A stretch of DNA of 64,000 nucleotides from Caldimonas tepidiphila. GTDB taxonomy: Bacteria; Pseudomonadota; Gammaproteobacteria; Burkholderiales; Burkholderiaceae_C. The stretch covers positions 1-64,000 of the forward strand of contig NZ_QXMG01000003.1 in NCBI RefSeq assembly GCF_003569765.1, in the 5' to 3' direction. How positions within the stretch are numbered: position 1 is the stretch's first letter; every line of letters begins with the position of its first letter. Made by a program: the position numbers and the translations under genes. Below are positions 1 through 64,000 of the stretch, one piece after another. The notes below the pieces were generated by a model. The model made no database searches and had not been told where the DNA came from. It saw nothing but the letters and a program-made list of their open reading frames with translations.

Positions 1-3000
1 TCCGCGGCAGCAGCGACGGCGTCGAAGGCGGGCGCCATCTGCATCAGCGCGGCGTAGGCAGCGCGGCCGCTGTCGGTCCAGAGGTTCTGTGCCTCGACCA
101 GACGGCGGAACTCCGCGCGCGTTGCCGGCATCGCCTGGCCGAGCGCGGCCATGCCCTGGCGCACGGTGTCGGTGGTCTTGGCCAGCTTCTCCTCGTCCGT
201 GAAGAAGGCCTCGTAGTACGCACTGGCCGCCGACTGGAAGGCTTGGAGGCCGCCAGCCGCCTCGGCGAGGCTGTTGGCCGCATCGGCGCCCCACACGTTC
301 ACGTCGAACATGCGCAGGCCCAGCTGCTGGAGCACCGGATTGACGCCTGTGAGCGCGCCGGTCAGGCGCTGCAGCGCCGCCGACGCCGACTCCCCTTGCC
401 GCACCAGCCCGGTGCTGCCGATCAGCCGCCCGGCGATCTCCTCGCCGATCTCGGCGAACCGCTTGTTGAGCTCCGCCTCGACCTCGGCGCCGCTCTTGCC
501 CTTGGTGCTGATCTGCACGCGGGCAACGAAGCCGGCCAGCGCGTCGGCGGGAATGCCCAGGGCGTCGCGGTAGGCGCGGGCCTGCGCGAACATGCTGCCG
601 ACAGCCGCATCAAACGTCGCATCGGTGCCGCCGTCGAGCGCGCCGGTCGTGGTCTTGCCCCCGCGGAACCACCCGCCCTTGTAGCGCTCGTAGGTGTTGC
701 CGTCGAAGCCGACCTCGCTGACGTTGCCTTCGATGCCGGCGTCGACCAGCTTGCGACCGAAGGCGCGGTTGACCAGGCCGCCGATCGCGCCGCCGATCGC
801 CGCGCCGATCGGTCCGCCGACGATCGCGCCGATCGCGGTGCCGGCGTTGACGACGCCGTTCCCGCTGCCGCGCACGGCGTACCCGTTGCTGATCCCCCGG
901 CCGCCGTAGACGCCGACGCCGACGCCGGCCGCCCACGGGGCGAGCGCGCCCGCGCCCTGCGCGAAGCCAGCACCGATGCTGCCGTTGGCCATCATCGAGC
1001 CCGCGCCTTGGAGCGCGAAGCCCGTGCCGCCGTTCATCGCGAGCGCGGCGCCGGAGGTGAACGCCGAGGACATGCCGGCGACCCAGCCGGGCATCGCCGA
1101 CGAGAACATCGACGAGCCGCCTGAGGCCGCGTTCGCGGAGCCGGGCATGCCGAACATCGAGGCGACGCCGCCGGTGATGGGTTGCACGACCGCCTGGATG
1201 ACGGGGCGCAGCACAGTGCTGCGGAACAGCCCGACGAGGTACTCGCGTGCGCTGCGCCCGCCCTGCATCAGCGCGTCGGACAGGGACTGCCCGATCTGAT
1301 CGGTCGTCTTGCGCCATGCGTCGGCTGCGTCCCGCGTCGCTTCGGTCCCGGCCGCCTTGATCGCGCCCGTGCGCCGCGCCTCGGCGACCTGCTCCATCAG
1401 TCGGATCTCCGCACGCAGCGCCTCAAGCCTTGCAGGCGACTCGCCGGCGATCTCCAGCATATAGAGCCGCTCGCGCGCGAGCTCGATGTTCGCCTGCGCC
1501 CGGGCGTACTCGACGCCCGCGAGCGCGCCGGCCTCCAGCCCGATCGTCTCGTTCCGCTCCTGCTGCTCCTTGAGCGCTGCCGCCAAGCTGTCGACGGTCG
1601 CGTAGAGCTGTGCGTCGGCCTTGGCCGCGTGGGCGGTCACAGCGCCCATCGCCTCGCCGAGCTCCTTCTGCTCCTTCTTGTATTCCTCGGTGAGCTGCTT
1701 GGCCGCTGCCTGCGAACCGATCAGCTTCTCGACCGCCGCAACGTACCGATCCTCGGAGATCTCCCCTTTGGCGCGCATCTTCTGCAGCCGCTCGAGCGTC
1801 TCGAGGTAGTTGGTGTCCAGGCCGATCGCACCCATCAGCAGCGCCTGCCGCTTCTTCGCCTCTTCGGCCGCGGCTTTCTCGGCCTCCTTGGCCTTCTCGG
1901 TCACACCGGTCTTCTTCAGCAGCTCCTCCTGCTGCTTCTTCAGCGCCGCGACGTACTCGTCGCCGACCAGTACGCCCGCCTGGTTAAGCCGGATCAGCTC
2001 TTCCATGTCCTTGACATAGCCGTCCGGCACACCCGAGAGCTTGCGGCGGAAGGCGTCGAGGTCGCCCGCGAGCCTGCGCGCCGCGTCGGCTTCGGCCTCC
2101 ATCGAGGCAATGCCCTGGCGCTCGTTCTCGCGCGCCTGCTGCTCCACCGGATCGAGTTCGAGGATCCTGCGGCGAAGCTCCTCGATGCGCGCGGTGCGCC
2201 GGGCGAGGACCTCCTCGCTGGCCTTGGAGCCATAGAAGCCGCCGGACTTCCCGGCCTTCTCCAGCCGCTCCAGCTCCTCGCGCATACCGGCGAGTGACTT
2301 CGCGTAGGCGTTGTTCACCACCACGAAGGCGCCGGCCGCGGCGCCGATGCCCAGCAAGGTGAGAACGACCGGGTTGGCCGCCAGCACCGTGCCGAGCCCG
2401 GCCAGCGCGCCCGCCAGGACGCCGTAGCCTTTGGCGAGCCCCATCACGCCCGCGACGGCCGCAGCGCCGGCCAGGGCGCCACCGATGACAGCGAAGGACT
2501 CGCGGTTGTCGCGGATCACGGTGCCCACATCGTCGATCGCGCCGGAGAGCGCGCGCATCGCCCCGGCCAGCATGCTGCTTGCGCCGCTGGCCTGATCAGC
2601 CTCGCCGATGAACTTCATCGTCGAGTTCGACAGCAGCGTGAAGGCCTGCCCGACGGTGAGCGTGGCACCCTGCACCTCGCGCGCGAGCTGCGGCGCGGAC
2701 TTCTCCAGCGCATTGATGACCTTCTCAGCAGTGATGGCGCCCTGCTCGCCGAGCTTGCGCAGCTCGCCCGTGGTCACACCCATGCCCTCGGCAAGCGCGC
2801 GCGCGAGCCGCGGCGACTGCTCCATCACCGAGTTCAGCTCGTCGCCGCGCAGCGTCCCGCTCGCGAGGCCCTGACTCAACTGGGTCAGCGCGGCCTGCAT
2901 GCTTGCAGCCGAGCCACCACTGATCGTCATCGCATTGCCGATCGCCTCGGTGATACCGAGCAGTCGCTCTTGCGACAGCCCTAACGCCTGGCCGGCCCGG

Positions 3001-3338
3001 CTGATCGAGGCGTAGGTCTCGCCGAGCTCGGCGAAGCCGGTGCGGCTGCGCTGCGCGATCTCGAACAACGCCTCGTAGGCCTCGCCGGCGGCGCGCGCGC
3101 TGCCGGTGGCGAGCTTGAGGCTGTTCTGCAGGGTCGTGACCGCATCGGCCGCGCGCACGGCACCAGAGGCCATGCCCACAGCCGCGGGCACCAGGGCGAA
3201 CAGCGCGGCGCCGTAGTGGGCCACGCGGCCGATGGCGCCAGTGAGCCGCTCGAGCTGCCCCTCGACGCCGGCGAACGCCTGGCGCACCTGCGCCTCGCCG
3301 CTGACGTTGAGGCGGATGCCAATGTCAGTGGTGCTCAT
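1..3338 (-). CDS. Phage tape measure protein (partial, C-terminus beyond the window)
   Basis: The reading frame starts at ATG 3338 and stays open to base 1, giving at least 1,112 residues. The N-terminus (MSTTDIGIRLNVSGEAQV) matches the usual start of tape measure proteins of long-tailed siphophages. A helix-rich, Ala/Glu/Lys-rich centre follows, with a hydrophobic stretch around residues 300-350 and a Gly/Ala-rich tract near residues 730-850. Tape measure proteins set tail length and are ejected ahead of the DNA. The gene lies directly downstream of the tail assembly chaperones, as gene H follows G/T in lambda. The true 3' end is outside the window. Confidence 0.9.
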   Translation of the reverse strand, partial: MSTTDIGIRLNVSGEAQVRQAFAGVEGQLERLTGAIGRVAHYGAALFALVPAAVGMASGAVRAADAVTTLQNSLKLATGSARAAGEAYEALFEIAQRSRTGFAELGETYASISRAGQALGLSQERLLGITEAIGNAMTISGGSAASMQAALTQLSQGLASGTLRGDELNSVMEQSPRLARALAEGMGVTTGELRKLGEQGAITAEKVINALEKSAPQLAREVQGATLTVGQAFTLLSNSTMKFIGEADQASGASSMLAGAMRALSGAIDDVGTVIRDNRESFAVIGGALAGAAAVAGVMGLAKGYGVLAGALAGLGTVLAANPVVLTLLGIGAAAGAFVVVNNAYAKSLAGMREELERLEKAGKSGGFYGSKASEEVLARRTARIEELRRRILELDPVEQQARENERQGIASMEAEADAARRLAGDLDAFRRKLSGVPDGYVKDMEELIRLNQAGVLVGDEYVAALKKQQEELLKKTGVTEKAKEAEKAAAEEAKKRQALLMGAIGLDTNYLETLERLQKMRAKGEISEDRYVAAVEKLIGSQAAAKQLTEEYKKEQKELGEAMGAVTAHAAKADAQLYATVDSLAAALKEQQERNETIGLEAGALAGVEYARAQANIELARERLYMLEIAGESPARLEALRAEIRLMEQVAEARRTGAIKAAGTEATRDAADAWRKTTDQIGQSLSDALMQGGRSAREYLVGLFRSTVLRPVIQAVVQPITGGVASMFGMPGSANAASGGSSMFSSAMPGWVAGMSSAFTSGAALAMNGGTGFALQGAGSMMANGSIGAGFAQGAGALAPWAAGVGVGVYGGRGISNGYAVRGSGNGVVNAGTAIGAIVGGPIGAAIGGAIGGLVNRAFGRKLVDAGIEGNVSEVGFDGNTYERYKGGWFRGGKTTTGALDGGTDATFDAAVGSMFAQARAYRDALGIPADALAGFVARVQISTKGKSGAEVEAELNKRFAEIGEEIAGRLIGSTGLVRQGESASAALQRLTGALTGVNPVLQQLGLRMFDVNVWGADAANSLAEAAGGLQAFQSAASAYYEAFFTDEEKLAKTTDTVRQGMAALGQAMPATRAEFRRLVEAQNLWTDSGRAAYAALMQMAPAFDAVAAAA

Positions 3339-3368
3339 CGGCGGCGTCCTCGTGCTAGGCTTTTTCGC

Positions 3369-3575
3369 ATGCCATTCACTCTGTTCTTCGTGCGCGTGCT
3401 GGCCTCCCTGCTGTTGCTGCTGCTGGCGGCTTCTGCGCTGGGGATGTCATCGCTGATGCGCTGGAGCGCGCTCGGCTGCGTCTGGAGCGCGCTGGCCGGG
3501 ATCGCGGTCTTCTTCCTTGAGGCGATCGGGGCACTGTCGCGCGCGGCCGACTTCTTCTTCGGCCCGCGCAGGTAG
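3369..3575 (+). CDS. Hypothetical 68-residue two-helix membrane protein, antisense to the tail operon
   Basis: The frame starts at ATG 3369 and encodes MPFTLFFVRVLASLL followed by a Leu-rich membrane helix, then a second hydrophobic helix (about residues 36-56) and a basic end (GPRR). It occupies the gap between the tape measure gene and the tail chaperone genes but runs on the opposite strand. There is no good ribosome binding site. I do not recognise it. It could be a small antisense phage membrane gene or a chance open frame in GC-rich DNA. Confidence 0.3.
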   Translation: MPFTLFFVRVLASLLLLLLAASALGMSSLMRWSALGCVWSALAGIAVFFLEAIGALSRAADFFFGPRR

Positions 3576-3581
3576 GCGGCG

Positions 3582-4324
3582 TCATCGCCGCTGCTGCGCC
3601 CACTCCTCGAGCGCAGCCCGCTCCATGACCTGCAGCTCCTGCATGCGCCGGCGCAGCCGCCGGCCGCGGATGCCGCGCCCCTGCAGCCAGGCGAGCACGC
3701 CCGCGTAGTCGAGGCCAACGGGAGCGCGGTCCAACCCGGCGCGACGCCACTGCGTCTGCACCTCGCCCCACAGCCGCCAGGGCTCAACGTTCTCGGGCCA
3801 GAGGTGGAAGATCCCCTCGTCACGCACGCGTGGTCGGTCGGCGACGAGCCCGACGGCGGCCAGCGCCTCGGCGATGCGACTTTCAGTGTTGGTTGCGGCA
3901 TCATCGTCGTCCCGGTCGATCCTGAGGTCGCCGCGCGCCCACAGACGCGCGGCCTCGATCAGTTTTTTGCGCGGCCCTCCGAACCGTCGGAGAGCACCAG
4001 GGCGCGCAGGTAGGCGCCCCAAACGATGGCCGGCAGGCCGGCCAGCGACAGCAGGCACTCGAAGGCTTCGCGGCTGAACCGCGCGGGTTCGCCGCTGTCG
4101 TCCACTACCAGGCGCTGGCCGCGCCACCCGCAGACCTTCTCGAGCAGGAAGTCCTTCGTTTCGAGCTCGTTGGCCTGCAGGGCCTGCAGGGCTTCGCGGC
4201 CCTCCTCCTGCGAGATGCGCTGTGCGCTCAGGTGGAAGAAGTGGCTGGCGGTCTTGCCCGCGTCGTTGAGCGTGATCTTGATCGGCAGTTCGATGATGTC
4301 GGCGACGGTGAGCTTGAAGGTCAT
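3582..4324 (-). CDS. Tail assembly chaperone, frameshift fusion (lambda gpGT-like)
   Basis: This is the product expected when ribosomes slip -1 at 3962-3968 within the upstream chaperone gene: 121 residues of the first frame plus 126 of the second, about 247 residues. The second frame has no convincing start of its own, and its conserved part begins right after the slip (LIEAARLWARGDL). It contains the phage DUF1799-type segment (GIFHLWPENVEPWRLW). In lambda the G and GT proteins are made in a fixed ratio and chaperone tape measure protein during tail assembly. The next gene downstream is the tape measure gene, as expected. Confidence 0.8.
3930..3968 (-). other. Programmed -1 ribosomal frameshift signal
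   Basis: Read on the minus strand, the last codons of the upstream chaperone are GCA AAA AAC TGA. They contain the canonical slippery heptamer A AAA AAC at 3968-3962. A -1 slip gives AAA AAA CTG ATC and enters the second frame. Eight bases further on is a perfect 8-bp GC stem (GCCGCGCG / CGCGCGGC, 3953-3946 and 3937-3930) with an 8-base loop. Heptamer, spacing and stem together match known tail-chaperone frameshift sites. Confidence 0.88.
3959..4324 (-). CDS. Tail assembly chaperone, short form (lambda gpG-like)
   Basis: This 121-residue protein begins MTFKLTVADIIELPIKITLN and ends at TGA 3961-3959. It follows the tail tube gene and precedes the tape measure gene, the position of gpG in lambda. 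It is the zero-frame product made when no frameshift occurs. Like gpG it would bind the tape measure protein and be absent from the finished virion. Sequence similarity to lambda gpG itself is not visible by eye. The call rests on position, size and the frameshift signal at its end. Confidence 0.82.
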   Translation of the reverse strand: MTFKLTVADIIELPIKITLNDAGKTASHFFHLSAQRISQEEGREALQALQANELETKDFLLEKVCGWRGQRLVVDDSGEPARFSREAFECLLSLAGLPAIVWGAYLRALVLSDGSEGRAKN

Positions 4325-4379
4325 GACGTGAGTTCCTAGGGATGAAGGGGTCGCCCGGCGCCCGGCCGGGCAGGTGGTG

Positions 4380-5342
4380 TCAGACGCAGGCGAGGCGCAA
4401 TTCGTCGTTGCCCGACACGGGCACCAGACGCAGATCGAAGCCGATCAGGCGGTTGCCGTTGAGCTCCTGCTTGGAGGGGTTGATGAGCTGCACCGCGGGC
4501 GCATGCACGATCAGCTTGTTGCCAGCGGCGGTGCCCACCGTCATCGCGAGCGACTGCGTGGTGTTGTTCTTGACGCTGGCCATCAGCGAGACCTCCTGCG
4601 CCGCGGTCAGGTCGAGCTGCATCGAGCCGGTGGCGGCACGGTCGGCGATCTGCACGAACTCGCTGTTGAGCATCGGCGTGAACGCCACCTGGTTGCCCAG
4701 CTCAAGCTCCAGGCCGGTGCTGTTGTAGGTGGTGCCGCCGGTCAGCGCGCCGGCGGCGTAGGCCGCGCCGAGCGTGATGTCGACGACGTTGGCCTTGGTG
4801 ATCGCGGGCGGCACGCGCCACGACGTCAGCGTCGCGCTCGGGTTCGCCACCGCGCTCACGCCGCCATCCAGGCCGATGAGGTCCACCGACAGCGTCGGGC
4901 GCTCGCCCACCTTGAAGCTGAACTTCGGGTTGCCCATACAGCCCAGCAGCTTGTGCAGCACGCCGTCGTCGTAGTAGTAGACGGTGACGGTCTTCATGCC
5001 CGAGGAGATCGGCGTGTACTCGTTGCGCGCCGGCGTCGTGAGGTTCGCCTCGGCGATGCCGCAGGCCTGCAGCAGCACGCCCCACTTCGGCGCGGTGCCG
5101 GCGGTGCCGCTGCCGGCCAGCTCGACGGTGATGGTGGCCTTGACGCTGGCCGGGCCCACGAGCTGCTCGGCGCCGCCCAGGAAGGGGCGGATCAGCTTGC
5201 GGTCGATGTTCTGCGCGTCCAGCGGCGTGATGCTGACGTCGGCCAGCAGCACGGCATCGGCGGCGCCGGTCGGCACGGCATCGGTGCCCGAGGTGGTCTC
5301 GACCTTGGCGAGGACGACGGTGTTCGTGATCAGGCGCGGCAT
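4380..5342 (-). CDS. Major tail tube protein
   Basis: A 320-residue protein starting MPRLITNTVVLAKVETTSGT. This N-terminus and the Thr/Val/Gly-rich beta-sheet composition are typical of siphophage tail tube (lambda gpV-type) subunits, which stack as rings to form the tail tube. It lies between the tail terminator gene and the tail chaperones, the standard order. I see no Ig-like C-terminal domain. The tail is probably long and non-contractile because there is no sheath gene. Confidence 0.85.
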   Translation of the reverse strand: MPRLITNTVVLAKVETTSGTDAVPTGAADAVLLADVSITPLDAQNIDRKLIRPFLGGAEQLVGPASVKATITVELAGSGTAGTAPKWGVLLQACGIAEANLTTPARNEYTPISSGMKTVTVYYYDDGVLHKLLGCMGNPKFSFKVGERPTLSVDLIGLDGGVSAVANPSATLTSWRVPPAITKANVVDITLGAAYAAGALTGGTTYNSTGLELELGNQVAFTPMLNSEFVQIADRAATGSMQLDLTAAQEVSLMASVKNNTTQSLAMTVGTAAGNKLIVHAPAVQLINPSKQELNGNRLIGFDLRLVPVSGNDELRLACV

Positions 5343-5345
5343 GGC

Positions 5346-5504
5346 TTACTCCTTCGAGTCGGTGGGCTCGCCGGCCGTGATAGGCTCGGCAGCGGGTTCG
5401 TTGGGGCGCCAGTGCGGCGCGGTGTCGCTCCAGTTCCAGGAGCCGCCACCAGGCAGCGGCGTGTTCTCGGGCGTGGGCTTCGGGGTCAGTTCGGTCTGGG
5501 GCAT
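5346..5504 (-). CDS. Small proline-rich phage protein (52 residues)
   Basis: ATG at 5504, three bases after the stop of the tail terminator gene, and TAA at 5348-5346, four bases before the tail tube ATG. The product (MPQTELTPKPTPENTPLPGG and onward) is rich in Pro, Thr and Glu, has two Trp residues in its middle (GSWNWS) and no predicted globular core. Tight packing between two tail genes with no other frame to fill the gap supports it as a real gene. Its function is unknown; it may be a tail accessory or linker protein. Confidence 0.6.
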   Translation of the reverse strand: MPQTELTPKPTPENTPLPGGGSWNWSDTAPHWRPNEPAAEPITAGEPTDSKE

Positions 5505-5507
5505 GGG

Positions 5508-5939
5508 TCAGCTCACGAGGTTCAGGGTGGTGTCGGTGCGCACGGCGATGCGGTAGGAGGCAGCAAGCTCGCCGAGGGTGGTGCTGCCGGACTGGGCACG
5601 GGTCTCGGTCGCCGTCAGCTCGATGCCGAGCGACTGGAGCTCGGCGCTGCCGCACAGCGCGCCATGCACCGCGTGGTGCAGCTCGTCGGCCGCGGCCTCC
5701 CAGGCAGCGCCGCTCACCAGGTGGTGCACAAACACGGTGAGCTCGTGGTCGAGCATGCCGATCGGGGCGGTGGCCATGCGGCGGGTGGCTCCGCGGCGCA
5801 CGAAGACCAGCGGACAGTCCTCGGGGCTCCACTCGTCGTCGGCCTGGTGGCGCACCACCCGGGGACCCGCGGGCGTGCTGGCCGAGGCGATGACGTCGGC
5901 GACGCGCTGTAGCAGCTGCTCGAAGGCGGTGGCAGCCAT
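5508..5939 (-). CDS. Tail terminator / minor tail protein (lambda gpU-like)
   Basis: A 143-residue protein (MAATAFEQLLQRVADVIASA) between the head-tail joining gene and the tail tube gene. Size, position and an alternating helix/strand layout fit the tail terminator family, which caps the tail tube and fixes its final length. No motif proves it. The stop overlaps nothing and the next small gene begins three bases later, so the two are probably translationally coupled. Confidence 0.65.
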   Translation of the reverse strand: MAATAFEQLLQRVADVIASASTPAGPRVVRHQADDEWSPEDCPLVFVRRGATRRMATAPIGMLDHELTVFVHHLVSGAAWEAAADELHHAVHGALCGSAELQSLGIELTATETRAQSGSTTLGELAASYRIAVRTDTTLNLVS

Positions 5940-5942
5940 GCG

Positions 5943-6251
5943 TCAGTCCTTCGCCAGCGAAACGAGCAGCTCGGCACCGTCGCGCAGCGGCTGGCCGGCC
6001 TCCCGGGCGCGCCAAGTCGTGGCGCCGATCTGGAAGGTGTCGCCCTTGCGCACGCCGGCCGTCACGGCCGCCGCGGGCAGCTTGAGCGAGGGTGAGTCGC
6101 CCTGCATCAAGCCGGCGATCGAGGCGTCACCGCCGCCCATGTCGAGGATCACGTGCACAGCGGTCTCGATGCCGCTCGCCGCGCTCATGTGCGTGGCGGG
6201 CGTGCCGAGGCGGCGGTACAGGCGATCGACCATGGCGGCGGCGTCGAGCAT
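5943..6251 (-). CDS. Head-tail joining protein (lambda gpFII-like)
   Basis: A 102-residue protein starting MLDAAAMVDRLYRRLG. Its C-terminal half carries the motif GVRKGDTFQIGATTWRAREA, a short beta-barrel signature seen in phage head-tail attachment proteins of the gpFII family. That family joins the filled head to the tail. It follows the DUF2190 capsid gene and precedes the tail terminator gene, the usual place. The three-base gap to the next gene suggests coupled translation. Confidence 0.68.
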   Translation of the reverse strand: MLDAAAMVDRLYRRLGTPATHMSAASGIETAVHVILDMGGGDASIAGLMQGDSPSLKLPAAAVTAGVRKGDTFQIGATTWRAREAGQPLRDGAELLVSLAKD

Positions 6252-6266
6252 CGCGGTTCAGCCGGC

Positions 6267-6596
6267 TTAGACGACGCCGTTGAGGCGCACGCGCATCGTG
6301 GTCTGGCCGTTGGCCTTCGGGGCCAGCAGGCAGCCGATCAGCGTGTTGCCGGTCGAGATCGTGGTGCAGCGGCGGTTGGTGTTGTCCCAATAGACCTTCG
6401 AGCCGACCGAGCCAGTGTCGCCGGACACGGCCGTGAGGTCGCAGACCCCGACGGTGCGGGCCTCGACGGAGGCGCCGTTGGCGGCATCGCTCACGGCAAC
6501 ACCGAAGAGCGTGCCAACGAGCAGGCCTTGGCCTGCAACGACGGCGTAGGGGGCGGCAAGGGTGACGGTCTCACCCGGCTGGAGGAAATTGCGCAT
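6267..6596 (-). CDS. DUF2190 family capsid decoration-type protein
   Basis: A 109-residue protein whose N-terminus (MRNFLQPGETVTLAAPYAVV) and C-terminus (QTTMRVRLNGVV) match the DUF2190 phage family. The middle is a small beta-barrel rich in Gly and Val (GTLFGVAVSDAANG). Members follow the capsid gene in many phages and are thought to decorate or stabilise the head, by analogy with lambda gpD. It lies 63 bases downstream of the capsid fusion gene. Confidence 0.75.
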   Translation of the reverse strand: MRNFLQPGETVTLAAPYAVVAGQGLLVGTLFGVAVSDAANGASVEARTVGVCDLTAVSGDTGSVGSKVYWDNTNRRCTTISTGNTLIGCLLAPKANGQTTMRVRLNGVV

Positions 6597-6659
6597 GGGG
6601 GTGTCCTGTGCGATCAGAGGTGCGGTGACGTACCACCGGCCGAGGCCGGTGGCGGCTCA

Positions 6660-8741
6660 TCAGGCAGCGCCGGCGTTGGTCACGGCGCCGCGGTAGTCGA
6701 TTGCGGCCACGCCGAAGTCCAGGCGCGCCTTGTATTGCGTGCCGTCGACGGTGAAGCCCTTCTCGGACTCGATGACCGGCTCCTGTGCGCCATCGAGGAA
6801 GGCGACCTCGAGCACCGGCGCTTCGGTCGGCTCAGCGAACAGGTAGCGGCGCGTGCCAGACAGGCGCGGCGTATCCACGATGTCGCGGAACAGGCCGTTG
6901 ACCATGTTGGGACGCTGCAGCTTGTTGACGGTATCGGGGTCGTACTGCGCGCTGTTGATCACGCGAGCGGTACCGCCGAGCGACAGCGGCACCAACAGCA
7001 CGGCCGGGCGCAGGTCCAGGAACTCGTTGCCTCCGACGTCGGTCTGCGAGGCCATCGCGACCCGGTCCGCGTCGAGAGCAGCCACCGCCAGTGCGGCGCC
7101 GGCGGTGAGGTTGCCGTGATCGGCATGGAACAGCGTCTTGCCGTCGGGCATCACCGGGCCAAGCCCGCCGTTCTCTGCCAGCAGCGCGTAGACGCGCGCC
7201 TCGATCGTGCGGCGTGCCGCACGGCCGAGCATGGCCGCCAGCCCGATGAAGGCGCCCAGGTCGTCGTTGATGATCGCCTGGCGCGACAGGTTGATGATGT
7301 TGCCCTTGGTCCCCGCCTGGATCGTGGCGCGCTCGCCGTCCGGGATTGCCTTGTTCTTGAACTCGCCCAGCTCGTTGAGGTCGTCCAGGTTGCCCAGCGA
7401 GCCGGTGCGGTAGCGGTTGTGCGCGCGGAAGTCCGAGACGCTGCCGATGGCGCAGAAGCGGCTCCAGGTGTCCGGCGCGGTCGCGTAGGCCTTCTGCAGC
7501 GCCTTGTGCATCGCGTTCTCGAGCAGCACCGGGAAGTCACTGCCGGACTGGGTGAAGGCCGAGGCCACGATCTGCATCTGGTCCATGCGGTCATGACGGA
7601 TACCGCCGCGATCCAGCGACGCGCGCGCCAGGTCGAGCAGCTTGGCGCCGCGGTAGGCGCTGGCTTGTGCCACTTCACGCGTCTTGGCGTCGGCAAGGCC
7701 AGCACGGGACAGCAGAGCAGCGGTCACCGACTCCTTGCGCTTGTCGGCTTCGTCCTCGAGCGTCACGACACGGTGAGCTGCGACCGGCTCCGCATCCTGG
7801 GCCAACAGGCGCAGGATCTTCTGGCCGGCAGCTTCCGGGGTGACACTCGCATCGTCCTCGCACTCGCGCTGCAGCTTGGCGAAGGCGTCGTTGCCACCGA
7901 AGCGCTTGGCCATCAGGTCGAACTCGGCGCGCACAGCGGTGCGGCGCTTCTGCTCCGCGGCCAAGATCTGGGCAGCGCTCGGGGCGGCAGGTTGCTGGTT
8001 AGCCGCCGACGGGTTGTTTTTCGGATCCATATGGGTCGGTTCCTTGAGGAGGGATGCCGCAGCGGCGGCGGACGTGGAAGGGGCGAGCCGGCCTGCGGCC
8101 GACGGGTAGCGCGAGAGCGCGGCCGCAGGGATTGCGGCGGAGGCGGACACGGGGATGGCGGAGACCACCTCGTCCACGAAGCCGAGCGCCTTGGCCTCGG
8201 CGGCGGTGTAGTAGTGGTCGACGCCGTCGGTGAGCAGCTCGAGCATCTCGGCCGGCTCGCGACCGGTCTTGGCCGCGTAGCTGGTGGACATGGCCTCTGC
8301 CCACTTGTCGAGCATGTCGGCGGCCTCACGCAGATCGGCGCTGTTGCCGCCTGCGTAGGTCCACGGCGCGTGGATCATGAGCAGCGCGTTCTCCGCCATC
8401 TCGACGGAGTCGCCGGCCATCGCGATCAGCGAGGCGATGGACATCGCCATGCCGTCGATCGCGACCGTGACGGCGGCCTTGTGCCGCTTGAGCGCGTTGT
8501 AGATCGCCAGGCCGTCCGGCACCGAGCCGCCGACGGAGTTGATGCGCACGGTGAGCTGCTCGACGTCGAGCGCGGCGATCTCACGCACGAAGTCGCGAGC
8601 GGTGATGGTCTCATCCCACCAGCTCTCGCCGATGTCACCATAGATGAACACCTCGGCGGAAGCAGGCGCCTCGGCCGCCGCGCTGATGCGGCGCGCTCGT
8701 ATCGAATACCAGGGGTTGGGCATGCAGACAGTCCGGCTCAA
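6660..8741 (-). CDS. ClpP-like prohead protease fused to major capsid protein
   Basis: A 693-residue fusion. Residues about 28-195 form a ClpP-fold S14 protease: strand VFIYGDIGES, oxyanion loop NSVGGSVPDG, Ser101 in DGMAMSIAS and His124 in LLMIHAPW, followed by the acidic/aromatic segment near 170-190. Residues about 238-693 form a capsid protein with a helical scaffold-like start and a C-terminal HK97-type shell domain (LFHADHGN, RYLFAEP). Fusions of this sort are known in phages. The protease should cut the scaffold part and free the shell protein during prohead maturation. An internal start at 8030 could supply capsid protein separately. Confidence 0.88.
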   Translation of the reverse strand: MSRTVCMPNPWYSIRARRISAAAEAPASAEVFIYGDIGESWWDETITARDFVREIAALDVEQLTVRINSVGGSVPDGLAIYNALKRHKAAVTVAIDGMAMSIASLIAMAGDSVEMAENALLMIHAPWTYAGGNSADLREAADMLDKWAEAMSTSYAAKTGREPAEMLELLTDGVDHYYTAAEAKALGFVDEVVSAIPVSASAAIPAAALSRYPSAAGRLAPSTSAAAAASLLKEPTHMDPKNNPSAANQQPAAPSAAQILAAEQKRRTAVRAEFDLMAKRFGGNDAFAKLQRECEDDASVTPEAAGQKILRLLAQDAEPVAAHRVVTLEDEADKRKESVTAALLSRAGLADAKTREVAQASAYRGAKLLDLARASLDRGGIRHDRMDQMQIVASAFTQSGSDFPVLLENAMHKALQKAYATAPDTWSRFCAIGSVSDFRAHNRYRTGSLGNLDDLNELGEFKNKAIPDGERATIQAGTKGNIINLSRQAIINDDLGAFIGLAAMLGRAARRTIEARVYALLAENGGLGPVMPDGKTLFHADHGNLTAGAALAVAALDADRVAMASQTDVGGNEFLDLRPAVLLVPLSLGGTARVINSAQYDPDTVNKLQRPNMVNGLFRDIVDTPRLSGTRRYLFAEPTEAPVLEVAFLDGAQEPVIESEKGFTVDGTQYKARLDFGVAAIDYRGAVTNAGAA
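8028..8045 (-). promoter_or_regulatory. Internal ribosome binding site and start for free capsid protein
   Basis: Inside the fusion gene, the minus strand reads AAGGA (8045-8041), ten bases, then ATG at 8030, in frame with the capsid domain (MDPKNNPSAANQQP). The site falls exactly at the linker between the protease and capsid domains. It would make a product of about 456 residues. This resembles the nested scaffold/protease genes of lambda (C/Nu3). It is an inference from the sequence. Confidence 0.5.
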
Positions 8742-8768
8742 AGATTGAGCCGAAGGCTATCTGCGAAG

Positions 8769-8799
8769 TCGTCTAGTTTTTAGGGGTAGGACTGGACGA
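8769..8799 (+). repeat. 31-base interrupted inverted repeat, copy A
   Basis: The element begins TCGTCTAGT, has a core TTTTAGGGG and ends ACTGGACGA, so its ends are near-perfect inverted repeats (8 of 9). A second 31-base copy lies at 10600-10630 and matches at 25 of 31 positions. This copy lies 28 bases upstream of the protease-capsid start, in its 5' leader. It may be an operator, late promoter element or RNA structure. Confidence 0.6.
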
Positions 8800-8842
8800 T
8801 TTTTCTGACTGTCAATCCCCGATATGAGGGGCGCCTAAAAAA

Positions 8843-10324
8843 TTACTCCTCGGCGCCCCTTTCGGGCGGGGGCTCCTCCACTCCCGAGGTCGAGAAGCTC
8901 AAGCCCATCTCTACAGCCTTCTTGCGGAACTGCGCGATCTGCTCGAGCACGTCATCGGGGTTGGCCCCACGACGGCGGATCATCTCGACCTCAGAGGCAA
9001 AGCCGGCCTTGACCAACGCCTCCGCCCCAAGCGCCTCCTTGAGCGGGTCGATCCAGGGCATGGACTGCGCGACGTAGACCGCGTCATCGTGGCTGCCCGG
9101 CTTCAGGCCTGCCGGCATGCGCACTACGCCGTACTGGTGCGCTACGGTGACGAACGTCTCCCACACGGGCTGCACGAACTGGCCCACGAAGTCGTCGGTG
9201 AGCACCGCGTAGTGGATCCACTGTTCCACCAGCTCCTGGCGCTGAGCGCTGTAGGTGCCGCCATAGTCGCGACTGATGCTGCTGTAGCTACCCCCGAGCC
9301 CGGCTGCGATGGCGCGCAGCTGGCCCTGCCGGAAGGTGATCAGGTTCGGGTTCGGCCGCTTGCTGTCGATCATGCCGATCTCCTCGCCGGGCCCGAGGTC
9401 GTCGATGATCATGCCGGGCGCCAAGTTGATCTGGCGTGGCTCCCGGGAGGCGCCCTCCTGGACATAGAGTTCGGGCGTGCCCTTGCGCACGTAAGCAGTG
9501 AGCATCGCGGCGATCTTGGCCGCCACACGCTCGCTTTCCTCGTAGTCCTTGATGTCCTCCAGCCGCGTAATGACGCTCGCGAACTCGCTCACGCCCCGGA
9601 TCTGCCCGATGTGATCGAGGCTGGCCAAGTGCAGCACCCGCTCCCACGGGATGCGCTTCGTGTCGCTCGCCAGCGGCTGGCTGATGCTGCTCGGGTTGGT
9701 CTTGAGCACATGCACGGCCAGCGGCTTGCCCCAGGCATTGCGCTCGATGCCCTGCACGATCCCGCGGCGCTCGTCGTGAAGGTCGAAGGGCACGAGATCC
9801 GCCTCGAAGGCCTCAAGACTCAGCGGCACGCGGGTACCGTGGTCGAGGTCGTTGCGCGGGCCGATGATCATCTGCGAGAACACGTCGCCGTCACGGATCC
9901 AGGCACGAGCCATGGCGCGCTGCAGCTTGCTGAAGGACAGTTGGTGCGTCACCTCCGGCACCCGGACCCAGTCGCGCCAGGCCTCGAGCAGCGCGGCTGC
10001 GTAGTCGCTGTCGATGCTGCCGTCCTCGCGGCGCGGCTGCGGCTCAATGCCGATGCCCTTGGCGCCAACCACGTTGTTGACGAGCGTGCGCAGCGCACCG
10101 CGCGCCAGGTCGTGATTGCGCGCCAGGTGCCGGGCCTGCGCTCGAATCACTTGGCCTGACTTCTGCACCAACTCGTTTTGCGTGGCGCGCTCGCGATAGA
10201 AGCGGCGCGTACGCGAGGACTCGGCTGCGTCGTAGCTGGCCAACACCGAGCGGACATGCCGCCGGCGCAACTCAGCGAGCGGGGAGAAGTAGCCGATGAG
10301 GCGGTCAAGCGCAGTGACCTTCAT
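8843..10324 (-). CDS. Phage portal protein, lambda gpB family
   Basis: A 493-residue protein. The N-terminal segment (ALDRLIGYFSPLAELRRRH), the LARNHDLARGALRTLVNNVV block, DGDVFSQMIIGPRN and the loop GGSYSSISRDYGGTYSAQRQ are hallmarks of lambda-type portals. Portals form the dodecameric ring at one vertex through which DNA enters and leaves. The start overlaps the gpW stop by four bases (ATGA). A charged, Pro/Glu-rich tail (EEPPPERGAEE) closes the protein. Confidence 0.93.
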   Translation of the reverse strand: MKVTALDRLIGYFSPLAELRRRHVRSVLASYDAAESSRTRRFYRERATQNELVQKSGQVIRAQARHLARNHDLARGALRTLVNNVVGAKGIGIEPQPRREDGSIDSDYAAALLEAWRDWVRVPEVTHQLSFSKLQRAMARAWIRDGDVFSQMIIGPRNDLDHGTRVPLSLEAFEADLVPFDLHDERRGIVQGIERNAWGKPLAVHVLKTNPSSISQPLASDTKRIPWERVLHLASLDHIGQIRGVSEFASVITRLEDIKDYEESERVAAKIAAMLTAYVRKGTPELYVQEGASREPRQINLAPGMIIDDLGPGEEIGMIDSKRPNPNLITFRQGQLRAIAAGLGGSYSSISRDYGGTYSAQRQELVEQWIHYAVLTDDFVGQFVQPVWETFVTVAHQYGVVRMPAGLKPGSHDDAVYVAQSMPWIDPLKEALGAEALVKAGFASEVEMIRRRGANPDDVLEQIAQFRKKAVEMGLSFSTSGVEEPPPERGAEE

Positions 10325-10551
10325 GCGCGACCGTCCCGCAGGTTGGCGAGGCTGAAGCCGAGTCGGCTGCGACCTGCTACCGCAGCCCGTTCCAGGTTGA
10401 CCTGCTGCTGCAACTCCCTGATCTGCCGCTGCACGTCGGCGAGTTCGGCCATGCGGTGCCGACGGCCGTCGACGCTGACCTCTTGCGCTTGAAGGATGGC
10501 CACCTCGGCGGCAAGGTAGGCGGCAAGGCGGGTTTCGGCAGTAGTAGTCAT
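10321..10551 (-). CDS. Head-tail connector gpW family protein
   Basis: A 76-residue, mostly helical protein (MTTTAETRLAAYLAAEVAIL) with the conserved ADVQRQIRELQQQVNLE helix and a basic end. Size, composition and position between the terminase and portal genes match lambda gpW, which binds the portal after packaging and forms the base for tail attachment. Its 5' leader contains copy B of the 31-base repeat. Confidence 0.82.
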   Translation of the reverse strand: MTTTAETRLAAYLAAEVAILQAQEVSVDGRRHRMAELADVQRQIRELQQQVNLERAAVAGRSRLGFSLANLRDGRA

Positions 10552-10599
10552 CGAGTTCGGCGGGTGCGCGTGGCTGTGGCGCGCAGGCTACCGCGGGTT

Positions 10600-10630
10600 T
10601 CGTCCAACTTTTAGGGGCGGCACTGGACGA
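10600..10630 (+). repeat. 31-base interrupted inverted repeat, copy B
   Basis: Ends TCGTCCA and TGGACGA are exact inverted repeats around the same TTTTAGGGG core as copy A at 8769-8799. The element abuts the stop codon of the Mor-family gene and lies 49 bases upstream of gpW. Both copies therefore sit in the leader of a structural gene. Confidence 0.62.
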
Positions 10631-10921
10631 TCAGCAGTCATCCCGCCCGCGGCGCACGATGCTATAGATCGATGCGCGGCTCAGTCCGTACTTTCGACAC
10701 AGTTCCTTCACGTTCGCGCCCACGTACTCGGCGCGGATTCGCGCGTTGCGCTCCGCCCTGTTGAGATGGCTCGCCCCCGGAAGGTAGTAGTCCCCGCCCC
10801 CATGCCCAAGCTCCGCTGCCGAGCGAGCAATCTGGGCTGCCAGCGCCTCTGCCACCGCAGGAGGCAAGCCGGCGAAGTGGCGCAGGCCGTCGGCCACCAC
10901 GTCGACAAAGGAAGGGGTCAT
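10631..10921 (-). CDS. Mor/C-family transcription activator
   Basis: A 96-residue protein. The C-terminal half carries the Mor-family helix-turn-helix (RNARIRAEYVGANVKEL, then KYGLSRASIYSIVRRG). The N-terminal half (DGLRHFAGLPPAVAEALAAQ) fits the dimerisation part. Mor and C of phage Mu switch on middle and late genes from inverted-repeat sites. Here the gene is tucked between the terminase and gpW genes (ATGA overlap with the terminase stop), which is unusual for a late regulator. A role at the adjoining 31-base repeats is possible but unproven. Confidence 0.8.
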   Translation of the reverse strand: MTPSFVDVVADGLRHFAGLPPAVAEALAAQIARSAAELGHGGGDYYLPGASHLNRAERNARIRAEYVGANVKELCRKYGLSRASIYSIVRRGRDDC

Positions 10922-13014
10922 AGGCGGGAACTCCAGTCGGACTTTGCAATGGGGGAGACGGGCCGCGGCTTGCGAGGCGCGGCGGCGGCGCGCTCTGCAC
11001 GGCGCTCCTCCGGAGAGACGACCTCGCTATTGGCATCGGTCTGAAGCCGAGCCCACTCCGGAGGCTCATCCCAGCTCAACCGCCCCTTGGCGCCGTAGCC
11101 CAGCGCCTCGCAGACCGCCAGCGCGTACACCCACAGGTCGAGCGCTTCGTTGCGGGTGCGGATCTTTTTCCACTTGCCCTTGGCGCCCCGGATTTCAGCC
11201 TTGAGCTCGTCGAAGTACGCCTGGGGAAGCCACTTAGGCGCGTGGAAGTAGCCGGGGCCAGGCACTTTGCGACGCAGACTCGCAGCGATCACGTCCTTGT
11301 AGTAGTCGGTGTTGACGATCCACACCGGCATGTCGTGCATCGGGCGACCGTCGCTTGCGCGCGCGGTGCCCTTGATCATCGGCTTCTCCTGCGCGTGGCT
11401 GCCGCCCTTGACCAGCAGCACGCGCGAGGCAAGGCCCTCGCGGCGCAAGCGGCGATACCAGGCGTAGGCGTTCGGCGTGGTGCCGGCTTCGCCGCCGGTG
11501 TCTACAGCGACGCGCAGCACGCGCATCTCGCGCCCGTCCGCGAGCCGATACGTCGCGCGCACGAGCTTCTCCGTCAGCAGATCCCAGTCCTCGGGATAGC
11601 CGGCCGGGTCTACCTGGGCGGTCACCCCGCTGCGCTCCGTGGTTGTGAGCGAGAAGCGGTCGACCAGCCACGACTCGAGGTGCGGGCCGAAGGCGCGGAC
11701 CTCGCACACGAAGCGCGCGTTGGTGCCGCCCTGCACGTCGGCGGTCGCGAGCAGGAAGCGCGCCTCCTCCGGGACGTGGTAGCGCTCCAACTCCTCCGTG
11801 CGCGACTCGATGCCGACGTCCTTCTCGGCCGACAGGTGGCGCGGCAGGTAGGGCATGCCCTGGTCGGTGTTGACTGTGGCCTTGAGCGTGAGATCGGACC
11901 CCGACAGCACGTACTCGCGCAGGCCCTGCAGGTAGCGCAGGATGAGGCTGTCCCACTTCTGGTAAGCCGCGGCCACTCCGCCGAGCCAGTAGCCGGCGAT
12001 GCTCGAGCGCGGTGCCTCGCCGATTACCTCGCCCTCGGGCGTCACGGCCTGGCCGTCCGCCACCCAGCGCGCCGTCTCGATGCGGTTGAGGTGGGGCTTG
12101 TGCTTTGCGTCGATCAGGCTGCCGCAGTGCGGGCAGACGACCCGGGCATGCTGGGCGGCCAACGCAGGCAGGTTGGCCGCGCGCACCTCCTCGAGTAGCT
12201 CGTGCTCGGCGGGCAGGGTCGAGAACAGCGCCAGCCCCGGCGCGGCTTCGAAGTAGTCGCGGCAGTCGGGGCACTGCCAGTACCAGCGGCGCCGGTCCGA
12301 GCGGTTGTAGATGCCCACCACCCCGGTGACCGGAGGCGCCTCGTGCTGCGTCGAGGGCTTCCAGTGCGGGTCGGCGATGTCGCGGCCCGGGCTGGACTCC
12401 ACCATGCACATGCCGCGGCTCAGAAACGTCGTCGTGCGCTTGAGGCCAAGCGCGTAGGCCGAGCCCTCGCCGTCGATGTTGTCGGCCATGCGGTCGTAGT
12501 CGGTCAGCGCCACGTAGCGGTAGTCGCTCGAGGAGAGCTGCGACGCCGAGGGCCAGCCGATCTTGAGCCACATCCCGTGGCGGAAGAGCTTGTCGTGGGT
12601 GTTGTCGTCGTGCCCCCGCATGCTCATCAGCTCGCGCAGCTGCGGGCTGTTGCGGATGGCCCGGTCGACGCGTGTCTTGCTGAACTCGCGCGCTTTCTCC
12701 TGGCTCATCTGCACCACCAGCATGTCGCCCGGGTCGCAGGTGATGACGTGGGCGAGCCAGCCGTCGAGCAGTCCCATCGTCTTGCCGGTGCGCGCGGGCC
12801 CGACGAAGCACACGGCCTCGTGCCGGCGGCTGGCCAGCATGTTCATCGGCTCGATCATGTAGGGCGTCTCGGTCGCGGACCAGTTGCCCGAGTAGCCACC
12901 TGGCTGGCGGATCACGAGCGCCTCGGCGGCGCCCTGCGCCACGCTCACACGCCGGGGCGGGCGGAAGGCGATGGCTGCCGCGCGAATGACGGGGTAGGCG
13001 GAGGCGAAGGTCAT
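10918..13014 (-). CDS. Terminase large subunit, GpA family
   Basis: A 698-residue protein. Walker A VGPARTGKT is at residues 71-79 and the ATPase Asp lies in the YVALTDYDRMA region. Two CxxC pairs (QCPDC, VCPHC) suggest a metal-binding insertion, and the nuclease half follows. GpA-type terminases cut concatemers and pump DNA through the portal. The start at ATG 13014 is chosen because it overlaps the small-subunit stop (ATGA). The open frame extends further upstream but only through antisense-like Arg-rich sequence. Confidence 0.95.
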   Translation of the reverse strand: MTFASAYPVIRAAAIAFRPPRRVSVAQGAAEALVIRQPGGYSGNWSATETPYMIEPMNMLASRRHEAVCFVGPARTGKTMGLLDGWLAHVITCDPGDMLVVQMSQEKAREFSKTRVDRAIRNSPQLRELMSMRGHDDNTHDKLFRHGMWLKIGWPSASQLSSSDYRYVALTDYDRMADNIDGEGSAYALGLKRTTTFLSRGMCMVESSPGRDIADPHWKPSTQHEAPPVTGVVGIYNRSDRRRWYWQCPDCRDYFEAAPGLALFSTLPAEHELLEEVRAANLPALAAQHARVVCPHCGSLIDAKHKPHLNRIETARWVADGQAVTPEGEVIGEAPRSSIAGYWLGGVAAAYQKWDSLILRYLQGLREYVLSGSDLTLKATVNTDQGMPYLPRHLSAEKDVGIESRTEELERYHVPEEARFLLATADVQGGTNARFVCEVRAFGPHLESWLVDRFSLTTTERSGVTAQVDPAGYPEDWDLLTEKLVRATYRLADGREMRVLRVAVDTGGEAGTTPNAYAWYRRLRREGLASRVLLVKGGSHAQEKPMIKGTARASDGRPMHDMPVWIVNTDYYKDVIAASLRRKVPGPGYFHAPKWLPQAYFDELKAEIRGAKGKWKKIRTRNEALDLWVYALAVCEALGYGAKGRLSWDEPPEWARLQTDANSEVVSPEERRAERAAAAPRKPRPVSPIAKSDWSSRL

Positions 13015-13517
13015 TCGGCGGCCTCGAGAGGAGCGAGCGCACTCAGGCGGTCGGCCATGACGTCCATGGCCTCGAAGAGAGCAGATTCGACCTGCTCGGC
13101 TACATCCGGGGCGATGCCGTGCCGGCGCTCCAGGTTGTCGGGAATGGCCCGGATGTCCTGGGCGAGCGCGGCGAATGCGGTCGCCACCGCCTGCTCGACG
13201 TCGGCCGCCGGAATCAGCTCCCGATCTCCCACCTGCAGCTCGCGCTTCTTCTTCTCGGCCTCGTACCAGGCCTTGCGGTCCTGCGGGTGAAGGCTGTCCG
13301 GATCCACCTCCCCGGGCGCGCTCTGGCCGCCATAGAGCCACTCGGCCAGGGCGCGCAGGTCGAGCACCCAGCTCACGCCTCGGGAGCCGCGCTGCAGCAC
13401 CGGCGCGCCCTTGCGAATCCAAGCGTCGACGGTCGGCAGGGTCACGTCGAAGAACTCCGCCGCCTGCGCCTTGTTGGCGCGGCGCACCTCGGGAATGGTC
13501 AGGGTAAGCGGCTGCAT
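13011..13517 (-). CDS. Terminase small subunit, Nu1 family
   Basis: A 168-residue protein with an N-terminal winged-helix region (NKAQAAEFFDVTLPTVDAWI) and a WVLDLRALAEWLYG segment, followed by a helical oligomerisation part. This is the layout of lambda Nu1, which recognises cos DNA. It lies immediately upstream of the large terminase with a four-base overlap. A cos-type packaging strategy is likely by family. About 100 bases upstream lack genes and could hold the packaging site. Confidence 0.87.
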   Translation of the reverse strand: MQPLTLTIPEVRRANKAQAAEFFDVTLPTVDAWIRKGAPVLQRGSRGVSWVLDLRALAEWLYGGQSAPGEVDPDSLHPQDRKAWYEAEKKKRELQVGDRELIPAADVEQAVATAFAALAQDIRAIPDNLERRHGIAPDVAEQVESALFEAMDVMADRLSALAPLEAAE

Positions 13518-13615
13518 GAATTAAACAAATGCTTGCGGGGCCGAAAAACTGTCGAAGCGCGGGGCGCGAATGACCCCCGACGCTCGAGCCCCGGAAGGAC
13601 CCGCGCTCCCGCCCC

Positions 13616-14299
13616 TCATGCCCTCGACCTCGCGGTCGCGATTGCCTGGGCGAGCGCCTCCTCGAAGCGCTGGCGGCCGACCCGGTTGACTGTGGCCACC
13701 GCCACGCCGTAGAAGTCCAGGCGCTTGCGGTACTTCACCGCCTGCTCGCGGAAGATCACTAGCGGGATGAGCTGGTCGCGCGCGCCGGTGCGCACGCGTT
13801 TGTAGAGCCCGGCCGGGCGGCCGTCGGGCGGGTCACCGTAGAACAGATCTGCCCTGCTGCTCACCCCTGTGCGCTGCCCCACCTTCCCGCGATGCGACAC
13901 CCGCTTGCCGGCCTTGGCCAGCTCGATCAGCTTCTTGAGGTCGCGCCGATTGACGTTCCCGAACTCGTTGCGGTTAATGAGCGAGGGCAGCACGGTGGCG
14001 CGGTTGGTCGGATTGCGGTCGCCGCCCTCCACCTGCCAGCGCAGGTACTGCGCTTGGCGGTCCATTACGCCGACCGTCGCGACGAGCTCACGCTTGTTCG
14101 CGGGCGTGACGAACAGGCCGCGCTGCGTGAACGGCGTCGGTCGGTCGAAGACGCTCACCATCTCGGCCTGGACGTCCTCACGCACCTCCCGGGCGATGGT
14201 GGTGAGCGCGCGCGCCGCAGCGAACGGGATCTGCCTGCGCGCCACGTCGTCGAGGTGCTTGACTACGTCGGCGACGTTGGTCGTGATGTCGAGCTTCAC
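13616..14299 (-). CDS. Possible minor tail protein, gpZ-like
   Basis: A 227-residue protein. GTG at 14299 is chosen because it overlaps the stop of the resolvase gene (GTGA) and is preceded by GGGAGGGG. The N-terminus (VKLDITTNVADVVKHLDDVA, then FAAARALTTIA) and the basic Arg/Lys-rich body resemble prophage minor tail protein Z, which helps complete the tail at its head-proximal end. Position upstream of the terminase is abnormal for Z, so this could instead be an unrelated phage protein. Confidence 0.45.
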   Translation of the reverse strand: MKLDITTNVADVVKHLDDVARRQIPFAAARALTTIAREVREDVQAEMVSVFDRPTPFTQRGLFVTPANKRELVATVGVMDRQAQYLRWQVEGGDRNPTNRATVLPSLINRNEFGNVNRRDLKKLIELAKAGKRVSHRGKVGQRTGVSSRADLFYGDPPDGRPAGLYKRVRTGARDQLIPLVIFREQAVKYRKRLDFYGVAVATVNRVGRQRFEEALAQAIATARSRA

Positions 14300-14796
14300 G
14301 CTGCCCCTCCCGTATGTTGAGCGCCGCGGGCTGTGACAGCTTCGCCGAACCGTGCGATCAGCGCGGCATCCGCCAGCGCTTGGCCGCGACCCTTGGCATC
14401 GAGTTCGCGCCACGCCGGCCACAGCTCGATCGCCCGTGAGCGCGCCGCATCCTTGTCGGTGCCGATCAAGCCCGCGCGCCGCTTCCAGGCTTGTGGCGTG
14501 ACCATCGTCGTCTCGATCTCAAGCGCGCCCAGCACGCCAGAGACGACCCCGGCCGAGTGCCCGAAGCTGAACATGGAGGACACGCCCTGCCCCGGCATGG
14601 CGCCCACCTGCTCGAGGAAGGCCAGGCCGTTGGCGAAGGGTCGCAACAAGGCAGCGAGTGCGGCCGCGTTGACGCGCGTGGCCGAGCCCGTCTTGCGAGT
14701 GGGCATCGCTGCCCACTTCAGCGGCACGCCGGCGGCGTCGAGGATCACGATAGCGCCCGAGGCGCCGGGGTCGATGCCGATTCGGCAATGGCTCAT
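14296..14796 (-). CDS. RuvC-like Holliday junction resolvase
   Basis: A 166-residue protein with the RuvC fold signature: GIDPGASGAIVIL at the start (catalytic Asp), AFLEQVGAMPGQG (Glu) and the C-terminal LADAALIARFG (Asp). Phage RuvC-like enzymes trim branched DNA before packaging. The gene sits next to the terminase module, which supports that role. A GAGGGA ribosome binding site precedes the ATG. Confidence 0.85.
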   Translation of the reverse strand: MSHCRIGIDPGASGAIVILDAAGVPLKWAAMPTRKTGSATRVNAAALAALLRPFANGLAFLEQVGAMPGQGVSSMFSFGHSAGVVSGVLGALEIETTMVTPQAWKRRAGLIGTDKDAARSRAIELWPAWRELDAKGRGQALADAALIARFGEAVTARGAQHTGGAA

Positions 14797-14847
14797 TTCA
14801 CAATCCCTCGTTTAAGCGTTTTTGGTGTCGGGTGGCGGCCTCGGTAT

Positions 14848-15126
14848 TCACCGGACCTCGTTCGTGGCTTGGCGGCCCCGTTCCGGGGCTTGGCGGGCAC
14901 TCCTGATGCGCTCGGCCCACCGCTTAACGTGCTGGTGGCCGGCAAGCGGGTCGGCGAAGGTCAGCCGCAGCGCCGAGCGGTAGGTGGCCGTCAACCGGCC
15001 GAGCCGCTCGCTGTCGGCGAAGCTCGGGGCGTAGGCCAGCGAGCGCGCAGAGCAGCCCTCGCAGTCGCCGCGGTACTCGGCGACCAGCGGGTCGTGTTCG
15101 GCATCGACGCAGGCGGAGCAGTTCAT
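14848..15126 (-). CDS. Cys-rich hypothetical phage protein
   Basis: A 92-residue protein. Two Cys pairs near the N-terminus (NCSACVDAEHD, DCEGCSARS) could bind one zinc ion. The rest is Arg-rich and helical (HVKRWAERIRSARQ), so nucleic acid binding is possible. It overlaps the preceding gene by four bases (ATGA), in the replication-to-packaging stretch of the operon. I do not recognise the family. Confidence 0.65.
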   Translation of the reverse strand: MNCSACVDAEHDPLVAEYRGDCEGCSARSLAYAPSFADSERLGRLTATYRSALRLTFADPLAGHQHVKRWAERIRSARQAPERGRQATNEVR

Positions 15127-15866
15127 GCAGCCCCCTGCTGCTGGTAGGCGGCGACGCGCGCAGCCGCTTCGGCCTTCGCATCGGCGGTGCGCTGCTTTGC
15201 CACGGCGTCGTAGCTCGGCCCCTCCTGGCGGCCGGCGAACCAGTTGCGCAGACCGCGCAGCCTCTCGCGCACACCGTCAGGGGCCTTGTCGGCGAGCAGC
15301 TGCAGCGACTGCTCGGGCGCCGGCAGAGCCGGCCGCTCCAGAGCGGGCAGGCGGCCGAGCTCGACGGCCTTGTCGATCGCGGCACTGCGCTGCTGAGCGT
15401 CATGACCGAGCGACGTGACCCAGGCAGCAGGCCGGCGCGCGCGGCGCGCCTCGTCGACGAGCCGGATGTAGGCCTCGCGAAACGCCATGCGTGCGCCGAT
15501 CTCGTCGCCGGAGGCGAACACCGCGCGGCACACACCCCACGCCTCGGCCATCTCGGCCGTCCACACGAGCGTCTTCGACTCGTCGGCGGCGCCGATCGCG
15601 ACAGCCCACGCCTCCTCGGCGCCGGGGCGCCTGTCTTCCGCCACCAGCCCGGTGATGTGCGCCCGGATGCGGTTGGGCTTGGGCATGAAGTCGCCGTGCT
15701 TGTCGCAGCGGAAGTGCGCATCGAAGCCGGCACGCACCTCGGCGAGCGGGAACTCGGCCAGCGCGCGGAAGTACATCGCCTTCTGCGTCGGGCTCAGCGG
15801 CTTCTCGTAGAAGCCCGCCACGTCGTCGAGGAGCGCGAAGAACTCCTTCATGTCGGCATCACGCAT
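15123..15866 (-). CDS. Phage replication-associated protein (lambda P-position, candidate helicase loader)
   Basis: A 247-residue protein. The first 70 residues (FFALLDDVAGFYEKPLSPTQ, ending GDFMPKPNRIRAHI) belong to a phage family that follows DUF1376 replication proteins. The rest is helical with an Arg/Ala-rich tail. Lying directly after the O-like gene with an eight-base overlap, it occupies the position of lambda P, which loads the host DnaB helicase. There is no ATPase motif. The loader role is an inference from position. Confidence 0.65.
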   Translation of the reverse strand: MRDADMKEFFALLDDVAGFYEKPLSPTQKAMYFRALAEFPLAEVRAGFDAHFRCDKHGDFMPKPNRIRAHITGLVAEDRRPGAEEAWAVAIGAADESKTLVWTAEMAEAWGVCRAVFASGDEIGARMAFREAYIRLVDEARRARRPAAWVTSLGHDAQQRSAAIDKAVELGRLPALERPALPAPEQSLQLLADKAPDGVRERLRGLRNWFAGRQEGPSYDAVAKQRTADAKAEAAARVAAYQQQGAA

Positions 15867-16896
15867 CGATCACCTCACCAGGTTTCGCGCCGAGCAGGCG
15901 CATCGCTTCTTCGGTGCTCGCCGCGTTGCGTGCAGCGAGCGATTCATGGGGGGCCAGGACGGCCGGAGGCGGCAGGGCTTTCGCGAGCCACTCGAGCGGC
16001 TGCAGCGGCTTGGCCCGGATGCAGGCGCGCAGCTTGTCGATGAGGGCGGCGTCGCCATGGGTCTTGCGCAGCCCGCCGAGGAACGAGCGCGCCGCCTTGT
16101 CGGTGGAGCCGGCGGAGGTCAGGAGGGGGACGCCGTAGCCGAAGATGATCTCGTCGGGCTTGAGCTTCGACCTCGGCTCCTCCTCGCCGGCATGGAGCGG
16201 CGGGACGCCAGCGGCGTCAGAACCGATAGGTTCTGCTTCTTTTATATATCCCTGTCCCTCTCCCTGTCCCTTGGAGCGCGTTTCGCTGGGGACAGCATCG
16301 GGACGAGACTCTTTTGTCTTCGGGACACTGCCGCCCTGTCCCTGCGACAGCCCGCCCTTGTCGCTAGGGACAGATGGGGCCTGTCCCTGCGACAACTCGG
16401 AGGCGTCGCCAGCGACAGGCAGGCGCTGTCCTTGGGGACAGCCCTGCGCCACCCACTCCTCGAAGACCGGCTGCGGGATCTGCGTGCCGTGGCGTTCGTT
16501 GTGCTTCTTGATGCGCGCGCACTCGGTCTTCCAGCGCTGATCAAGCCGGGAGTTCCAAGCCTCGACGGCCTTCTCGGCCACGACCGGGTGGTAGAGCCGG
16601 CCGTCGGCACACTTCACCCAGCCGCGCAATGCGCCCGCCTTGACCTTGCGCCACTCCTTGACGACGCGCCCGTAGCCGGCGAGGTTGGACAGGATGCGAT
16701 CGTCGTCCGGCAGCGAGGCGGCCGGCACCTGATGCCACGACGCGGACCACAGCAGCACGGCGGCCCAGCAGGCCTCCGGGGACTCCAGCGCGGAGAGGTC
16801 GCTGTCGCGCAGACGCCGCACATCCAGCGGCATGCACGCGAAATCGCGTAGGTCGCAATCGGCCGGCACGAGCGGCTCGGGCAGGTTCTCGTTCAA
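15859..16896 (-). CDS. DUF1376 replication protein (lambda O-position)
   Basis: A 345-residue protein. The N-terminal domain (PLVPADCDLRDFACMPLDVR, then SPEACWAAVLLWSASWHQVP) is the DUF1376 domain common in phage replication modules. A low-complexity Ser/Gln/Gly linker (about residues 150-215) follows, then a C-terminal helical part. TTG 16896 is chosen as start: it overlaps the previous stop (TTGA) and has GGGAGGG eight bases upstream. The linker is encoded by the repeat cluster at 16252-16441, as lambda O carries its own origin. Confidence 0.78.
   Translation of the reverse strand: MNENLPEPLVPADCDLRDFACMPLDVRRLRDSDLSALESPEACWAAVLLWSASWHQVPAASLPDDDRILSNLAGYGRVVKEWRKVKAGALRGWVKCADGRLYHPVVAEKAVEAWNSRLDQRWKTECARIKKHNERHGTQIPQPVFEEWVAQGCPQGQRLPVAGDASELSQGQAPSVPSDKGGLSQGQGGSVPKTKESRPDAVPSETRSKGQGEGQGYIKEAEPIGSDAAGVPPLHAGEEEPRSKLKPDEIIFGYGVPLLTSAGSTDKAARSFLGGLRKTHGDAALIDKLRACIRAKPLQPLEWLAKALPPPAVLAPHESLAARNAASTEEAMRLLGAKPGEVIDA
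16231..16441. other. Candidate phage replication origin (iteron-like repeats plus AT-rich tract)
   Basis: Within the O-like gene, CTGTCCC/GGGACAG units recur in both orientations at about 16252, 16264, 16289, 16336, 16367, 16381, 16426 and 16435. They often pair with TGTCGC/GCGACA. The block is flanked by an AT-rich tract (TTCTTTTATATATCC, about 16237-16251) that is exceptional in this GC-rich region. Initiator iterons next to an unwinding element inside the initiator gene is the lambda arrangement. Confidence 0.55.
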
Positions 16897-16991
16897 GGCG
16901 TCAGCCCTCCCATGCGCTCGATCGCGCGCAAGACAACAGAGGCGGCCAGGTAGGCCAAGGCGAAGATGGCAAGGGCGCGCCGCGGACTCAT
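16893..16991 (-). CDS. Tiny membrane protein (32 residues)
   Basis: ATG 16991 to TGA 16895-16893. The product has a basic start (MSPRRALAIF) and one hydrophobic helix (ALAYLAASVVL). It overlaps the upstream stop by one base (TGATG) and the downstream TTG start by four (TTGA), so it is embedded in the coupled operon. Its function is unknown. Confidence 0.5.
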   Translation of the reverse strand: MSPRRALAIFALAYLAASVVLRAIERMGGLTP

Positions 16992-17263
16992 CAAATGCTC
17001 CCGGCGAGCCGTTGCTGCCGCTTGGCCTTGTCAGCAGCGCTCTCGGTGAGCTGGCCCACCAGGCCGATGGAGTCGGGCTTGACCAGCGCGCCGCGGCGCA
17101 TTTCGTCGGTGACGACCGGCTTGCCGTTGGGTGCACAGATGCGAGGGGCAGCCTTCAGCGGCTGCAGGTACAGCCGGCCGAGCTCGTCGCGCTTGCCCTC
17201 GTAGCCGGCACCGACCTCGTACAGCGCGCCGAAGGCGCCACAGGGGTGGATGACGGGCTTCAC
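16991..17263 (-). CDS. Hypothetical phage protein (90 residues)
   Basis: GTG 17263 is chosen because it overlaps the previous stop (GTGA). The product starts MKPVIHPCGAFGALYEVGAG and ends with a Lys/Arg/Gln-rich helix. No domain is recognised. Overlaps on both sides place it firmly in the early rightward operon, between a tiny membrane protein and the replication genes. Confidence 0.6.
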   Translation of the reverse strand: MKPVIHPCGAFGALYEVGAGYEGKRDELGRLYLQPLKAAPRICAPNGKPVVTDEMRRGALVKPDSIGLVGQLTESAADKAKRQQRLAGSI

Positions 17264-17370
17264 TCGTCCTCTCCCAGCCAAACGTCGATCCAGGCGCCGA
17301 GGAAGATCGCGCCGGCGGTGCACAGCGTCCATTCATAGGGCGCTGCGAGCGTGCGCAGGTAGTCGGCCAT
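17260..17370 (-). CDS. Tiny membrane protein (36 residues)
   Basis: ATG 17370 to TGA 17262-17260. MADYLRTLAAPYEWTLCTAG is followed by a hydrophobic stretch (AIFLGAWIDVWLG) and an acidic end. It overlaps the previous stop by one base (TGATG) and the next start by four (GTGA). Its function is unknown. Gene-dense coupling is the main evidence. Confidence 0.5.
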   Translation of the reverse strand: MADYLRTLAAPYEWTLCTAGAIFLGAWIDVWLGEDE

Positions 17371-17465
17371 CACAACTCCACCCCCATGAGGCGAGCGAGG
17401 CCTTCGGCGAGCGCAACGACGGCGCCGATGACGCCGAAGGCGGTCAGCAGGATCTCGATCAGCAC
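17370..17465 (-). CDS. Tiny membrane protein (31 residues)
   Basis: GTG 17465 to TGA 17372-17370. Nearly the whole product is one hydrophobic helix (VLIEILLTAFGVIGAVVALA). The start lies seven bases inside the end of the Rha gene and the stop overlaps the next ATG. It is the first of three very small membrane proteins in a row. Its function is unknown. Confidence 0.45.
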   Translation of the reverse strand: MLIEILLTAFGVIGAVVALAEGLARLMGVEL

Positions 17466-17989
17466 GCTCGGCCTCCTTCGAACCGATCGAACGGCAGGCG
17501 GGGCTGGATGGCGGCGGCAAGCCGCGTACGCTCGGAGACGATCGCCGGGATCTCGCGCTTGCGCTCAAGCATCAGCTGCGAGCCGATGGACGCGCGCGCC
17601 TTGGAGCCCTGCTCGCGCGCCTCGAGGGCGAGGAACTGCTGCCACAGGCCGAGGTGCTGCTGCTGGAGCTGCTCGGCCATGGTGTTGAAGGCCTCCAGGA
17701 AGGCCCGCTTCCACTGGTTGGCCCGCCGGCCGGTGAAGCCCATGGCCACGAAGGCGAAGCCGTCCTTCGTCAGGCGGTACTCCGGCACCGCGCGGCCGGT
17801 CGGGTCGGTGTATGTGCTGAACGCAAAATTGCGCTCAGTGAAGCTGCGCATCTCCGGATCGGCCAGCAAGGCCCGGATGGCGCGCAGCACATCCGCGTGT
17901 CGCTTGCCAAAGCGCTCCGCGACGATGCGCGAAGTAGTGGTCGGCTCCGCACCCTCGGGGGTGACGAGCAGGGGGGTCCTGAGGTCCAT
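17459..17989 (-). CDS. Rha family phage regulatory protein
   Basis: A 176-residue protein whose N-terminal half carries the Rha domain (TTSRIVAERFGKRHADVLRA, then YRLTKDGFAFVAMGFTGRRA). The C-terminal half is helical and Gln-rich. Rha proteins occur in many temperate phages and interfere with growth in some hosts lacking IHF. The molecular role is unclear. It lies early in the rightward operon, where a regulator of phage development would be expected. Confidence 0.85.
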   Translation of the reverse strand: MDLRTPLLVTPEGAEPTTTSRIVAERFGKRHADVLRAIRALLADPEMRSFTERNFAFSTYTDPTGRAVPEYRLTKDGFAFVAMGFTGRRANQWKRAFLEAFNTMAEQLQQQHLGLWQQFLALEAREQGSKARASIGSQLMLERKREIPAIVSERTRLAAAIQPRLPFDRFEGGRAC

Positions 17990-17992
17990 CGC

Positions 17993-18208
17993 TCAGGCCG
18001 CCCAGTTCGCGTAGAGGCCGGCGTCGCGGAAGCACGAGCCGCAGGGCTCGACCTGGGCAACGGTCGCGACGTGCGCGCAGGTCTCGCAGCGCTGCTCCAC
18101 CTGAACGGGGGATGTGGGCACGGCCTGCTGCGGCGCAGTATTGAATCGGGGAAGATTGCCCTGCGCGTCGAGCGAGGTTGCGGCTTCCGGGGTGGCGTTT
18201 TCGGTCAT
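17993..18208 (-). CDS. Cys-rich small phage protein (71 residues)
   Basis: The product has a flexible N-terminal 40 residues, then CETCAHVATV and PCGSCFRDAG, two CxxC pairs likely to hold zinc. It starts at ATG 18208 and ends three bases before the Rha start. Its function is unknown. It may be a small regulatory or DNA-binding zinc protein. Confidence 0.6.
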   Translation of the reverse strand: MTENATPEAATSLDAQGNLPRFNTAPQQAVPTSPVQVEQRCETCAHVATVAQVEPCGSCFRDAGLYANWAA

Positions 18209-18431
18209 CGTCTAGCTTTCATGTGCCGCGCTCGGCGGCGTTCTTCCTCAAGGTCAGCCGCCTGAACTGCGCGGCCCAAGTTCAAGCCCGGGGTTTTCCC
18301 GGGGCCTCTCCCGTGTTCTTCCCGGCTTCCGCCCAATGCCCGGCTTGGACTTCGGCCTTGTCAGCCCAATGAAGTCCTCCCTTGGGTAAATTCCGTTCGG
18401 GCGCTTTTCCGCAGCGCAGCAAAGACATGCG

Positions 18432-18698
18432 ATGAACGGTTCCGTAGACGATTTCGCGTTGGGTCGTGCGGCTGGCTATCGGGCTGCTTTGCTGGCGCTC
18501 TGGGCGGAACTGCGAGAGATGGACCCTGGGACTCAGAAGCGGCTGATCAAGGCCTGCTTGGCCGGGGTTGAAGAGGAATTGGCCCACTCGCTGCCGAGCA
18601 GACTCATCTCCGAGGACTTCCTGAGCGGGCTTCACACCGTTGCCACCGACGTAGAAGGCATGTCGCGGGCGTCCGCGGAAAGCGAGCCGCCGGGCTGA
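18432..18698 (+). CDS. Hypothetical protein (88 residues), opposite to the rightward operon
   Basis: ATG 18432 encodes an acidic, helical protein (MNGSVDDFALGRAAGYRAAL, then LWAELREMDPGTQKRLIKAC). It looks like a real small soluble protein by composition and lacks the Arg-rich look of antisense frames. It lies in the space between the Cro-like gene and the Cys-rich gene but on the plus strand. There is no clear ribosome binding site. It may be an insertion or a lysogeny-expressed gene. Its function is unknown. Confidence 0.5.
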   Translation: MNGSVDDFALGRAAGYRAALLALWAELREMDPGTQKRLIKACLAGVEEELAHSLPSRLISEDFLSGLHTVATDVEGMSRASAESEPPG

Positions 18699-18718
18699 GT
18701 AGTCGCGCAGAGCATCCA

Positions 18719-19126
18719 TCACGCCCCCTCCCCTGCGTGCACCGCCGCCTCATGCGCGCGGCGCGCTCCCTTGCGACGCTCCTCGCTTCTGCGCTCGCGC
18801 TCCCGCCGGTCCCCACCGCTGCGCTTCTCCGGCATGCGTGCCTGCACCCCCTGCTCAGGGGGAGGCGTGTCGGGGGTGGGCGGGGGGAGGATGGGGGTGG
18901 AGGTGGGCTGGTCACGAAGAACGCCCCAGGGGATGTCCGGCCGCAGTTGCTCGCACGTTACGGGCTCCCCCCGCTTACGGGTGAAGTGCTCAATGCCGGG
19001 GCAGTACTCGGCGGGGACTCGGCCGCGCGCCTTCCACATGCTCGGCGCACTCTGCGCCACGCCCAGGGCGCCCGCCAAAGCGGAGACGCCGCCGGCGATC
19101 TGGATTGCTCTTTCAAGGGGAGTCAT
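18719..19126 (-). CDS. YdaS/Cro-like repressor
   Basis: A 135-residue protein. The first 70 residues (AIQIAGGVSALAGALGVAQS, SMWKARGRVPAEYCPGIEHF) form the YdaS/Cro-type helix-turn-helix. The remainder is Pro-rich then strongly basic (ERERRSEERRKGARR). It is the first gene of the leftward (minus) operon and faces cI across shared operators. That is the Cro position, so it probably represses the lysogeny promoter. The basic tail is unusually long for a Cro protein. Confidence 0.8.
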   Translation of the reverse strand: MTPLERAIQIAGGVSALAGALGVAQSAPSMWKARGRVPAEYCPGIEHFTRKRGEPVTCEQLRPDIPWGVLRDQPTSTPILPPPTPDTPPPEQGVQARMPEKRSGGDRRERERRSEERRKGARRAHEAAVHAGEGA

Positions 19127-19140
19127 GGCAGGCCCGATGC

Positions 19141-19146
19141 GTTATC
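19141..19146 (-). promoter_or_regulatory. Candidate PR -10 element for the Cro-like gene
   Basis: On the minus strand GATAAC directly overlaps operator 19144-19157, in the same geometry as the -10 GATAAT of the opposing promoter at 23755-23760. The matching -35 is poor, so the exact promoter is uncertain. CI bound at the operator would block it. Confidence 0.45.
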
Positions 19147-19157
19147 ACGTTCGTGAT
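19144..19157. promoter_or_regulatory. CI/Cro operator OR1
   Basis: Perfect half-sites ATCACG and CGTGAT around TT. The same 14-mer occurs exactly at 23744-23757 next to the other early promoter. Location in the cI-cro intergenic gap and recurrence at the second promoter identify it as the prophage repressor operator. Confidence 0.82.
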
Positions 19158-19166
19158 TGTGCGGCC

Positions 19167-19180
19167 ACCACGAACGTGGT
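19167..19180. promoter_or_regulatory. CI/Cro operator OR2
   Basis: ACCACG AA CGTGGT, an exact palindrome that keeps the CACG/CGTG core of OR1. Its centre is 23 bases from that of OR1, about two helical turns. It overlaps the expected -35 region of the cI promoter, where a bound repressor could activate cI. Confidence 0.75.
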
Positions 19181-19192
19181 GCAACCCCGCGT

Positions 19193-19210
19193 TCTAATCA
19201 CGGATGTGAA
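19193..19210 (+). promoter_or_regulatory. Candidate cI promoter -10 and degenerate operator OR3
   Basis: TCTAAT at 19193-19198 would place the start of transcription at about 19205, i.e. on the GTG at 19206, giving a leaderless cI mRNA as in lambda. ATCACG GA TGTGAA at 19197-19210 is a weak third operator that covers the start codon and could allow negative autoregulation. Both are inferred from position. Confidence 0.45.
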
Positions 19211-19853
19211 AACATTCCCAGAACGCCTGAAGTGGGCACGAGAACGAAAGAAGTGGAGCCAGGCGGAGCTGGGGAGGCGGGCTGGCCTGTCTCAGGGCGC
19301 CATCGGGAACTACGAGAAGGGCGAGCGCGACGAGCCGCGCAACCTGATCCAGCTTGCCGAGGCCTTGGGGGTCCACCCCAAGTGGCTACTGAAGGGCACT
19401 GGGCCCAGGGATGTTGGAGAGCCTTCTAACGTTGCCCCCGCCGCCATCGGCACCCGCAAGATCCCGCTGATCAGCTATGTCCAGGCCGGCCAGATGGCCG
19501 AGGGCCTCGACTTCGGTGGAGAGCTGGAGTACCTGCTGACTGACCTTGATCTCGGGGAACACGCCTTCGCGCTGGAGATCAAGGGCGACTCGATGCTGCC
19601 GGAGTTCAAGCCGGGCGACCGCATCATCGTGGACCCGGATGTAGCGCCGCTACCGGGGGACTTCGTGGTGGCGAAGAACGGATCCCACGAGGCGACGTTC
19701 AAGAAGTACCGGCCGCGCGGCATCAGCATTACCGGCAAAACCATATTTGAATTGGTTCCGCTGAACGAGGACTACGAATCAATGCGGTCCGACGAGACCC
19801 CGATTTCAATTGTCGGCACCATGGTCGAGCACCGGAAATACCGCCGCAGGTAG
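19206..19853 (+). CDS. CI-like prophage repressor (HTH plus S24 autoprotease)
   Basis: A 215-residue protein. The HTH is at about residues 18-55 (SQAELGRRAGLSQGAIGNYE). An Ala94-Gly95 cleavage site lies in SYVQAGQ. The S24 peptidase has Ser129 in KGDSMLPEF and a Lys at about 166 in HEATFKKY. RecA-stimulated self-cleavage would induce the prophage. GTG 19206 is chosen because it starts the conserved MKTFPERLKWARERKKW block. No ribosome binding site is visible, consistent with leaderless translation. The open frame runs further upstream through the operator and antisense of cro. Confidence 0.9.
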   Translation: MKTFPERLKWARERKKWSQAELGRRAGLSQGAIGNYEKGERDEPRNLIQLAEALGVHPKWLLKGTGPRDVGEPSNVAPAAIGTRKIPLISYVQAGQMAEGLDFGGELEYLLTDLDLGEHAFALEIKGDSMLPEFKPGDRIIVDPDVAPLPGDFVVAKNGSHEATFKKYRPRGISITGKTIFELVPLNEDYESMRSDETPISIVGTMVEHRKYRRR

Positions 19854-19889
19854 AGACCCGAAGCGCGAAATTAATAATATTCAACCCAT

Positions 19890-20204
19890 ATGTTTCCCAA
19901 AAAAATATCGACATCCATATTGCTCTCCATCGCCTCTCTCGCGTTTGCAAATGAGCCCGTCAAAGTAAAGCCGCCAGAACACAAAGTTCTCTCATCTCCT
20001 GGGGGGAGATTCGTATTTGGGCAAGTTTCAGAATACAGGAGAGATCAATATCTACTGGACACACAAACCGGACGACTATGGCGGATGGTGGCGATTCCTG
20101 CGAAAAATCGTGACGGTAGCAACTCCAGCTCAGAAACAATCGATGCCTTGGACTGGGTCCCATTCGTAGAGGGGAGCGGCGAATTCAGCAGGGCTCCTCG
20201 GTAA
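19890..20204 (+). CDS. Secreted small protein, prophage cargo
   Basis: A 104-residue protein with a clear signal peptide (MFPKKISTSILLSIASLAFA, cleavage likely after AFA). The mature part is rich in charged and aromatic residues (FVFGQVSEYRRDQYLLDTQT, GRLWRMVAIP). The gene and its flanks are much AT-richer than the phage core (AATTAATAATATTC just upstream), a sign of recent acquisition. It lies directly after cI on the same strand, so it may be expressed in the lysogen. No family is recognised. Confidence 0.65.
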   Translation: MFPKKISTSILLSIASLAFANEPVKVKPPEHKVLSSPGGRFVFGQVSEYRRDQYLLDTQTGRLWRMVAIPAKNRDGSNSSSETIDALDWVPFVEGSGEFSRAPR

Positions 20205-20238
20205 CCAACACCGCCTAACCTGCCCCGCCATGCCCTCC

Positions 20239-20308
20239 CCGGCTTCAGCGCGGCGAGCAAAGACCCCAATAGCCCCCGGCTTCGGCGCGGCGAGAGCGCA
20301 ATAGCCCC
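20239..20308 (+). repeat. Tandem pair of a 33-38 base repeat
   Basis: Two adjacent units starting CCGGCTTC and ending AATAGCCCC: 20239-20275 (with about five extra bases in the middle) and 20276-20308. A third unit is at 20615-20647. The repeats bracket the 78-residue gene at 20349-20585 and probably mark a recombination seam in the cargo region. Confidence 0.6.
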
Positions 20309-20348
20309 CCCCTGCTCACCGGAACTCAAGCCTCCTCACTGGACCCCC

Positions 20349-20585
20349 ATGACCCCCGACAGCTCAATCATCCAGACAGAGATCCAACTCATCAATGCGA
20401 CGGCCGGCCTGGCAAAAGCGATCGAGGTCCTTACCAAGGACCTGCCGGAGGAGCGCAGGGCCGAGGTTTTCCTGCCCTTGGGAGGCGCGCTCGGCGCCAT
20501 TCAACAGGCCTTGGCGTTGGTGCAGGAGCGGATCAAGCATTTCGAGGACGAGCAGGAATCCTCAAAGGGTGGCCCAACAGGTTAA
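20349..20585 (+). CDS. Hypothetical phage protein (78 residues)
   Basis: ATG 20349. An acidic helical protein (MTPDSSIIQTEIQLINATAG, then GAIQQALALVQERIKHFEDE) likely to form a coiled coil. It lies between copies of the 33-base repeat in the cargo region downstream of cI. I do not recognise it. Confidence 0.55.
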   Translation: MTPDSSIIQTEIQLINATAGLAKAIEVLTKDLPEERRAEVFLPLGGALGAIQQALALVQERIKHFEDEQESSKGGPTG

Positions 20586-20614
20586 GGCTCTCTCTGGCGT
20601 GCTCGCCTGCCCCT

Positions 20615-20647
20615 CCAGCTTCAGCGTGCCGAGGGCGCAACAGCCCC
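20615..20647 (+). repeat. Third copy of the 33-base repeat
   Basis: CCAGCTTC at its start, GAGGGCGCAA in the middle and CAGCCCC at its end match the unit at 20276-20308 at about 26 of 33 positions. It ends exactly where the recognisable remnant of the thermonuclease gene begins. Confidence 0.55.
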
Positions 20648-20959
20648 GACTTCGACGAGCGCAGCCGCCCGCACCTGGCGCAAATGTGCTTCCAGCAGGC
20701 GGCCGAGGTGTGCCAGCAGACGCTGGACCGCTACAGCCGCAGCGTGGCGTGGGCAAGCTGCGATGGAAAAGACGCCAGCACCGAATAGCTGCGCGCCGGC
20801 ATGGTGTGGGCCTACCGGAAGTACCTGACGGATGGGGCGCTGCTCGAGGTCGAAGTCGAGAGTGAGGCACGCGCAGAGCGGCGCGAGCTGGGGGCAGATC
20901 CAGAACCGGTGCCGCCGTGGGAGTGGCGGTCATTGAAGCAACGTCAGCAGGAGCGTTGA
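20648..20959 (+). pseudogene. Thermonuclease (SNase-type) remnant with in-frame stop
   Basis: One frame reads DFDERSRPHLAQMCFQQAAE, then TLDRYSRSVAWASCDGKDAS, a TAG at 20786-20788, then LRAGMVWAYRKYLTDGALLE and the family ending ADPEPVPPWEWR. Staphylococcal-type nucleases carry Gln before the LRAGM motif, so the TAG looks like a CAG-to-TAG nonsense change. The N-terminal part, with the first catalytic Arg, is missing at the repeat copy 20615-20647. The gene is therefore doubly broken. Confidence 0.8.
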
Positions 20960-21418
20960 TTGCAGCACATACCAGAAGCAGAGGCGAGGGCCCTGCTGGC
21001 AGAGCCTCTCATCTGCGAAGACTGCCCTGACTGGGAGCACGAGAAGACGCAGCCGCACTCGCTCTCCACAGAAACTGGATTGGTGGACGCGGACGGGATA
21101 CGGACCGGCCTCCATGTGAAGCTGATCTTCAGTAGGAGCCCGTCCACAGGGATCGTGCGGCACATCTTCACGGTGTACAAGCGGAATCCGTGGGGATTGA
21201 CCAGGGTCTACCAGCTTGAGGTCTCCAAGTGGAAGAAGCATCAGCCCAAGGACAAGCACCAGCTCTCACACGAGCACATCGGCAGGTCACGCACAGAAGG
21301 GGATGCATCTTGGAGCCACTGGACTTACGATGAGATCATCGTCCACTTCTGCCGACAAACAAACATCACTTTCAAGCCGCCCCTCTCACATCCTGAAGAC
21401 TTCAGGCTACGGGGATGA
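20960..21418 (+). CDS. Cargo protein, possible DUF6978 family
   Basis: A 152-residue protein read from TTG 20960 (MQHIPEAEARALLAEPLICE). A Cys pair (CEDC) near residue 20 and the segments VKLIFSRSPSTGIVRHIFTV and HIGRSR are visible. It resembles proteins I recall as DUF6978, which often precede DUF1828 proteins; this recollection is uncertain. The stop overlaps the next ATG by four bases, so the two form one unit. GC content is lower than in the phage core. Its function is unknown, and exclusion of other phages is plausible from position. Confidence 0.6.
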   Translation: MQHIPEAEARALLAEPLICEDCPDWEHEKTQPHSLSTETGLVDADGIRTGLHVKLIFSRSPSTGIVRHIFTVYKRNPWGLTRVYQLEVSKWKKHQPKDKHQLSHEHIGRSRTEGDASWSHWTYDEIIVHFCRQTNITFKPPLSHPEDFRLRG

Positions 21419-22176
21419 ACATCATGATCTGCTCAAGTCTTCCGTCCATCACTGGCCTTGAGTGCCACCCCATCAACGACGATGGGTCCGTGGCCATGAT
21501 AGAGACTGCCTTTTGCTTTGAGGATGGCGATAGCTTTCCTGTTTACGTTCAAAAAATTGGCGGTCAAGTAAGATTTTTTGATGACGGCGGGGTGCTGCTG
21601 CACTTCATGGGGCGGGGTCTGCAATTTGAAAACCATAGGCGGACAAGGTTCATAAAAGCTGCAGGGGAGCCGTTCGGGGTTTCGCTGAACGAAATCGGTG
21701 AGTTCGAAATATGGGCTCCGGCTGATAAAGCGCCAACTGCATTCTCGAACTACATTTCAGCCCTTGTTTCAATCACCTCTTGGGAGAAGCAGCAGGTCGG
21801 CACCCAGATTGACATAGCCCACTTCATAGACGAAGTTGGCTTGTACTTGAGGGCATGGAAGCCTAAGGCAAACTTACGGCCAGAGCCGCAGTACACAGGC
21901 ATCTCTGGCAACACTTACACGCTGGACTTCGACCTAGATGGCAAAGCCGTCGTTGCGATCACTACGCACCCCAATTCTGTTAGCTCTGCGCTCAGGAAGC
22001 TTCTTGACATCAGAAGCTCTCCAGCCAACAGTAAACTTCAAACGCTAGTGGTGCTTGATGATAGATTTGATCAAGAAGCAGCCAAACGGGAATCCTTGGT
22101 GCTTGAATCAGTAGCCAGCGTTCTTCCAATGACTCGGCTGCAAAAGAATGCAGGCTCAAGTCAGAGAGCTCAGTAA
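21415..22176 (+). CDS. DUF1828/DUF1829-type protein, second gene of cargo pair
   Basis: A 253-residue protein. Residues about 30-75 (DGDSFPVYVQKIGGQVRFFD, then GGVLLHFMGRG) match the DUF1828 domain, and the C-terminal 120 residues fit the companion DUF1829 domain (LVVLDDRFDQEAAKRESLV). Base composition is near 50 percent GC, far below the neighbours, pointing to transfer. ATG 21415 overlaps the previous stop. A rho-independent terminator follows. Family function is unknown. Occurrence as a pair downstream of cI recalls rexAB. Confidence 0.7.
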   Translation: MNIMICSSLPSITGLECHPINDDGSVAMIETAFCFEDGDSFPVYVQKIGGQVRFFDDGGVLLHFMGRGLQFENHRRTRFIKAAGEPFGVSLNEIGEFEIWAPADKAPTAFSNYISALVSITSWEKQQVGTQIDIAHFIDEVGLYLRAWKPKANLRPEPQYTGISGNTYTLDFDLDGKAVVAITTHPNSVSSALRKLLDIRSSPANSKLQTLVVLDDRFDQEAAKRESLVLESVASVLPMTRLQKNAGSSQRAQ

Positions 22177-22185
22177 GCGCCAAAA

Positions 22186-22209
22186 GGCCCGCCTCGCGCG
22201 GGCTTTTTT
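22186..22209 (+). terminator. Rho-independent terminator after the cargo pair
   Basis: Stem GCCCGC (22187-22192) and GCGGGC (22198-22203) with a five-base loop, followed by six T residues. It lies ten bases after the DUF1828 gene and ends the lysogeny-side transcription unit. Confidence 0.88.
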
Positions 22210-22241
22210 GCGCCCGGCATCAGGCCAAGGCGCGGTAGCGC

Positions 22242-22484
22242 TCAGCCGCGCGCGACCGTGAGCTGATGCGCGAGCTGCGCGTCACCCCAGTCCTCGCCGT
22301 AGCAGCCGCCGGCAGGCAGAAGCTCCGGCGCGTCGAGGCAGCAGCCGGCATCGAGGTAGGCGGCAGCAATGAGCAACTGCGGCGCGCGGTCGAAGCGCTC
22401 CACCAGTTCGGTGAAGAGTGCGATCCCGAGCGCTACGCTGTCGGAGTGCATCGAGGCGGCGGTGCGAGGGTAGATAGTGCGCAT
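22242..22484 (-). CDS. Hypothetical protein (80 residues)
   Basis: Starts at ATG 22484 (MRTIYPRTAASMHSDSVALG) just after GAGGAGGA. The middle (LFTELVERFDRAPQLLIAAA) is helical and a Cys pair follows (GCCLDA). It is the last gene of the minus-strand group that starts with the toxin-antitoxin pair, 54 bases after the DUF2283 gene. No family is recognised. Confidence 0.5.
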   Translation of the reverse strand: MRTIYPRTAASMHSDSVALGIALFTELVERFDRAPQLLIAAAYLDAGCCLDAPELLPAGGCYGEDWGDAQLAHQLTVARG

Positions 22485-22538
22485 TCCTCCTCATCGGCGC
22501 CCGAATCTCGGACTTGAGGCTCTGCTCCGCGTCTGGCG

Positions 22539-22736
22539 TCAGGCCGCCTCTCGGTGCTCCACGTGCAGCGGCCACGCGCCGCACTTGCGCGCCTCCAGGA
22601 TCACCATCTCCACGACCGAGCCGTCCTCCGCGTAGCTGACGCAGGTGTTCCAGTCCTGCAGGCCCTCGCGCACGATCGGCTTGCTCGACAGCCGCATCAC
22701 CAGCGTGTCGTCGGCCTCAAGGTAGGTGATCCTCAC
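22539..22736 (-). CDS. DUF2283 family protein
   Basis: A 65-residue protein (MRITYLEADDTLVMRLSSKP, then DGSVVEMVILEARK) matching the compact DUF2283/YuzE-type fold. GTG 22736 overlaps the antitoxin stop (GTGA), so it is the coupled third gene of the toxin-antitoxin operon. The family often sits beside toxin genes. Its own role is not established. Confidence 0.7.
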   Translation of the reverse strand: MRITYLEADDTLVMRLSSKPIVREGLQDWNTCVSYAEDGSVVEMVILEARKCGAWPLHVEHREAA

Positions 22737-23035
22737 GAGCGCCCCTCTTGCGTCGCCGGCCGCGCGGCAAGTCGCACGCCAAGCGCGCTCATGACCCGCA
22801 GCATGGTGTCGAAGCGCGGCTTCGCGCCCGGCGTCAGTGCCTTGTAGAGGCTCTCGCGGCCGAGCCCAGCGTCCTGCGCGACCTGGGCCATGCCGCGCGC
22901 CTTGGCGATGTGCCCCACCGCCTCGAGGAATTCGTCAGGGTCGCCATCGGCGAGCACCTGGCTGAGGTACTCGGCCACCGCCTCCTCGCTATCAAGGTAG
23001 CGCGCGATGTCGAAGGGGATGAGCTTCTCTGCCAT
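22733..23035 (-). CDS. Antitoxin with XRE-type HTH (addiction module antidote)
   Basis: A 100-residue protein. The N-terminus (MAEKLIPFDIARYLDSEEAV) and the HTH (ARGMAQVAQDAGLGRESLYK, then ALTPGAKPRFDTMLRV) are diagnostic of the antidote family paired with Gp49/HigB-like toxins. It would neutralise the toxin and, through the HTH, repress the operon with it. Its start is two bases after the toxin stop; the toxin-first order is normal for this family. Confidence 0.85.
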   Translation of the reverse strand: MAEKLIPFDIARYLDSEEAVAEYLSQVLADGDPDEFLEAVGHIAKARGMAQVAQDAGLGRESLYKALTPGAKPRFDTMLRVMSALGVRLAARPATQEGRS

Positions 23036-23037
23036 GA

Positions 23038-23328
23038 CTACAGCTCCTTGGCGATCTGCTTGGCGCGCCGGATATCGCGCTCCTGGCTGACCTTGTCGCC
23101 TCCAGCCAGCACCACGATGACATGGCCGCCGCGCTGCACGAAGTACACGCGGTAGCCTGCCCCCACATCCACGCGCAGCTCGGACACGCCCTCGCCGACC
23201 GCCTTCGCGTCGCCCAGGTTGCCGGCGCGCACCCGGTCAAGCCGCCGAGCGATGGCGATGCGCGCGCGCAGGTCGCGTAAGTCCGCGAGCCAGTCGCTGA
23301 AGCTCTCGGTGAGCTGCACGGTGAACAT
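23038..23328 (-). CDS. RelE/ParE-family toxin
   Basis: A 96-residue protein starting MFTVQLTESFSDWLADLRDL. Typical features are RRLDRVRAGNLGDAKAVGEG, LRVDVGAGYRVYFVQRG and the C-terminal RRAKQIAKEL. Related toxins cut mRNA on ribosomes or block gyrase; which applies here is not visible. ATG 23328 is chosen over an upstream ATG because that extension would run through the palindromic operator at 23338-23353. Confidence 0.85.
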   Translation of the reverse strand: MFTVQLTESFSDWLADLRDLRARIAIARRLDRVRAGNLGDAKAVGEGVSELRVDVGAGYRVYFVQRGGHVIVVLAGGDKVSQERDIRRAKQIAKEL

Positions 23329-23337
23329 TGCCCGATG

Positions 23338-23353
23338 GTATCCGATCGGATAC
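23338..23353. promoter_or_regulatory. Perfect 16-base palindrome, toxin-antitoxin operator
   Basis: GTATCCGATCGGATAC is its own reverse complement and lies ten bases upstream of the toxin start. Another GATAC half-site follows at about 23362. Autoregulation by an HTH antitoxin at such a site is the rule for these modules. Confidence 0.75.
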
Positions 23354-23406
23354 AGGCGATGCGATACCCCCAATGCAATGTGCACATCCCAATGTGCGGC
23401 AGGCCC

Positions 23407-23529
23407 TCACCGGCAGACGAACTCCCCCGCGCGCCGATCCCACTTGCAGCGCCCGCCCTCCTCCGTCCCGCCACCCCACGCCGCTGCCACGAACAGGGCC
23501 AAAGCAGCCGCTCCGATCTTCTTGCGCAT
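23407..23529 (-). CDS. Small exported protein (40 residues)
   Basis: ATG 23529 is preceded by a strong ribosome binding site (GGAGG, seven bases away). The product has a basic start and hydrophobic helix (MRKKIGAAALALFVAAAWGG), then a short tail with two Cys (RCKWDRRAGEFVCR) that could form a disulfide outside the cytoplasm. The excellent binding site argues for a real gene. No known family fits. Confidence 0.55.
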   Translation of the reverse strand: MRKKIGAAALALFVAAAWGGGTEEGGRCKWDRRAGEFVCR

Positions 23530-23719
23530 CCACATCCTCCAGGTCTCGTGAGGCCCGCACCGTAGCGGCGGCCGAGCCGAGCTACATCCCCGGGGGTGCG
23601 GGGAGCTCTAGAAGAGGAACGATGGGGATGAGGAGGCGCATGCGGGAGGGTAGTGGCAGGGCCCCCGCGGGCTTACCGAGCGTCACTCCGGCCCACTCCA
23701 TCACGCCCCCGACATATCA

Positions 23720-23733
23720 ATCACATTCGTGTT
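23720..23733. promoter_or_regulatory. CI/Cro operator OL2
   Basis: ATCACA TT CGTGTT, a two-mismatch version of the repressor operator. Its centre is 24 bases from OL1 and its end touches the -35 of the early promoter at 23732. Confidence 0.72.
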
Positions 23734-23760
23734 GACTTACAAAATCACGTTCGTGATAAT
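23732..23760 (+). promoter_or_regulatory. Early promoter PL
   Basis: TTGACT at 23732-23737, a spacer of exactly 17 bases, and GATAAT at 23755-23760. This is close to the sigma-70 consensus and the best promoter in the window. An operator fills the spacer, so repressor would block polymerase. Transcription should start near 23767, 28 bases before the first gene. Confidence 0.88.
23744..23757. promoter_or_regulatory. CI/Cro operator OL1
   Basis: Identical 14-mer to OR1 (ATCACG TT CGTGAT), lying between the -35 and -10 elements of the early promoter. Confidence 0.85.
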
Positions 23761-23794
23761 CCATTCCATCGCCCCCCCCCACCCCGGAGCCTCG

Positions 23795-24349
23795 ATGGAA
23801 GCCCAGACCCAAGCCCCCGCCGCGCCGGCCTTCGTGCCGGTCTACCAGCAGCCCGAGCCGCCCTTCGCTCCTGCCCATGAGGAAGCTGCCCGGCACCTGC
23901 GCCGCATCCACGCCGAGAGCGGCGCCACGTTCCCCGCCGGCTGCGACGAGAGCGAGCGCCGCGCGCTGTACTGGTCCCGCATGGCCTACGCGCTGCTCGG
24001 GCGCTGTGTGGTGGCGCTGGATCAGCGCGACGAGGCGCGCGCCGAGACGGCCAAGGTCCGCGCCGAGTTCTCCGCGCCCGGCCTGACGCTCTCCGCCGAG
24101 TGGGGCGACATCGTGTTTGAGGTCGAGGGCGACTTCTCCCCCGAGGAGCGGGGCGACCGAGAAGAGCCTGGCTGCCCGGCGTACTTCGACATCACCGGCG
24201 TCTACCTCAACGGCACGGAGTGCTCTCAGGCGCTGAGCAAGGAGGTGCTCGACGCGCTAGAGGCCGACTGCCTGGCGCAGTGCGAAGAGAACGGCCGCAC
24301 AGCGCGCGCTGCGCGGCGCAATCCTGAGCTGGCAGCGGAGGCGCTGTGA
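23795..24349 (+). CDS. First gene of the early operon, hypothetical (184 residues)
   Basis: ATG 23795 with GGAG six bases upstream. The product starts with a Pro/Ala-rich segment (MEAQTQAPAAPAFVPVYQQP), then a helical region (HEEAARHLRRIHAESGATFP) and an acidic half with the segment WGDIVFEVEGDFSPEERGD. It is the promoter-proximal gene, where lambda has N, but it lacks an Arg-rich antitermination motif. Its function is unknown. Confidence 0.7.
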   Translation: MEAQTQAPAAPAFVPVYQQPEPPFAPAHEEAARHLRRIHAESGATFPAGCDESERRALYWSRMAYALLGRCVVALDQRDEARAETAKVRAEFSAPGLTLSAEWGDIVFEVEGDFSPEERGDREEPGCPAYFDITGVYLNGTECSQALSKEVLDALEADCLAQCEENGRTARAARRNPELAAEAL

Positions 24350-24480
24350 CCGCCCTCGCCCTCCTCCTCCTGCTCGGCCTGCCGGCCTGGGGCTTGGCCT
24401 TCGTGAAGCGCGAGGCGCGCCGCATGGCGAACCGCGAGGTGCTGCTGCGCCAAGCCGGCCTCTGGAGGGCCGCGCGATGA
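24346..24480 (+). CDS. Small membrane protein (44 residues)
   Basis: GTG 24346 overlaps the previous stop (GTGA), and its own stop overlaps the next ATG. One N-terminal helix (MTALALLLLLGLPAWGLAFV) is followed by a basic amphipathic segment. Overlaps on both sides support it. Its function is unknown. Confidence 0.55.
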   Translation: MTALALLLLLGLPAWGLAFVKREARRMANREVLLRQAGLWRAAR

Positions 24481-24758
24481 CCGGTCCCCACCAGCCCATC
24501 GAGCTGCGCTTGGCCGCTGCCCATGCCCGCCGCGACGAGCTGCACACCGAGGCGATGGTCTACCGCGAAGACCTGCCGCGCGTGGACGTCGAGCTGCCCG
24601 GCGCCGAGCCGGCGCGTGTGGCGCCCATCAAGCGCAGCGTGCCGCGCGCGCAGCCGCAGCCGGCAGTCGAGATCCACCACCCGAAGACGCTCGGCGCGTG
24701 CTTCTGGCGCACCTGCCGCGCCCTGCTGGCCTACCTGGCCGGGCCGCGGGCTTTCTGA
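24477..24758 (+). CDS. Hypothetical phage protein (93 residues)
   Basis: ATG 24477 (MTGPHQPIELRLAAAHARRD). The middle is Pro-rich (PGAEPARVAPIKRSVPRAQP) and the end is hydrophobic with one Cys pair region (CFWRTCRALLAYLAG). It lies directly before recT in the early operon. No family is recognised. Confidence 0.6.
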   Translation: MTGPHQPIELRLAAAHARRDELHTEAMVYREDLPRVDVELPGAEPARVAPIKRSVPRAQPQPAVEIHHPKTLGACFWRTCRALLAYLAGPRAF

Positions 24759-24780
24759 TCACCACCACCTCGAGAACGAC

Positions 24781-25689
24781 ATGAACGCACCTACCCAAGA
24801 GCAGGCCCTTACCCTTGCGCCGAGCGATCCCACTGCCGCCGCCCTACCCGTCGAGCGCTACAGCGCCGGCGCGCTGACGATGAACGACGCCAGCATGGAT
24901 CGCATGATCCGCATGGCCGAGATCATGGCCACCGGCAAGACCACGATCCCGCAGCACCTGCGCGGCTCGGTGGGCGACTGCATGGCCGTCGTGATGCAGG
25001 CGACCCAGTGGGGCATGAATCCCTTTGCCGTCGCGCAGAAGACGCACCTCGTCAACGGCACGCTCGGCTACGAGGCGCAGCTCGTCGCCGCGGTGATCAA
25101 CAGCAGCGGCGTCACTCGCGACCGCTTCCACTTCGACTGGTTCGGCGACTGGCGCAACGTCAACGGCAAGACCGACAAGAGCAGCGAGCGCGGCGTGCGC
25201 GTGTGGGCCACGCTCAAGGGCGAGGACACGCCGCGCGAGATCGTCGTGACGATGGCCCAGGCCGGCGTGCGCAACTCGCCTCTGTGGGAGCAGGATCCGC
25301 GGCAGCAACTCGCCTACCTCGCGCAGAAGCGCTGGGCGCGGCTGTACGCCTCCGATGTGATCCTCGGGGTCTACACGCCCGACGAGTTCGAGGTGCAGGC
25401 TGCTAGCCAGCCGAAGCACATGGGTGCGGCACAGACGGTCGAGCCGCAGATGCCCGCCGGGCTGCTGGAGGCAGCCGAGAACGCTGCGGCTGACGGCGTG
25501 GCGGCCTATCAGCAGTTCTGGCAGGCCGCGAGCAAGGAGAGCCGCAAGCTGCTGGCCGGCGAGCACAACCGCCTCAAGCAAGTCGCGATCGACGCTGACG
25601 CACAGCGCACGGTCGAGGCCGAAGGTGAGGCCGGCGAGGTTGACGACTTCGTGCGCGACATGGAAGCCGCAGAGGGGCAGCAGCCGTGA
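24781..25689 (+). CDS. recT: RecT family single-strand annealing protein
   Basis: A 302-residue protein. The core DCMAVVMQATQWGMNPFAVA, then QKTHLVNGTLGYEAQLVAAV and the KRWARLYASDVILGVYTPDE block are characteristic of RecT. RecT coats single strands and promotes annealing and strand invasion, working with a 5'-3' exonuclease, here encoded by the overlapping next gene. ATG 24781 is chosen, as the upstream open frame is Arg-rich antisense-like sequence. Confidence 0.92.
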   Translation: MNAPTQEQALTLAPSDPTAAALPVERYSAGALTMNDASMDRMIRMAEIMATGKTTIPQHLRGSVGDCMAVVMQATQWGMNPFAVAQKTHLVNGTLGYEAQLVAAVINSSGVTRDRFHFDWFGDWRNVNGKTDKSSERGVRVWATLKGEDTPREIVVTMAQAGVRNSPLWEQDPRQQLAYLAQKRWARLYASDVILGVYTPDEFEVQAASQPKHMGAAQTVEPQMPAGLLEAAENAAADGVAAYQQFWQAASKESRKLLAGEHNRLKQVAIDADAQRTVEAEGEAGEVDDFVRDMEAAEGQQP

Positions 25690-26333
25690 AGCTCATCGCC
25701 TGCGCACAAGGCTCGGAGCAGTGGCACGCGGCGCGCGCCGGCTGCATCACGGCCAGCATGTTCCGCGTGGCGCGCGAGCGCCTGAAGTCCGGCCCAAACA
25801 AGGGTGACTTCTCAGCTGCAGCCAAGGACTACGCCTTCAAGCTCGCCATCGAGCGCATCAGCGGCCAGCCGCTCGACGAGGGCTTCGAGACTTGGCAGAT
25901 GAAGCGCGGCCACGAGCTCGAGCCCGCCGCGCGGCTGGAGCACGAGCTGCAGACCGGCCTCGTGGTCGAGCCTGCGGGCTTCGTCACCACCGACGACGGC
26001 CTGTTCGGGGCCAGCGCGGACGGCCTGATCGGCGAGGGCGGCGGCAGCGAATACAAGTGCCTCGTCTCCCCCGAGAAGCTGCGCAGCGTGCTCGTCTCCG
26101 GCGACTGGAGCGACTACCGCGACCAGGTCCAGGGCTGCATGTGGATCACGCACCGCCGCTGGTGGGAGTTCTGCCTGTACTGCCCGGCGCTTGAGCCGAT
26201 CGGCCGCCAGCTCTACCGGCTGCGCGTCGAGCGCGACGAGGACTACATCGCCGACCTTGAAACCGATCTCCTCGCCTTCGCGCGGCTGGTCGACCAGTAC
26301 GAGGCCAGCCTGCGGCAACCCCTGGCCGCCTGA
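25686..26333 (+). CDS. YqaJ-type viral recombinase exonuclease
   Basis: A 215-residue protein read from GTG 25686, which overlaps the recT stop. The start (GSEQWHAARAGCITASMFRV) and the nuclease core (DGLFGASADGLIGEGG, then SEYKCL with catalytic E-x-K) define the lambda Exo/YqaJ family. It would resect double-strand ends for RecT. Together they make a RecET-like recombination pair for phage replication and repair. Confidence 0.92.
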   Translation: MKLIACAQGSEQWHAARAGCITASMFRVARERLKSGPNKGDFSAAAKDYAFKLAIERISGQPLDEGFETWQMKRGHELEPAARLEHELQTGLVVEPAGFVTTDDGLFGASADGLIGEGGGSEYKCLVSPEKLRSVLVSGDWSDYRDQVQGCMWITHRRWWEFCLYCPALEPIGRQLYRLRVERDEDYIADLETDLLAFARLVDQYEASLRQPLAA

Positions 26334-26337
26334 TTTC

Positions 26338-26401
26338 GGAGCGCCCGCCCCTTCCCTGCTTCGGGGGAAGTGTGGGACCGGGAGGGACCCGCGGGCGCTC
26401 C
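26338..26401 (+). other. Nested inverted repeats between exonuclease and rdgC genes
   Basis: Outer arms GGAGCGCCCGC (26338-26348) and GCGGGCGCTCC (26391-26401) pair over 11 bases. Inside, CTTCCC and GGGAAG form a second stem. No T run follows, so it is not a plain terminator. It fills most of the only 100-base gap in this operon and may affect RNA stability or processing. Confidence 0.55.
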
Positions 26402-26433
26402 ACCCCTGAACAACGACACCAAAAAAGCTCACC

Positions 26434-27348
26434 ATGTTCAAGAACGTAATCATCTACACGCTCAGCGGCGCGCCCGGCCTCTCGGCTGCCGTACTCGAGA
26501 CCGCGCTGCAGCGTGCCCGCTTCATCCCTTGCGCGCCCACTCAGCCCAGCTCGCACGGATGGGTGCCGCCGCGCGGCGTCGAGCACGGCGCGCTGGTCGA
26601 GTCGGTGGGCGGGCAGTTGCTGCTGAAGCTTGCGATCGAGCAGAAAGCGCTGCCGGCCGAGGTCGTGAAGCGCCGCACCGAGGAGCTCGCCAAGCAGGTG
26701 GAGCAGGAGACCGGCCGCAAGCCCGGGCGCCGGCAGACGAAGGAGCTCAAGGAGCAGGCCGAGCTCGAGCTGCTGCCCCTGGCCTTCACGAAGCGCAGCG
26801 CCGTGCGGTTGTGGATCGACCCGCATGCGCAGCGCCTGGTCATCGATTCCAGCAGCCCCGCCCGCGCCGAAGAGGCGATCACCGCGCTTGTGAAGGCAGT
26901 CGACGGCTTCGCGGTCGGCGCTCAGCACACGGCGATGTCGCCCGCGGCAGCGATGTCGCACTGGCTTGCCAGCGGCGAACCGCCGGCAGGCTTCTCGGTG
27001 GATCGAGAGTGCGAACTGAAGTCCGCCGACGAGATGCGGTCGATCGTGCGCTACGGCCGCCACCCGCTCGACATCGACGAGGTGCGCGAGCACATCGCCG
27101 CCGGCAAGGCGCCGACCAAGCTCGCGCTGACCTGGGAGGGCCGTGTCTCGTTCGTCCTGACCGACACGCTGCAGCTCAAGAAGCTGTCCTTCCTCGGCGT
27201 GGTGTTCGAGAAGCGCGGCATCGAGGACGAGGACGCCTTCGACGCCGACATGGCCATCCTTACCGGCGAACTCCGCTGCCTGCTGCCCGACCTGATCGAA
27301 GCGCTCGGCGGCATCCCCCAGGCGAGCAGCTTCAGGGAGGCAGCATGA
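26434..27348 (+). CDS. rdgC: Recombination-associated protein RdgC
   Basis: A 304-residue protein, the normal family length. It starts MFKNVIIYTLSGAPGLSAAV and contains SHGWVPPRGVEHGALVESVG, VRLWIDPHAQRLVIDSSS and KLALTWEGRVSFVLTDTLQL, all RdgC signatures. RdgC forms a ring around duplex DNA and limits RecA loading. Phage copies sit beside recombination genes, as here, and may favour RecT-mediated over RecA-mediated exchange. Confidence 0.92.
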   Translation: MFKNVIIYTLSGAPGLSAAVLETALQRARFIPCAPTQPSSHGWVPPRGVEHGALVESVGGQLLLKLAIEQKALPAEVVKRRTEELAKQVEQETGRKPGRRQTKELKEQAELELLPLAFTKRSAVRLWIDPHAQRLVIDSSSPARAEEAITALVKAVDGFAVGAQHTAMSPAAAMSHWLASGEPPAGFSVDRECELKSADEMRSIVRYGRHPLDIDEVREHIAAGKAPTKLALTWEGRVSFVLTDTLQLKKLSFLGVVFEKRGIEDEDAFDADMAILTGELRCLLPDLIEALGGIPQASSFREAA

Positions 27349-27512
27349 GCCTCGTCAAGAAGCAAGACGTGCGCGACGCTCTGAAGGCCGCCCGGGATCG
27401 CAACTTCGAGCTGAGCGAGCCGGAGATCTTCGCCAAGGTCGCAGCAGCCCTGTGCCTGCCCGTGGAGGCGGTGCGCGAGGTGGCGGAGGAGAAGGAAGGA
27501 GCCGCGGCATGA
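27345..27512 (+). CDS. Hypothetical phage protein (55 residues)
   Basis: ATG 27345 overlaps the rdgC stop, and the stop overlaps the next ATG. It is a charged helical protein (MSLVKKQDVRDALKAARDRN, then PVEAVREVAEEKEG). The layout of a short helix-turn-helix-like segment (EPEIFAKVAAALCLPVEAV) suggests possible DNA or protein binding. Its function is unknown. Confidence 0.6.
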   Translation: MSLVKKQDVRDALKAARDRNFELSEPEIFAKVAAALCLPVEAVREVAEEKEGAAA

Positions 27513-28105
27513 AGGAGCGTCCCATCCTCTTCAGCGCGCCGATGGTGCGCGCCCTGCTCGCCGGCACCAAGACGCAGACGCGGCGCGTGGTGAAGCCACA
27601 GCCATTTGAAGACCGTCGAAGTGGCGGCTGGGCCGTCTGCGATCGCGCCGGGGCAATGCGCTGCTGGACCAAGGAGCTTGCTCAGATGTCGGACTGCCCC
27701 TACGGCCAGCCCGGCGACCGGCTGTGGGTGAAGGAGACGCATCTGGCGTGGTGGTCGATCAACCCGGAAGACCCGAAGGGCCCGCGCGTCTTCTCACACG
27801 TCGCAGCATTCGCCGCTGATGGCTACGAGCTGGAGCCTGGCGAGAGGTGGATTCCGTCGATCCACATGCGCCGCGCAGCCTCCCGCCTCACCCTGGAGAT
27901 CACCGGCGTGCGCGTGGAGCGGCTGCAGGACATCAGCGAGGAAGACGCGAAGGCCGAGGGGGTGGGCGTCAAGAACAGTCCGGCCGCCCACTTGACGACC
28001 TACCGGCGCGGCTACCGCGACCTGTGGGAACAGATCAACGGCGCCGGCTCCTGGGACGCAAATCCCTGGGTCTGGGTCGTGGAGTTCCGGAGGGCCGCAG
28101 CGTGA
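27509..28105 (+). CDS. ASCH-like phage protein
   Basis: A 198-residue protein from ATG 27509. The start (MKERPILFSAPMVRALLAGT, then KTQTRRVVKPQP) and later segments (YGQPGDRLWVKETH, DANPWVWVVEFRR) match a widespread phage family with an ASCH-related fold that probably binds RNA or modified bases. It overlaps both neighbours by four bases. Biochemical function is not established. Confidence 0.78.
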   Translation: MKERPILFSAPMVRALLAGTKTQTRRVVKPQPFEDRRSGGWAVCDRAGAMRCWTKELAQMSDCPYGQPGDRLWVKETHLAWWSINPEDPKGPRVFSHVAAFAADGYELEPGERWIPSIHMRRAASRLTLEITGVRVERLQDISEEDAKAEGVGVKNSPAAHLTTYRRGYRDLWEQINGAGSWDANPWVWVVEFRRAAA

Positions 28106-28962
28106 TCACCGAAACCATCACCCGCCCGGCGCTGCGCTACCACGGAGGCAAGTTCCGCCTTGCTGGCTGGATCTCCGGCTTCTTCCCCGAGCATCGCATC
28201 TACGTCGAGCCCTACGGCGGCGGCGCGTCGGTGCTGTTGCGCAAGGAGCGCAGCTACAGCGAGGTCTACAACGACCTGGACGACGAGGTCGTCAACCTGT
28301 TCTCCGTGCTACGCAATCCGGCGGCGGCGGAGCAGCTGAGCCGCGCGATCTACCTCACCCCGTTCTCGCGAGTCGAGTTCCTGGGCTCCTATCAGCCGAC
28401 GGAGGACGCTGTGGAGAAGGCGCGCCGCACCCTGGTGCGCTCCTTCATGGGCTTCGGCACGACGACGCTGCGCCACAACCGCACCGGCTTTCGCGCCAAG
28501 GCGCTGCGCCAGGGCCAGCCGGCGCAAATCGACTGGACCAACTACCCCGCGCACATTGCCGCTTTCACAGAGCGCATGCGCGGGGTAGTGGTCGAGCATC
28601 GCGATGCGATCGAGGTGATCCAACAGCAGGACAGCCGCGAGACGCTGTTCTACGTCGATCCGCCGTATCCGCACAGCACCCGCAGCTCCATCCAGGTCAG
28701 CAGCCACAACGACACGGCGTATCGGCACGAGATGACCGATGACGACCACCGCGCGCTCGCGGCCACGCTACGCAGCTGCTCCGGCATGGTGGTTCTGTCC
28801 GGCTACGCCTGCGACCTCTACGACCTCGAGCTCTTCCTCGACTGGGAGCGCTTCGAACGCCGGGCTATGGCCGATGGCGGCCAGCAGCGCACCGAGGTCG
28901 TCTGGCTCAACCCCGCGTGCTCGGCCGCGCTCGAGCAAAGCCGCGGAGGGCTGTTCGCATGA
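28102..28962 (+). CDS. DNA adenine methyltransferase (D12 class, Dam-like)
   Basis: A 286-residue protein from GTG 28102 (GTGA overlap). Motif I is RYHGGKFRLAGWI, motif IV is FYVDPPYPHSTRS, and EPYGGGASVLLRK completes the SAM-binding site. D12-class enzymes methylate the N6 of adenine, often in GATC. No restriction endonuclease is adjacent, so this is an orphan enzyme that could protect phage DNA from host restriction or mark replication. Confidence 0.9.
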   Translation: MITETITRPALRYHGGKFRLAGWISGFFPEHRIYVEPYGGGASVLLRKERSYSEVYNDLDDEVVNLFSVLRNPAAAEQLSRAIYLTPFSRVEFLGSYQPTEDAVEKARRTLVRSFMGFGTTTLRHNRTGFRAKALRQGQPAQIDWTNYPAHIAAFTERMRGVVVEHRDAIEVIQQQDSRETLFYVDPPYPHSTRSSIQVSSHNDTAYRHEMTDDDHRALAATLRSCSGMVVLSGYACDLYDLELFLDWERFERRAMADGGQQRTEVVWLNPACSAALEQSRGGLFA

Positions 28963-29162
28963 CCACCGAAACCATCACCTGGCACCCGGTGGCCGAGCGG
29001 CTGCCGGACGACGACACCACCGTGCTGCTCGCCGTGGAGTGCGACGACGAGCCCACGTGGCCGGGCTTCCACTCCGAGGGCGGCTGGTACTACGTCAGCG
29101 GCGCGCGCGTCGCTGCCCGCGTCACCCACTGGGCGGACATGCCGGGAGGGCCGAAGGGATGA
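28959..29162 (+). CDS. DUF551 family phage protein
   Basis: A 67-residue protein (MTTETITWHPVAERLPDDDT, then VTHWADMPGGP) with the typical DUF551 pattern of a W-x-P start and a THW end. The family is common in lambdoid early regions. Its function is unknown. ATG 28959 overlaps the methyltransferase stop. Confidence 0.78.
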   Translation: MTTETITWHPVAERLPDDDTTVLLAVECDDEPTWPGFHSEGGWYYVSGARVAARVTHWADMPGGPKG

Positions 29163-29167
29163 GTCGC

Positions 29168-29695
29168 CTACGTGCACCGGTCGAGTTCTTCGCGGAGCAA
29201 CGCGAGCGAATCTCTCAGCATTCCTACAACGGGGCGCCACGGAAGGCCGTAGGTCTCACCGCAGGAAACGTGGCCCCCCGCTCCTGCGTGGGACGGCTCA
29301 TAAAGGACCAAGCCATGAGCCTCCTCAAGAATATTCCGAACACGGAGGAGCTCTCGAACAGCTTGTGCTGTTGGCAGATGGTGAAGCGGAATTCCACGCA
29401 AGCTTGCCTGCAACTCAGCAATGTGACGCCGCTGCCAGTCCCGGTGCTTCGTCGTCTCCGTCCGCAACGGGTTGCTGCGATTGGCGTCAATGCTCCCAAC
29501 AAGGTGGTAAGCGCCATCGCAGAGTTCCACAACGATGGAGAGCAGTCGTCGAGCCTCTTGAGCGCCCGCTCTTTCTTGCCGTCTTACGTCCGCATGGTGC
29601 TGCCAAGCGGCAATAGCTACGGCCGCCAATATGGCCAGCACCGAGCCAACGGCTTGGACCCAAGCTGCCCCCTCCGGGCTACTCCAGCTATCCAT
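29168..29695 (-). CDS. Membrane-anchored protein inserted antisense in the early operon
   Basis: A 175-residue protein read from ATG 29695, which has GGAG nine to ten bases upstream. TTG 29704 is a less likely start because it is too close to that site. Residues 9-32 (AAWVQAVGSVLAILAAVAIA) form one membrane helix, followed by a long cytoplasmic helical domain (HHADVRRQERAGAQEARRLL). It interrupts an otherwise plus-strand operon and is somewhat less GC-rich. This suggests a later insertion with its own promoter. The family is unknown; many such anchor-plus-helix proteins occur as prophage cargo. Confidence 0.65.
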   Translation of the reverse strand: MDSWSSPEGAAWVQAVGSVLAILAAVAIAAWQHHADVRRQERAGAQEARRLLSIVVELCDGAYHLVGSIDANRSNPLRTETTKHRDWQRRHIAELQASLRGIPLHHLPTAQAVRELLRVRNILEEAHGLVLYEPSHAGAGGHVSCGETYGLPWRPVVGMLRDSLALLREELDRCT

Positions 29696-29763
29696 GACTT
29701 GCAACTCCGGTCGACCTTAATTCCGATGAAAGGACTCGACATGGTACGCATGAAGGAAGCCGC

Positions 29764-30009
29764 ATGAAGCCCGCCCGCGCCCGCACCGACCTGGCCAGCA
29801 CCGAGGCCGACGTGGCTGCCGACCTGAAGGCGATCCGCGCCGCGCTGGCCCCGGCCGACAAGTCCCCGGAGGACCTAGCGCTGTGCCGCCTGGAGACCTT
29901 CGCTGCCGTCGCCGTGCGCGTGATGCAGAAGACCAACCCCTCGAAGATCCGCGACTGCGCCCGGACCGTCGAGATCAAGGCGCGCATCGATGGCGTGCCG
30001 GTGGAGTGA
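29764..30009 (+). CDS. Hypothetical phage protein (81 residues)
   Basis: ATG 29764 (MKPARARTDLASTEADVAAD). A helical, charged protein with the segment CRLETFAAVAVRVMQKTNPS. GAAGGA lies upstream. It resumes the plus-strand operon after the antisense gene. No family is recognised. Confidence 0.55.
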   Translation: MKPARARTDLASTEADVAADLKAIRAALAPADKSPEDLALCRLETFAAVAVRVMQKTNPSKIRDCARTVEIKARIDGVPVE

Positions 30010-30012
30010 GAG

Positions 30013-30972
30013 ATGACCTTGCGAACCAACGAATGCCGCTGCTTCGATGAGGAGTGCGTCGAGGCCACTTCCGGTTTTCCGCCCGGGAATGAGGCCGCTT
30101 CAGCGCCACCAGAAACCGAGGCGCGACAAGCACTTGCGAGCGAGACCCCCGCGATTCAGCACCACCAGCAGCAGGCCCAGCTGCTCCCCTGCCCCCACTG
30201 CGGCGCCGAGCCGCTGATACACGACATCCAGCCGCACGCGCACAGCTTCAACTTCGGCGGCTGGAAGATGCCCGACCACCCGGGCAGCACCGTGATCGAG
30301 TGCGGCTGCGGCGCCGGGATGATCGACGAGAGCCGGGAGAGGGTGCTGGAGCGCTGGAACCGGCGCGCCGCCGCCCCGCAGCCTCTGGATGCGCTGCGCT
30401 GGGCGCACGACTGGATCGACGCCGCGCCCCATGGCGACAACTGCTACCTCTCCGACCACTACGAGGGCGACCCGGGCAACCAGTGCAACTGCGACAAGGA
30501 GTCCATCCTCGCCGCGCTTGAGCCCTTCCTTGACGCCCCGCAGCCCGCCGCCGCGCAGCCTATCTCGGATGCCGTCATGGATCTGGTGGACCGCCTGGCC
30601 GCCGAGTGCGACACATTGCTGCGCGAGACGGCCGCCGAGCTGGGCTGCGAGCCCGACAACGAGGCGATCCTGGAGGCGATTGCGAGGCTGAAGAAGGACT
30701 TGGACTTCGTGCGAGACCTGCGCCTCCAGGCCGCCGCCGAGCTGGGCCTGCGCGACAAAGCACACCTGGAGGACAAGGCACGCATCGCCGAACTGCAGGC
30801 CGAGGTCGAGCGGGCAGCCGCTGCCGAGCGCGAGGCGTGCGCGGCGCTGTGCGAATCGACCTACCCGGGGCTGGTGAGCGGCGAGCGGGTCGAGCTGCCG
30901 TGCTTCGACACCCCAGCGGAGTGCGCCGCCGCGATCCGCGCACGCACCCGCCCCCCGAAGGAGCCGGCGTGA
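30013..30972 (+). CDS. Lar-like zinc-ribbon phage protein
   Basis: A 319-residue protein. LLPCPHCGAEPLI, ECGCGAGMIDESRERVLERW and NRRA form the zinc ribbon and WNxR ending of the restriction-alleviation Lar family, at about residues 55-125. A second Cys cluster (NQCNCDKES) and a long coiled coil (HLEDKARIAELQAEVERAAA) follow. Lar reduces type I restriction of incoming DNA, which would fit with the nearby methyltransferase. The long C-terminal part is not in classic Lar, so function may differ. Confidence 0.65.
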   Translation: MTLRTNECRCFDEECVEATSGFPPGNEAASAPPETEARQALASETPAIQHHQQQAQLLPCPHCGAEPLIHDIQPHAHSFNFGGWKMPDHPGSTVIECGCGAGMIDESRERVLERWNRRAAAPQPLDALRWAHDWIDAAPHGDNCYLSDHYEGDPGNQCNCDKESILAALEPFLDAPQPAAAQPISDAVMDLVDRLAAECDTLLRETAAELGCEPDNEAILEAIARLKKDLDFVRDLRLQAAAELGLRDKAHLEDKARIAELQAEVERAAAAEREACAALCESTYPGLVSGERVELPCFDTPAECAAAIRARTRPPKEPA

Positions 30973-31202
30973 ACACCCCCACCCTGACCCCCGCCGAGCT
31001 CCACGCCGTCACCGGCTACCGCCGCGCCGATCGCCAGCTCGCCGAGCTGCACCGCCAGGGCTTCTACCGCGCGCGCCGATCCCCCGTCACGGGGGCGGTG
31101 ATCCTGGAGCGGGAGCATTACGCTGCCGTGTGCAGCGGCGCCGCGCGGCCGGCGACCACGCCGGCGCCGAAGCTCCGCACCCCGCAACTGAGGACGGCAT
31201 GA
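30969..31202 (+). CDS. DUF4224 family protein upstream of integrase
   Basis: A 77-residue protein from GTG 30969. LTPAELHAVTGYRRADRQLA and ELHRQGFYRARRSPVTG match the short DUF4224 family usually found just before a tyrosine integrase. The fold is a winged-helix-like DNA binder, and an excisionase-type role has been suggested by position. It overlaps both neighbours by four bases. Confidence 0.8.
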   Translation: MNTPTLTPAELHAVTGYRRADRQLAELHRQGFYRARRSPVTGAVILEREHYAAVCSGAARPATTPAPKLRTPQLRTA

Positions 31203-32179
31203 AACGCGACCTGCCTCGCCGCGTGTACCTGCGGCACGGCGCCTTCTACTTCGTAACGCCGGCCGGCAAGTGGATCCGCTTAGCCGCGGAGCGCGACGGG
31301 CTGCCTGCGATGTACCGGGCGCTTGCCGACCTCGCCGAGCAGGACACCACGACGCAGCGCATGCCCGCCGTGATCGGCCGCTGGCTCAAGAGCAAGCGCG
31401 GCAAGTGGGCGCCGAAGACGATTGACGACCAAGAGCGCCGCGCGGCCGTGATGGGCGAGGCCTTCGCCGAGTTCTCGCCCGCCCAGGTCACCGCGCCGGT
31501 CTGCGCCGCCTACCTCGCCACCTTCGAGGTGACGCCGCGCACCTACAACATGCACCGCACGATGTTGCGCCAGGTGCTCGCGTTCGCGGCACTCGAGGGC
31601 CTGCGCGAGGGGCACAACCCCGTCGATGACGTGCCAGCCAAGGCGCTGCGCGGCAGGAAGCGCGTGGTGACGGACGCGGAGATCGAGCGGCTCAAGGCTG
31701 CGGCCCTCCAGTTCCAGAACGGGCAGGTGCTCGTCCAAATGATCGACCTTGCCCTGATCACGGGCCAGCGCATCGGCGACCTGCTCAAGATGCGCTGGCA
31801 GGACGTGACCGACGAAGGTCTGCTCGTGCAGCAGAGCAAGACCGGCGAGCGGCTGCTGATTGAGTGGACCCCCGCGCTGCGCGCGGCGGTCGAGGCCTGT
31901 GCTGCCGGTCGCGAGAAGATCGGCCACCTGCTCAGGAGCCGGCTCGGCCGGGCGTACACGTACAAGGGCATCCAGACCGCCTGGGACCAGGCATGCGCGC
32001 GCGCCGGCATCACGGATCTGCACATCCACGACCTGCGCGGCCGCGCCGGGGTGGACGCACTGCTGGCTGCCGGCGAGGACATGCGAGCGGCGCAGCGCCT
32101 GCTTGGGCACCGCGGCGAGGCGATGACGCGGCACTATGTGGACGGCAAGTACCACCGCCGCGCAAAGCCTTCGCGGTGA
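31199..32179 (+). CDS. int: Tyrosine-family phage integrase
   Basis: A 326-residue protein. Catalytic residues visible are Arg in LALITGQRIGDLLKMRW, His-x-x-Arg in LHIHDLRGRAG, His in RLLGHRGEAM and Tyr in TRHYVDGK. The N-terminal 60 residues are the arm-binding part, the middle is a SAM-like core-binding domain (AVIGRWLKSKRGKWAPKTID). It is the last phage gene and lies next to the attachment junction. It would catalyse integration and, with a directionality factor, excision. Confidence 0.94.
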   Translation: MKRDLPRRVYLRHGAFYFVTPAGKWIRLAAERDGLPAMYRALADLAEQDTTTQRMPAVIGRWLKSKRGKWAPKTIDDQERRAAVMGEAFAEFSPAQVTAPVCAAYLATFEVTPRTYNMHRTMLRQVLAFAALEGLREGHNPVDDVPAKALRGRKRVVTDAEIERLKAAALQFQNGQVLVQMIDLALITGQRIGDLLKMRWQDVTDEGLLVQQSKTGERLLIEWTPALRAAVEACAAGREKIGHLLRSRLGRAYTYKGIQTAWDQACARAGITDLHIHDLRGRAGVDALLAAGEDMRAAQRLLGHRGEAMTRHYVDGKYHRRAKPSR

Positions 32180-32192
32180 GGCCGGGCGGGTA

Positions 32193-32246
32193 AAAAATTG
32201 GACAAATTCCGAAAAATTGGACAGCCGGCCCTCGAAGCCTGTCCAA
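32193..32246. repeat. Integrase arm-type sites next to the attachment junction
   Basis: AAAAATTGGACA occurs at 32193-32204 and again at 32212-32223 (19-base period). TTGGACAG at 32217-32224 is mirrored by CTGTCCAA at 32239-32246, an exact 8-base inverted repeat. Three TTGGACA motifs within 55 bases between int and the junction fit arm sites for the integrase. Confidence 0.6.
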
Positions 32247-32278
32247 GCTGTTGATAGAGCGGGAGTTTTTGCGAGGGG

Positions 32279-32728
32279 ATTTTCCCGCTGCTGCGCAGCC
32301 AGCAGGACTGGGAGCACGGCCGGGTGCCGTCGGGTCTCGCCGCGGCGCAGGACGACATCGCCTGGGCCGAGCACCTCGTGATCTTCTTTCCGCTGTGGCT
32401 CGGCGGCATGACGGCGCTGCTCAAAGGCTTCCTCGAACAGGTGGCGCGGCCGGGCTTCGCGTTCAAGGGCGAGAGCAGCAACCCGTTCAGGCACAAGGCG
32501 CTCGCCGGTCGCTCGGCGCGCGTCGTCGTGACGATGGGCATGCCGGCGCTGGTCTACCGCTACTGGTTCCGCGCGCACAGCGTCAAGGCGCTGGAGCGCA
32601 ACATCCTCGGCTTCGTCGGCATCGCGCCGGTGCACGAGACGCTGATCGGCTCGATCGGGCAGATGGACGAGGCCGGGGCCGCGCGCTGGCTCGGCAAGCT
32701 GCGCGAGCTCGGGCGCCGCGCGGACTGA
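32279..32728 (+). pseudogene. 3' remnant of a flavodoxin-fold NAD(P)H oxidoreductase split by the prophage
   Basis: From about 32282 the frame reads FPLLRSQQDWEHGRVPSGLA, then LVIFFPLWLGGMTALLKGFL and a normal C-terminus (IGQMDEAGAARWLGKLREL). This is the NAD(P)H:quinone oxidoreductase/KefF-type family. About the first 45 residues, including the FMN phosphate loop, are missing, and a TGA lies in frame at 32252-32254 in phage DNA. The 5' part should lie beyond the left end of the prophage. The attachment core probably includes TTCCCGCTGCTGCGC at 32282-32296. Confidence 0.85.
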
Positions 32729-32739
32729 AACGCCCGCGC

Positions 32740-34185
32740 TCAGCCCCCGCGCCGCGGGATCATCTCGCCGACCCAGGCGTAGGCATTGCGGCCACCCGAC
32801 TTGACGCGGTAGAGCGCCTGGTCGGTGCGCATCAGCAACTCGGCCATCTCGGTGCCGTCCGCCGGGAAGAGCGCGATGCCGATGCTCGCGCCGACCTGCC
32901 CGGTCGACAGCGTGAACGGCACCGGCTGCGACAGCGCGTGGATCAGGCGCTCGGCCACCTCGGTCGCCTGCCCGAGTTCCTGCACGCCGTGCAGCAACAC
33001 CGCGAACTCGTCGCCGCCGGTCCGCGCGACGACATGGGGCTCGCCTCCGACCACTTCGCGCATGCGCCGGCTCAGCGTCTTCAGCAGCTGGTCGCCGGCC
33101 GGGTGCCCGTGCGTGTCGTTGATCTGCTTGAAGCCGTCGAGGTCGACCAGCAGCAAGGCGCCGGGCGTGCCCACGCGTTCGGCCCGCGCCAGCGCCTCGC
33201 GCAGCCGGGCCTGGAACAGGCGCCGGTTCGGCAGCTTCGTGAGCATGTCGTGGAAGGCCATGAAGCGGATGCGCGCGCGGCTGCGCAGCGTCACGTAGAC
33301 CAGCAGCGCGGACCCCAGGCTCATGCCCACCCCCAGCGTCGCGAGCAGCACCGTGGGACCGCTCCAGGGATGCCAGCCTTGGCGCGGCTGTGCGCCGAGG
33401 ACCCACTCCCCGGCGCCGGGCAGCGGGAACACCGCCTCCACGTGCGTCTCCTCGAACAGCTCGGGCGGACCGAACAGCACGGTCGCCGAGGCGCCCTGCA
33501 TCGCCTGCACCCTTCCGGCGAGCGTGATGCCGAGCTCGTCGGCCAGACCCTGCAGGCGCTGCAGCAGCGGCTGCGGATCCACGACCACCACCACCGCGCC
33601 CCAGTAGCCGTCGGAGGCGGCAGCGCCGGGCAGCATGCCGAACACCGGCACGATCGTGTTCAGCGACTCGCCCACCTCGGTCATGGCCGGCATCGGCCCG
33701 AGCGTCAGGCTGCGGCGGGTGGCACGCGCCGCAGCCAACGCGGCGGCACGCCGGGCCTCCCCGCTCAGATCGCGCCCGAGCAGCGGCAGGAAGGCGGCGG
33801 GATAGGCATCCACCACCGTATCCCCACGCAGCAGCAGCACGCCGCGGATCAGCGGCTGGTCGCGCGTGAAACGAGCGGACAGCCGCCTGAACCAGACGCT
33901 GCCGATGCCGCCGTCCTCGACGAGGAAGTTGCGGATGCCTTCGCCGATCGTCAGCGCCGGCGGCATCTCGCGGATCAGCGTGCCCAGCAGGCCCTTCAGG
34001 CGCTCGCCGACCAGCACCCGCTCCTGCTCCTCCTCCAGCCGGACCTGGGCCCGCGTCGCGAGCGCGACCAGCACGAGCAGCATCGCCGCGACCAGCGCGG
34101 CGATGAGCCACATGCCCGCCGGCGTCGAGGCCAGCCGGCTGAACACCCTCGCGGGTGCGCGATGAACTACCGTCGAGTCATCCAC
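32740..34185 (-). CDS. Membrane diguanylate cyclase with CHASE-type sensor
   Basis: A 481-residue protein. Membrane helices lie at about residues 25-43 (WLIAALVAAMLLVLVALAT) and near 300-322, enclosing a periplasmic CHASE-like domain. The GGDEF domain has the active motif RTGGDEFAVLL at about residue 392. The inhibitory RxxD site, expected just before it, reads GEPH, so product inhibition is probably lost. GTG 34185 is chosen because GGAGG lies just upstream. The long upstream open frame crosses the purL terminator. It would make cyclic di-GMP in response to an external signal. Confidence 0.88.
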   Translation of the reverse strand: MDDSTVVHRAPARVFSRLASTPAGMWLIAALVAAMLLVLVALATRAQVRLEEEQERVLVGERLKGLLGTLIREMPPALTIGEGIRNFLVEDGGIGSVWFRRLSARFTRDQPLIRGVLLLRGDTVVDAYPAAFLPLLGRDLSGEARRAAALAAARATRRSLTLGPMPAMTEVGESLNTIVPVFGMLPGAAASDGYWGAVVVVVDPQPLLQRLQGLADELGITLAGRVQAMQGASATVLFGPPELFEETHVEAVFPLPGAGEWVLGAQPRQGWHPWSGPTVLLATLGVGMSLGSALLVYVTLRSRARIRFMAFHDMLTKLPNRRLFQARLREALARAERVGTPGALLLVDLDGFKQINDTHGHPAGDQLLKTLSRRMREVVGGEPHVVARTGGDEFAVLLHGVQELGQATEVAERLIHALSQPVPFTLSTGQVGASIGIALFPADGTEMAELLMRTDQALYRVKSGGRNAYAWVGEMIPRRGG

Positions 34186-34309
34186 CCACCCTCCGAAGCA
34201 ATCATCTCCCGGGACGAGAAGGGACGATAGCGATTGCGACGCGCCGGGGAATCCCCGCGAATCCGGCCCTCGACGAGCGGATGCCCCGCCACCGGCGCTC
34301 CCCGACAAG

Positions 34310-34346
34310 AAAAAGGCCCGGCGCCTCTCGGCGGCCGGGCCTTTCA
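34310..34346 (-). terminator. Rho-independent terminator of purL
   Basis: AAGGCCCGGC and GCCGGGCCTT form a ten-base GC-rich stem. On the minus strand TTTTT follows, placing it 31 bases after the purL stop. A shorter T run on the other strand may make it partly bidirectional. Confidence 0.85.
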
Positions 34347-34376
34347 TCGGCGTCGCGCGTCAGCGCGGCAGGGGCT

Positions 34377-37300
34377 TCAGCCGACCCACTTGCGCGCGTT
34401 GCGGAACATGCGCAGCCAGGGGCTCGCCTCGCCCTTGTCGAGCGGGGTCCAGCTCATCTGCACGTTGCGGACCACCCGCTCCGGGTGCGGCATCAGCGCG
34501 GTGAAGCGGCCGTCCGGCGTCGTGACGCCGGTGAGACCCTCGGCGCCGCCGTTCGGGTTGTGCGGGTAGACCGAGGTCGGCTGGCCGCTGCCGTCGACAA
34601 AGCGCAGCGCGCGCTGCACCTTCGCGGCGTCGCCGCGCTGCGAGAAGTCGGGGTAGCCCTCGCCATGCGCCACCGCGATCGGCAGCCGGCTGCCGGCCAT
34701 GCCGGCGAAGAACAGCGACGGGCTCTCCAGCACCTCGACCTGGGAGAGGCGCGCCTCGAAGCGCGTGCTCTTGTTGTGCGTGAACCTGGGCCAGTCCTGC
34801 GCGCCGGGGATGATGGCGGCCAGCGCCGCGAACATCTGGCAGCCGTTGCACACCCCGAGGCCGAAGGTGTCGGTGCGGCCGAAGAAGGCCGCGAACTGCT
34901 CGGCGAGCTGCGGGTTGAACAGGATCGAGCGCGCCCAGCCCTCGCCCGCGCCGAGCGTGTCGCCGTAGCTGAAGCCGCCGCAGGCCACCAGCCCCTGGAA
35001 CTGGTCCAGGCGCGCGCGGCCGGCCTGCAGGTCGCTCATGTGCACGTCGAAGGTGTCGAAGCCCGCGAGGTGGAAGGCGTAGGCCATCTCGACGTGCGAG
35101 TTCACGCCCTGCTCGCGCAGGATCGCCATCTTCGGCTTCGCGCCGCCGACGAAGGGCGCGCTGACGTCCTCCTTCGGGTCGAAGGTGAGGTGCACGTGCA
35201 GCCCCGGTGCGTCGGCACGGCCGACCTCGGCATGCTCGCTGTCGGCGCAGGCCGGGTTGTCGCGCAGCTGCGCGATGCGCCAGCTCACCTCGTCCCAGGT
35301 CTTGTGCAGCTGCTCCAGCGGCGCGCTGAACACCGGCTTGGCGTCGCGGTAGATCTCGACCACGCCGCGCGGGTTCGGCTTGCCGATGACGTGGCTGTGG
35401 CGCGACAGGCCGTGCTGGCGCAGCGTCTGGATCACCGCGTCGCGCTCGGCGGCGCGCACCTGCAGCACCACGCCCAGCTCCTCGTTGAACAGCGCCTTGA
35501 GCGTCAGCTCGTTGCGGCGCTCGCCCACCTGCGTGGCCCAGTTCTTCGAGTCGCCGAAGTCGGCGCGGCTGTCCTCGATGCCGTCGCTCTCGGTGACGAG
35601 CAGGTCGACGTTCAGGCTCACGCCGGTGTGGCCGGCGAAGGCCATCTCGCAGACCGCCGCCCACAGGCCGCCGTCGGAGCGGTCATGGTAGGCCAGCAGC
35701 TTGTTTTCAGCGCGCAGCTGGTTGACGGCGTCCACCAGCTTTTTCAATTGCTGCGCGTCGTCGAGGTCCGGGACCTCGGGGCCGAACTGGTTCAGCACCT
35801 GCGACAGGATCGATCCGCCCATGCGCTTGCGACCCTGGCCGAGGTCGACCAGGATCAGCGTGGTGTCGCCCTGGTCGGTGACGAGCTGCGGCGTGAGCGT
35901 GCCGCGCACGTCGGCGATCGACGCGAAGGCGGTGACGATCAGGCTCACCGGCGCGGTGACCTGCTTCGTCTCGCCGCCCTCGCTCCAGCGCGTGCGCATC
36001 GAGAGGCTGTCCTTGCCAACGGGGATCGAGATGCCGAGCGCCGGGCACAGCTCCATGCCGACCGTGCGCACGGTGTCATAGAGCGCTGCGTCCTCGCCCG
36101 GCTCGCCGCAGGCGGCCATCCAGTTGGCGGAGAGCTTCACGCGGGGCAGCTCGATCGGCGCGGCCAGCAGGTTCGTGATCGCTTCCGCGACCGCCATGCG
36201 GCCCGAGGCCGGCGCATCGACGGAGGCCAGCGGCGTGCGCTCGCCCATGCTCATCGCCTCGCCGGCGAAGCCCTTGAAGTCGGCCAGCGTCACCGCGCAG
36301 TCCGCCACCGGCACCTGCCAGGGGCCGACCATCTGGTCGCGGTGGTTCAGGCCGCCGACGGTGCGGTCGCCGATCGTGACCAGGAAGCGCTTGCTCGCCA
36401 CGGTCGGGTGGCGCAGCACGTCGAAGGCGGCCTTCTCGAGCGCCACGCCGGTCAGCTCCAGCGTGCCGCCGCTACGCTGCACGCGCGTGACGTCGCGCTG
36501 CATCTTCGGCGGCTTGCCCAGCAGCACGTCCATCGGCATGTCGATCGGGCGGTCCGCGGCCGGGTCGGGGGCCGAGCCGTCCTCGAGGACGAGCTGCAGC
36601 GCCTCGGTCGCGGTGCCGACCACGCCGAAGGGGCAGCGCTCGCGCTCGCACATCGCCTCGAAGATCGGCAGGCTCTCGGGCGCGATCGCCAGGACGTAGC
36701 GCTCCTGGCTCTCGTTGCACCAGATCTCCTTCGGCGCGAGGCCCGTCTCCTCCAGCGGCACCTTGGAGAGGTCGAAGCGCGCGCCGCGCCCTGCCCCGTC
36801 CACGAGCTCGGGGAAGGCGTTCGAGATGCCGCCCGCGCCGACGTCGTGGATGGCGAGGATGGGGTTGTTCTCGGCCAGGCCCCAGCAGTGGTTGATGACC
36901 TCCTGCGCACGGCGCTCGATCTCGGGGTTGCCGCGCTGCACCGAGTCGAAGTCGAGGTCGGCGGTGTTGGTGCCGGCCGCCATCGAGCTCGCCGCGCCGC
37001 CGCCCATGCCGATGCGCATGCCCGGGCCACCGAGCTGGATCAGGAGCGTCCCGGCCGGGAACACGATCTTGTGCGTCAGGTCGCTGCGGATCGCGCCCAG
37101 GCCGCCCGCGATCATGATCGGCTTGTGGTAGCCGCGGCGGATGCCGTCCACGGTCTGCTCGTAGACGCGGAAGTAGCCGCCGAGGTTCGGGCGGCCGAAC
37201 TCGTTGTTGAACGCGGCGCCGCCCAAGGGGCCGTCGATCATGATCTGCAGCGGGCTCGCGATGTGCTCGGGCTTGCCGTAGGGCGCCTTCTCCCAGGGCT

Positions 37301-38381
37301 CGGAGGTGCCCGGCAGCTGCAGGTTGCTAACTGAAAAACCGGTCAGGCCCGCCTTGGGCTTGGCGCCGCGGCCGGTCGCGCCCTCGTCGCGGATCTCGCC
37401 GCCCGCACCCGTGGAAGCGCCCGGGAACGGGGAGATCGCGGTCGGGTGGTTGTGCGTCTCGACCTTCATCAGCACGTGCGCGGTCTCGGGCCGGGCGACG
37501 TACTGCGGCGCGTTGGTGTAGCTCGACGGGATCCAGCGCTCGATCGCGTGGCCCTCCATCACCGCGGCGTTGTCCGAGTAGGCGACCACCGTGTGCTGGG
37601 GCGCGAGCTTCTCGGTGTTGCGGATCATCTGGAACATCGAGCGTTCCTCGTCCACGCCGTCGATGCGGAACTGCGCGTTGAAGATCTTGTGGCGGCAGTG
37701 CTCGCTGTTGGCCTGCGCGAACATCATCAGCTCGACGTCGGTCGGGTTGCGCTGCAGGCCCGTGAAGGCGGCGACCAGGTAGTCGATCTCGTCGGCGCTG
37801 AGCGCGAGGCCGAAGCCGACGTTCGCGGCTTCCAGCGCCGCGCGGCCCTGGCCCAGCACGTCCACGTGCTCCATCGGCTGGCCGGCCTTCTCGTCGAAGA
37901 GGTGGCGGGCCTCGTCGCGGGTGTAGACGACGCTCTCGGTCATGCGGTCGTGCAGCAGCGCGGCGGCTGCGGCCAGCTCCTGGCCTTCCAGATGCTTCAC
38001 GCCGCCGAGCAGCCCGCTCTTCAACTGGATGCGGTACTCGGTGACGCGCTCGACGCGCTTGATCGGCAGGCCGCAGTTGTGCGCGATGTCGGTGGCCTTC
38101 GAGGCCCAGGGCGAGACGGTGCCGAAGCGCGGCGTGACGACCACCGTGTCGCCCTCGGTCGGCCCCTCGTAGGCGTCGCCGTAGTTCAGCAGCGCCGCGA
38201 GCTTGTTCGACGCCTCGGCATCGAGCGGCTGCTCGGACCAGACCCAGTGCACGTGGCGGGCATGCACCGCGGTGACGCGGGGGTTGACGGCCTGCAGCTG
38301 CGGCAGCAGCGCCTGGGCGCGGAAGGCGGTCAGGGCGTTGCCACCCTCGAAGGAAAGCAGAGTCGCGGAAGCGGAGGTCAC
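34377..38381 (-). CDS. purL: Phosphoribosylformylglycinamidine synthase
   Basis: A 1,334-residue protein, the large single-chain form of proteobacteria. It has the N-terminal PurS-like part, the synthetase core ([35 protein letters not shown]) and a C-terminal glutaminase with nucleophile Cys in [11 protein letters not shown] and catalytic His in AHGEGYPDF. It converts FGAR, ATP and glutamine to FGAM in purine synthesis. The gene stands alone with its own terminator. A 182-base gap separates it from the LysR gene. Confidence 0.97.
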
Positions 38382-38563
38382 GCTGGGAGGCTCTTTGTGG
38401 AGGTGCTGCGCTGGAGGCAGGAGGCAGGCGCGGCGCGAAGGCCGACGATCCCGGAAAAGCCGGGGATTTTACCGGCCCGAGCGGGGCCGGCGGTGCCGTA
38501 CCCCCACCCCGGGCCCGCCCCGCGGCCGCAGTGGAGCCGGCCGGCGGCCCCCGACCGCGCGGC

Positions 38564-39511
38564 TCAGGCCGTGCCCGGTGTGCCGTGCGCCGCGCGGCGC
38601 AGCGCCTCGACGAAGCGCTGCGCCGGCTCCGGCAGGCGCACGCCGGCGCGCGTGACGATGCCGACAGGCTGGGACCGGGAGTGCAGCGGCACCGGCAGCA
38701 CGCGCAGCATGCGCTGCGCGGTGAAGAAGTCGCACACCTCCTTCGGCAGCACCGCGACGAGCTCCGGCGAGCGGCTCAGCAGCGCCACGGTCGCAAACGT
38801 CGAGGCGGTCTCGATGACGTTGCGCGGCATCGCGATCCCGGCATCGGCGAACTCGCGCTCGAGCAGCACCCGCATCGGCATCTGGCTCGGATACACCACC
38901 CAGCCGAAAGGTGCGAGGTCGGCAAAGCCCACCTTGCGCAGCCGTGCCAGCGGATGCGCCGGCCCGACCGCCACGCCGAGCGGCTCTTCCTGCAGCAGCT
39001 CGTAGCGGTAGAGAGCGGGCTGCGGGCTGACCGTCGCGCGCCCCACCACCACGTCGAGCTGGCCCTGGTCGAGCTGGGCCAGCAGGCGCGCGCTGGTGTC
39101 CTCGAAGACCTCGACCCGCAACTGCGGCTCCTCGCGCCGCAACTCGAGCAACACCTCGCAGAGCAGTCGCGGCACCGCGCTCATCACCGCGCCCACCGCC
39201 AGCCGCCCGCCGCGCCCGGCGCGGATGTCGTCCATCTCCTGCAGCATCGCGCCGACGTCCGCGCGCAACAGGCCCGCGTAGCGGATCACGCAGCGACCCA
39301 GCGCGTTGGGCTCGATGCCCGCGCGCGTGCGCTCGAACAGCGCCGCGCCGAGCACGGCCTCGATCTCGCGCAACGCCTTGCTCGCCGCGGACTGCGTCAT
39401 CGCCAGCTCGGAGGCCGCCTTGCGCAAGGAGCGGTGCCGGTCCAGCGCCGTCACGAGCGCCAGCTGCTTCAGGCGCAGCCGCGCGAAGGCGGCTGCCGCG
39501 GTGGTTTCCAT
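38564..39511 (-). CDS. LysR-type transcription regulator
   Basis: A 315-residue protein from ATG 39511. The HTH is LRKAASELAMTQSAASKALR (about residues 29-48), followed by the linker and substrate-binding domain (GRLAVGAVMSAVPRLLCEVL). It resembles GbpR-type regulators that sense sugars or sugar acids. It is divergent from the DHDPS-fold dehydratase gene with a 123-base shared promoter, so it probably controls the sugar-acid genes. Confidence 0.9.
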   Translation of the reverse strand: METTAAAAFARLRLKQLALVTALDRHRSLRKAASELAMTQSAASKALREIEAVLGAALFERTRAGIEPNALGRCVIRYAGLLRADVGAMLQEMDDIRAGRGGRLAVGAVMSAVPRLLCEVLLELRREEPQLRVEVFEDTSARLLAQLDQGQLDVVVGRATVSPQPALYRYELLQEEPLGVAVGPAHPLARLRKVGFADLAPFGWVVYPSQMPMRVLLEREFADAGIAMPRNVIETASTFATVALLSRSPELVAVLPKEVCDFFTAQRMLRVLPVPLHSRSQPVGIVTRAGVRLPEPAQRFVEALRRAAHGTPGTA

Positions 39512-39547
39512 GAGGGCTCCTGGGGTTGCTGCGGAGAGTCGTAAAAG

Positions 39548-39575
39548 CGAACACATTATGGAAAGAATTCGTTCG
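39548..39575. promoter_or_regulatory. Candidate LysR-type binding site in the divergent promoter
   Basis: CGAAC at 39548-39552 and GTTCG at 39571-39575 form an interrupted inverted repeat around the AT-rich ACATTATGG tract. It lies between the divergent LysR and dehydratase genes, where such regulators bind. It is weak evidence by itself. Confidence 0.35.
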
Positions 39576-39634
39576 ACAGTCCCCGCCTGCGGCACCACCA
39601 TGCGTCCCGGACGAACCCTGAACGAGGACCCGAC

Positions 39635-40564
39635 ATGACCCGCTCCCCCGCCCGCCCCTACCGCGGCGTGTTCCCGGTGGTGCCCACCACCTTCACCGAG
39701 TCCGGCGCGCTGGACCTCGACAGCCAGAAGCGCTGCCTCGACTTCATGATCGAGGCGGGCTCCGACGGCCTGTGCATCCTCGCCAACTTCTCCGAGCAGT
39801 TCGTGCTGTCCGACGAGGAGCGCGAGCTGCTGACCGAGGCCGCGCTGCGCCACGTGGCCGGCCGCGTGCCGGTGATCGTCACCACCACGCACTTCTCCAC
39901 CCGGGTCTGCATCGAGCGCAGCCGGCGCGCGCAGGCGATGGGCGCGGCGATGCTGATGGTGATGCCGCCCTACCATGGCGCGACGATCCGCGTGCCGCCG
40001 CAACAGATCCACGAGTTCTACGCGCGGCTCTCGGACGCGGTGTCCATCCCGATCATGATCCAGGACGCGCCGGTGGCCGGCACGCCGATGACGGCCGAGT
40101 TCCTCGCCCGCATGGCACGCGAGATCGAGCATGTCGCCTACTTCAAGATCGAGACCGCCGGCGCCGCGGCGAAGCTGCGCGAGCTGATCCGGCTCGGCGG
40201 CGACGCGATCGAGGGCCCGTGGGACGGCGAGGAGGCGATCACGCTGCTGCCCGACCTCGACGCGGGCGCCACCGGCGCGATGACCGGCGGCGCCTATCCG
40301 GACGGCATCCGCACCATCATCGACCCCTACCTCGCCGGCCGGCGCGAGGAGGCGGTCGCCGCCTACCAGCGCTGGCTGCCGCTGATCAACTACGAGAACC
40401 GCCAGGCCGGCCTGCTGGCAGCCAAGGCGCTGATGAAGGAAGGCGGCGTGATCGATTGCGACGCACCGCGCCACCCCTTCCCTGCCCTGCATCCCGAGAC
40501 CCGCGCCGGCCTGCTCGACGCCGCGCGCCGGCTCGACCCGATGGTGCTGCGCTGGGGCCGCTGA
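39635..40564 (+). CDS. DHDPS-fold dehydratase, probable 2-keto-3-deoxypentonate dehydratase
   Basis: A 309-residue TIM-barrel protein of the dihydrodipicolinate synthase/NAL family. Visible features are GVFPVVPTTFTESGALDLDS, MVMPPYHGATI (active Tyr), VAYFKIET (Schiff-base Lys) and GATGAMTGGAYPDG. In the locus context (aldonate dehydratase, semialdehyde dehydrogenase) the best fit is removal of water from 2-keto-3-deoxy-arabonate or -xylonate to give 2-oxoglutarate semialdehyde. An aldolase role cannot be excluded from sequence. Confidence 0.82.
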   Translation: MTRSPARPYRGVFPVVPTTFTESGALDLDSQKRCLDFMIEAGSDGLCILANFSEQFVLSDEERELLTEAALRHVAGRVPVIVTTTHFSTRVCIERSRRAQAMGAAMLMVMPPYHGATIRVPPQQIHEFYARLSDAVSIPIMIQDAPVAGTPMTAEFLARMAREIEHVAYFKIETAGAAAKLRELIRLGGDAIEGPWDGEEAITLLPDLDAGATGAMTGGAYPDGIRTIIDPYLAGRREEAVAAYQRWLPLINYENRQAGLLAAKALMKEGGVIDCDAPRHPFPALHPETRAGLLDAARRLDPMVLRWGR

Positions 40565-40708
40565 CGAAGGCCCCGGCCCCTTCCCGGGCGGCCCAGTCCC
40601 GCCCCCGGGGGGACCGGTCGCCTCGGCCCGCGGGGGCTGTCAGGGTGGCTGGCAGCGCCCCTGTCCCACTGCCCTGGGACGGCTGCGGTGGTGGGATACG
40701 GAACCTTC

Positions 40709-40720
40709 GTTAACGTTAAC
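40709..40720. promoter_or_regulatory. Palindrome GTTAACGTTAAC upstream of the dehydrogenase
   Basis: A perfect 12-base palindrome standing out in GC-rich DNA, 124 bases before the aldehyde dehydrogenase start. GTTAAC recurs just upstream of the FadR-type regulator gene (44312-44317). It is a candidate operator for that regulator. Confidence 0.5.
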
Positions 40721-40843
40721 ATCCGCCGTTGCGCAAGCCTGCCAGCCGCCGGAAAACGTCGGACCGCCCCGTTCCCGGCGGCGCCTGCTCCCCTCCCCGT
40801 CACCGAGCCCGATCCCGCCCCCTCGTCCACAAGGAGTTTCCCG

Positions 40844-42316
40844 ATGTTCCATTCGATCGATGCCCGCACGCTGCAGCCCGTCGGCGAGCCGCTTGCCGAA
40901 TCGACCCCCGAGCAGATCGACGCGGCGGTCGCCCGCGCGGCCGACGCCTTCGAGGACTGGGCCTCCAGCCGCGCCGGCGCGCGCGCCGCGCTGCTGAGGG
41001 GCCTGGCCGACGCGCTGGAAGCGAAGCGCGAGACCCTGGTGCCGCTGGCCGACGCCGAGACCGCGCTCGGCAGCGCGCGCCTGAACGGCGAGCTCGACCG
41101 CACCTGTTTTCAACTGCGCGGCTTCGCGCGCGAGGTGGAGGCGGGCGCGCCCTTCCGCTGCGTCGACGACGCGGCGGTGGCCGGCGCCCCGCCCGCGGGC
41201 CGCCCGCGCCTGACGCGCGTGCTCGCCCCCCTCGGGCCGGTCGCGATGTTCTCGGCCAGCAACTTCCCCTTCGCCTTCTCGGTGCTCGGCGGCGACACCG
41301 CCTCGGCGCTCGCCGCGGGCTGCACCGTGGTCGTCAAGGCGCACCCGGGCCACCCGCGCCTGTCGCTCGCCGGGTACGAGCTGGCGCGCGAGGTGATCGC
41401 CGCGCAGGGCCTGGACGAAGGCGTGCTGCAGATGGTGCAGGGCCCGTCGATCGCGGTCGGCGTGCATCTCGTGCGTCACCCCGACATCGCGGCGGTGGCC
41501 TTCACCGGGTCCTTGCGCGGCGGCATGGCGCTGCAGGCCGAGATCAACGCGCGAGCGAAACCCATCCCCTTCTACGGCGAGCTCGGCTCGATCAACCCGG
41601 TCGTCGCGCTGCCCGCGGCGCTCGCCGCGCGCGGCGAGGAGCTGGCGAAGGCGCTCGCCGCGTCGATCGTGCAGGGCAGCGGCCAGTTCTGCACCAGCCC
41701 GGGCGTGCTCGTCGTGCGCGACGACGCCGTCTCCGACGCCTTCGTCGCGCAGCTCGCAGCCGCCCTGAAGGCGCAGGCCACGCACCCGATGCTCACCGCC
41801 GGCATGCGCGCCGCCTTCGATGCGGGCCGCGAGCGGCTCGCCGGCATCGAGGGCGCGCGGGCGCTGCTCGACGGCCACGCGGTCGAGGGCGGCCCGACGC
41901 CCGCACTCTTCGAAGTGAGCGCCGGGCGCTTCCTCGCGGAAGCCCACCTGCGCGAGGAGGTGTTCGGCCCGCTGTGCGTGGTGGTGCGCGCCGCGTCCGC
42001 CGAGGACGTGATCCGGGTGCTGCGCAGCGTCGGCGGCAGCCTCACCGTCACCGTCTGGGGCGCCGAGAACGCCGACCACGAGACGCAGTCGGTCGTGCGC
42101 GCCGCGATGGCGATCGCCGGGCGGGTGCTGTTCTCGGGCGTACCCACCGGTGTGGCGGTCACGCACGCGCAGCACCATGGCGGGCCCTTCCCCTCGTCCA
42201 CGCAGCCGCAGTCCACCTCGGTGGGCTACGCCGCGCTCGACCGCTTCCTGCGCCCGGTGGCGCTGCAGGACGCGCCGGCCTGGCTGCTCGCCGAGCAGGG
42301 CGTCGCGGCGCGCTGA
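40844..42316 (+). CDS. Aldehyde dehydrogenase, probable 2-oxoglutarate semialdehyde dehydrogenase
   Basis: A 490-residue protein with AAGGAG seven bases before ATG 40844. The fold signatures are SASNFPFAFSVLGGDTASAL (cofactor), YGELGSINPVV (general base Glu) and GSGQFCTSPG (catalytic Cys). The family oxidises 2-oxoglutarate semialdehyde to 2-oxoglutarate with NAD(P), the last step of the pentose route encoded here. It follows the dehydratase gene after a 279-base gap containing the GTTAAC palindrome. Confidence 0.88.
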   Translation: MFHSIDARTLQPVGEPLAESTPEQIDAAVARAADAFEDWASSRAGARAALLRGLADALEAKRETLVPLADAETALGSARLNGELDRTCFQLRGFAREVEAGAPFRCVDDAAVAGAPPAGRPRLTRVLAPLGPVAMFSASNFPFAFSVLGGDTASALAAGCTVVVKAHPGHPRLSLAGYELAREVIAAQGLDEGVLQMVQGPSIAVGVHLVRHPDIAAVAFTGSLRGGMALQAEINARAKPIPFYGELGSINPVVALPAALAARGEELAKALAASIVQGSGQFCTSPGVLVVRDDAVSDAFVAQLAAALKAQATHPMLTAGMRAAFDAGRERLAGIEGARALLDGHAVEGGPTPALFEVSAGRFLAEAHLREEVFGPLCVVVRAASAEDVIRVLRSVGGSLTVTVWGAENADHETQSVVRAAMAIAGRVLFSGVPTGVAVTHAQHHGGPFPSSTQPQSTSVGYAALDRFLRPVALQDAPAWLLAEQGVAAR

Positions 42317-42381
42317 AGCCCGCCCGGCTGCCGGCCCCTCCCCGCCGCGGCGGAAAAGCGGACCGGCGGCGCGCCGGCACC

Positions 42382-43461
42382 TCAGCCGCCGGCGGCGGCG
42401 TCGGTGCCGAAGCGGTAGACCGTCACCTGCCGGTACTCCTCGCCGGGCGCGAGCCGCGTCGACGGGAAGTGCGGATGGTTGGGGCTGTCGGGGAAGTGCT
42501 GCGTCTCCAGGCACAGCCCGGCGTGGCGCGCGTACCGCACGCCGCCGCGGCCGGCGAGCCTGCCGTCGAGGAAGTTGCCGCTGTAGAACTGCAGCCCGGG
42601 CTGGGTCGTGAGCACCTCCATCGTGCGGCCGCTCGCCGGCTCGCGCAGCCGCGCGACGGGCCGCAGCGTGCCGGCCGGGCCGTCGAGCACCCAGTTGTGG
42701 TCGTAGCCGCCGGCATGCCGCAACTGCTCGTCGGCGAGGTCCAGCCGCTCGCCGACGCGCCGCGGGCGGCGGAAGTCCATCGGCGAGCCCTGCACCTCGC
42801 GCAGTTCCCCCGTGGGGATCAGCGAGGCGTCCACCGGCGTGAAGCGCGCGGCGAGGATCTGCAGCTCGTGGCCGAGCACGTCGCCCTGCCCGGCCAGGTT
42901 GAAGTACATGTGGCTGGTCAGGTTCACGATGGTCGGCGCGTCGCAGCGCGCGCTGCACTCCAGCCGCAGTGCGCCGGCGGCGAGCGTGCAGGGCAGCTCG
43001 ACCTCGAGCCGCCCCGGATAGCCCTCGTCGCCGTCGGCGCTGACGTGGCGCAGCAGCAGTTGCGCTCCGCCCTCGCCCTCGCGCACCTCCGACTGCCACA
43101 CCACCCGGTCGAAGCCGCGCCGGCCGCCGTGCAGGTGCTGGCCCCCGGAGTTGCACGCGAGCCGGTGTTGCCGGCCGTCGAGCGTGAAGCGGCCCGCGGC
43201 GATGCGGTTGGCGTGGCGGCCGACCATGGCGCCGAGATAGGGCTGCCCGGGCTGCAGGTAGCCGTCGAGCGCGTCGAAGCCGAGCACCACGTCGGCGGCG
43301 CGGCCCTCGCGGTCGGGGGCGCGCAGCGACACGACGGTGGCGCCATGGTCCGTGAGCTGCGCGCGCACGCCGGCACCGTCGTCGAGCGTGTAGAGCCGCG
43401 CCGGCCGTCCCCCGGGGCCACGGCCCCAGGGGGCGACGGTGATCGTCTTCCTGTCGTTCAT
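42382..43461 (-). CDS. galM: Aldose 1-epimerase (mutarotase)
   Basis: A 359-residue GalM-family protein. Motifs visible are VGRHANRIAAGRFTLDG, the catalytic His in NLTSHMYFNL and Glu in CLETQHFPDSPNHP. It interconverts alpha and beta aldopyranoses, supplying the anomer used by the sugar dehydrogenase. It is convergent with the aldehyde dehydrogenase gene and downstream of the regulator gene on the same strand. Confidence 0.92.
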   Translation of the reverse strand: MNDRKTITVAPWGRGPGGRPARLYTLDDGAGVRAQLTDHGATVVSLRAPDREGRAADVVLGFDALDGYLQPGQPYLGAMVGRHANRIAAGRFTLDGRQHRLACNSGGQHLHGGRRGFDRVVWQSEVREGEGGAQLLLRHVSADGDEGYPGRLEVELPCTLAAGALRLECSARCDAPTIVNLTSHMYFNLAGQGDVLGHELQILAARFTPVDASLIPTGELREVQGSPMDFRRPRRVGERLDLADEQLRHAGGYDHNWVLDGPAGTLRPVARLREPASGRTMEVLTTQPGLQFYSGNFLDGRLAGRGGVRYARHAGLCLETQHFPDSPNHPHFPSTRLAPGEEYRQVTVYRFGTDAAAGG

Positions 43462-43539
43462 GTCGATGTTTCTGGCGGGCGCGGGCCCGCGCCGCCGGGC
43501 GGCCGGCGCCCCCCGGCGACGCGCGGTCCGGCGCGTGCC

Positions 43540-44301
43540 TCAGAGCGACTCGGAGCCCGGGCCGATGATGAGGGAGATGTCCTCGAGCGTGCCCTCGAGC
43601 TGCACCAGCGTCGCCTGCCGCGCGCTCAGCGGGTCGCGGTTGAGCAGCGCGGTGAGGATGGCCTTGTGCCGCGGCAGGGACAACGCGTGGGTGTCCGGAT
43701 GGCGGCTGCTGAGCTTGATCGACTCGCGCAGCGCGAGCGAGAGCATGTTGCCGATGTAGGCGAGCAGGTCGTTGCCGGTGGCCTCGGCGATCAGCCGGTG
43801 GAAGGCCAGGTCCGGCTCGAGCAGTTCCTCGGGCGTGCGCGCGGCCTCCATGCCGGCGTAGGCGGCGGCGATCGCACTCAGCTCCTGCTCGCTCGCCACC
43901 CGGGCCGCCAGCGCCGCGGCCGCGGGCTCGAAGATGCGGCGCACGGTCAGCAGCGTCTCGACGAACTCCTGCTGCGGCTTGGTCTGGATCATCCAGTACA
44001 GCACGTCGGGGTCGAGCAGGTGCCAGTCGCTGCGCCGCCTCACCACCGCGCCGGTGCGCTGCCTGGAGACCACCAGGCCCTTGGCCACCAGCACCCGGGT
44101 CGCCTCGCGCAGCACCGGGCGGCTGACGCCGTACTCGGTGCACAGCGAGGCCTCGCCGGGCAGTCGCTCGCCCGGCCTGATCTCGCCGGAGACGATGCGA
44201 ATGCCGAGGTCGCGCACGATGCGCGCATGCATGCTCTTGCGCTCCGGCGGCAGCCGGTAGTCGGCGTCGGTCTCCTTGTCGATGCGCGTCGCTTTCTGCA
44301 T
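43540..44301 (-). CDS. FadR-subfamily GntR regulator
   Basis: A 253-residue protein. The winged HTH is GERLPGEASLCTEYGVSRPV, LREATRVLVAKGLV; the C-terminal FCD domain has EPDLAFHRLIAEATGN with the usual Asp and His metal ligands. ATG 44301 is preferred because the frame above it overlaps the permease gene and looks non-coding. Likely a repressor of the sugar locus, released by a sugar acid. Matching operators are at 50170-50180 and 50233-50243. Confidence 0.88.
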   Translation of the reverse strand: MQKATRIDKETDADYRLPPERKSMHARIVRDLGIRIVSGEIRPGERLPGEASLCTEYGVSRPVLREATRVLVAKGLVVSRQRTGAVVRRRSDWHLLDPDVLYWMIQTKPQQEFVETLLTVRRIFEPAAAALAARVASEQELSAIAAAYAGMEAARTPEELLEPDLAFHRLIAEATGNDLLAYIGNMLSLALRESIKLSSRHPDTHALSLPRHKAILTALLNRDPLSARQATLVQLEGTLEDISLIIGPGSESL

Positions 44302-44311
44302 GCGCCCGGAC

Positions 44312-44317
44312 GTTAAC
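44312..44317. promoter_or_regulatory. GTTAAC motif before the FadR-type regulator gene
   Basis: The hexamer lies 11 bases upstream of the regulator start and matches the halves of the palindrome at 40709-40720. It may serve autoregulation. Being only six bases, it is weak on its own. Confidence 0.35.
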
Positions 44318-44386
44318 ACGAGCGCATCGGCGGCGTCGCCGCACGCCCGGCCGGGCGGATCCCCGGGGCGGTGCGCGTTCACGGCC

Positions 44387-45589
44387 TCAGTGCCGGCTGC
44401 GGTGGTAGACATCGACGAACACCGCCGCGAGCAGCACCAGGCCCTTGATGACCTGCTGGTAGTCGATGCCGATGCCGAGGATGGACATGCCGTTGTTCAT
44501 CACGCCCATCACGAAGGCGCCGATCACCGCGCCGAACACCCGCCCCACCCCGCCCGAGGCCGAGGCGCCGCCGATGAAGCAGGCCGCGATCACGTCGAGC
44601 TCGAAGCCGAGGCCGGCCTTGGGCGTGGCGGTGTTCAGCCGCGCCGCGAACACGAGCCCGGCCAGCGCGGCGAGCACGCCCATGTTGACGAAGGCGAGGA
44701 AGGTCAGCCGCTCGGTCTTGATGCCCGACAGGCGCGCCGCCTTCTCGTTGCCGCCGAGCGCGTAGAGCCGCCGGCCTACCGTCGTGCGCAGCGTCACGAA
44801 GTCGTAGCACACGATCAGCACCGCCATCACCACCAGCACGTTGGGCAGGCCCTTGTAGCCGGCGAGCAGCCAGCTCAGCCCCGCGATGATCGCGACGAAG
44901 GCCGCGTTCTTCAGCGCGAACACCGCCATCGGCTCGACCTCCATGCCGTGGCGCGCGGCCTGCAGCCGCTCGCGCAGCTTGAAGCCCACGAGGGCGGCGG
45001 CCGCGAGCAGGCCCAGCAGCAGCGAGCTCAGCCGCAGCGCCTCGCCGCCGAGCGGGTCGGGCAGGAAGCCCGAGCTCAGCAGCTGGAACTCCGCCGGGAA
45101 CGGCCCGAGCGACTGGCCCTGCAGCAGCGCCAGCGCCAGGCCCTTGAACACCAGCATGCCGGCGAGCGTGACGATGAAGGACGGGATCTTCGCGTAGGCG
45201 GCGAACCAGCCCTGCGCACCGCCGATGAGCGCGCCGGCCGCCAGGCACAGCAGCGTGGCCGGCACGAAGTGCAGCTCGTGCTGCACCATCAGCACCGCCG
45301 CGAGCGCGCCGACGAAGCCCGCCACCGAGCCCACCGACAGGTCGATGTGGCCGGTGACGATCACCAGCAGCATGCCCAGCGCCATGATGACGATGTAGCT
45401 GTTCTGCAGGATCAGGTTGGTCAGGTTCAGCGGCTGCATCAGCGTGCCGTCGGTCATGACCTGGAAGAAGGCCATGATCGCCACCAGCGACAGCAGCAGG
45501 CCGTAGTCGCCCAGGTGCTTCTTCAGCGATCCGATGCCGTGCCCGGCGCCCGCGGGGGCGGCGTTGGCGGAGGTGAGTTTGACGTCCAT
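44387..45589 (-). CDS. gguB: Sugar ABC transporter permease (GguB/XylH type)
   Basis: A 400-residue membrane protein with about ten hydrophobic helices. Family signatures are VTGHIDLSVGSVAGFVGA, IPSFIVTLAGMLVFKGLAL, LYALGGNEKAARLSGI and CFIGGASASGGVGRVFGAVI. It forms the channel for a pentose/hexose importer with the adjoining ATPase and ChvE-like binding protein. One base separates its start from the ATPase stop. Confidence 0.92.
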   Translation of the reverse strand: MDVKLTSANAAPAGAGHGIGSLKKHLGDYGLLLSLVAIMAFFQVMTDGTLMQPLNLTNLILQNSYIVIMALGMLLVIVTGHIDLSVGSVAGFVGALAAVLMVQHELHFVPATLLCLAAGALIGGAQGWFAAYAKIPSFIVTLAGMLVFKGLALALLQGQSLGPFPAEFQLLSSGFLPDPLGGEALRLSSLLLGLLAAAALVGFKLRERLQAARHGMEVEPMAVFALKNAAFVAIIAGLSWLLAGYKGLPNVLVVMAVLIVCYDFVTLRTTVGRRLYALGGNEKAARLSGIKTERLTFLAFVNMGVLAALAGLVFAARLNTATPKAGLGFELDVIAACFIGGASASGGVGRVFGAVIGAFVMGVMNNGMSILGIGIDYQQVIKGLVLLAAVFVDVYHRSRH

Positions 45590-45590
45590 T

Positions 45591-47123
45591 TCAGTGGCTC
45601 CCGGCCGATCTGACGATCGAGCCCATGATCTTTTCCTGCGTGGCCGCGGCGCCGTCGAATTCGGCGACGAAGCGGCCCTCGTTCATCACGTAGATGCGGT
45701 CGCACATGCCCAGCAGCTCCGGCAGCTCCGACGAGATCATCACGATGCACTTGCCCTCGGCGGCGAGCTCGGCCATCAGCGAATAGATCTCGAACTTGGC
45801 GCCCACGTCGATGCCGCGCGTGGGCTCGTCGACGATCAGCACCTCGGGCTGCGAGAACAGCCACTTGGCGAGCACGACCTTCTGCTGGTTGCCCCCCGAG
45901 AGCTTGCCCACCGCCTGGTGCACGCCGGCGCAGCGGATGCGCAGCCGGCGGCGGTAGTCGCCCGCGACCGCGAACTCTCGGCCCTCGTCGATCACGCCCA
46001 GGCGCGAGACGGCGGGGAGGTTGGCGAGCGTGGTGTTGCGCACGATCTCGTCGTCGAGCACCAGCCCGAGGCCCTTGCGGTCCTCGGTGACGTAGGCCAG
46101 GCCCGCGGCGATGGCGCGGCCGATGGTCGAGACGTCGGCCTCACGGCCGCGCAGCAGCACGCGGCCCGAGATGCGCTGGCCGTAGCTGCGGCCGAACACG
46201 CTCATCGCGAGCTCGGTGCGGCCCGCGCCCATCAGGCCGGCGATGCCGACGATCTCGCCGCGCCGCGCGTGCAGGTTCACCCCGCGCACGACCGGGCGCT
46301 CGCGGTGCAGGTGGTGGTGCACCGTCCAGTCGCGCACCTCGAACACCGTCTCGCCGATGCGCGGCGTGCGCTTCGGGTAGCGGTCGCTCATCTCGCGGCC
46401 CACCATCGCGCGGATGATGCGGTCCTCGGCCACCGGCTGCCCGCGGCAGTCGATCGTCTGCACGGTGCCGCCGTCGCGCAGCACCGTGATCGAGTCGGCG
46501 ACGCGCGAGATCTCGTTGAGCTTGTGCGAGATCAGGATGCAGGCGATGCCCTGTGCCTTGAGCTCCAGCAGCAGCTCGAGCAGCGCGGCGCTGTCGCTCT
46601 CGTTGAGGCTGGCGGTGGGCTCGTCGAGGATCAGCAGCCGCACGTTCTTCGCCAGCGCCTTGGCGATCTCGACCAGCTGCTGCTTGCCGACGCCGAGGTC
46701 GGTCACGAGCGTCGAGGGCGACTCGTCGAGCCCGACCTTGCGCAACAGCTCTCGGGTGCGGGCGTGCACCGCGTGGCGGTCGATCACGCCGGCGCGCGCC
46801 GGCTCGTTGCCGAGGAAGAGGTTCTCGGCGATCGACAGCAGTGGCACCAGCGCCAGCTCCTGGTGGATGATGATGATGCCCAGCCGCTCGCTGTCGGCGA
46901 TGCCGCGGAACTGCCTCGCCTGCCCCTCGAAGCGGATCTCGCCGCTGTAGGAGCCGTGCGGGTAGACGCCGCTGAGCACCTTCATCAGCGTCGACTTGCC
47001 CGCGCCGTTCTCGCCCACCAGCGCGTGGATCTCGCCGGCGCGCACCGCCAGCTGCACCCGGTCGAGCGCGGTGACGCCGGGGAAGGTCTTCGTGATCCCC
47101 CGCATCTCCAGAACCATGTCCAT
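45591..47123 (-). CDS. gguA: Sugar ABC transporter ATPase, duplicated domains (GguA/XylG type)
   Basis: A 510-residue protein with two nucleotide-binding domains. Domain one has Walker [13 protein letters not shown]-like DLGVGKQQ and Walker [11 protein letters not shown]. Domain two has a degenerate Walker A (GLMGAGRTE), the signature LSGGNQQK and [13 protein letters not shown] 47123 has AGGAG nearby. It powers uptake through the permease in the next gene. Confidence 0.93.
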
Positions 47124-47176
47124 GTCTGCTCCTGCCTTGGATCGAGGGCCGGCGCGCGCGGGCGCCGGCGCGCCGC

Positions 47177-48241
47177 TCACTTGACCTGGCCTTCCTTGTA
47201 GTAGCCGGTGGCCACCAGCGAGGCCTTCCAGTTGCGCGCGTCGACGAGCACCGGCTTGAGCAGGTAGGACGGCACCACCTTCACGCCGTTGTGATAGGAC
47301 TTGGTGTCGTTGACCTCGGGCGTGCGGCCGCTGAGCATCGCGTCGATCATGTTGCTCGTGACCTTGGCGAGCTCGCGCGTGTCCTTGAACACCGTGGAAT
47401 GCTGCTCGCCGCGGACGATGGACTTGATCGACGGGATCTCGGCGTCCTGGCCGCTGACCACCGGGCAGGGCTGCTGCGCGGTGCAGTAGCCCACGCCCTT
47501 GAGCGAGGAGAGGATGCCGATGGAGATGCCGTCGTAGGGCGAGAGCACGGCGTGGATCTTCTCCTTGCCGTAGAAGGCCGACAGCAGGTTGTCCATGCGT
47601 GCCTGCGCGGCCGCGCCGTCCCAGCGCAGCGTGCCGACCTTGTCCATGCCCGTCTGCTTGCTGCGCACCACCAGCCTGCCGCCGTCGATGTAGGGCTTAA
47701 GCACCGACATCGCGCCGTCGTAGAAGAAGAAGGCGTTGTTGTCGTCGGGCGAGCCGCCGAACAGCTCGATGTTGAACGGGCCCTTGCCCTGGGTCAGCCC
47801 GAGCCGCTCGACGATCGAGCTCGCCTGCAGCACGCCGACCTGGAAGTTGTCGAAGGTCGCGTAGTAGTCGACGTTCTTCGTGCCCTTGATCAGCCGGTCG
47901 TAGGCGATCACCTTGATGCCGCGGTCGGCGGCGCTCTGCAGCGCCTTGGACAGCGTCGTGCCGTCGATGGCCGCGACCACCAGCACCTTGACGCCCTTGG
48001 TGATCATGTTCTCGATCTGCGCCAGCTGGTTGGGGATGTCGTCCTCCGCGTACTGCAGGTCGGTCCTGTAGCCCTTGGCGCGGAGCTCGCGCGTCATGCT
48101 CTCGCCGTCGGAGATCCAGCGCGACGAGGACTTGGTGGGCATCGAGATGCCGATGGTGCCCTTGTCCTGGGCACGGACCGGGGCGAAGGCGCCGGCGAGG
48201 CCGAGCGCGAGGGTGGCGATGAGGATCTGGCGTTTCTTCAC
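47177..48241 (-). CDS. chvE: Periplasmic sugar-binding protein (ChvE type)
   Basis: A 354-residue protein from GTG 48241 (GGAGGAGA upstream). The signal peptide is [20 protein letters not shown] with cleavage after VRAQ. The mature part has the ChvE pattern: [50 protein letters not shown] and [14 protein letters not shown]. ChvE proteins bind arabinose, galactose, glucose or xylose. It delivers sugar to the GguAB transporter encoded just downstream. Confidence 0.92.
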
Positions 48242-48393
48242 GGGATGTCTCCTCCGGATATCGGATGGGGGGAACGGGAGTCCGCGCGGACGCGGCGCCG
48301 CCGGCAGCACCGGGCTTCTCGGGGCCCGGCTCGCGCCGGCACGGCAGGACGACGCCCCCGGCAGCCCCTCGCGGGGGCCGGGAGCCGGCTCGC

Positions 48394-50130
48394 TCAGTGC
48401 GAGTGGCGGGGCACGCCGGCGCCGCGGCAGCCCACCAGGAAATCGAAGTCGCAGCCCTCGTCGGCCTGCAGCACGTGCTCGACGTAGAGCTTGCGGTAGC
48501 CGCTGGCGTCGGCGGGGTCGGGGCGCTGCGCGGCCTGCCAGGCCGCGAGGCGCGACTGCAGTTCCTCCTCGGGGACGTCGAGGTGCAGCAGCCCCTCCGC
48601 GGCGTCGAGCTCGACCCAGTCGCCTTCCTGCACCACCGCCAGCGGCCCGCCCGCGCGCGCCTCGGGCGAGACGTGCAGCACCACGGTGCCGTAGGCGGTG
48701 CCGCTCATGCGCGCGTCGCTGATGCGCACCATGTCGGTCACGCCCTGCGCCAGCAGCTTCGGCGGCAGCCCCATGTTGCCGACCTCGGCCATGCCGGGGT
48801 AGCCGCGCGGGCCGCTGTTCTTGAGCACCAGCACCGAGTCGGCATCGACCTCGAGCAGCGGGTCGAGGATGCGCTCCTTGTAGTGCTCGAGGTTCTCGAA
48901 CACCACCGCGCGGCCGCGGTGGCGCAGCAGCCGCGGCGTCGCGGCCGAGGGCTTGAGCACCGCGCCGCGCGGCGCGAGGTTGCCGCGCAGCACGCGGATG
49001 CCGCCGTCGGCGACGAGCGGCGCGTCGAGCGGTCGGATCACCTCGGCATTGAAGACCGGCGCCTCGCGCACGTTGTCCCACAGGCTGCGGCCGTTGGCGG
49101 TGAGCGCCTGAGGATGCGGCAGCAGCCCGGCCTCGCCGAGGCGGCGCAGCACTGCCGGCAGCCCGCCCGCGTAGTAGAACTCCTCCATCAGGAAGCGGCC
49201 CGAGGGCTGCAGATCGACGATCGTCGGCGTGCCGCGGCCGATGCGGGTCCAGTCCTCGAGCCCGAGCGGCACGCCGATGCGACCGGCGATCGCCTTCAGG
49301 TGGATCACCGCGTTGGTCGAGCCGCCGATGGCCGCATTGGTGCGGATCGCGTTCTCGAAGGCCTCGCGCGTCAGCAGCTTCGACAGCCGCAGGTCCTCGT
49401 GCACCATCTCGACGATGCGCATGCCCGACAGGTGCGCGAGCACGTAGCGGCGCGAGTCCACCGCCGGAATGGCCGCGTTGTGCGGCAGCGTCACGCCCAG
49501 CGCCTCGGCCATGCAGGCCATCGTCGACGCCGTGCCCATCGTGTTGCAGGTGCCCGCCGAGCGCGACATGCCGCCCTCGGCCGACAGGAACTCGTGCAGC
49601 GTGATCTGGCCCGCCTTGACCTGCTCGGAGAGCTGCCACACCGCGGTGCCCGAGCCGAGGTCGCGGCCCTGGTGCTTGCCGTTGAGCATCGGCCCGCCCG
49701 AGACGGCGATGGCCGGCACGTCGCAGCTCGCCGCGCCCATCAGCAGCGCGGGCGTGGTCTTGTCGCAGCCCACCAGCAGCACCACCCCATCCACCGGGTT
49801 GCCGCGGATCGCCTCCTCGACGTCCATGCTCGCGAGGTTGCGCGTGAACATCGCCGTCGGCCGCAGGTTGGACTCGCCGTTGGAGAACACCGGGAACTCG
49901 ACCGGGAAGCCGCCGGCCTCGTAGATGCCGCGCTTGACGTGCTCGGCGATCTTGCGGAAGTGCGCGTTGCACGGCGTCAGCTCCGACCAGGTGTTGCAGA
50001 TGCCGATGATCGGCTTGCCCTCGAACTCGTGGTCGGGGATGCCCTGATTCTTCATCCAGCTTCGGTACATGAAGCCGTTCTTGTCGATCGTGCCGAACCA
50101 TTGCGCCGATCGGAGCTTGCTCTTTGCCAT
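48394..50130 (-). CDS. IlvD/Edd-family sugar-acid dehydratase, probable arabonate/xylonate dehydratase
   Basis: A 578-residue protein. Cysteine-containing cluster motifs are [35 protein letters not shown] and [15 protein letters not shown]. Also visible are [19 protein letters not shown] and [19 protein letters not shown]. These match the [2Fe-2S] aldonate dehydratases rather than the branched-chain IlvD, which differs at the C-terminus. The reaction is aldonate to 2-keto-3-deoxyaldonate. It is the first gene of the minus-strand transport operon and divergent from the sugar dehydrogenase. Confidence 0.9.
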
Positions 50131-50169
50131 GGGGAGTCGCGGGGTAAGCCTGGAATGTTTCCAAATTTA

Positions 50170-50180
50170 TAGTAATACAA
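50170..50180. promoter_or_regulatory. FadR-type operator 1 in the divergent promoter
   Basis: TAGTAATACAA fits the FadR/GntR consensus TNGTNNNACNA. It lies 40 bases upstream of the dehydratase start and overlaps a minus-strand TATAAA -10-like element. A mirrored copy is at 50233-50243. Confidence 0.65.
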
Positions 50181-50232
50181 TTGAATGGATTAACTAGGTG
50201 AAACCCTTGATATCCGGCAATGCTCATCAATT

Positions 50233-50243
50233 TAGTATTACTA
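50233..50243. promoter_or_regulatory. FadR-type operator 2 in the divergent promoter
   Basis: TAGTATTACTA also fits TNGTNNNACNA and is nearly palindromic. It lies 54 bases upstream of the SDR start. Its centre is 63 bases (six helical turns) from operator 1, a spacing that would allow looping. Confidence 0.65.
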
Positions 50244-50296
50244 CTTTAGACACCTTTGCTGACACTTCCCCGCCCACCCCTTCCGGAGACCGACCC

Positions 50297-51061
50297 ATGC
50301 CCGACTACGCCCGCTACCCCAGCCTCGTCGACCGCTGCGTGTTCGTCAGCGGCGGCGCCACCGGAATCGGCGCGAGCCTCGTCGAGCACTTCACCGCGCA
50401 GGGCGCGCAGGTGGCCTTCGTCGACATCGACGCCGGGGCCGGCAGCGCGCTCGCCGCGCGGCTGGCCGGCGCACGCCACGCGCCGCTCTTCGTGGAGGCC
50501 GACGTGTGCGACATCGCCGCGCTCGAGCGCGCGATCGAGGCCGCGCACGGGCACTTCGGCCCGGTGCGCGTGCTGCTCAACAACGCCGCCAACGACCGCC
50601 GCCACGAGGTCGACGCGACCACGCCCGAGACCTGGGACGCGGGCATCGCGGTCAACCTGAAGCACCAGTTCTTCGCGGCGCGCGCCGTCGCGGCGGACAT
50701 GCGCCGCGCCGGCGGCGGCTCGATCGTCAACTTCGGCTCGGTCAGCTGGATGCTCAAGCAGGCCAATCTGCCGGTCTACGCCACCGCGAAGGCCGCGGTG
50801 CAGGGCCTCACGCACAGCCTCGCGCGCGAGCTGGGTCCGCTCGGCATCCGCGTCAACACGCTGGTGCCGGGCTGGGTGATGACGGACAGGCAGCTGCGCC
50901 TGTGGGTCGATGACGCCGCGCGCGCCGAGATCGCGCGCGGCCAGTGCATCAACCGCCCGGTGCTGCCCGAGCACGTGGCGCAGATGGCGCTCTTCCTTGC
51001 CGCCGACGACAGCGCGATGTGCACCGGGCAGGAGTACATCGTGGACGGGGGCTGGGTGTGA
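50297..51061 (+). CDS. SDR-family sugar 1-dehydrogenase
   Basis: A 254-residue short-chain dehydrogenase. The Rossmann motif is SGGATGIGASLVEHF, NNAAND follows, the catalytic Ser is in NFGSVSWM and Tyr-x-x-x-Lys is YATAKAA. The C-terminus CTGQEYIVDGGWV is typical. In this locus it would oxidise a pentose or galactose at C1 to the lactone with NAD(P). It is the first gene of the plus-strand pair and overlaps the lactonase start by four bases. Confidence 0.85.
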   Translation: MPDYARYPSLVDRCVFVSGGATGIGASLVEHFTAQGAQVAFVDIDAGAGSALAARLAGARHAPLFVEADVCDIAALERAIEAAHGHFGPVRVLLNNAANDRRHEVDATTPETWDAGIAVNLKHQFFAARAVAADMRRAGGGSIVNFGSVSWMLKQANLPVYATAKAAVQGLTHSLARELGPLGIRVNTLVPGWVMTDRQLRLWVDDAARAEIARGQCINRPVLPEHVAQMALFLAADDSAMCTGQEYIVDGGWV

Positions 51062-51945
51062 CGGCGCAGCTGCTGGTCGACTCGCGCTCGGTGCTCGGCG
51101 AGTGCGTGCTGTGGTGCGAGCGCAGCGCCGTGCTGTACTGGACCGACATCGAGGGCGCCTGCCTCTACGGCTGGCAGGCGGCCGACGGCTTCGTGCGCTG
51201 GTGGCGCATGCCCGAGCGGCTCGGCAGCTTCGCGCTGTGCGAGCGGCCGCACCAGCTGCTGCTCGGGCTGGCCTCGGGCATCGCGCTGATCGATCTGGCG
51301 CGCGAGGCGATGACGCCGGTCGTGCCGGTGGAGCCCGGGACGCCGACGACGCGCATCAACGACGGCCGCTGCGACCCGCAGGGGCGCTTCGTGTTCGGCA
51401 TGTTCAACCAGGCCCCGGACGGCGCGCCGCTCGGGCACTTCTACCGGGTGGACGCCGAGCTGCGCGTCGAGCGGCTGCCGCTGCCGCCGGTCTCGGTGGC
51501 CAACAGCATCGCCTTCAGCCCCGACGGCTCGCGCATGTACTTCACCGACTCGCCGACGCGCGAGATCCGCTGCGCCGCCTACGACGCCGCGGGGCGCATC
51601 GGCACGCCCCGCGTGTTCGCGCGCCTGGGCGCCGGCGAGGGCGAGCCCGACGGCTCGGTGGTCGACGCCGAGGGCGGGCTGTGGAACGCGCAATGGGACG
51701 GCGGCTGCGTGGTGCGCTACGCGCCCGACGGCAGCGAGTCGGCACGGCTGGCGCTGCCCGCCTCGCGCCCCACCTGCCCGGCCTTCGGCGGTCCGGGGCT
51801 CGACCGGCTGTTCGTCAGCACCGCGCGCACCGGGCTCGACGCGGCGGCGCTGCGCGGTCAGCCGCACGCGGGCGGCGTGTTCGCGCTGTCGCCGGGCTGG
51901 CGCGGCCTGCCCGAGCGCCGCTTCGCGACCCGGCTGCGTCCCTAG
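51058..51945 (+). CDS. SMP-30/gluconolactonase-family sugar lactonase
   Basis: A 295-residue beta-propeller protein from GTG 51058 (GTGA overlap). Metal ligands are expected at the Glu of RSVLGECVLW, Asn in TRINDGRCDPQGRF, Asn in VSVANSIAFSPDG and Asp in EPDGSVVDAEGGLWNAQWDG; all are present. It hydrolyses the sugar lactone made by the SDR enzyme to the aldonate. Confidence 0.92.
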   Translation: MTAQLLVDSRSVLGECVLWCERSAVLYWTDIEGACLYGWQAADGFVRWWRMPERLGSFALCERPHQLLLGLASGIALIDLAREAMTPVVPVEPGTPTTRINDGRCDPQGRFVFGMFNQAPDGAPLGHFYRVDAELRVERLPLPPVSVANSIAFSPDGSRMYFTDSPTREIRCAAYDAAGRIGTPRVFARLGAGEGEPDGSVVDAEGGLWNAQWDGGCVVRYAPDGSESARLALPASRPTCPAFGGPGLDRLFVSTARTGLDAAALRGQPHAGGVFALSPGWRGLPERRFATRLRP

Positions 51946-52077
51946 GCCCCCGGGAGCGGCCCCGCCGCGGCGCGCTCGCCGGGCTCGGTGCCGCCACGCT
52001 GGCCGCGCCGCTGCCGCCGGCCGCCCTGGGGCTCGAGCCGGCGACGCCCCACGACACCGTGCGGGCATCACATCCGG

Positions 52078-52083
52078 GATAAT
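52078..52083 (+). promoter_or_regulatory. Candidate -10 element for map
   Basis: GATAAT lies eight bases before the map ATG. Transcription would begin at or one or two bases before the start codon, so the mRNA may be nearly leaderless. The -35 match is poor. Confidence 0.4.
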
Positions 52084-52091
52084 CTGCCCCC

Positions 52092-52907
52092 ATGAGCATC
52101 ACCATCAAGACCGGCGCGGACATCGAAGCCATGCGCCTCGCCGGCCGGCTGGCCTCCGAAGTGCTGGACGTCCTCACGCCGCACGTCAAGCCGGGCGTCA
52201 CCACCGAAGAGCTCGACCGCATCGCGCACGAGCACATCGTCAACGTGCAGGGAGCGATCCCCGCGCCGCTGAACTACCAGCCGCCGGGCTACACGCCCTT
52301 CCCGAAGTCGATCTGCACCTCGGTCAACCAGGTCATCTGCCACGGCATCCCGGGCAACAAGCAGCTGAAGAACGGCGACATCGTCAACATCGACGTCACC
52401 GTCATCAAGGACGGCTGGCACGGCGACACGAGCCGCATGTTCGTCGTCGGCGAGGGCTCGATCGCCGCGAAGCGCCTGTGCCAGATCACCTACGAGGCGA
52501 TGTGGCGCGGCATCCAGAAGGTGCGCCCGGGGGCGCGCCTGGGCGACATCGGCCACACCATCCAGACCTTCGCCGAGAACGCCGGCTACTCGATCGTGCG
52601 CGAGTTCTGCGGCCACGGCATCGGCCGCAAGTTCCACGAGGAGCCGCAGGTGCTGCACTACGGCCGCCCCGGCACGCTCGAGGAGCTCAAGCCCGGCATG
52701 GTCTTCACGATCGAGCCGATGATCAACGCCGGGCGGCGCGAGATCCGCACCATGCCCGACGGCTGGACCATCGTCACCAAGGACCGCTCGCTGTCGGCGC
52801 AGTGGGAGCACACCGTGCTCGTCACCGACGACGGCTACGAGGTGCTGACGCTGTCCGAGGGCTACCCGCCGCTGCCGGAATTCATGCAGGCCTCCGCCTC
52901 CGCCTGA
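52092..52907 (+). CDS. map: Methionine aminopeptidase type I
   Basis: A 271-residue protein. The metal ligands are Asp in [20 protein letters not shown], His in [13 protein letters not shown], Glu in FTIEPMIN and Glu in [10 protein letters not shown]. It removes the initiator Met from new proteins. The next gene, glnD, begins 13 bases downstream, an arrangement common in Burkholderiales. Confidence 0.96.
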
Positions 52908-52920
52908 CGCGCCGCTCGCC

Positions 52921-55515
52921 ATGGATGCCGCCGCCTGCGTCGCTCCGCCCGCCCCGGATCTGCGCGCGCAGTTCAGGCGCGGCAAGACGGACCTGATCGA
53001 GGCGTTCAAGGCCGCGCGGCCCGGCGCCTCGGCCGCGTCGCGGCTGCTGAAGTCGCTCGCACGCCACGTCGACCGCACGCTCGCCGAGCTGTGGACGCGC
53101 GCCGGCCTGCCGCGCGGCACCGCGCTGCTGGCCGTCGGCGGCTACGGCCGCGGCGAGCTCTTCCCCTTCTCCGACGTCGACGTGCTGGTGCTGCTGCCCG
53201 ACGACTCCGTGCTCGAGGCCGACGAGGCGCTGAAGTCGGCGGTCGAGGGCTTCATCACCGGCTGCTGGGACATCGGGCTGGAGATCGGCTCGAGCGTGCG
53301 CAACGTGCGCGAGTGCCTGGAGGAGTCGGCGCACGACGTGACGGTGCAGACCGCGCTGCTCGAGTCGCGGCTGCTGTGCGGCTCGCGCCCGCTCTACGAG
53401 CAGTTCGGCGCGGCGTTCGCGGCGGCGCTCGACGCGCGCGCCTTCCTGCGCGCCAAGACGCTCGAGATGCAGCAGCGCCACCGCAAGTACGAGGACACCC
53501 CCTACTCGCTCGAGCCCAACTGCAAGGAGAGCCCGGGCGGGCTGCGCGACCTGCAGGTGATCCGCTGGGTGGCGCGCGCCGCGGGCCTGGGCAGCAGCTG
53601 GTCGGCGCTGGCGGCCTCGGGGGTCGCGACGCCCTTCGAGGTGCGGCAGCTGCAGCGCCACGAATCGATCCTGAACCTGATCCGCGCGCGGCTGCACGTC
53701 GTCGCGGGCCGGCGCGAGGACCGGCTGGTGTTCGACCTGCAGACCTCGGTGGCCGAGAGCTTCGGCTACACCGGTGGGCGCGGCAAGCGCGCGTCGGAAG
53801 AGCTGATGCACCGCTACTACTGGGCCGCCAAGGCGGTGAGCCAGCTCAACCAGATCCTGATGCTCGACATCGAGGAGCGCGTCAACGGCATGCGGGACGT
53901 GCCGATGCGCCCGATCACGCCGCAGTTCTTCGACCGCGGCGGGCTGCTGGAGGTGGCGAGCGACGACCTCTACGAGCGCGACCGCCACGCGATCCTGCGC
54001 ACCTTCCTCGTGTTCCAGCAGGAGCGCGGCATCGAGGGGCTGTCGGCGCGCACGCTGCGCGCACTCTACCACGCGCGCGAGCTGATGGACAGCGGCTTCC
54101 GGCGCGACCCGGCCAACCGCGCCACCTTCATGGAGATCCTGCGCCAGCCCGAGGGCCAGACGCACGTGCTGCGGCTGATGAACCAGACCAGCGTGCTCGG
54201 GCGCTACCTGTGGGTGTTCCGCCGCATCGTGGGGCGCATGCAGCACGACCTGTTCCACGTCTACACGGTGGACCAGCACATCCTGATGGTGGTGCGCAAC
54301 ATGCGGCGCTTCTTCATCCCGGAGCACGCGCACGAGTACCCCTTCTGCAGCCAGCTCGCCGCGCACTTCGACCGGCCCTGGGTGCTCTACGTCGCGGCGC
54401 TGTTCCACGACGTCGCCAAGGGCCGCGGCGGCGACCACTCGGAGCTCGGCGCGGTCGAGGTGCGGCGCTTCTGCCGCGACCACGGCATCGAGCGCGAGGA
54501 TGCGGCGCTGATCGAGTTCCTGGTGAAGGAACACCTGACGATGTCGCGCCTGGCGCAGAAGGCCGACCTGAGCGATCCGGACGTGATCGAGGGCTTCGCG
54601 CAGCGTGTGAAGACACCGCGCACGCTCACCGCGCTCTACCTGCTGACGGTGGCCGACGTGCGCGGCACGAGCCCCAAGGTCTGGAACGCGTGGAAGGGCA
54701 AGCTGCTCGAGGACTGCTACCGGCTCACGCTGCGCGCGCTCGGCGGCGCGCGGCCCAACCTGCACGCGGTGATCGAGAGCCGCAAGCAGGAGGCGGTGCA
54801 GCTGCTGAACCTGCACTCGATGCTGCCGGGCGCGCAGGACGCGCTGTGGAACACGCTCGAGCTGAGCTACTTCGTGCGCCACGAGGCGAGCGACATCGCC
54901 TGGCACGCGCGCTCGCTGTCGCGCCACGTGAAGTGCGACAAGCCGATCGTGCGCGCGCGCCTGTCGCCGGTCGGCGAGGGGCTGCAGGTGCTGGTCTACG
55001 CCGCGGACCGCCCGGACCTGTTTGCGCGCATCTGCGGCTACTTCGACGGCGCCGGCTTCTCGATCCTCGACGCGAAGATCCACACCACGCGCGCCGGCTA
55101 CGCGCTCGACACCTTCCAGGTCGTCGCGCCGCAGCTCGACCACCACTACCGCGACCTGATCTCGCTGGTCGAGACCCAGATGGCGCATGCGCTCGCCGCC
55201 GAGGGCCCGCTGCCCGAGCCGAGCCGCGGCCGGCTGTCGCGGCGCGTCCGCAGCTTCCCGGTGCAGCCGCGCGTGACGCTGCGCCCGGACGAGCGCGCGC
55301 AGCACTGGCTGCTGAGCGTCTCGGCGAGCGACCGCAACGGGCTGCTCTACTCGATCGCCCGGGTGCTCGCTCGTCACAAGGTCAACCTCCAGCTCGCCAA
55401 GGTGACGACGCTCGGCGAGCGCGTCGAGGACACCTTCCTGATCGACGGCCCGGCGTTGCAGCAGAACCGCACGCAGCTCGAGATCGAGAGCGAGCTGCTC
55501 GACGCGCTGGCCTGA
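52921..55515 (+). CDS. glnD: Bifunctional PII uridylyltransferase/uridylyl-removing enzyme
   Basis: An 864-residue protein. The nucleotidyltransferase motif is [19 protein letters not shown], the HD hydrolase motif is [18 protein letters not shown] and two ACT domains occupy the C-terminus ([40 protein letters not shown]). It modifies PII proteins according to glutamine level and so controls nitrogen metabolism. Probably co-transcribed with map. Confidence 0.97.
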
Positions 55516-55541
55516 GCGGGCCGCGCTGCCCGCCCTGCGGC

Positions 55542-56078
55542 TCAGTCGTCCGTGCGCGCGTCGAGACCGGGGAACAGCACCTCGGTGAAGCCGAAGCGGC
55601 TGAAGTCGCGGATGGGCATCGGGTAGAGCCGCCCGATCAGGTGATCGCATTCGTGCTGCACGACGCGGGCGTGGAAGCCCTCGGCCTCGCGCTCGATCCG
55701 GACTCCCTGCGCATCGAAGCCGCCGTAGCGGATGCGCCTGAAACGCGGCACGATGCCGCGCAGGCCCGGCACCGACAGGCAGCCCTCCCAGCCCTCCTCC
55801 TCCTCGTCCGACAGCGGCTCGATCACCGGGTTCACCAGCACCGTCGGCGGCACCGGCGGCGCCTCCGGGTAGCGCGCATTGCGCTCGAAGCCGAAGATCA
55901 CGACCGCGAGATCGACGCCGATCTGCGGCGCGGCCAGCCCCGCGCCGTTGGCCGCATGCATCGTGTCGAACAGGTCGGCGACGAGCGCGTGCAACTGCGG
56001 CGTGTCGAACTGCTGCACCGGCTTCGCGACGCGCAGCAGCCGCGCGTCGCCCATCTTCAGGATCTCCCGTACCGCCAT
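55542..56078 (-). CDS. def: Peptide deformylase
   Basis: A 178-residue protein from ATG 56078, which has GGGAGGAAGAGG upstream. All three active-site motifs are present: [18 protein letters not shown] and QHECDHL. It removes the formyl group from new N-termini, just before Map acts. The product is convergent with glnD. Confidence 0.96.
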
Positions 56079-56110
56079 TTCCCTCTTCCTCCCGATAGAA
56101 CAGCGGCGCT

Positions 56111-57055
56111 TCAGGCCGGCGAACGCCACAGCCAGGCGGCGCCGCGCACGCCCGACGAGTCGCCGTGGCGGGCCGGCCGCAGCGGCGTGTCCACTATGTC
56201 CGAGAACACCCAGGCGCCCCAGCGCCGCGGCAGCTCCTCGTAGAGCTCGGCGACGTTGCTCATGCCGCCGCCGAGCACGATCACGGACGGATCGAGCACG
56301 TTGATCACGTGCGCCAGCGCCCGCGCGAGCCGCGCCGCGTAACGCTCGAAACTCGCGCGCGCCGCCGCATCGCCGGCGCGCATCGCGGCGACGATCTGCG
56401 GCGCGGTCGTCGCCCCGCCGTGGCGCCGCGCATGGTCGGCGGCGAAGCCGGGGCCGCTGAGCCAGGTCTCGATGCAGCCGGCCTGCCCGCACCAGCAGGC
56501 CGGCCCGGGCAGCTCGCCCTGCGCGGCGTCGGGCCAGGGCAGCGGGTTGTGGCCCCACTCGCCGGCCACCCCGTTACGGCCGCTCCAGTCGCGCCCGCCG
56601 ATCGCGATGCCCGCGCCGACCCCGGTGCCCAGGATCACCGCGAACACCAGCTCCTCGCCGGCCCCGGCGCCGTCGACCGCCTCGCTCACCGCAAGGCAGT
56701 TGGCGTCGTTGCGCACCCGCACCGCGCGGCCGAGCCGCGCGGCGAGGTCGGCCTGCAGCGGGTGGCCGTTGAGCACCGTCGAGTTCGCGTTGCGGATCAG
56801 CCCGCCGCGCGGCGACGGCGAGCCGGGGATGCCGACGCCGAGTGGCAGACGCCGGCCGGCGAGCCCGAGCCGCGACTCGGCCAGCGCCACCAGCGAGGCG
56901 ATCGCGTCGAGCGTCGCGGCGTAGTCGCCCGCGGGCGTGGGCAGCCGCTCGCGCAGCAGGAAGGCGCCCGAGGCGTCGAGCGCGGCGATCTCGATCTTGG
57001 TGCCGCCGAGGTCGATGCCGAGCAGCGGTGCGTCGTCGCAGGAGGCCTCGTTCAT
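56111..57055 (-). CDS. ROK-family sugar kinase (fructokinase/glucokinase-like)
   Basis: A 314-residue protein. The ATP motif is [17 protein letters not shown], the sugar base is in [15 protein letters not shown], the glycine loop is [14 protein letters not shown] and the zinc motif is [20 protein letters not shown] matches the Mak/fructokinase subgroup. It phosphorylates a hexose; fructose is most likely. ATG 57055 has AAGGAG upstream and lies 14 bases after the ligA stop, so it is probably in the same operon. Confidence 0.9.
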
Positions 57056-57069
57056 CGCTCCTTCCCCCT

Positions 57070-59190
<2,121 letters not shown>

Positions 59191-59655
59191 TCAGGTGCTC
59201 ATCCTGAAGCGCTCGAACTGCAGCCCGCCGCGCACCACCCGCTCGGGCTCGACGACCCGGAAGCCGGCGCGCTCGAAGACCGGGCGGCTCAGGTGCGAGG
59301 CATGGGTGGTGAAACGGCTGCAGCCGCGGCTTCGCGCATCGTCGAGCGCATGCGCGAGCAGGCGCAGCGCAAGGCCGCGGCCGGCCGACTCGGGGCGCAG
59401 GTAGAGCGCCCGGACCTCGCCGTCGCCGGCCACGGCGCAGAAGCCGCCGGGCTCGCCGCCCTCGTCGAGCAGCCAGGTCCGCGTGCCGTCCAGCCAGGCG
59501 CGGATCGCCGGCAGATCGTCCGCGAAGGCGGCCCACGCCGCCACCTGGGCCGCAGCATAGGCGCGCGGCCCGAGGACGAGCACGCTGCGGCGATAGAGCG
59601 CCGCGAGCGACGCGGCCTCGTCGCCTCGGGCGAGCCTCAGGAGGGGCATGGCCAC
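59191..59655 (-). CDS. GNAT family N-acetyltransferase
   Basis: A 154-residue protein. The acetyl-CoA loop is VRALYLRPESAGRGLALRLL, followed by HALDDARSRGCSRFTTHASH and the C-terminal FERAGFRVVEPERVVRGG. The substrate is unknown. It lies between zipA and ligA on the same strand and is probably co-transcribed. Confidence 0.85.
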   Translation of the reverse strand: MAMPLLRLARGDEAASLAALYRRSVLVLGPRAYAAAQVAAWAAFADDLPAIRAWLDGTRTWLLDEGGEPGGFCAVAGDGEVRALYLRPESAGRGLALRLLAHALDDARSRGCSRFTTHASHLSRPVFERAGFRVVEPERVVRGGLQFERFRMST

Positions 59656-59689
59656 GTCGCGTCCTGCGCGCCGGGGACGCCGTGCCGCG

Positions 59690-60796
59690 TCAGCTGAACA
59701 GGCGCCGCGCCGCCGGCGAGCCGGCCGCCAGCTCGCGCGCCTCGAGGCGGTCGTAGAGCTGCCCGAGCTCGCGGCCGATCGCCTCGAAGCTCTCCGGCGT
59801 CAGCGGCCGCCCGTGGTCGTCGGCGATCACGGCGTCCATCGCTGCAGCCAGCGCCTGCGCGCTGTTGCGCCAGGCGTCGAAGGGTTGCTCCGCGGACGGG
59901 GTCTGCGGCACGTCGAAGCTCAGCACCAGCTCGTGCACCGCGGCCTCGTTGGGATCGTCGGCGAAGGCGGCCTTCGAGTCGAACTGCAGCGTCAGCACCG
60001 GCGGCGCGCCCTCCTCGCTGCCGGGCATCACGAGCCGCCCCGGCACCGGTCCGGGCAGGAAGCCGCAGGCGAGCGCCTGCTGCTGGATGTAGCCCACCGA
60101 CCAGGCGGCGGTGCGCGCGTACAGCCTGCACGCGAGCTGCGCGTCGTGCTCGCCGGCGAAGGCGTCGAGCTCGCGCGCGCGCGACACCGCGTTGAGCATG
60201 TCCTCGAAGTCGGTCGCCGCGCCGATCGTGTCGGCGAAGCCCTGCACCTTGTGCACGAACTCCGAATACTCGATCTCGTTGAGCGCGCCGCTGCGGTTGG
60301 CCAGCTGCACGCCGGCGCGGAACTCGCGGTAGAGCCGGCCGGGCTGCGGATGCTCCCACTCGCCGCTGGCCTCGTTGCGCGCCTCGATCCAGTGCGGCTT
60401 GCTGCCGACGCGGCGCGTCGCGGGCAGGTGCGCGAGCACCTGGTCGCCGCTGTGCGGCGCGTCGGCGACGAGCTGCGCCATCGCGTCGATCAGCGGGTCG
60501 AGCCGCAGCGGGTTGCGCCGCGGCGCGGCCACCACCGGCGCCTCGACCGGCGCGGGGCCTGCGGCAGGCGCCTGGGCCCGGGGCGCGCCGGCCGGGCCCG
60601 CCGGGGCCGGCGTTGCCGCCGCGTCCGCCGGGGCGTCGCCGAGCGTCGGCTCCACCGCGGGATCGATCGCCGGCTCGTGCGGCGGCACCGCGCGCCGGAT
60701 GCTGCCCGCGCGGCGCGACTGCCACAGGCTGTGGCCGACGAGGCCGGCGAGCACCAGGCCACCGAGCCCCGCGAGCATCGTTTGCAGACTGTCCAT
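59690..60796 (-). CDS. zipA: Cell division protein ZipA
   Basis: A 368-residue protein. A single N-terminal membrane helix (LAGLGGLVLAGLVGHSLWQS) is followed by a basic patch, a long Pro/Ala-rich linker, and the FtsZ-binding C-terminal domain (about residues 215-350; LVMPGSEEGAPPVLTLQFDS, VPQTPSAEQPFDAW). It tethers FtsZ to the inner membrane. It is directly downstream of smc, which supports the call because the linker is not conserved. Confidence 0.9.
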   Translation of the reverse strand: MDSLQTMLAGLGGLVLAGLVGHSLWQSRRAGSIRRAVPPHEPAIDPAVEPTLGDAPADAAATPAPAGPAGAPRAQAPAAGPAPVEAPVVAAPRRNPLRLDPLIDAMAQLVADAPHSGDQVLAHLPATRRVGSKPHWIEARNEASGEWEHPQPGRLYREFRAGVQLANRSGALNEIEYSEFVHKVQGFADTIGAATDFEDMLNAVSRARELDAFAGEHDAQLACRLYARTAAWSVGYIQQQALACGFLPGPVPGRLVMPGSEEGAPPVLTLQFDSKAAFADDPNEAAVHELVLSFDVPQTPSAEQPFDAWRNSAQALAAAMDAVIADDHGRPLTPESFEAIGRELGQLYDRLEARELAAGSPAARRLFS

Positions 60797-60851
60797 GCCT
60801 CAGAGTCCTTTCGGGAATGTTGTCATCGGCCAGGCCCGCGGCCGGCCATCC

Positions 60852-63800
60852 TCATGCCGCCTCGGCCATGCCGAGCGCGGCCTCCATGTCCACCGCGACG
60901 ATGCGCGAGACGCCCTGCTCCTGCATCGTCACGCCCACCAGCTGCTCGGCCATCTCCATCGCGATCTTGTTGTGCGAGATGAAGAGGAACTGCGTGCCCG
61001 ACGACATGCTCTTGACCAGCCGCGCATAGCGCTCGGTGTTCGCATCGTCGAGCGGCGCGTCCACCTCGTCGAGCAGGCAGAACGGCGCCGGGTTGAGCTG
61101 GAAGATCGCGAACACCAGCGCGATCGCGGTCAGCGCCTTCTCGCCGCCCGACAGCAGGTGGATGGTGCTGTTCTTCTTGCCCGGCGGCTGGGCCATCACC
61201 TGCACGCCGGCGTCCAGGATCTCGTCGCCCGTCATCACGAGCCGCGCGTTGCCGCCGCCGAAGAGGCGCGGGAACATCGTGCCGAAGTGCTCGTTGACGA
61301 AGTCGAAGGTCTTCTTCAGCAGGTCGCGCGTCTCCATGTCGATCTTGTGGATCGCGTTCTCGAGCGTCGTGATCGCGTCGATCAGGTCGGCCGACTGCGC
61401 ATCCAGGAAACCCTTGCGCTCGCGCGCCGCGGTCAGCTCGTCGAGCGCCGCGAGGTTGACCGCGCCGAGCGCGGCGATCTCGCGCTGGATGCGGTCGATC
61501 TCGCCCTGCAGCCCGTAGAGCTTCACGCCGCCCTCCTCGATGCCGCGGCCGAGCGCCTCCAGGTCGACGTTCGCCTGCTGCAGCTGCTCCATGAACTGCG
61601 CGCCGCCGAGCGCGGCGGCCTGCTCTTCCAGCTGCAGCTTGGTGATGCGGTCGCGCAGCGGCTGCAGGCTGCGCTCGAACTCGAGGCGCTGCTCCTCGGC
61701 GCGGCGCAGCTGCGCCGACAGCTCCTCGTAGCGGCTGCGGACCGTGGCGAGCGCCGCGTCGCGCTCGGCGCGCAGCGCCAGCGCCTCCTGCAGCCCGGAC
61801 TCGGCGGCGCCGTCGTTGAGCCGGGCGAGCTCGTCCTGCGCCTGCGCGGCCGACTGCGCGTTGGCGCGCAGCTGCTGCAGCGCGGTCTCGATCGAGCGCT
61901 GCAGCTCGCCGCGGCGCGCCGCGAGCGAGCGGGCCGAGAACTGCTGCTCCTGCGCGCGGCGCTCGAGCGAGCGCAGCTGCTCGCGCGCGTCGTCGAGCCG
62001 GCGCGACGCGACGATCGCCGCCTCCTCCAGCTCGGCATGGCGCTCCTGCTCGGCGGCGAGCTGCAGGTCGAGCTCCTCAAAACGCGCCTCGCCGGTGGCG
62101 CGGCGCTCGTCGAGCTCCTCGAGCTGCGCGTCGATCTCGGCGAGCTCGGCGTCGATCTGGCTGCGCCGCGACTGCGCCTGCTCGGCCTGCTGCGTCAGAC
62201 GCAGCACCTCGACCTGCAGCTGGTGGCGGCGCGTCTGCTGCTCGGCGGCCTCGCGGCGCTGCGCGACGAGCCGCTGCGACACCTCGGTGTAGGCGGCCTC
62301 GACGCGCACGAGCCGCGTGCGGGAGTCCTCGGCGATGAGCGCCTGCGCGCGCAGCTGGCGCTCCAGGTTCTCGATCTCCTGCGCGCGCGCGAGCAGCCCG
62401 GCCTGCTCGGAGTCCGGCGCGTAGAAGCTGACCGCGAACTGGCTGACCGCGTGGCCCTCGCGCGTGACGATCACCTCGCCGTGCGTCAGCCGCCCGCGGT
62501 CGGTGAGCGCCTCCTCGATCGACGCGGCGGTGTAGACGCCCTCGAGCCAGTCGTTGAGCAGCGCCTTCAGCGGCGCGGCGTCGCCGCTGCCCAGGCGCAG
62601 CAGGTCGGTGAGCCGCGGCAGCGTGTGATGGCGGTTGTCGAGCGCGGCGCCGGGCGCGGTGTAGAAGGCGAGCTTGGCCGGCGGCGCGTCCGCGGCGAAG
62701 GCGCGCACCGTCTCGATGCGGCCGACCTCGAGCGCGTGCAGCCGCTCGCGCAGCACCGCCTCGAGCGCCGTCTCCCAGCCCGGCTCGATGTGCACGCGCG
62801 TCCACAGCCCCTGCAGGCCCTCGAGCCCGTGCTTCGCGAGCCAGGGGCGCAGCTTGCCCTCGGTCTGCACCTTCTCCTGCAGCGCGCGCAGCGCGTCCAG
62901 GCGCGCGGCGATCTCGGCCTGCTTGGCGCCCTCGGCGTTGGCCTGCGCCTGCAGCGCACGGCGCTCCTCGTCGAGCGCCGGGGCCTGCTCGCTCAGCTCG
63001 TGCAGCCGCGCCTCGGCGGCAGCCCCGTCCTCCTCGGCCACCGCGAGCTGGCGGCGCAGCTCGGCCAGGCGCGCCTCGTCGGGCATCGCGAGGCTGCGGC
63101 CCTCGCCGGCGAGGCGCTCGCGGCGCAGCTTCAGCTGGCGGCTCTGGTCCTCGACGTTGCGCGACTCGGCGGCAAGGAGCTGGATCTGCTGCTGGATCGC
63201 GGCCGCCGCGTTGCGCTGCTGGCTGGCGCGCTGCTGCGCGGCGCGCACCGCGTCCTCGAAGTCGGGCAGCCGAGCCGCCTGCTCCTCGGCCTGCGCGGCA
63301 AGGATCTCGGCCTGCTCCTCGGCCTCGGCGCTCTGCTCGGCGAGCTGCTCGATCTCGGTCTCGGCGCCCTCGCGGCGCTGCTGCCACTGCTGGTCCTGCG
63401 CGCGCAGCTCGGCCAGACGCCGCTCGACGCGCTCGCGGCCCTCGACCACGTAGCGGATGCGCTCCTCGAGCCGGCTGACCTCCAGGCTCGCCTCGCCGAG
63501 CGCGCCCTGCGCGGTGTGCAGCTCGTCGCTCGCCTCGTAGTGCGCCTGGCGCACCGTCTCCATCTGCGCCTCGACGTGGCGCAGTTCCGCGAGCCGGGCC
63601 TCCAGCGCGTTGGTCGCGGCCAGCACCTCGCGGCGCACGCGGTCCTGCTCGGTCGCGGCGTCGCGGTGCTTCAGGAACCAGAGCTGGTGCAGCTTCAGCG
63701 TGCCCTGCTGCTGCAGCGTCTGGTAGCGCGCGGCGACCTCGGCCTGGCGCTCGAGCTTCTCGAGGTTCGCGTTGAGCTCGCGCAGGATGTCGTCGACGCG

Positions 63801-64000
63801 CGTGAGGTTCTCGCGCGTGTCCTTGAGCCGGTTCTCGGTCTCGCGGCGGCGCTCCTTGTACTTCGAGACCCCGGCCGCCTCCTCCAGGAACAGGCGCAGC
63901 TCCTCGGGGCGCGACTCGATGATGCGGCTGATCGTGCCCTGGCCGATGATCGCGTAGGCGCGCGGCCCGAGGCCGGTGCCGAGGAACACGTCCTGCACGT
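60852..64000 (-). CDS. smc: Chromosome partition protein Smc (partial, N-terminus beyond the window)
   Basis: About 1,049 residues are present. The visible start (QDVFLGTGLGPRAYAIIGQG) belongs to the N-terminal head after Walker A, which is outside. Two long coiled coils flank a hinge (about 62.3-62.9 kb). The C-terminal head has the signature HLLSGGEKALTAIAL and Walker B FCLLDEVDAPLDDANTERY. Smc compacts and separates chromosomes. The 3' end lies 56 bases before the zipA start. Confidence 0.97.
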   Translation of the reverse strand, partial: VQDVFLGTGLGPRAYAIIGQGTISRIIESRPEELRLFLEEAAGVSKYKERRRETENRLKDTRENLTRVDDILRELNANLEKLERQAEVAARYQTLQQQGTLKLHQLWFLKHRDAATEQDRVRREVLAATNALEARLAELRHVEAQMETVRQAHYEASDELHTAQGALGEASLEVSRLEERIRYVVEGRERVERRLAELRAQDQQWQQRREGAETEIEQLAEQSAEAEEQAEILAAQAEEQAARLPDFEDAVRAAQQRASQQRNAAAAIQQQIQLLAAESRNVEDQSRQLKLRRERLAGEGRSLAMPDEARLAELRRQLAVAEEDGAAAEARLHELSEQAPALDEERRALQAQANAEGAKQAEIAARLDALRALQEKVQTEGKLRPWLAKHGLEGLQGLWTRVHIEPGWETALEAVLRERLHALEVGRIETVRAFAADAPPAKLAFYTAPGAALDNRHHTLPRLTDLLRLGSGDAAPLKALLNDWLEGVYTAASIEEALTDRGRLTHGEVIVTREGHAVSQFAVSFYAPDSEQAGLLARAQEIENLERQLRAQALIAEDSRTRLVRVEAAYTEVSQRLVAQRREAAEQQTRRHQLQVEVLRLTQQAEQAQSRRSQIDAELAEIDAQLEELDERRATGEARFEELDLQLAAEQERHAELEEAAIVASRRLDDAREQLRSLERRAQEQQFSARSLAARRGELQRSIETALQQLRANAQSAAQAQDELARLNDGAAESGLQEALALRAERDAALATVRSRYEELSAQLRRAEEQRLEFERSLQPLRDRITKLQLEEQAAALGGAQFMEQLQQANVDLEALGRGIEEGGVKLYGLQGEIDRIQREIAALGAVNLAALDELTAARERKGFLDAQSADLIDAITTLENAIHKIDMETRDLLKKTFDFVNEHFGTMFPRLFGGGNARLVMTGDEILDAGVQVMAQPPGKKNSTIHLLSGGEKALTAIALVFAIFQLNPAPFCLLDEVDAPLDDANTERYARLVKSMSSGTQFLFISHNKIAMEMAEQLVGVTMQEQGVSRIVAVDMEAALGMAEAA

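Follow-up and report, generated by a model that had tools for sequence, protein, structure and literature searches.

Two overlapping genes, ORF-A and ORF-B, lie 3' of a cI-type repressor gene in the window, by which we mean the whole stretch of 64,000 nucleotides of Caldimonas tepidiphila DNA that was analysed. Judging from profile comparisons, the pair is a divergent phage branch of PDC-M24, a PADLOC candidate, since the profiles of the phage A and B proteins align with those of the chromosomal A and B proteins; it is not a called member of PDC-M24. The sequence-only reading of this DNA had put the cassette forward as an undescribed system; the word 'undescribed' fails, because a public candidate model, PDC-M24, exists and corresponds to the chromosomal branch. 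The context supports a lysogen-borne exclusion module. We consider an anti-phage role of the cassette probable and infer that it would stop other phages; the fuller proposal of a prophage-borne two-protein anti-phage (superinfection-exclusion) module, with the roles of the two proteins left open, has in our judgement about an even chance of being right.

Results

A translationally coupled gene pair of low G+C content downstream of cI

The cassette and the elements that frame it are the following.

19206-19853, plus strand: cI-type repressor (HTH_3 and Peptidase_S24), 1.1 kb 5' of the cassette
20949-20953, plus strand: AGGAG, probable ribosome-binding site of ORF-A, 6 nt 5' of the TTG
20960-21418, plus strand: ORF-A, TTG start, 152 aa, DUF6978-like (phrog_2017), candidate effector
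21415-22176, plus strand: ORF-B, ATG start, 253 aa, DUF1828 (phrog_1960, distant PDC-M24B), candidate sensor/neutraliser
22178-22212, plus strand: Rho-independent terminator at the cassette end, recognised by folding energy and shuffles

Several features that had been read from the letters alone were confirmed. Both reading frames are present at these coordinates and meet in an ATGA junction, with a 4-base overlap. Their markedly lower G+C content is also real: it amounts to 57.5% in ORF-A, 50.4% in ORF-B and 53.2% over both, as compared with 61.9% in the cI reading frame and 68.0% in the presumed prophage (3-32179 of the window), and 0 of 1256 blocks of the length of A+B sampled in the window had a G+C content as low. 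The extent of the prophage, about 3-32179, is an estimate taken from a 32,177-base IMG/VR viral contig that carries the cassette, if the two are collinear. The terminator at the end of the cassette is indeed strong (-21.4 kcal/mol, z = -3.06), none of 200 shuffles being equally stable; it was absent from the output of a simple terminator scan. That the two genes are chance reading frames could be excluded, because homologues of both exist and stay paired.

The claim that the cassette occupies the rexAB position held in part. The genes are on the same strand as cI and 3' of it, and in Escherichia phage ev207 the gene order cI - A - B - N corresponds exactly to the rexAB slot, but in the window the correspondence is loose, a gap of about 1.1 kb separating cI from ORF-A. 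In this gap there are two ORFs, a small one that looks exported and one of 78 aa, and a remnant that resembles a nuclease gene. The start codon of cI (GTG at 19206) was our choice. Divergent from cI lies a gene of the phrog_35 phage repressor family (18719-19126, minus strand), which is Cro-like by its position.

ORF-B is a DUF1828 protein and ORF-A a distant relative of DUF6978

The assignment of ORF-B to DUF1828 (PF08861) stood, residues 31-120 matching this family at E = 1.2e-11 with 45.1 bits, above the gathering cut-off of 22. ORF-B also matched phrog_1960 (1.9e-54) and, over residues 25-219, the PADLOC model PDC-M24B (6.6e-13). The N-terminal DUF1828 domain, which contains an invariant Asp56, is followed by a C-terminal DUF1829-related domain. 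DUF1829 was not detected in ORF-B by Pfam at E up to 1; this family (PF08862) was matched in 3 of 11 aligned B proteins, to which the protein of the window is linked only through profile alignment. The phage B profile aligned with the chromosomal B profile over 221 columns (97%, E = 1.2e-10).

ORF-A had no match in Pfam, NCBIfam or PADLOC at E up to 1, and a weak one in PHROG (phrog_2017, 9.9e-7). It stayed below the gathering cut-off of DUF6978 (PF22398; 29.6 bits), giving no match to this family, and none was found in the window's own genome either. The earlier label 'DUF6978-like' is therefore correct as a distant relation seen by profile-profile comparison, but not as a direct Pfam match: hhalign matched the phage A profile, along 136 columns, to one built from nine chromosomal A proteins (94%, E = 1.3e-7), three of these nine having been scanned with Pfam and found to be DUF6978, and the negative control, the A profile against the B profile, gave 0.1%. 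When ten A relatives were compared with Pfam, three chromosomal ones (L038, L041 and L043) matched DUF6978 at 6e-42 to 2e-44, gp49 of ev207 matched it at 2.2e-4, below the cut-off, and six had no match. A tblastn search of phage records with ORF-A returned none at E ≤ 0.01.

Predicted structures and conserved residues

The predicted structure of ORF-A (pLDDT 88, pTM 0.85) is mainly beta and comprises, in this order, a helix, a meander of beta-strands, a loop and hairpin on which the conserved histidines lie, and two helices. His104 is invariant (11/11 and 22/22 aligned proteins), His94 and His106 are conserved at more than 90% in the set of 11 proteins but not in the set of 22, and Phe130 and Asn135 are further conserved residues. 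Foldseek found no PDB structure below E = 0.2 for ORF-A and, in BFVD, a single entry at E ≤ 0.001, an unnamed phage protein (A0A8S5NGZ0, 1.2e-10). Atg10 entries recurred in the list of weak matches, but with TM-scores of 0.21-0.27, and an E2/UBC-like fold is not claimed. Sequence-profile searches of the PDB with A and B, using mixed and chromosomal sets, returned only matches at E of 0.25 or worse.

ORF-B was predicted as two mixed alpha/beta domains (pLDDT 83, pTM 0.50). Its fold matches were weak (E 1e-2 to 4e-1, the best being 1.3e-2) and included R2 retrotransposon proteins, FANCM-FAAP24, the XPB-Bax1 complex, XPF, MUS81-EME1 and ERCC1, alongside entries of unrelated fold, small GTPases and thioredoxins among them. 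Residues 134-252 are predicted to run helix, strands, helix and strand, an order that would fit the alpha-beta-beta-beta-alpha-beta core of PD-(D/E)xK proteins, the pTM of the model being only 0.50, and we infer that the nuclease-like matches would belong to this C-terminal half. Among the columns listed, Asp56 is conserved in 36/36, Gly162 in 34/36 and Asp198 in 32/36 B proteins. Conservation at Asp171 stays below 70%, and the ev207 protein has a Pro there. A canonical PD-(D/E)xK active site in B was rejected: the conserved D...(D/E)xK set is absent, Asp171 being variable.

The two genes are nearly always found together

The sequence-only reading had treated A and B as a unit, and their homologues are indeed paired. 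A lies directly 5' of B in 51/51 contig loci (L044-L094), the window's own locus being excluded. These loci came from scans of viral and genome contigs, and many of them are near-identical, 17 sharing one A protein; they represent 24 different A proteins and 25 different B proteins. The junction is a 4-nt overlap in 29 of the 51 and a 1-nt overlap in 16. In separately drawn sets of 300 genomes of the order, B adjoined A at all 14 places found with the A profile, and A was present at all 11 places found with DUF1828, the window being included in both counts. Among the whole-genome loci, A stood beside B in 21/23, L039 and L040 being without an A recognisable by profile; in one locus (L103) B is short (137 aa). 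A search for DUF6978 in 299 genomes matched three, which corresponded to an intact pair, a broken one (L106) and a weak DUF6978-like match (L107) for which the profiles found neither partner. At L106 the DUF6978/DUF1828 pair is in pieces, indicating that the module also decays.

The A-B system is rare in the genomes surveyed: phrog_1960 was matched in 6/150 genomes of the family and 9/398 of the phylum, counting partial matches along with the genome that holds the window. A DNA search of 60 relatives gave only short partial matches and no further copy of the cassette, and a viral scan with the type represented by L036, L037 and L039 found no relatives. By tblastn, eight phage records contained a relative of B; in the three that were opened (a Helicobacter pametensis prophage, Escherichia phage ev207 and Acinetobacter phage Acba_11) A directly precedes B and a repressor gene is 5' of the pair. 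The ev207 pair was found in 239 of 5426 complete E. coli genomes, always in the chromosome and with at least 99% identity, in a search that sees close copies only; near-identical pairs covered over at least 80% are present in 237 of these 5426, including that of the probiotic strain Nissle 1917.

Median dN/dS values among 12 relatives of the ev207 type were 0.11 for A and 0.08 for B, calculated from the 30/66 (A) and 15/66 (B) pairs for which dS was computable and greater than 0.05; these values are rough because dS is near saturation. They suggest that purifying selection maintains both genes in the ev207 type, the copy in the window being without a close relative.

The pair accompanies repressor genes of unrelated sequence

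Recurrence beside repressors, also expected from the earlier reading, was observed, a repressor gene being located at most 1.1 kb 5' of the pair in 49/51 contig loci. Sorted by their nearest phage, and not by host, these comprise the ev207 type, with a repressor 5' in 31/31 loci at 29-206 nt; the Acinetobacter type, with 15/17 at 65-1086 nt, the remaining two being L083, at a contig edge, and L087, with 1.2 kb upstream; and three others, with 3/3. Pfam analysis of 30 upstream proteins (from 26 locus representatives, the three phage records and the window) identified Peptidase_S24 in 30/30 and HTH_3 in 29/30. The remaining upstream repressors were assigned by near-identity or phmmer, except at L073 and L075, of the ev207 type, where they are short HTH proteins recognised by eye.

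The repressor varies independently of the module. In L069, L070 and L071 the B proteins are 97-99% identical and the CI proteins 15-23% identical; in 12 loci of the Acinetobacter type, B proteins at least 95% identical are distributed over five CI clusters. Module and repressor, as these identities indicate, recombine. We considered whether A and B might make contact with one particular CI; this was rejected since the CI partners are unrelated, and a specific contact is unlikely because the module stays the same while the neighbouring repressors share only 15-23% identity or, in two loci, are short HTH proteins. One genome of Avibacterium paragallinarum contains two A-B copies (L044 and L045), with different repressors that are 44% identical. 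Among the whole-genome loci, a CI-like gene was found in only 2 of the 13 scanned for it (L033 and L034).

Chromosomal relatives match PDC-M24 and adjoin defence genes

Two chromosomal pairs, L038 and L043, matched the PADLOC models PDC-M24A (2e-56 and 1.5e-52) and PDC-M24B (1.2e-103 and 1.5e-107). Gp49 of ev207 matched PDC-M24A at 4.8e-4, the A proteins of L033, L034 and L036 had no PADLOC match, and for ORF-A of the window the PDC-M24A models gave no match up to E = 1. With its A protein outside all PADLOC models, the pair is probably missed by PADLOC, and current defence models seem to miss the phage branch.

Ten of the 23 whole-genome loci have defence genes as neighbours (L037, L038, L039, L041, L042, L043, L096, L097, L098 and L100). 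PADLOC analysis of 20 neighbour proteins from these ten identified type I restriction-modification genes or fragments (HsdM, HsdS or HsdR) at L038, L041, L042, L043, L096, L097, L098 and L100. It also identified a type IIG restriction-modification gene at L037, BrxC at L039 (where A is missing), HerA at L100 and PrimPol at L041 and L042, as well as the candidates PDC-S02 at L042 and a PDC-S19 fragment at L098. The siting beside defence genes that the sequence-only reading had looked for thus recurs, but the ten loci being all defence-linked is not an unbiased rate, because they were picked by eye, from 23, as defence-looking; the sample gives neither a frequency nor an enrichment. At some chromosomal copies, among them L031, L032, L103 and L104, no defence island or prophage neighbours were visible on inspection.

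Further genes were noted at some of these loci. In L097 (7-3226), DarT and DarG are directly 3' of the pair, with the last part of a type I restriction-enzyme gene 5' of it. Large PrimPol-like genes, TOTE-like by eye, lie 3' of the chromosomal pairs at L041 (3570-5924) and L042 (138-2495), and a gene that is similar to them by eye is present at L043 (6777-8813).

Discussion

How the cassette might act

Being 3' of the repressor gene on the same strand, the A-B cassette is presumably on in the lysogen. By analogy with the DUF1829 protein of HipAD, we propose that A is the effector and B the sensor/neutraliser, a tentative division of roles that we hold to be somewhat less likely than not and that may be the reverse. 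A would be a small single-domain effector with conserved histidines, kept inactive by B, whose DUF1829-type domain would bind nucleic acid. An incoming phage might disturb B through its DNA or RNA intermediates or through an inhibitor; A would then be released and growth of the infected cell would halt before the phage matures, that is, an abortive response.

A broader and more speculative hypothesis, which we think has a lesser though real chance of proving correct, is that temperate phages of Escherichia, Acinetobacter, Helicobacter, Avibacterium and the window's order share an interchangeable lysogen-defence cassette of a DUF6978-like and a DUF1828/1829 protein. This cassette would travel with the immunity region and swap repressors. 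On the phage side it would be either the forerunner or a derivative of a module kept by bacteria among restriction or BREX genes, perhaps to abort the cell as a fail-safe once first-line defences are subverted. If this were true, it would be a widespread analogue of lambda rexAB, made of proteins without detected relation to rexAB and tied to the immunity regions of temperate phages in several lineages, and a PADLOC candidate would become a testable system, copies of the ev207 pair being at hand in the 237 complete E. coli genomes mentioned above.

Alternative explanations

An addiction function is an unlikely alternative in our estimation: the pair would be a toxin-antitoxin module that stabilises the prophage, one partner poisoning the cell upon loss of the prophage or island, with no dedicated anti-phage role. 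Two small, translationally coupled and paired genes on mobile DNA would suit such a module, and the operon begins with a small protein, A, as in HigBA-type pairs. Yet proximity to a repressor, seen in nearly all contig loci, is not needed for addiction, and several chromosomal copies are not solitary but adjoin restriction-modification, BREX or DarTG genes. The toxin-antitoxin and anti-phage readings overlap, because modules of the toxin-antitoxin type are often defensive. In favour of the addiction reading is also that the related DUF1829 protein acts with a HipA-like toxin (PMC13092281). The proximity to repressors bears differently on the idea that A and B are a lysis-lysogeny accessory, modulating repressor function, immunity or induction and not acting on other phages; it speaks for this, together with a role of RexA in the lambda switch that was recently proposed, according to the accessible part of that paper (PMC11077077). 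We nevertheless find such a function improbable, given that the same module is combined with such dissimilar repressors and with short HTH proteins, that CI-like genes are scarce at the whole-genome loci scanned, and that ten chromosomal loci have defence-gene neighbours.

It is similarly doubtful, and to our minds improbable, that B is an active PD-(D/E)xK-type nuclease cutting invading DNA, with A as its specificity or licensing partner, in a restriction-like system housed in restriction-modification loci. The order of elements in the C-terminal domain, the repeated weak matches to R2 retrotransposon proteins, XPB-Bax1, MUS81-EME1, XPF and FANCM-FAAP24, and the type I and IIG restriction genes beside its relatives would all agree with this. 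Against it stand the lack of a conserved D...(D/E)xK set, with Asp171 conserved at less than 70% and a Pro in ev207, and the nature of several of the best fold matches, which we take to be inactive partners of the ERCC4 type.

Comparison with known systems

The window pair consists of the same two families as PDC-M24 (DUF6978 and DUF1828/DUF1829), in the same order and with the same coupling. It differs in that ORF-A is not recognised by the PDC-M24A models and DUF1829 is not detected in ORF-B by Pfam, and in that it is located 3' of cI in a prophage, whereas chromosomal pairs are found among restriction-modification or BREX genes. PADLOC PDC systems were found by guilt-by-embedding, and most of those in the core defensome still await validation, as stated in the part of the source at hand (PMC12988326); another prophage candidate, PDC-M63AB, showed no defence activity in a published test, of which an extract was consulted (PMC12409345). 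Our literature search found no publication on the A-B pair and no test of PDC-M24; most preprints and subscription journals fell outside its scope, and prior work may exist. Within the portions of the literature on DUF1828, DUF6978 and DUF1829 that were available, phage defence appeared only in the DUF1829 paper.

With lambda RexAB and RexAB-type systems the cassette shares the arrangement of two genes 3' of cI, which in ev207 are exactly between cI and N. We rejected its membership of this group, for which there was neither a family nor a fold match. The Pfam and PHROG matches of A and B (DUF1828, a chance-level match to CIS_tube, and families of unknown function) included no Rex-named family, and the 50 fold matches listed for each of the two proteins contained no RexA structure. 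In P. putida, PP_5643-5644 are of the RexAB type; four transmembrane segments are predicted for PP_5644, and RexB likewise resides in the membrane (PMC12894663). The predicted secondary structure of A is mainly beta and that of B mixed alpha/beta.

BstA, a prophage-encoded defence as the cassette probably is, consists of one protein only, and the domain of this protein is a different one. BstA is described as an abortive-infection protein of prophages in the available text (PMC8585504). HipAD (DS-6) is a validated defence system made of a HipA-like kinase and a DUF3037-DUF1829 protein, the latter predicted to bind both the kinase and DNA, as far as the sections available to us report (PMC13092281). 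The likeness resides in the C-terminal DUF1829-type domain of the partner protein, which in ORF-B is seen through profile alignment only. The cassette differs by having no kinase gene, an N-terminal DUF1828 domain instead of DUF3037, and a DUF6978-like partner.

Additional observations in the window

Directly 5' of ORF-A, at 20650-20959, is what appears by eye to be the remnant of a gene for a thermonuclease-like secreted protein, with an in-frame stop at about 20786. The 52-aa end of this remnant had no family match in Pfam, PADLOC, PHROG or NCBIfam, and its segment 20650-20810 was matched by two genomes of other genera with 67-68% identity. In the window (19890-20204), in L033 (3605-3919) and in L034 (4803-5201), the stretch from the repressor to the A-B pair includes a small ORF whose start resembles a signal peptide by eye; it is possibly another cargo gene expressed in the lysogen.

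Convergent with the cassette are a Gp49-type toxin and HI1420-type antidote (HigBA-like; 22733-23385, minus strand) and a DUF2283 gene (22539-22736, minus strand). The early region contains a gene for a Rha-type phage regulatory protein (17459-17989, minus strand). A tRNA-Gly (ccc) is located at 40545-40637, outside the stretch inferred for the IMG/VR viral contig.
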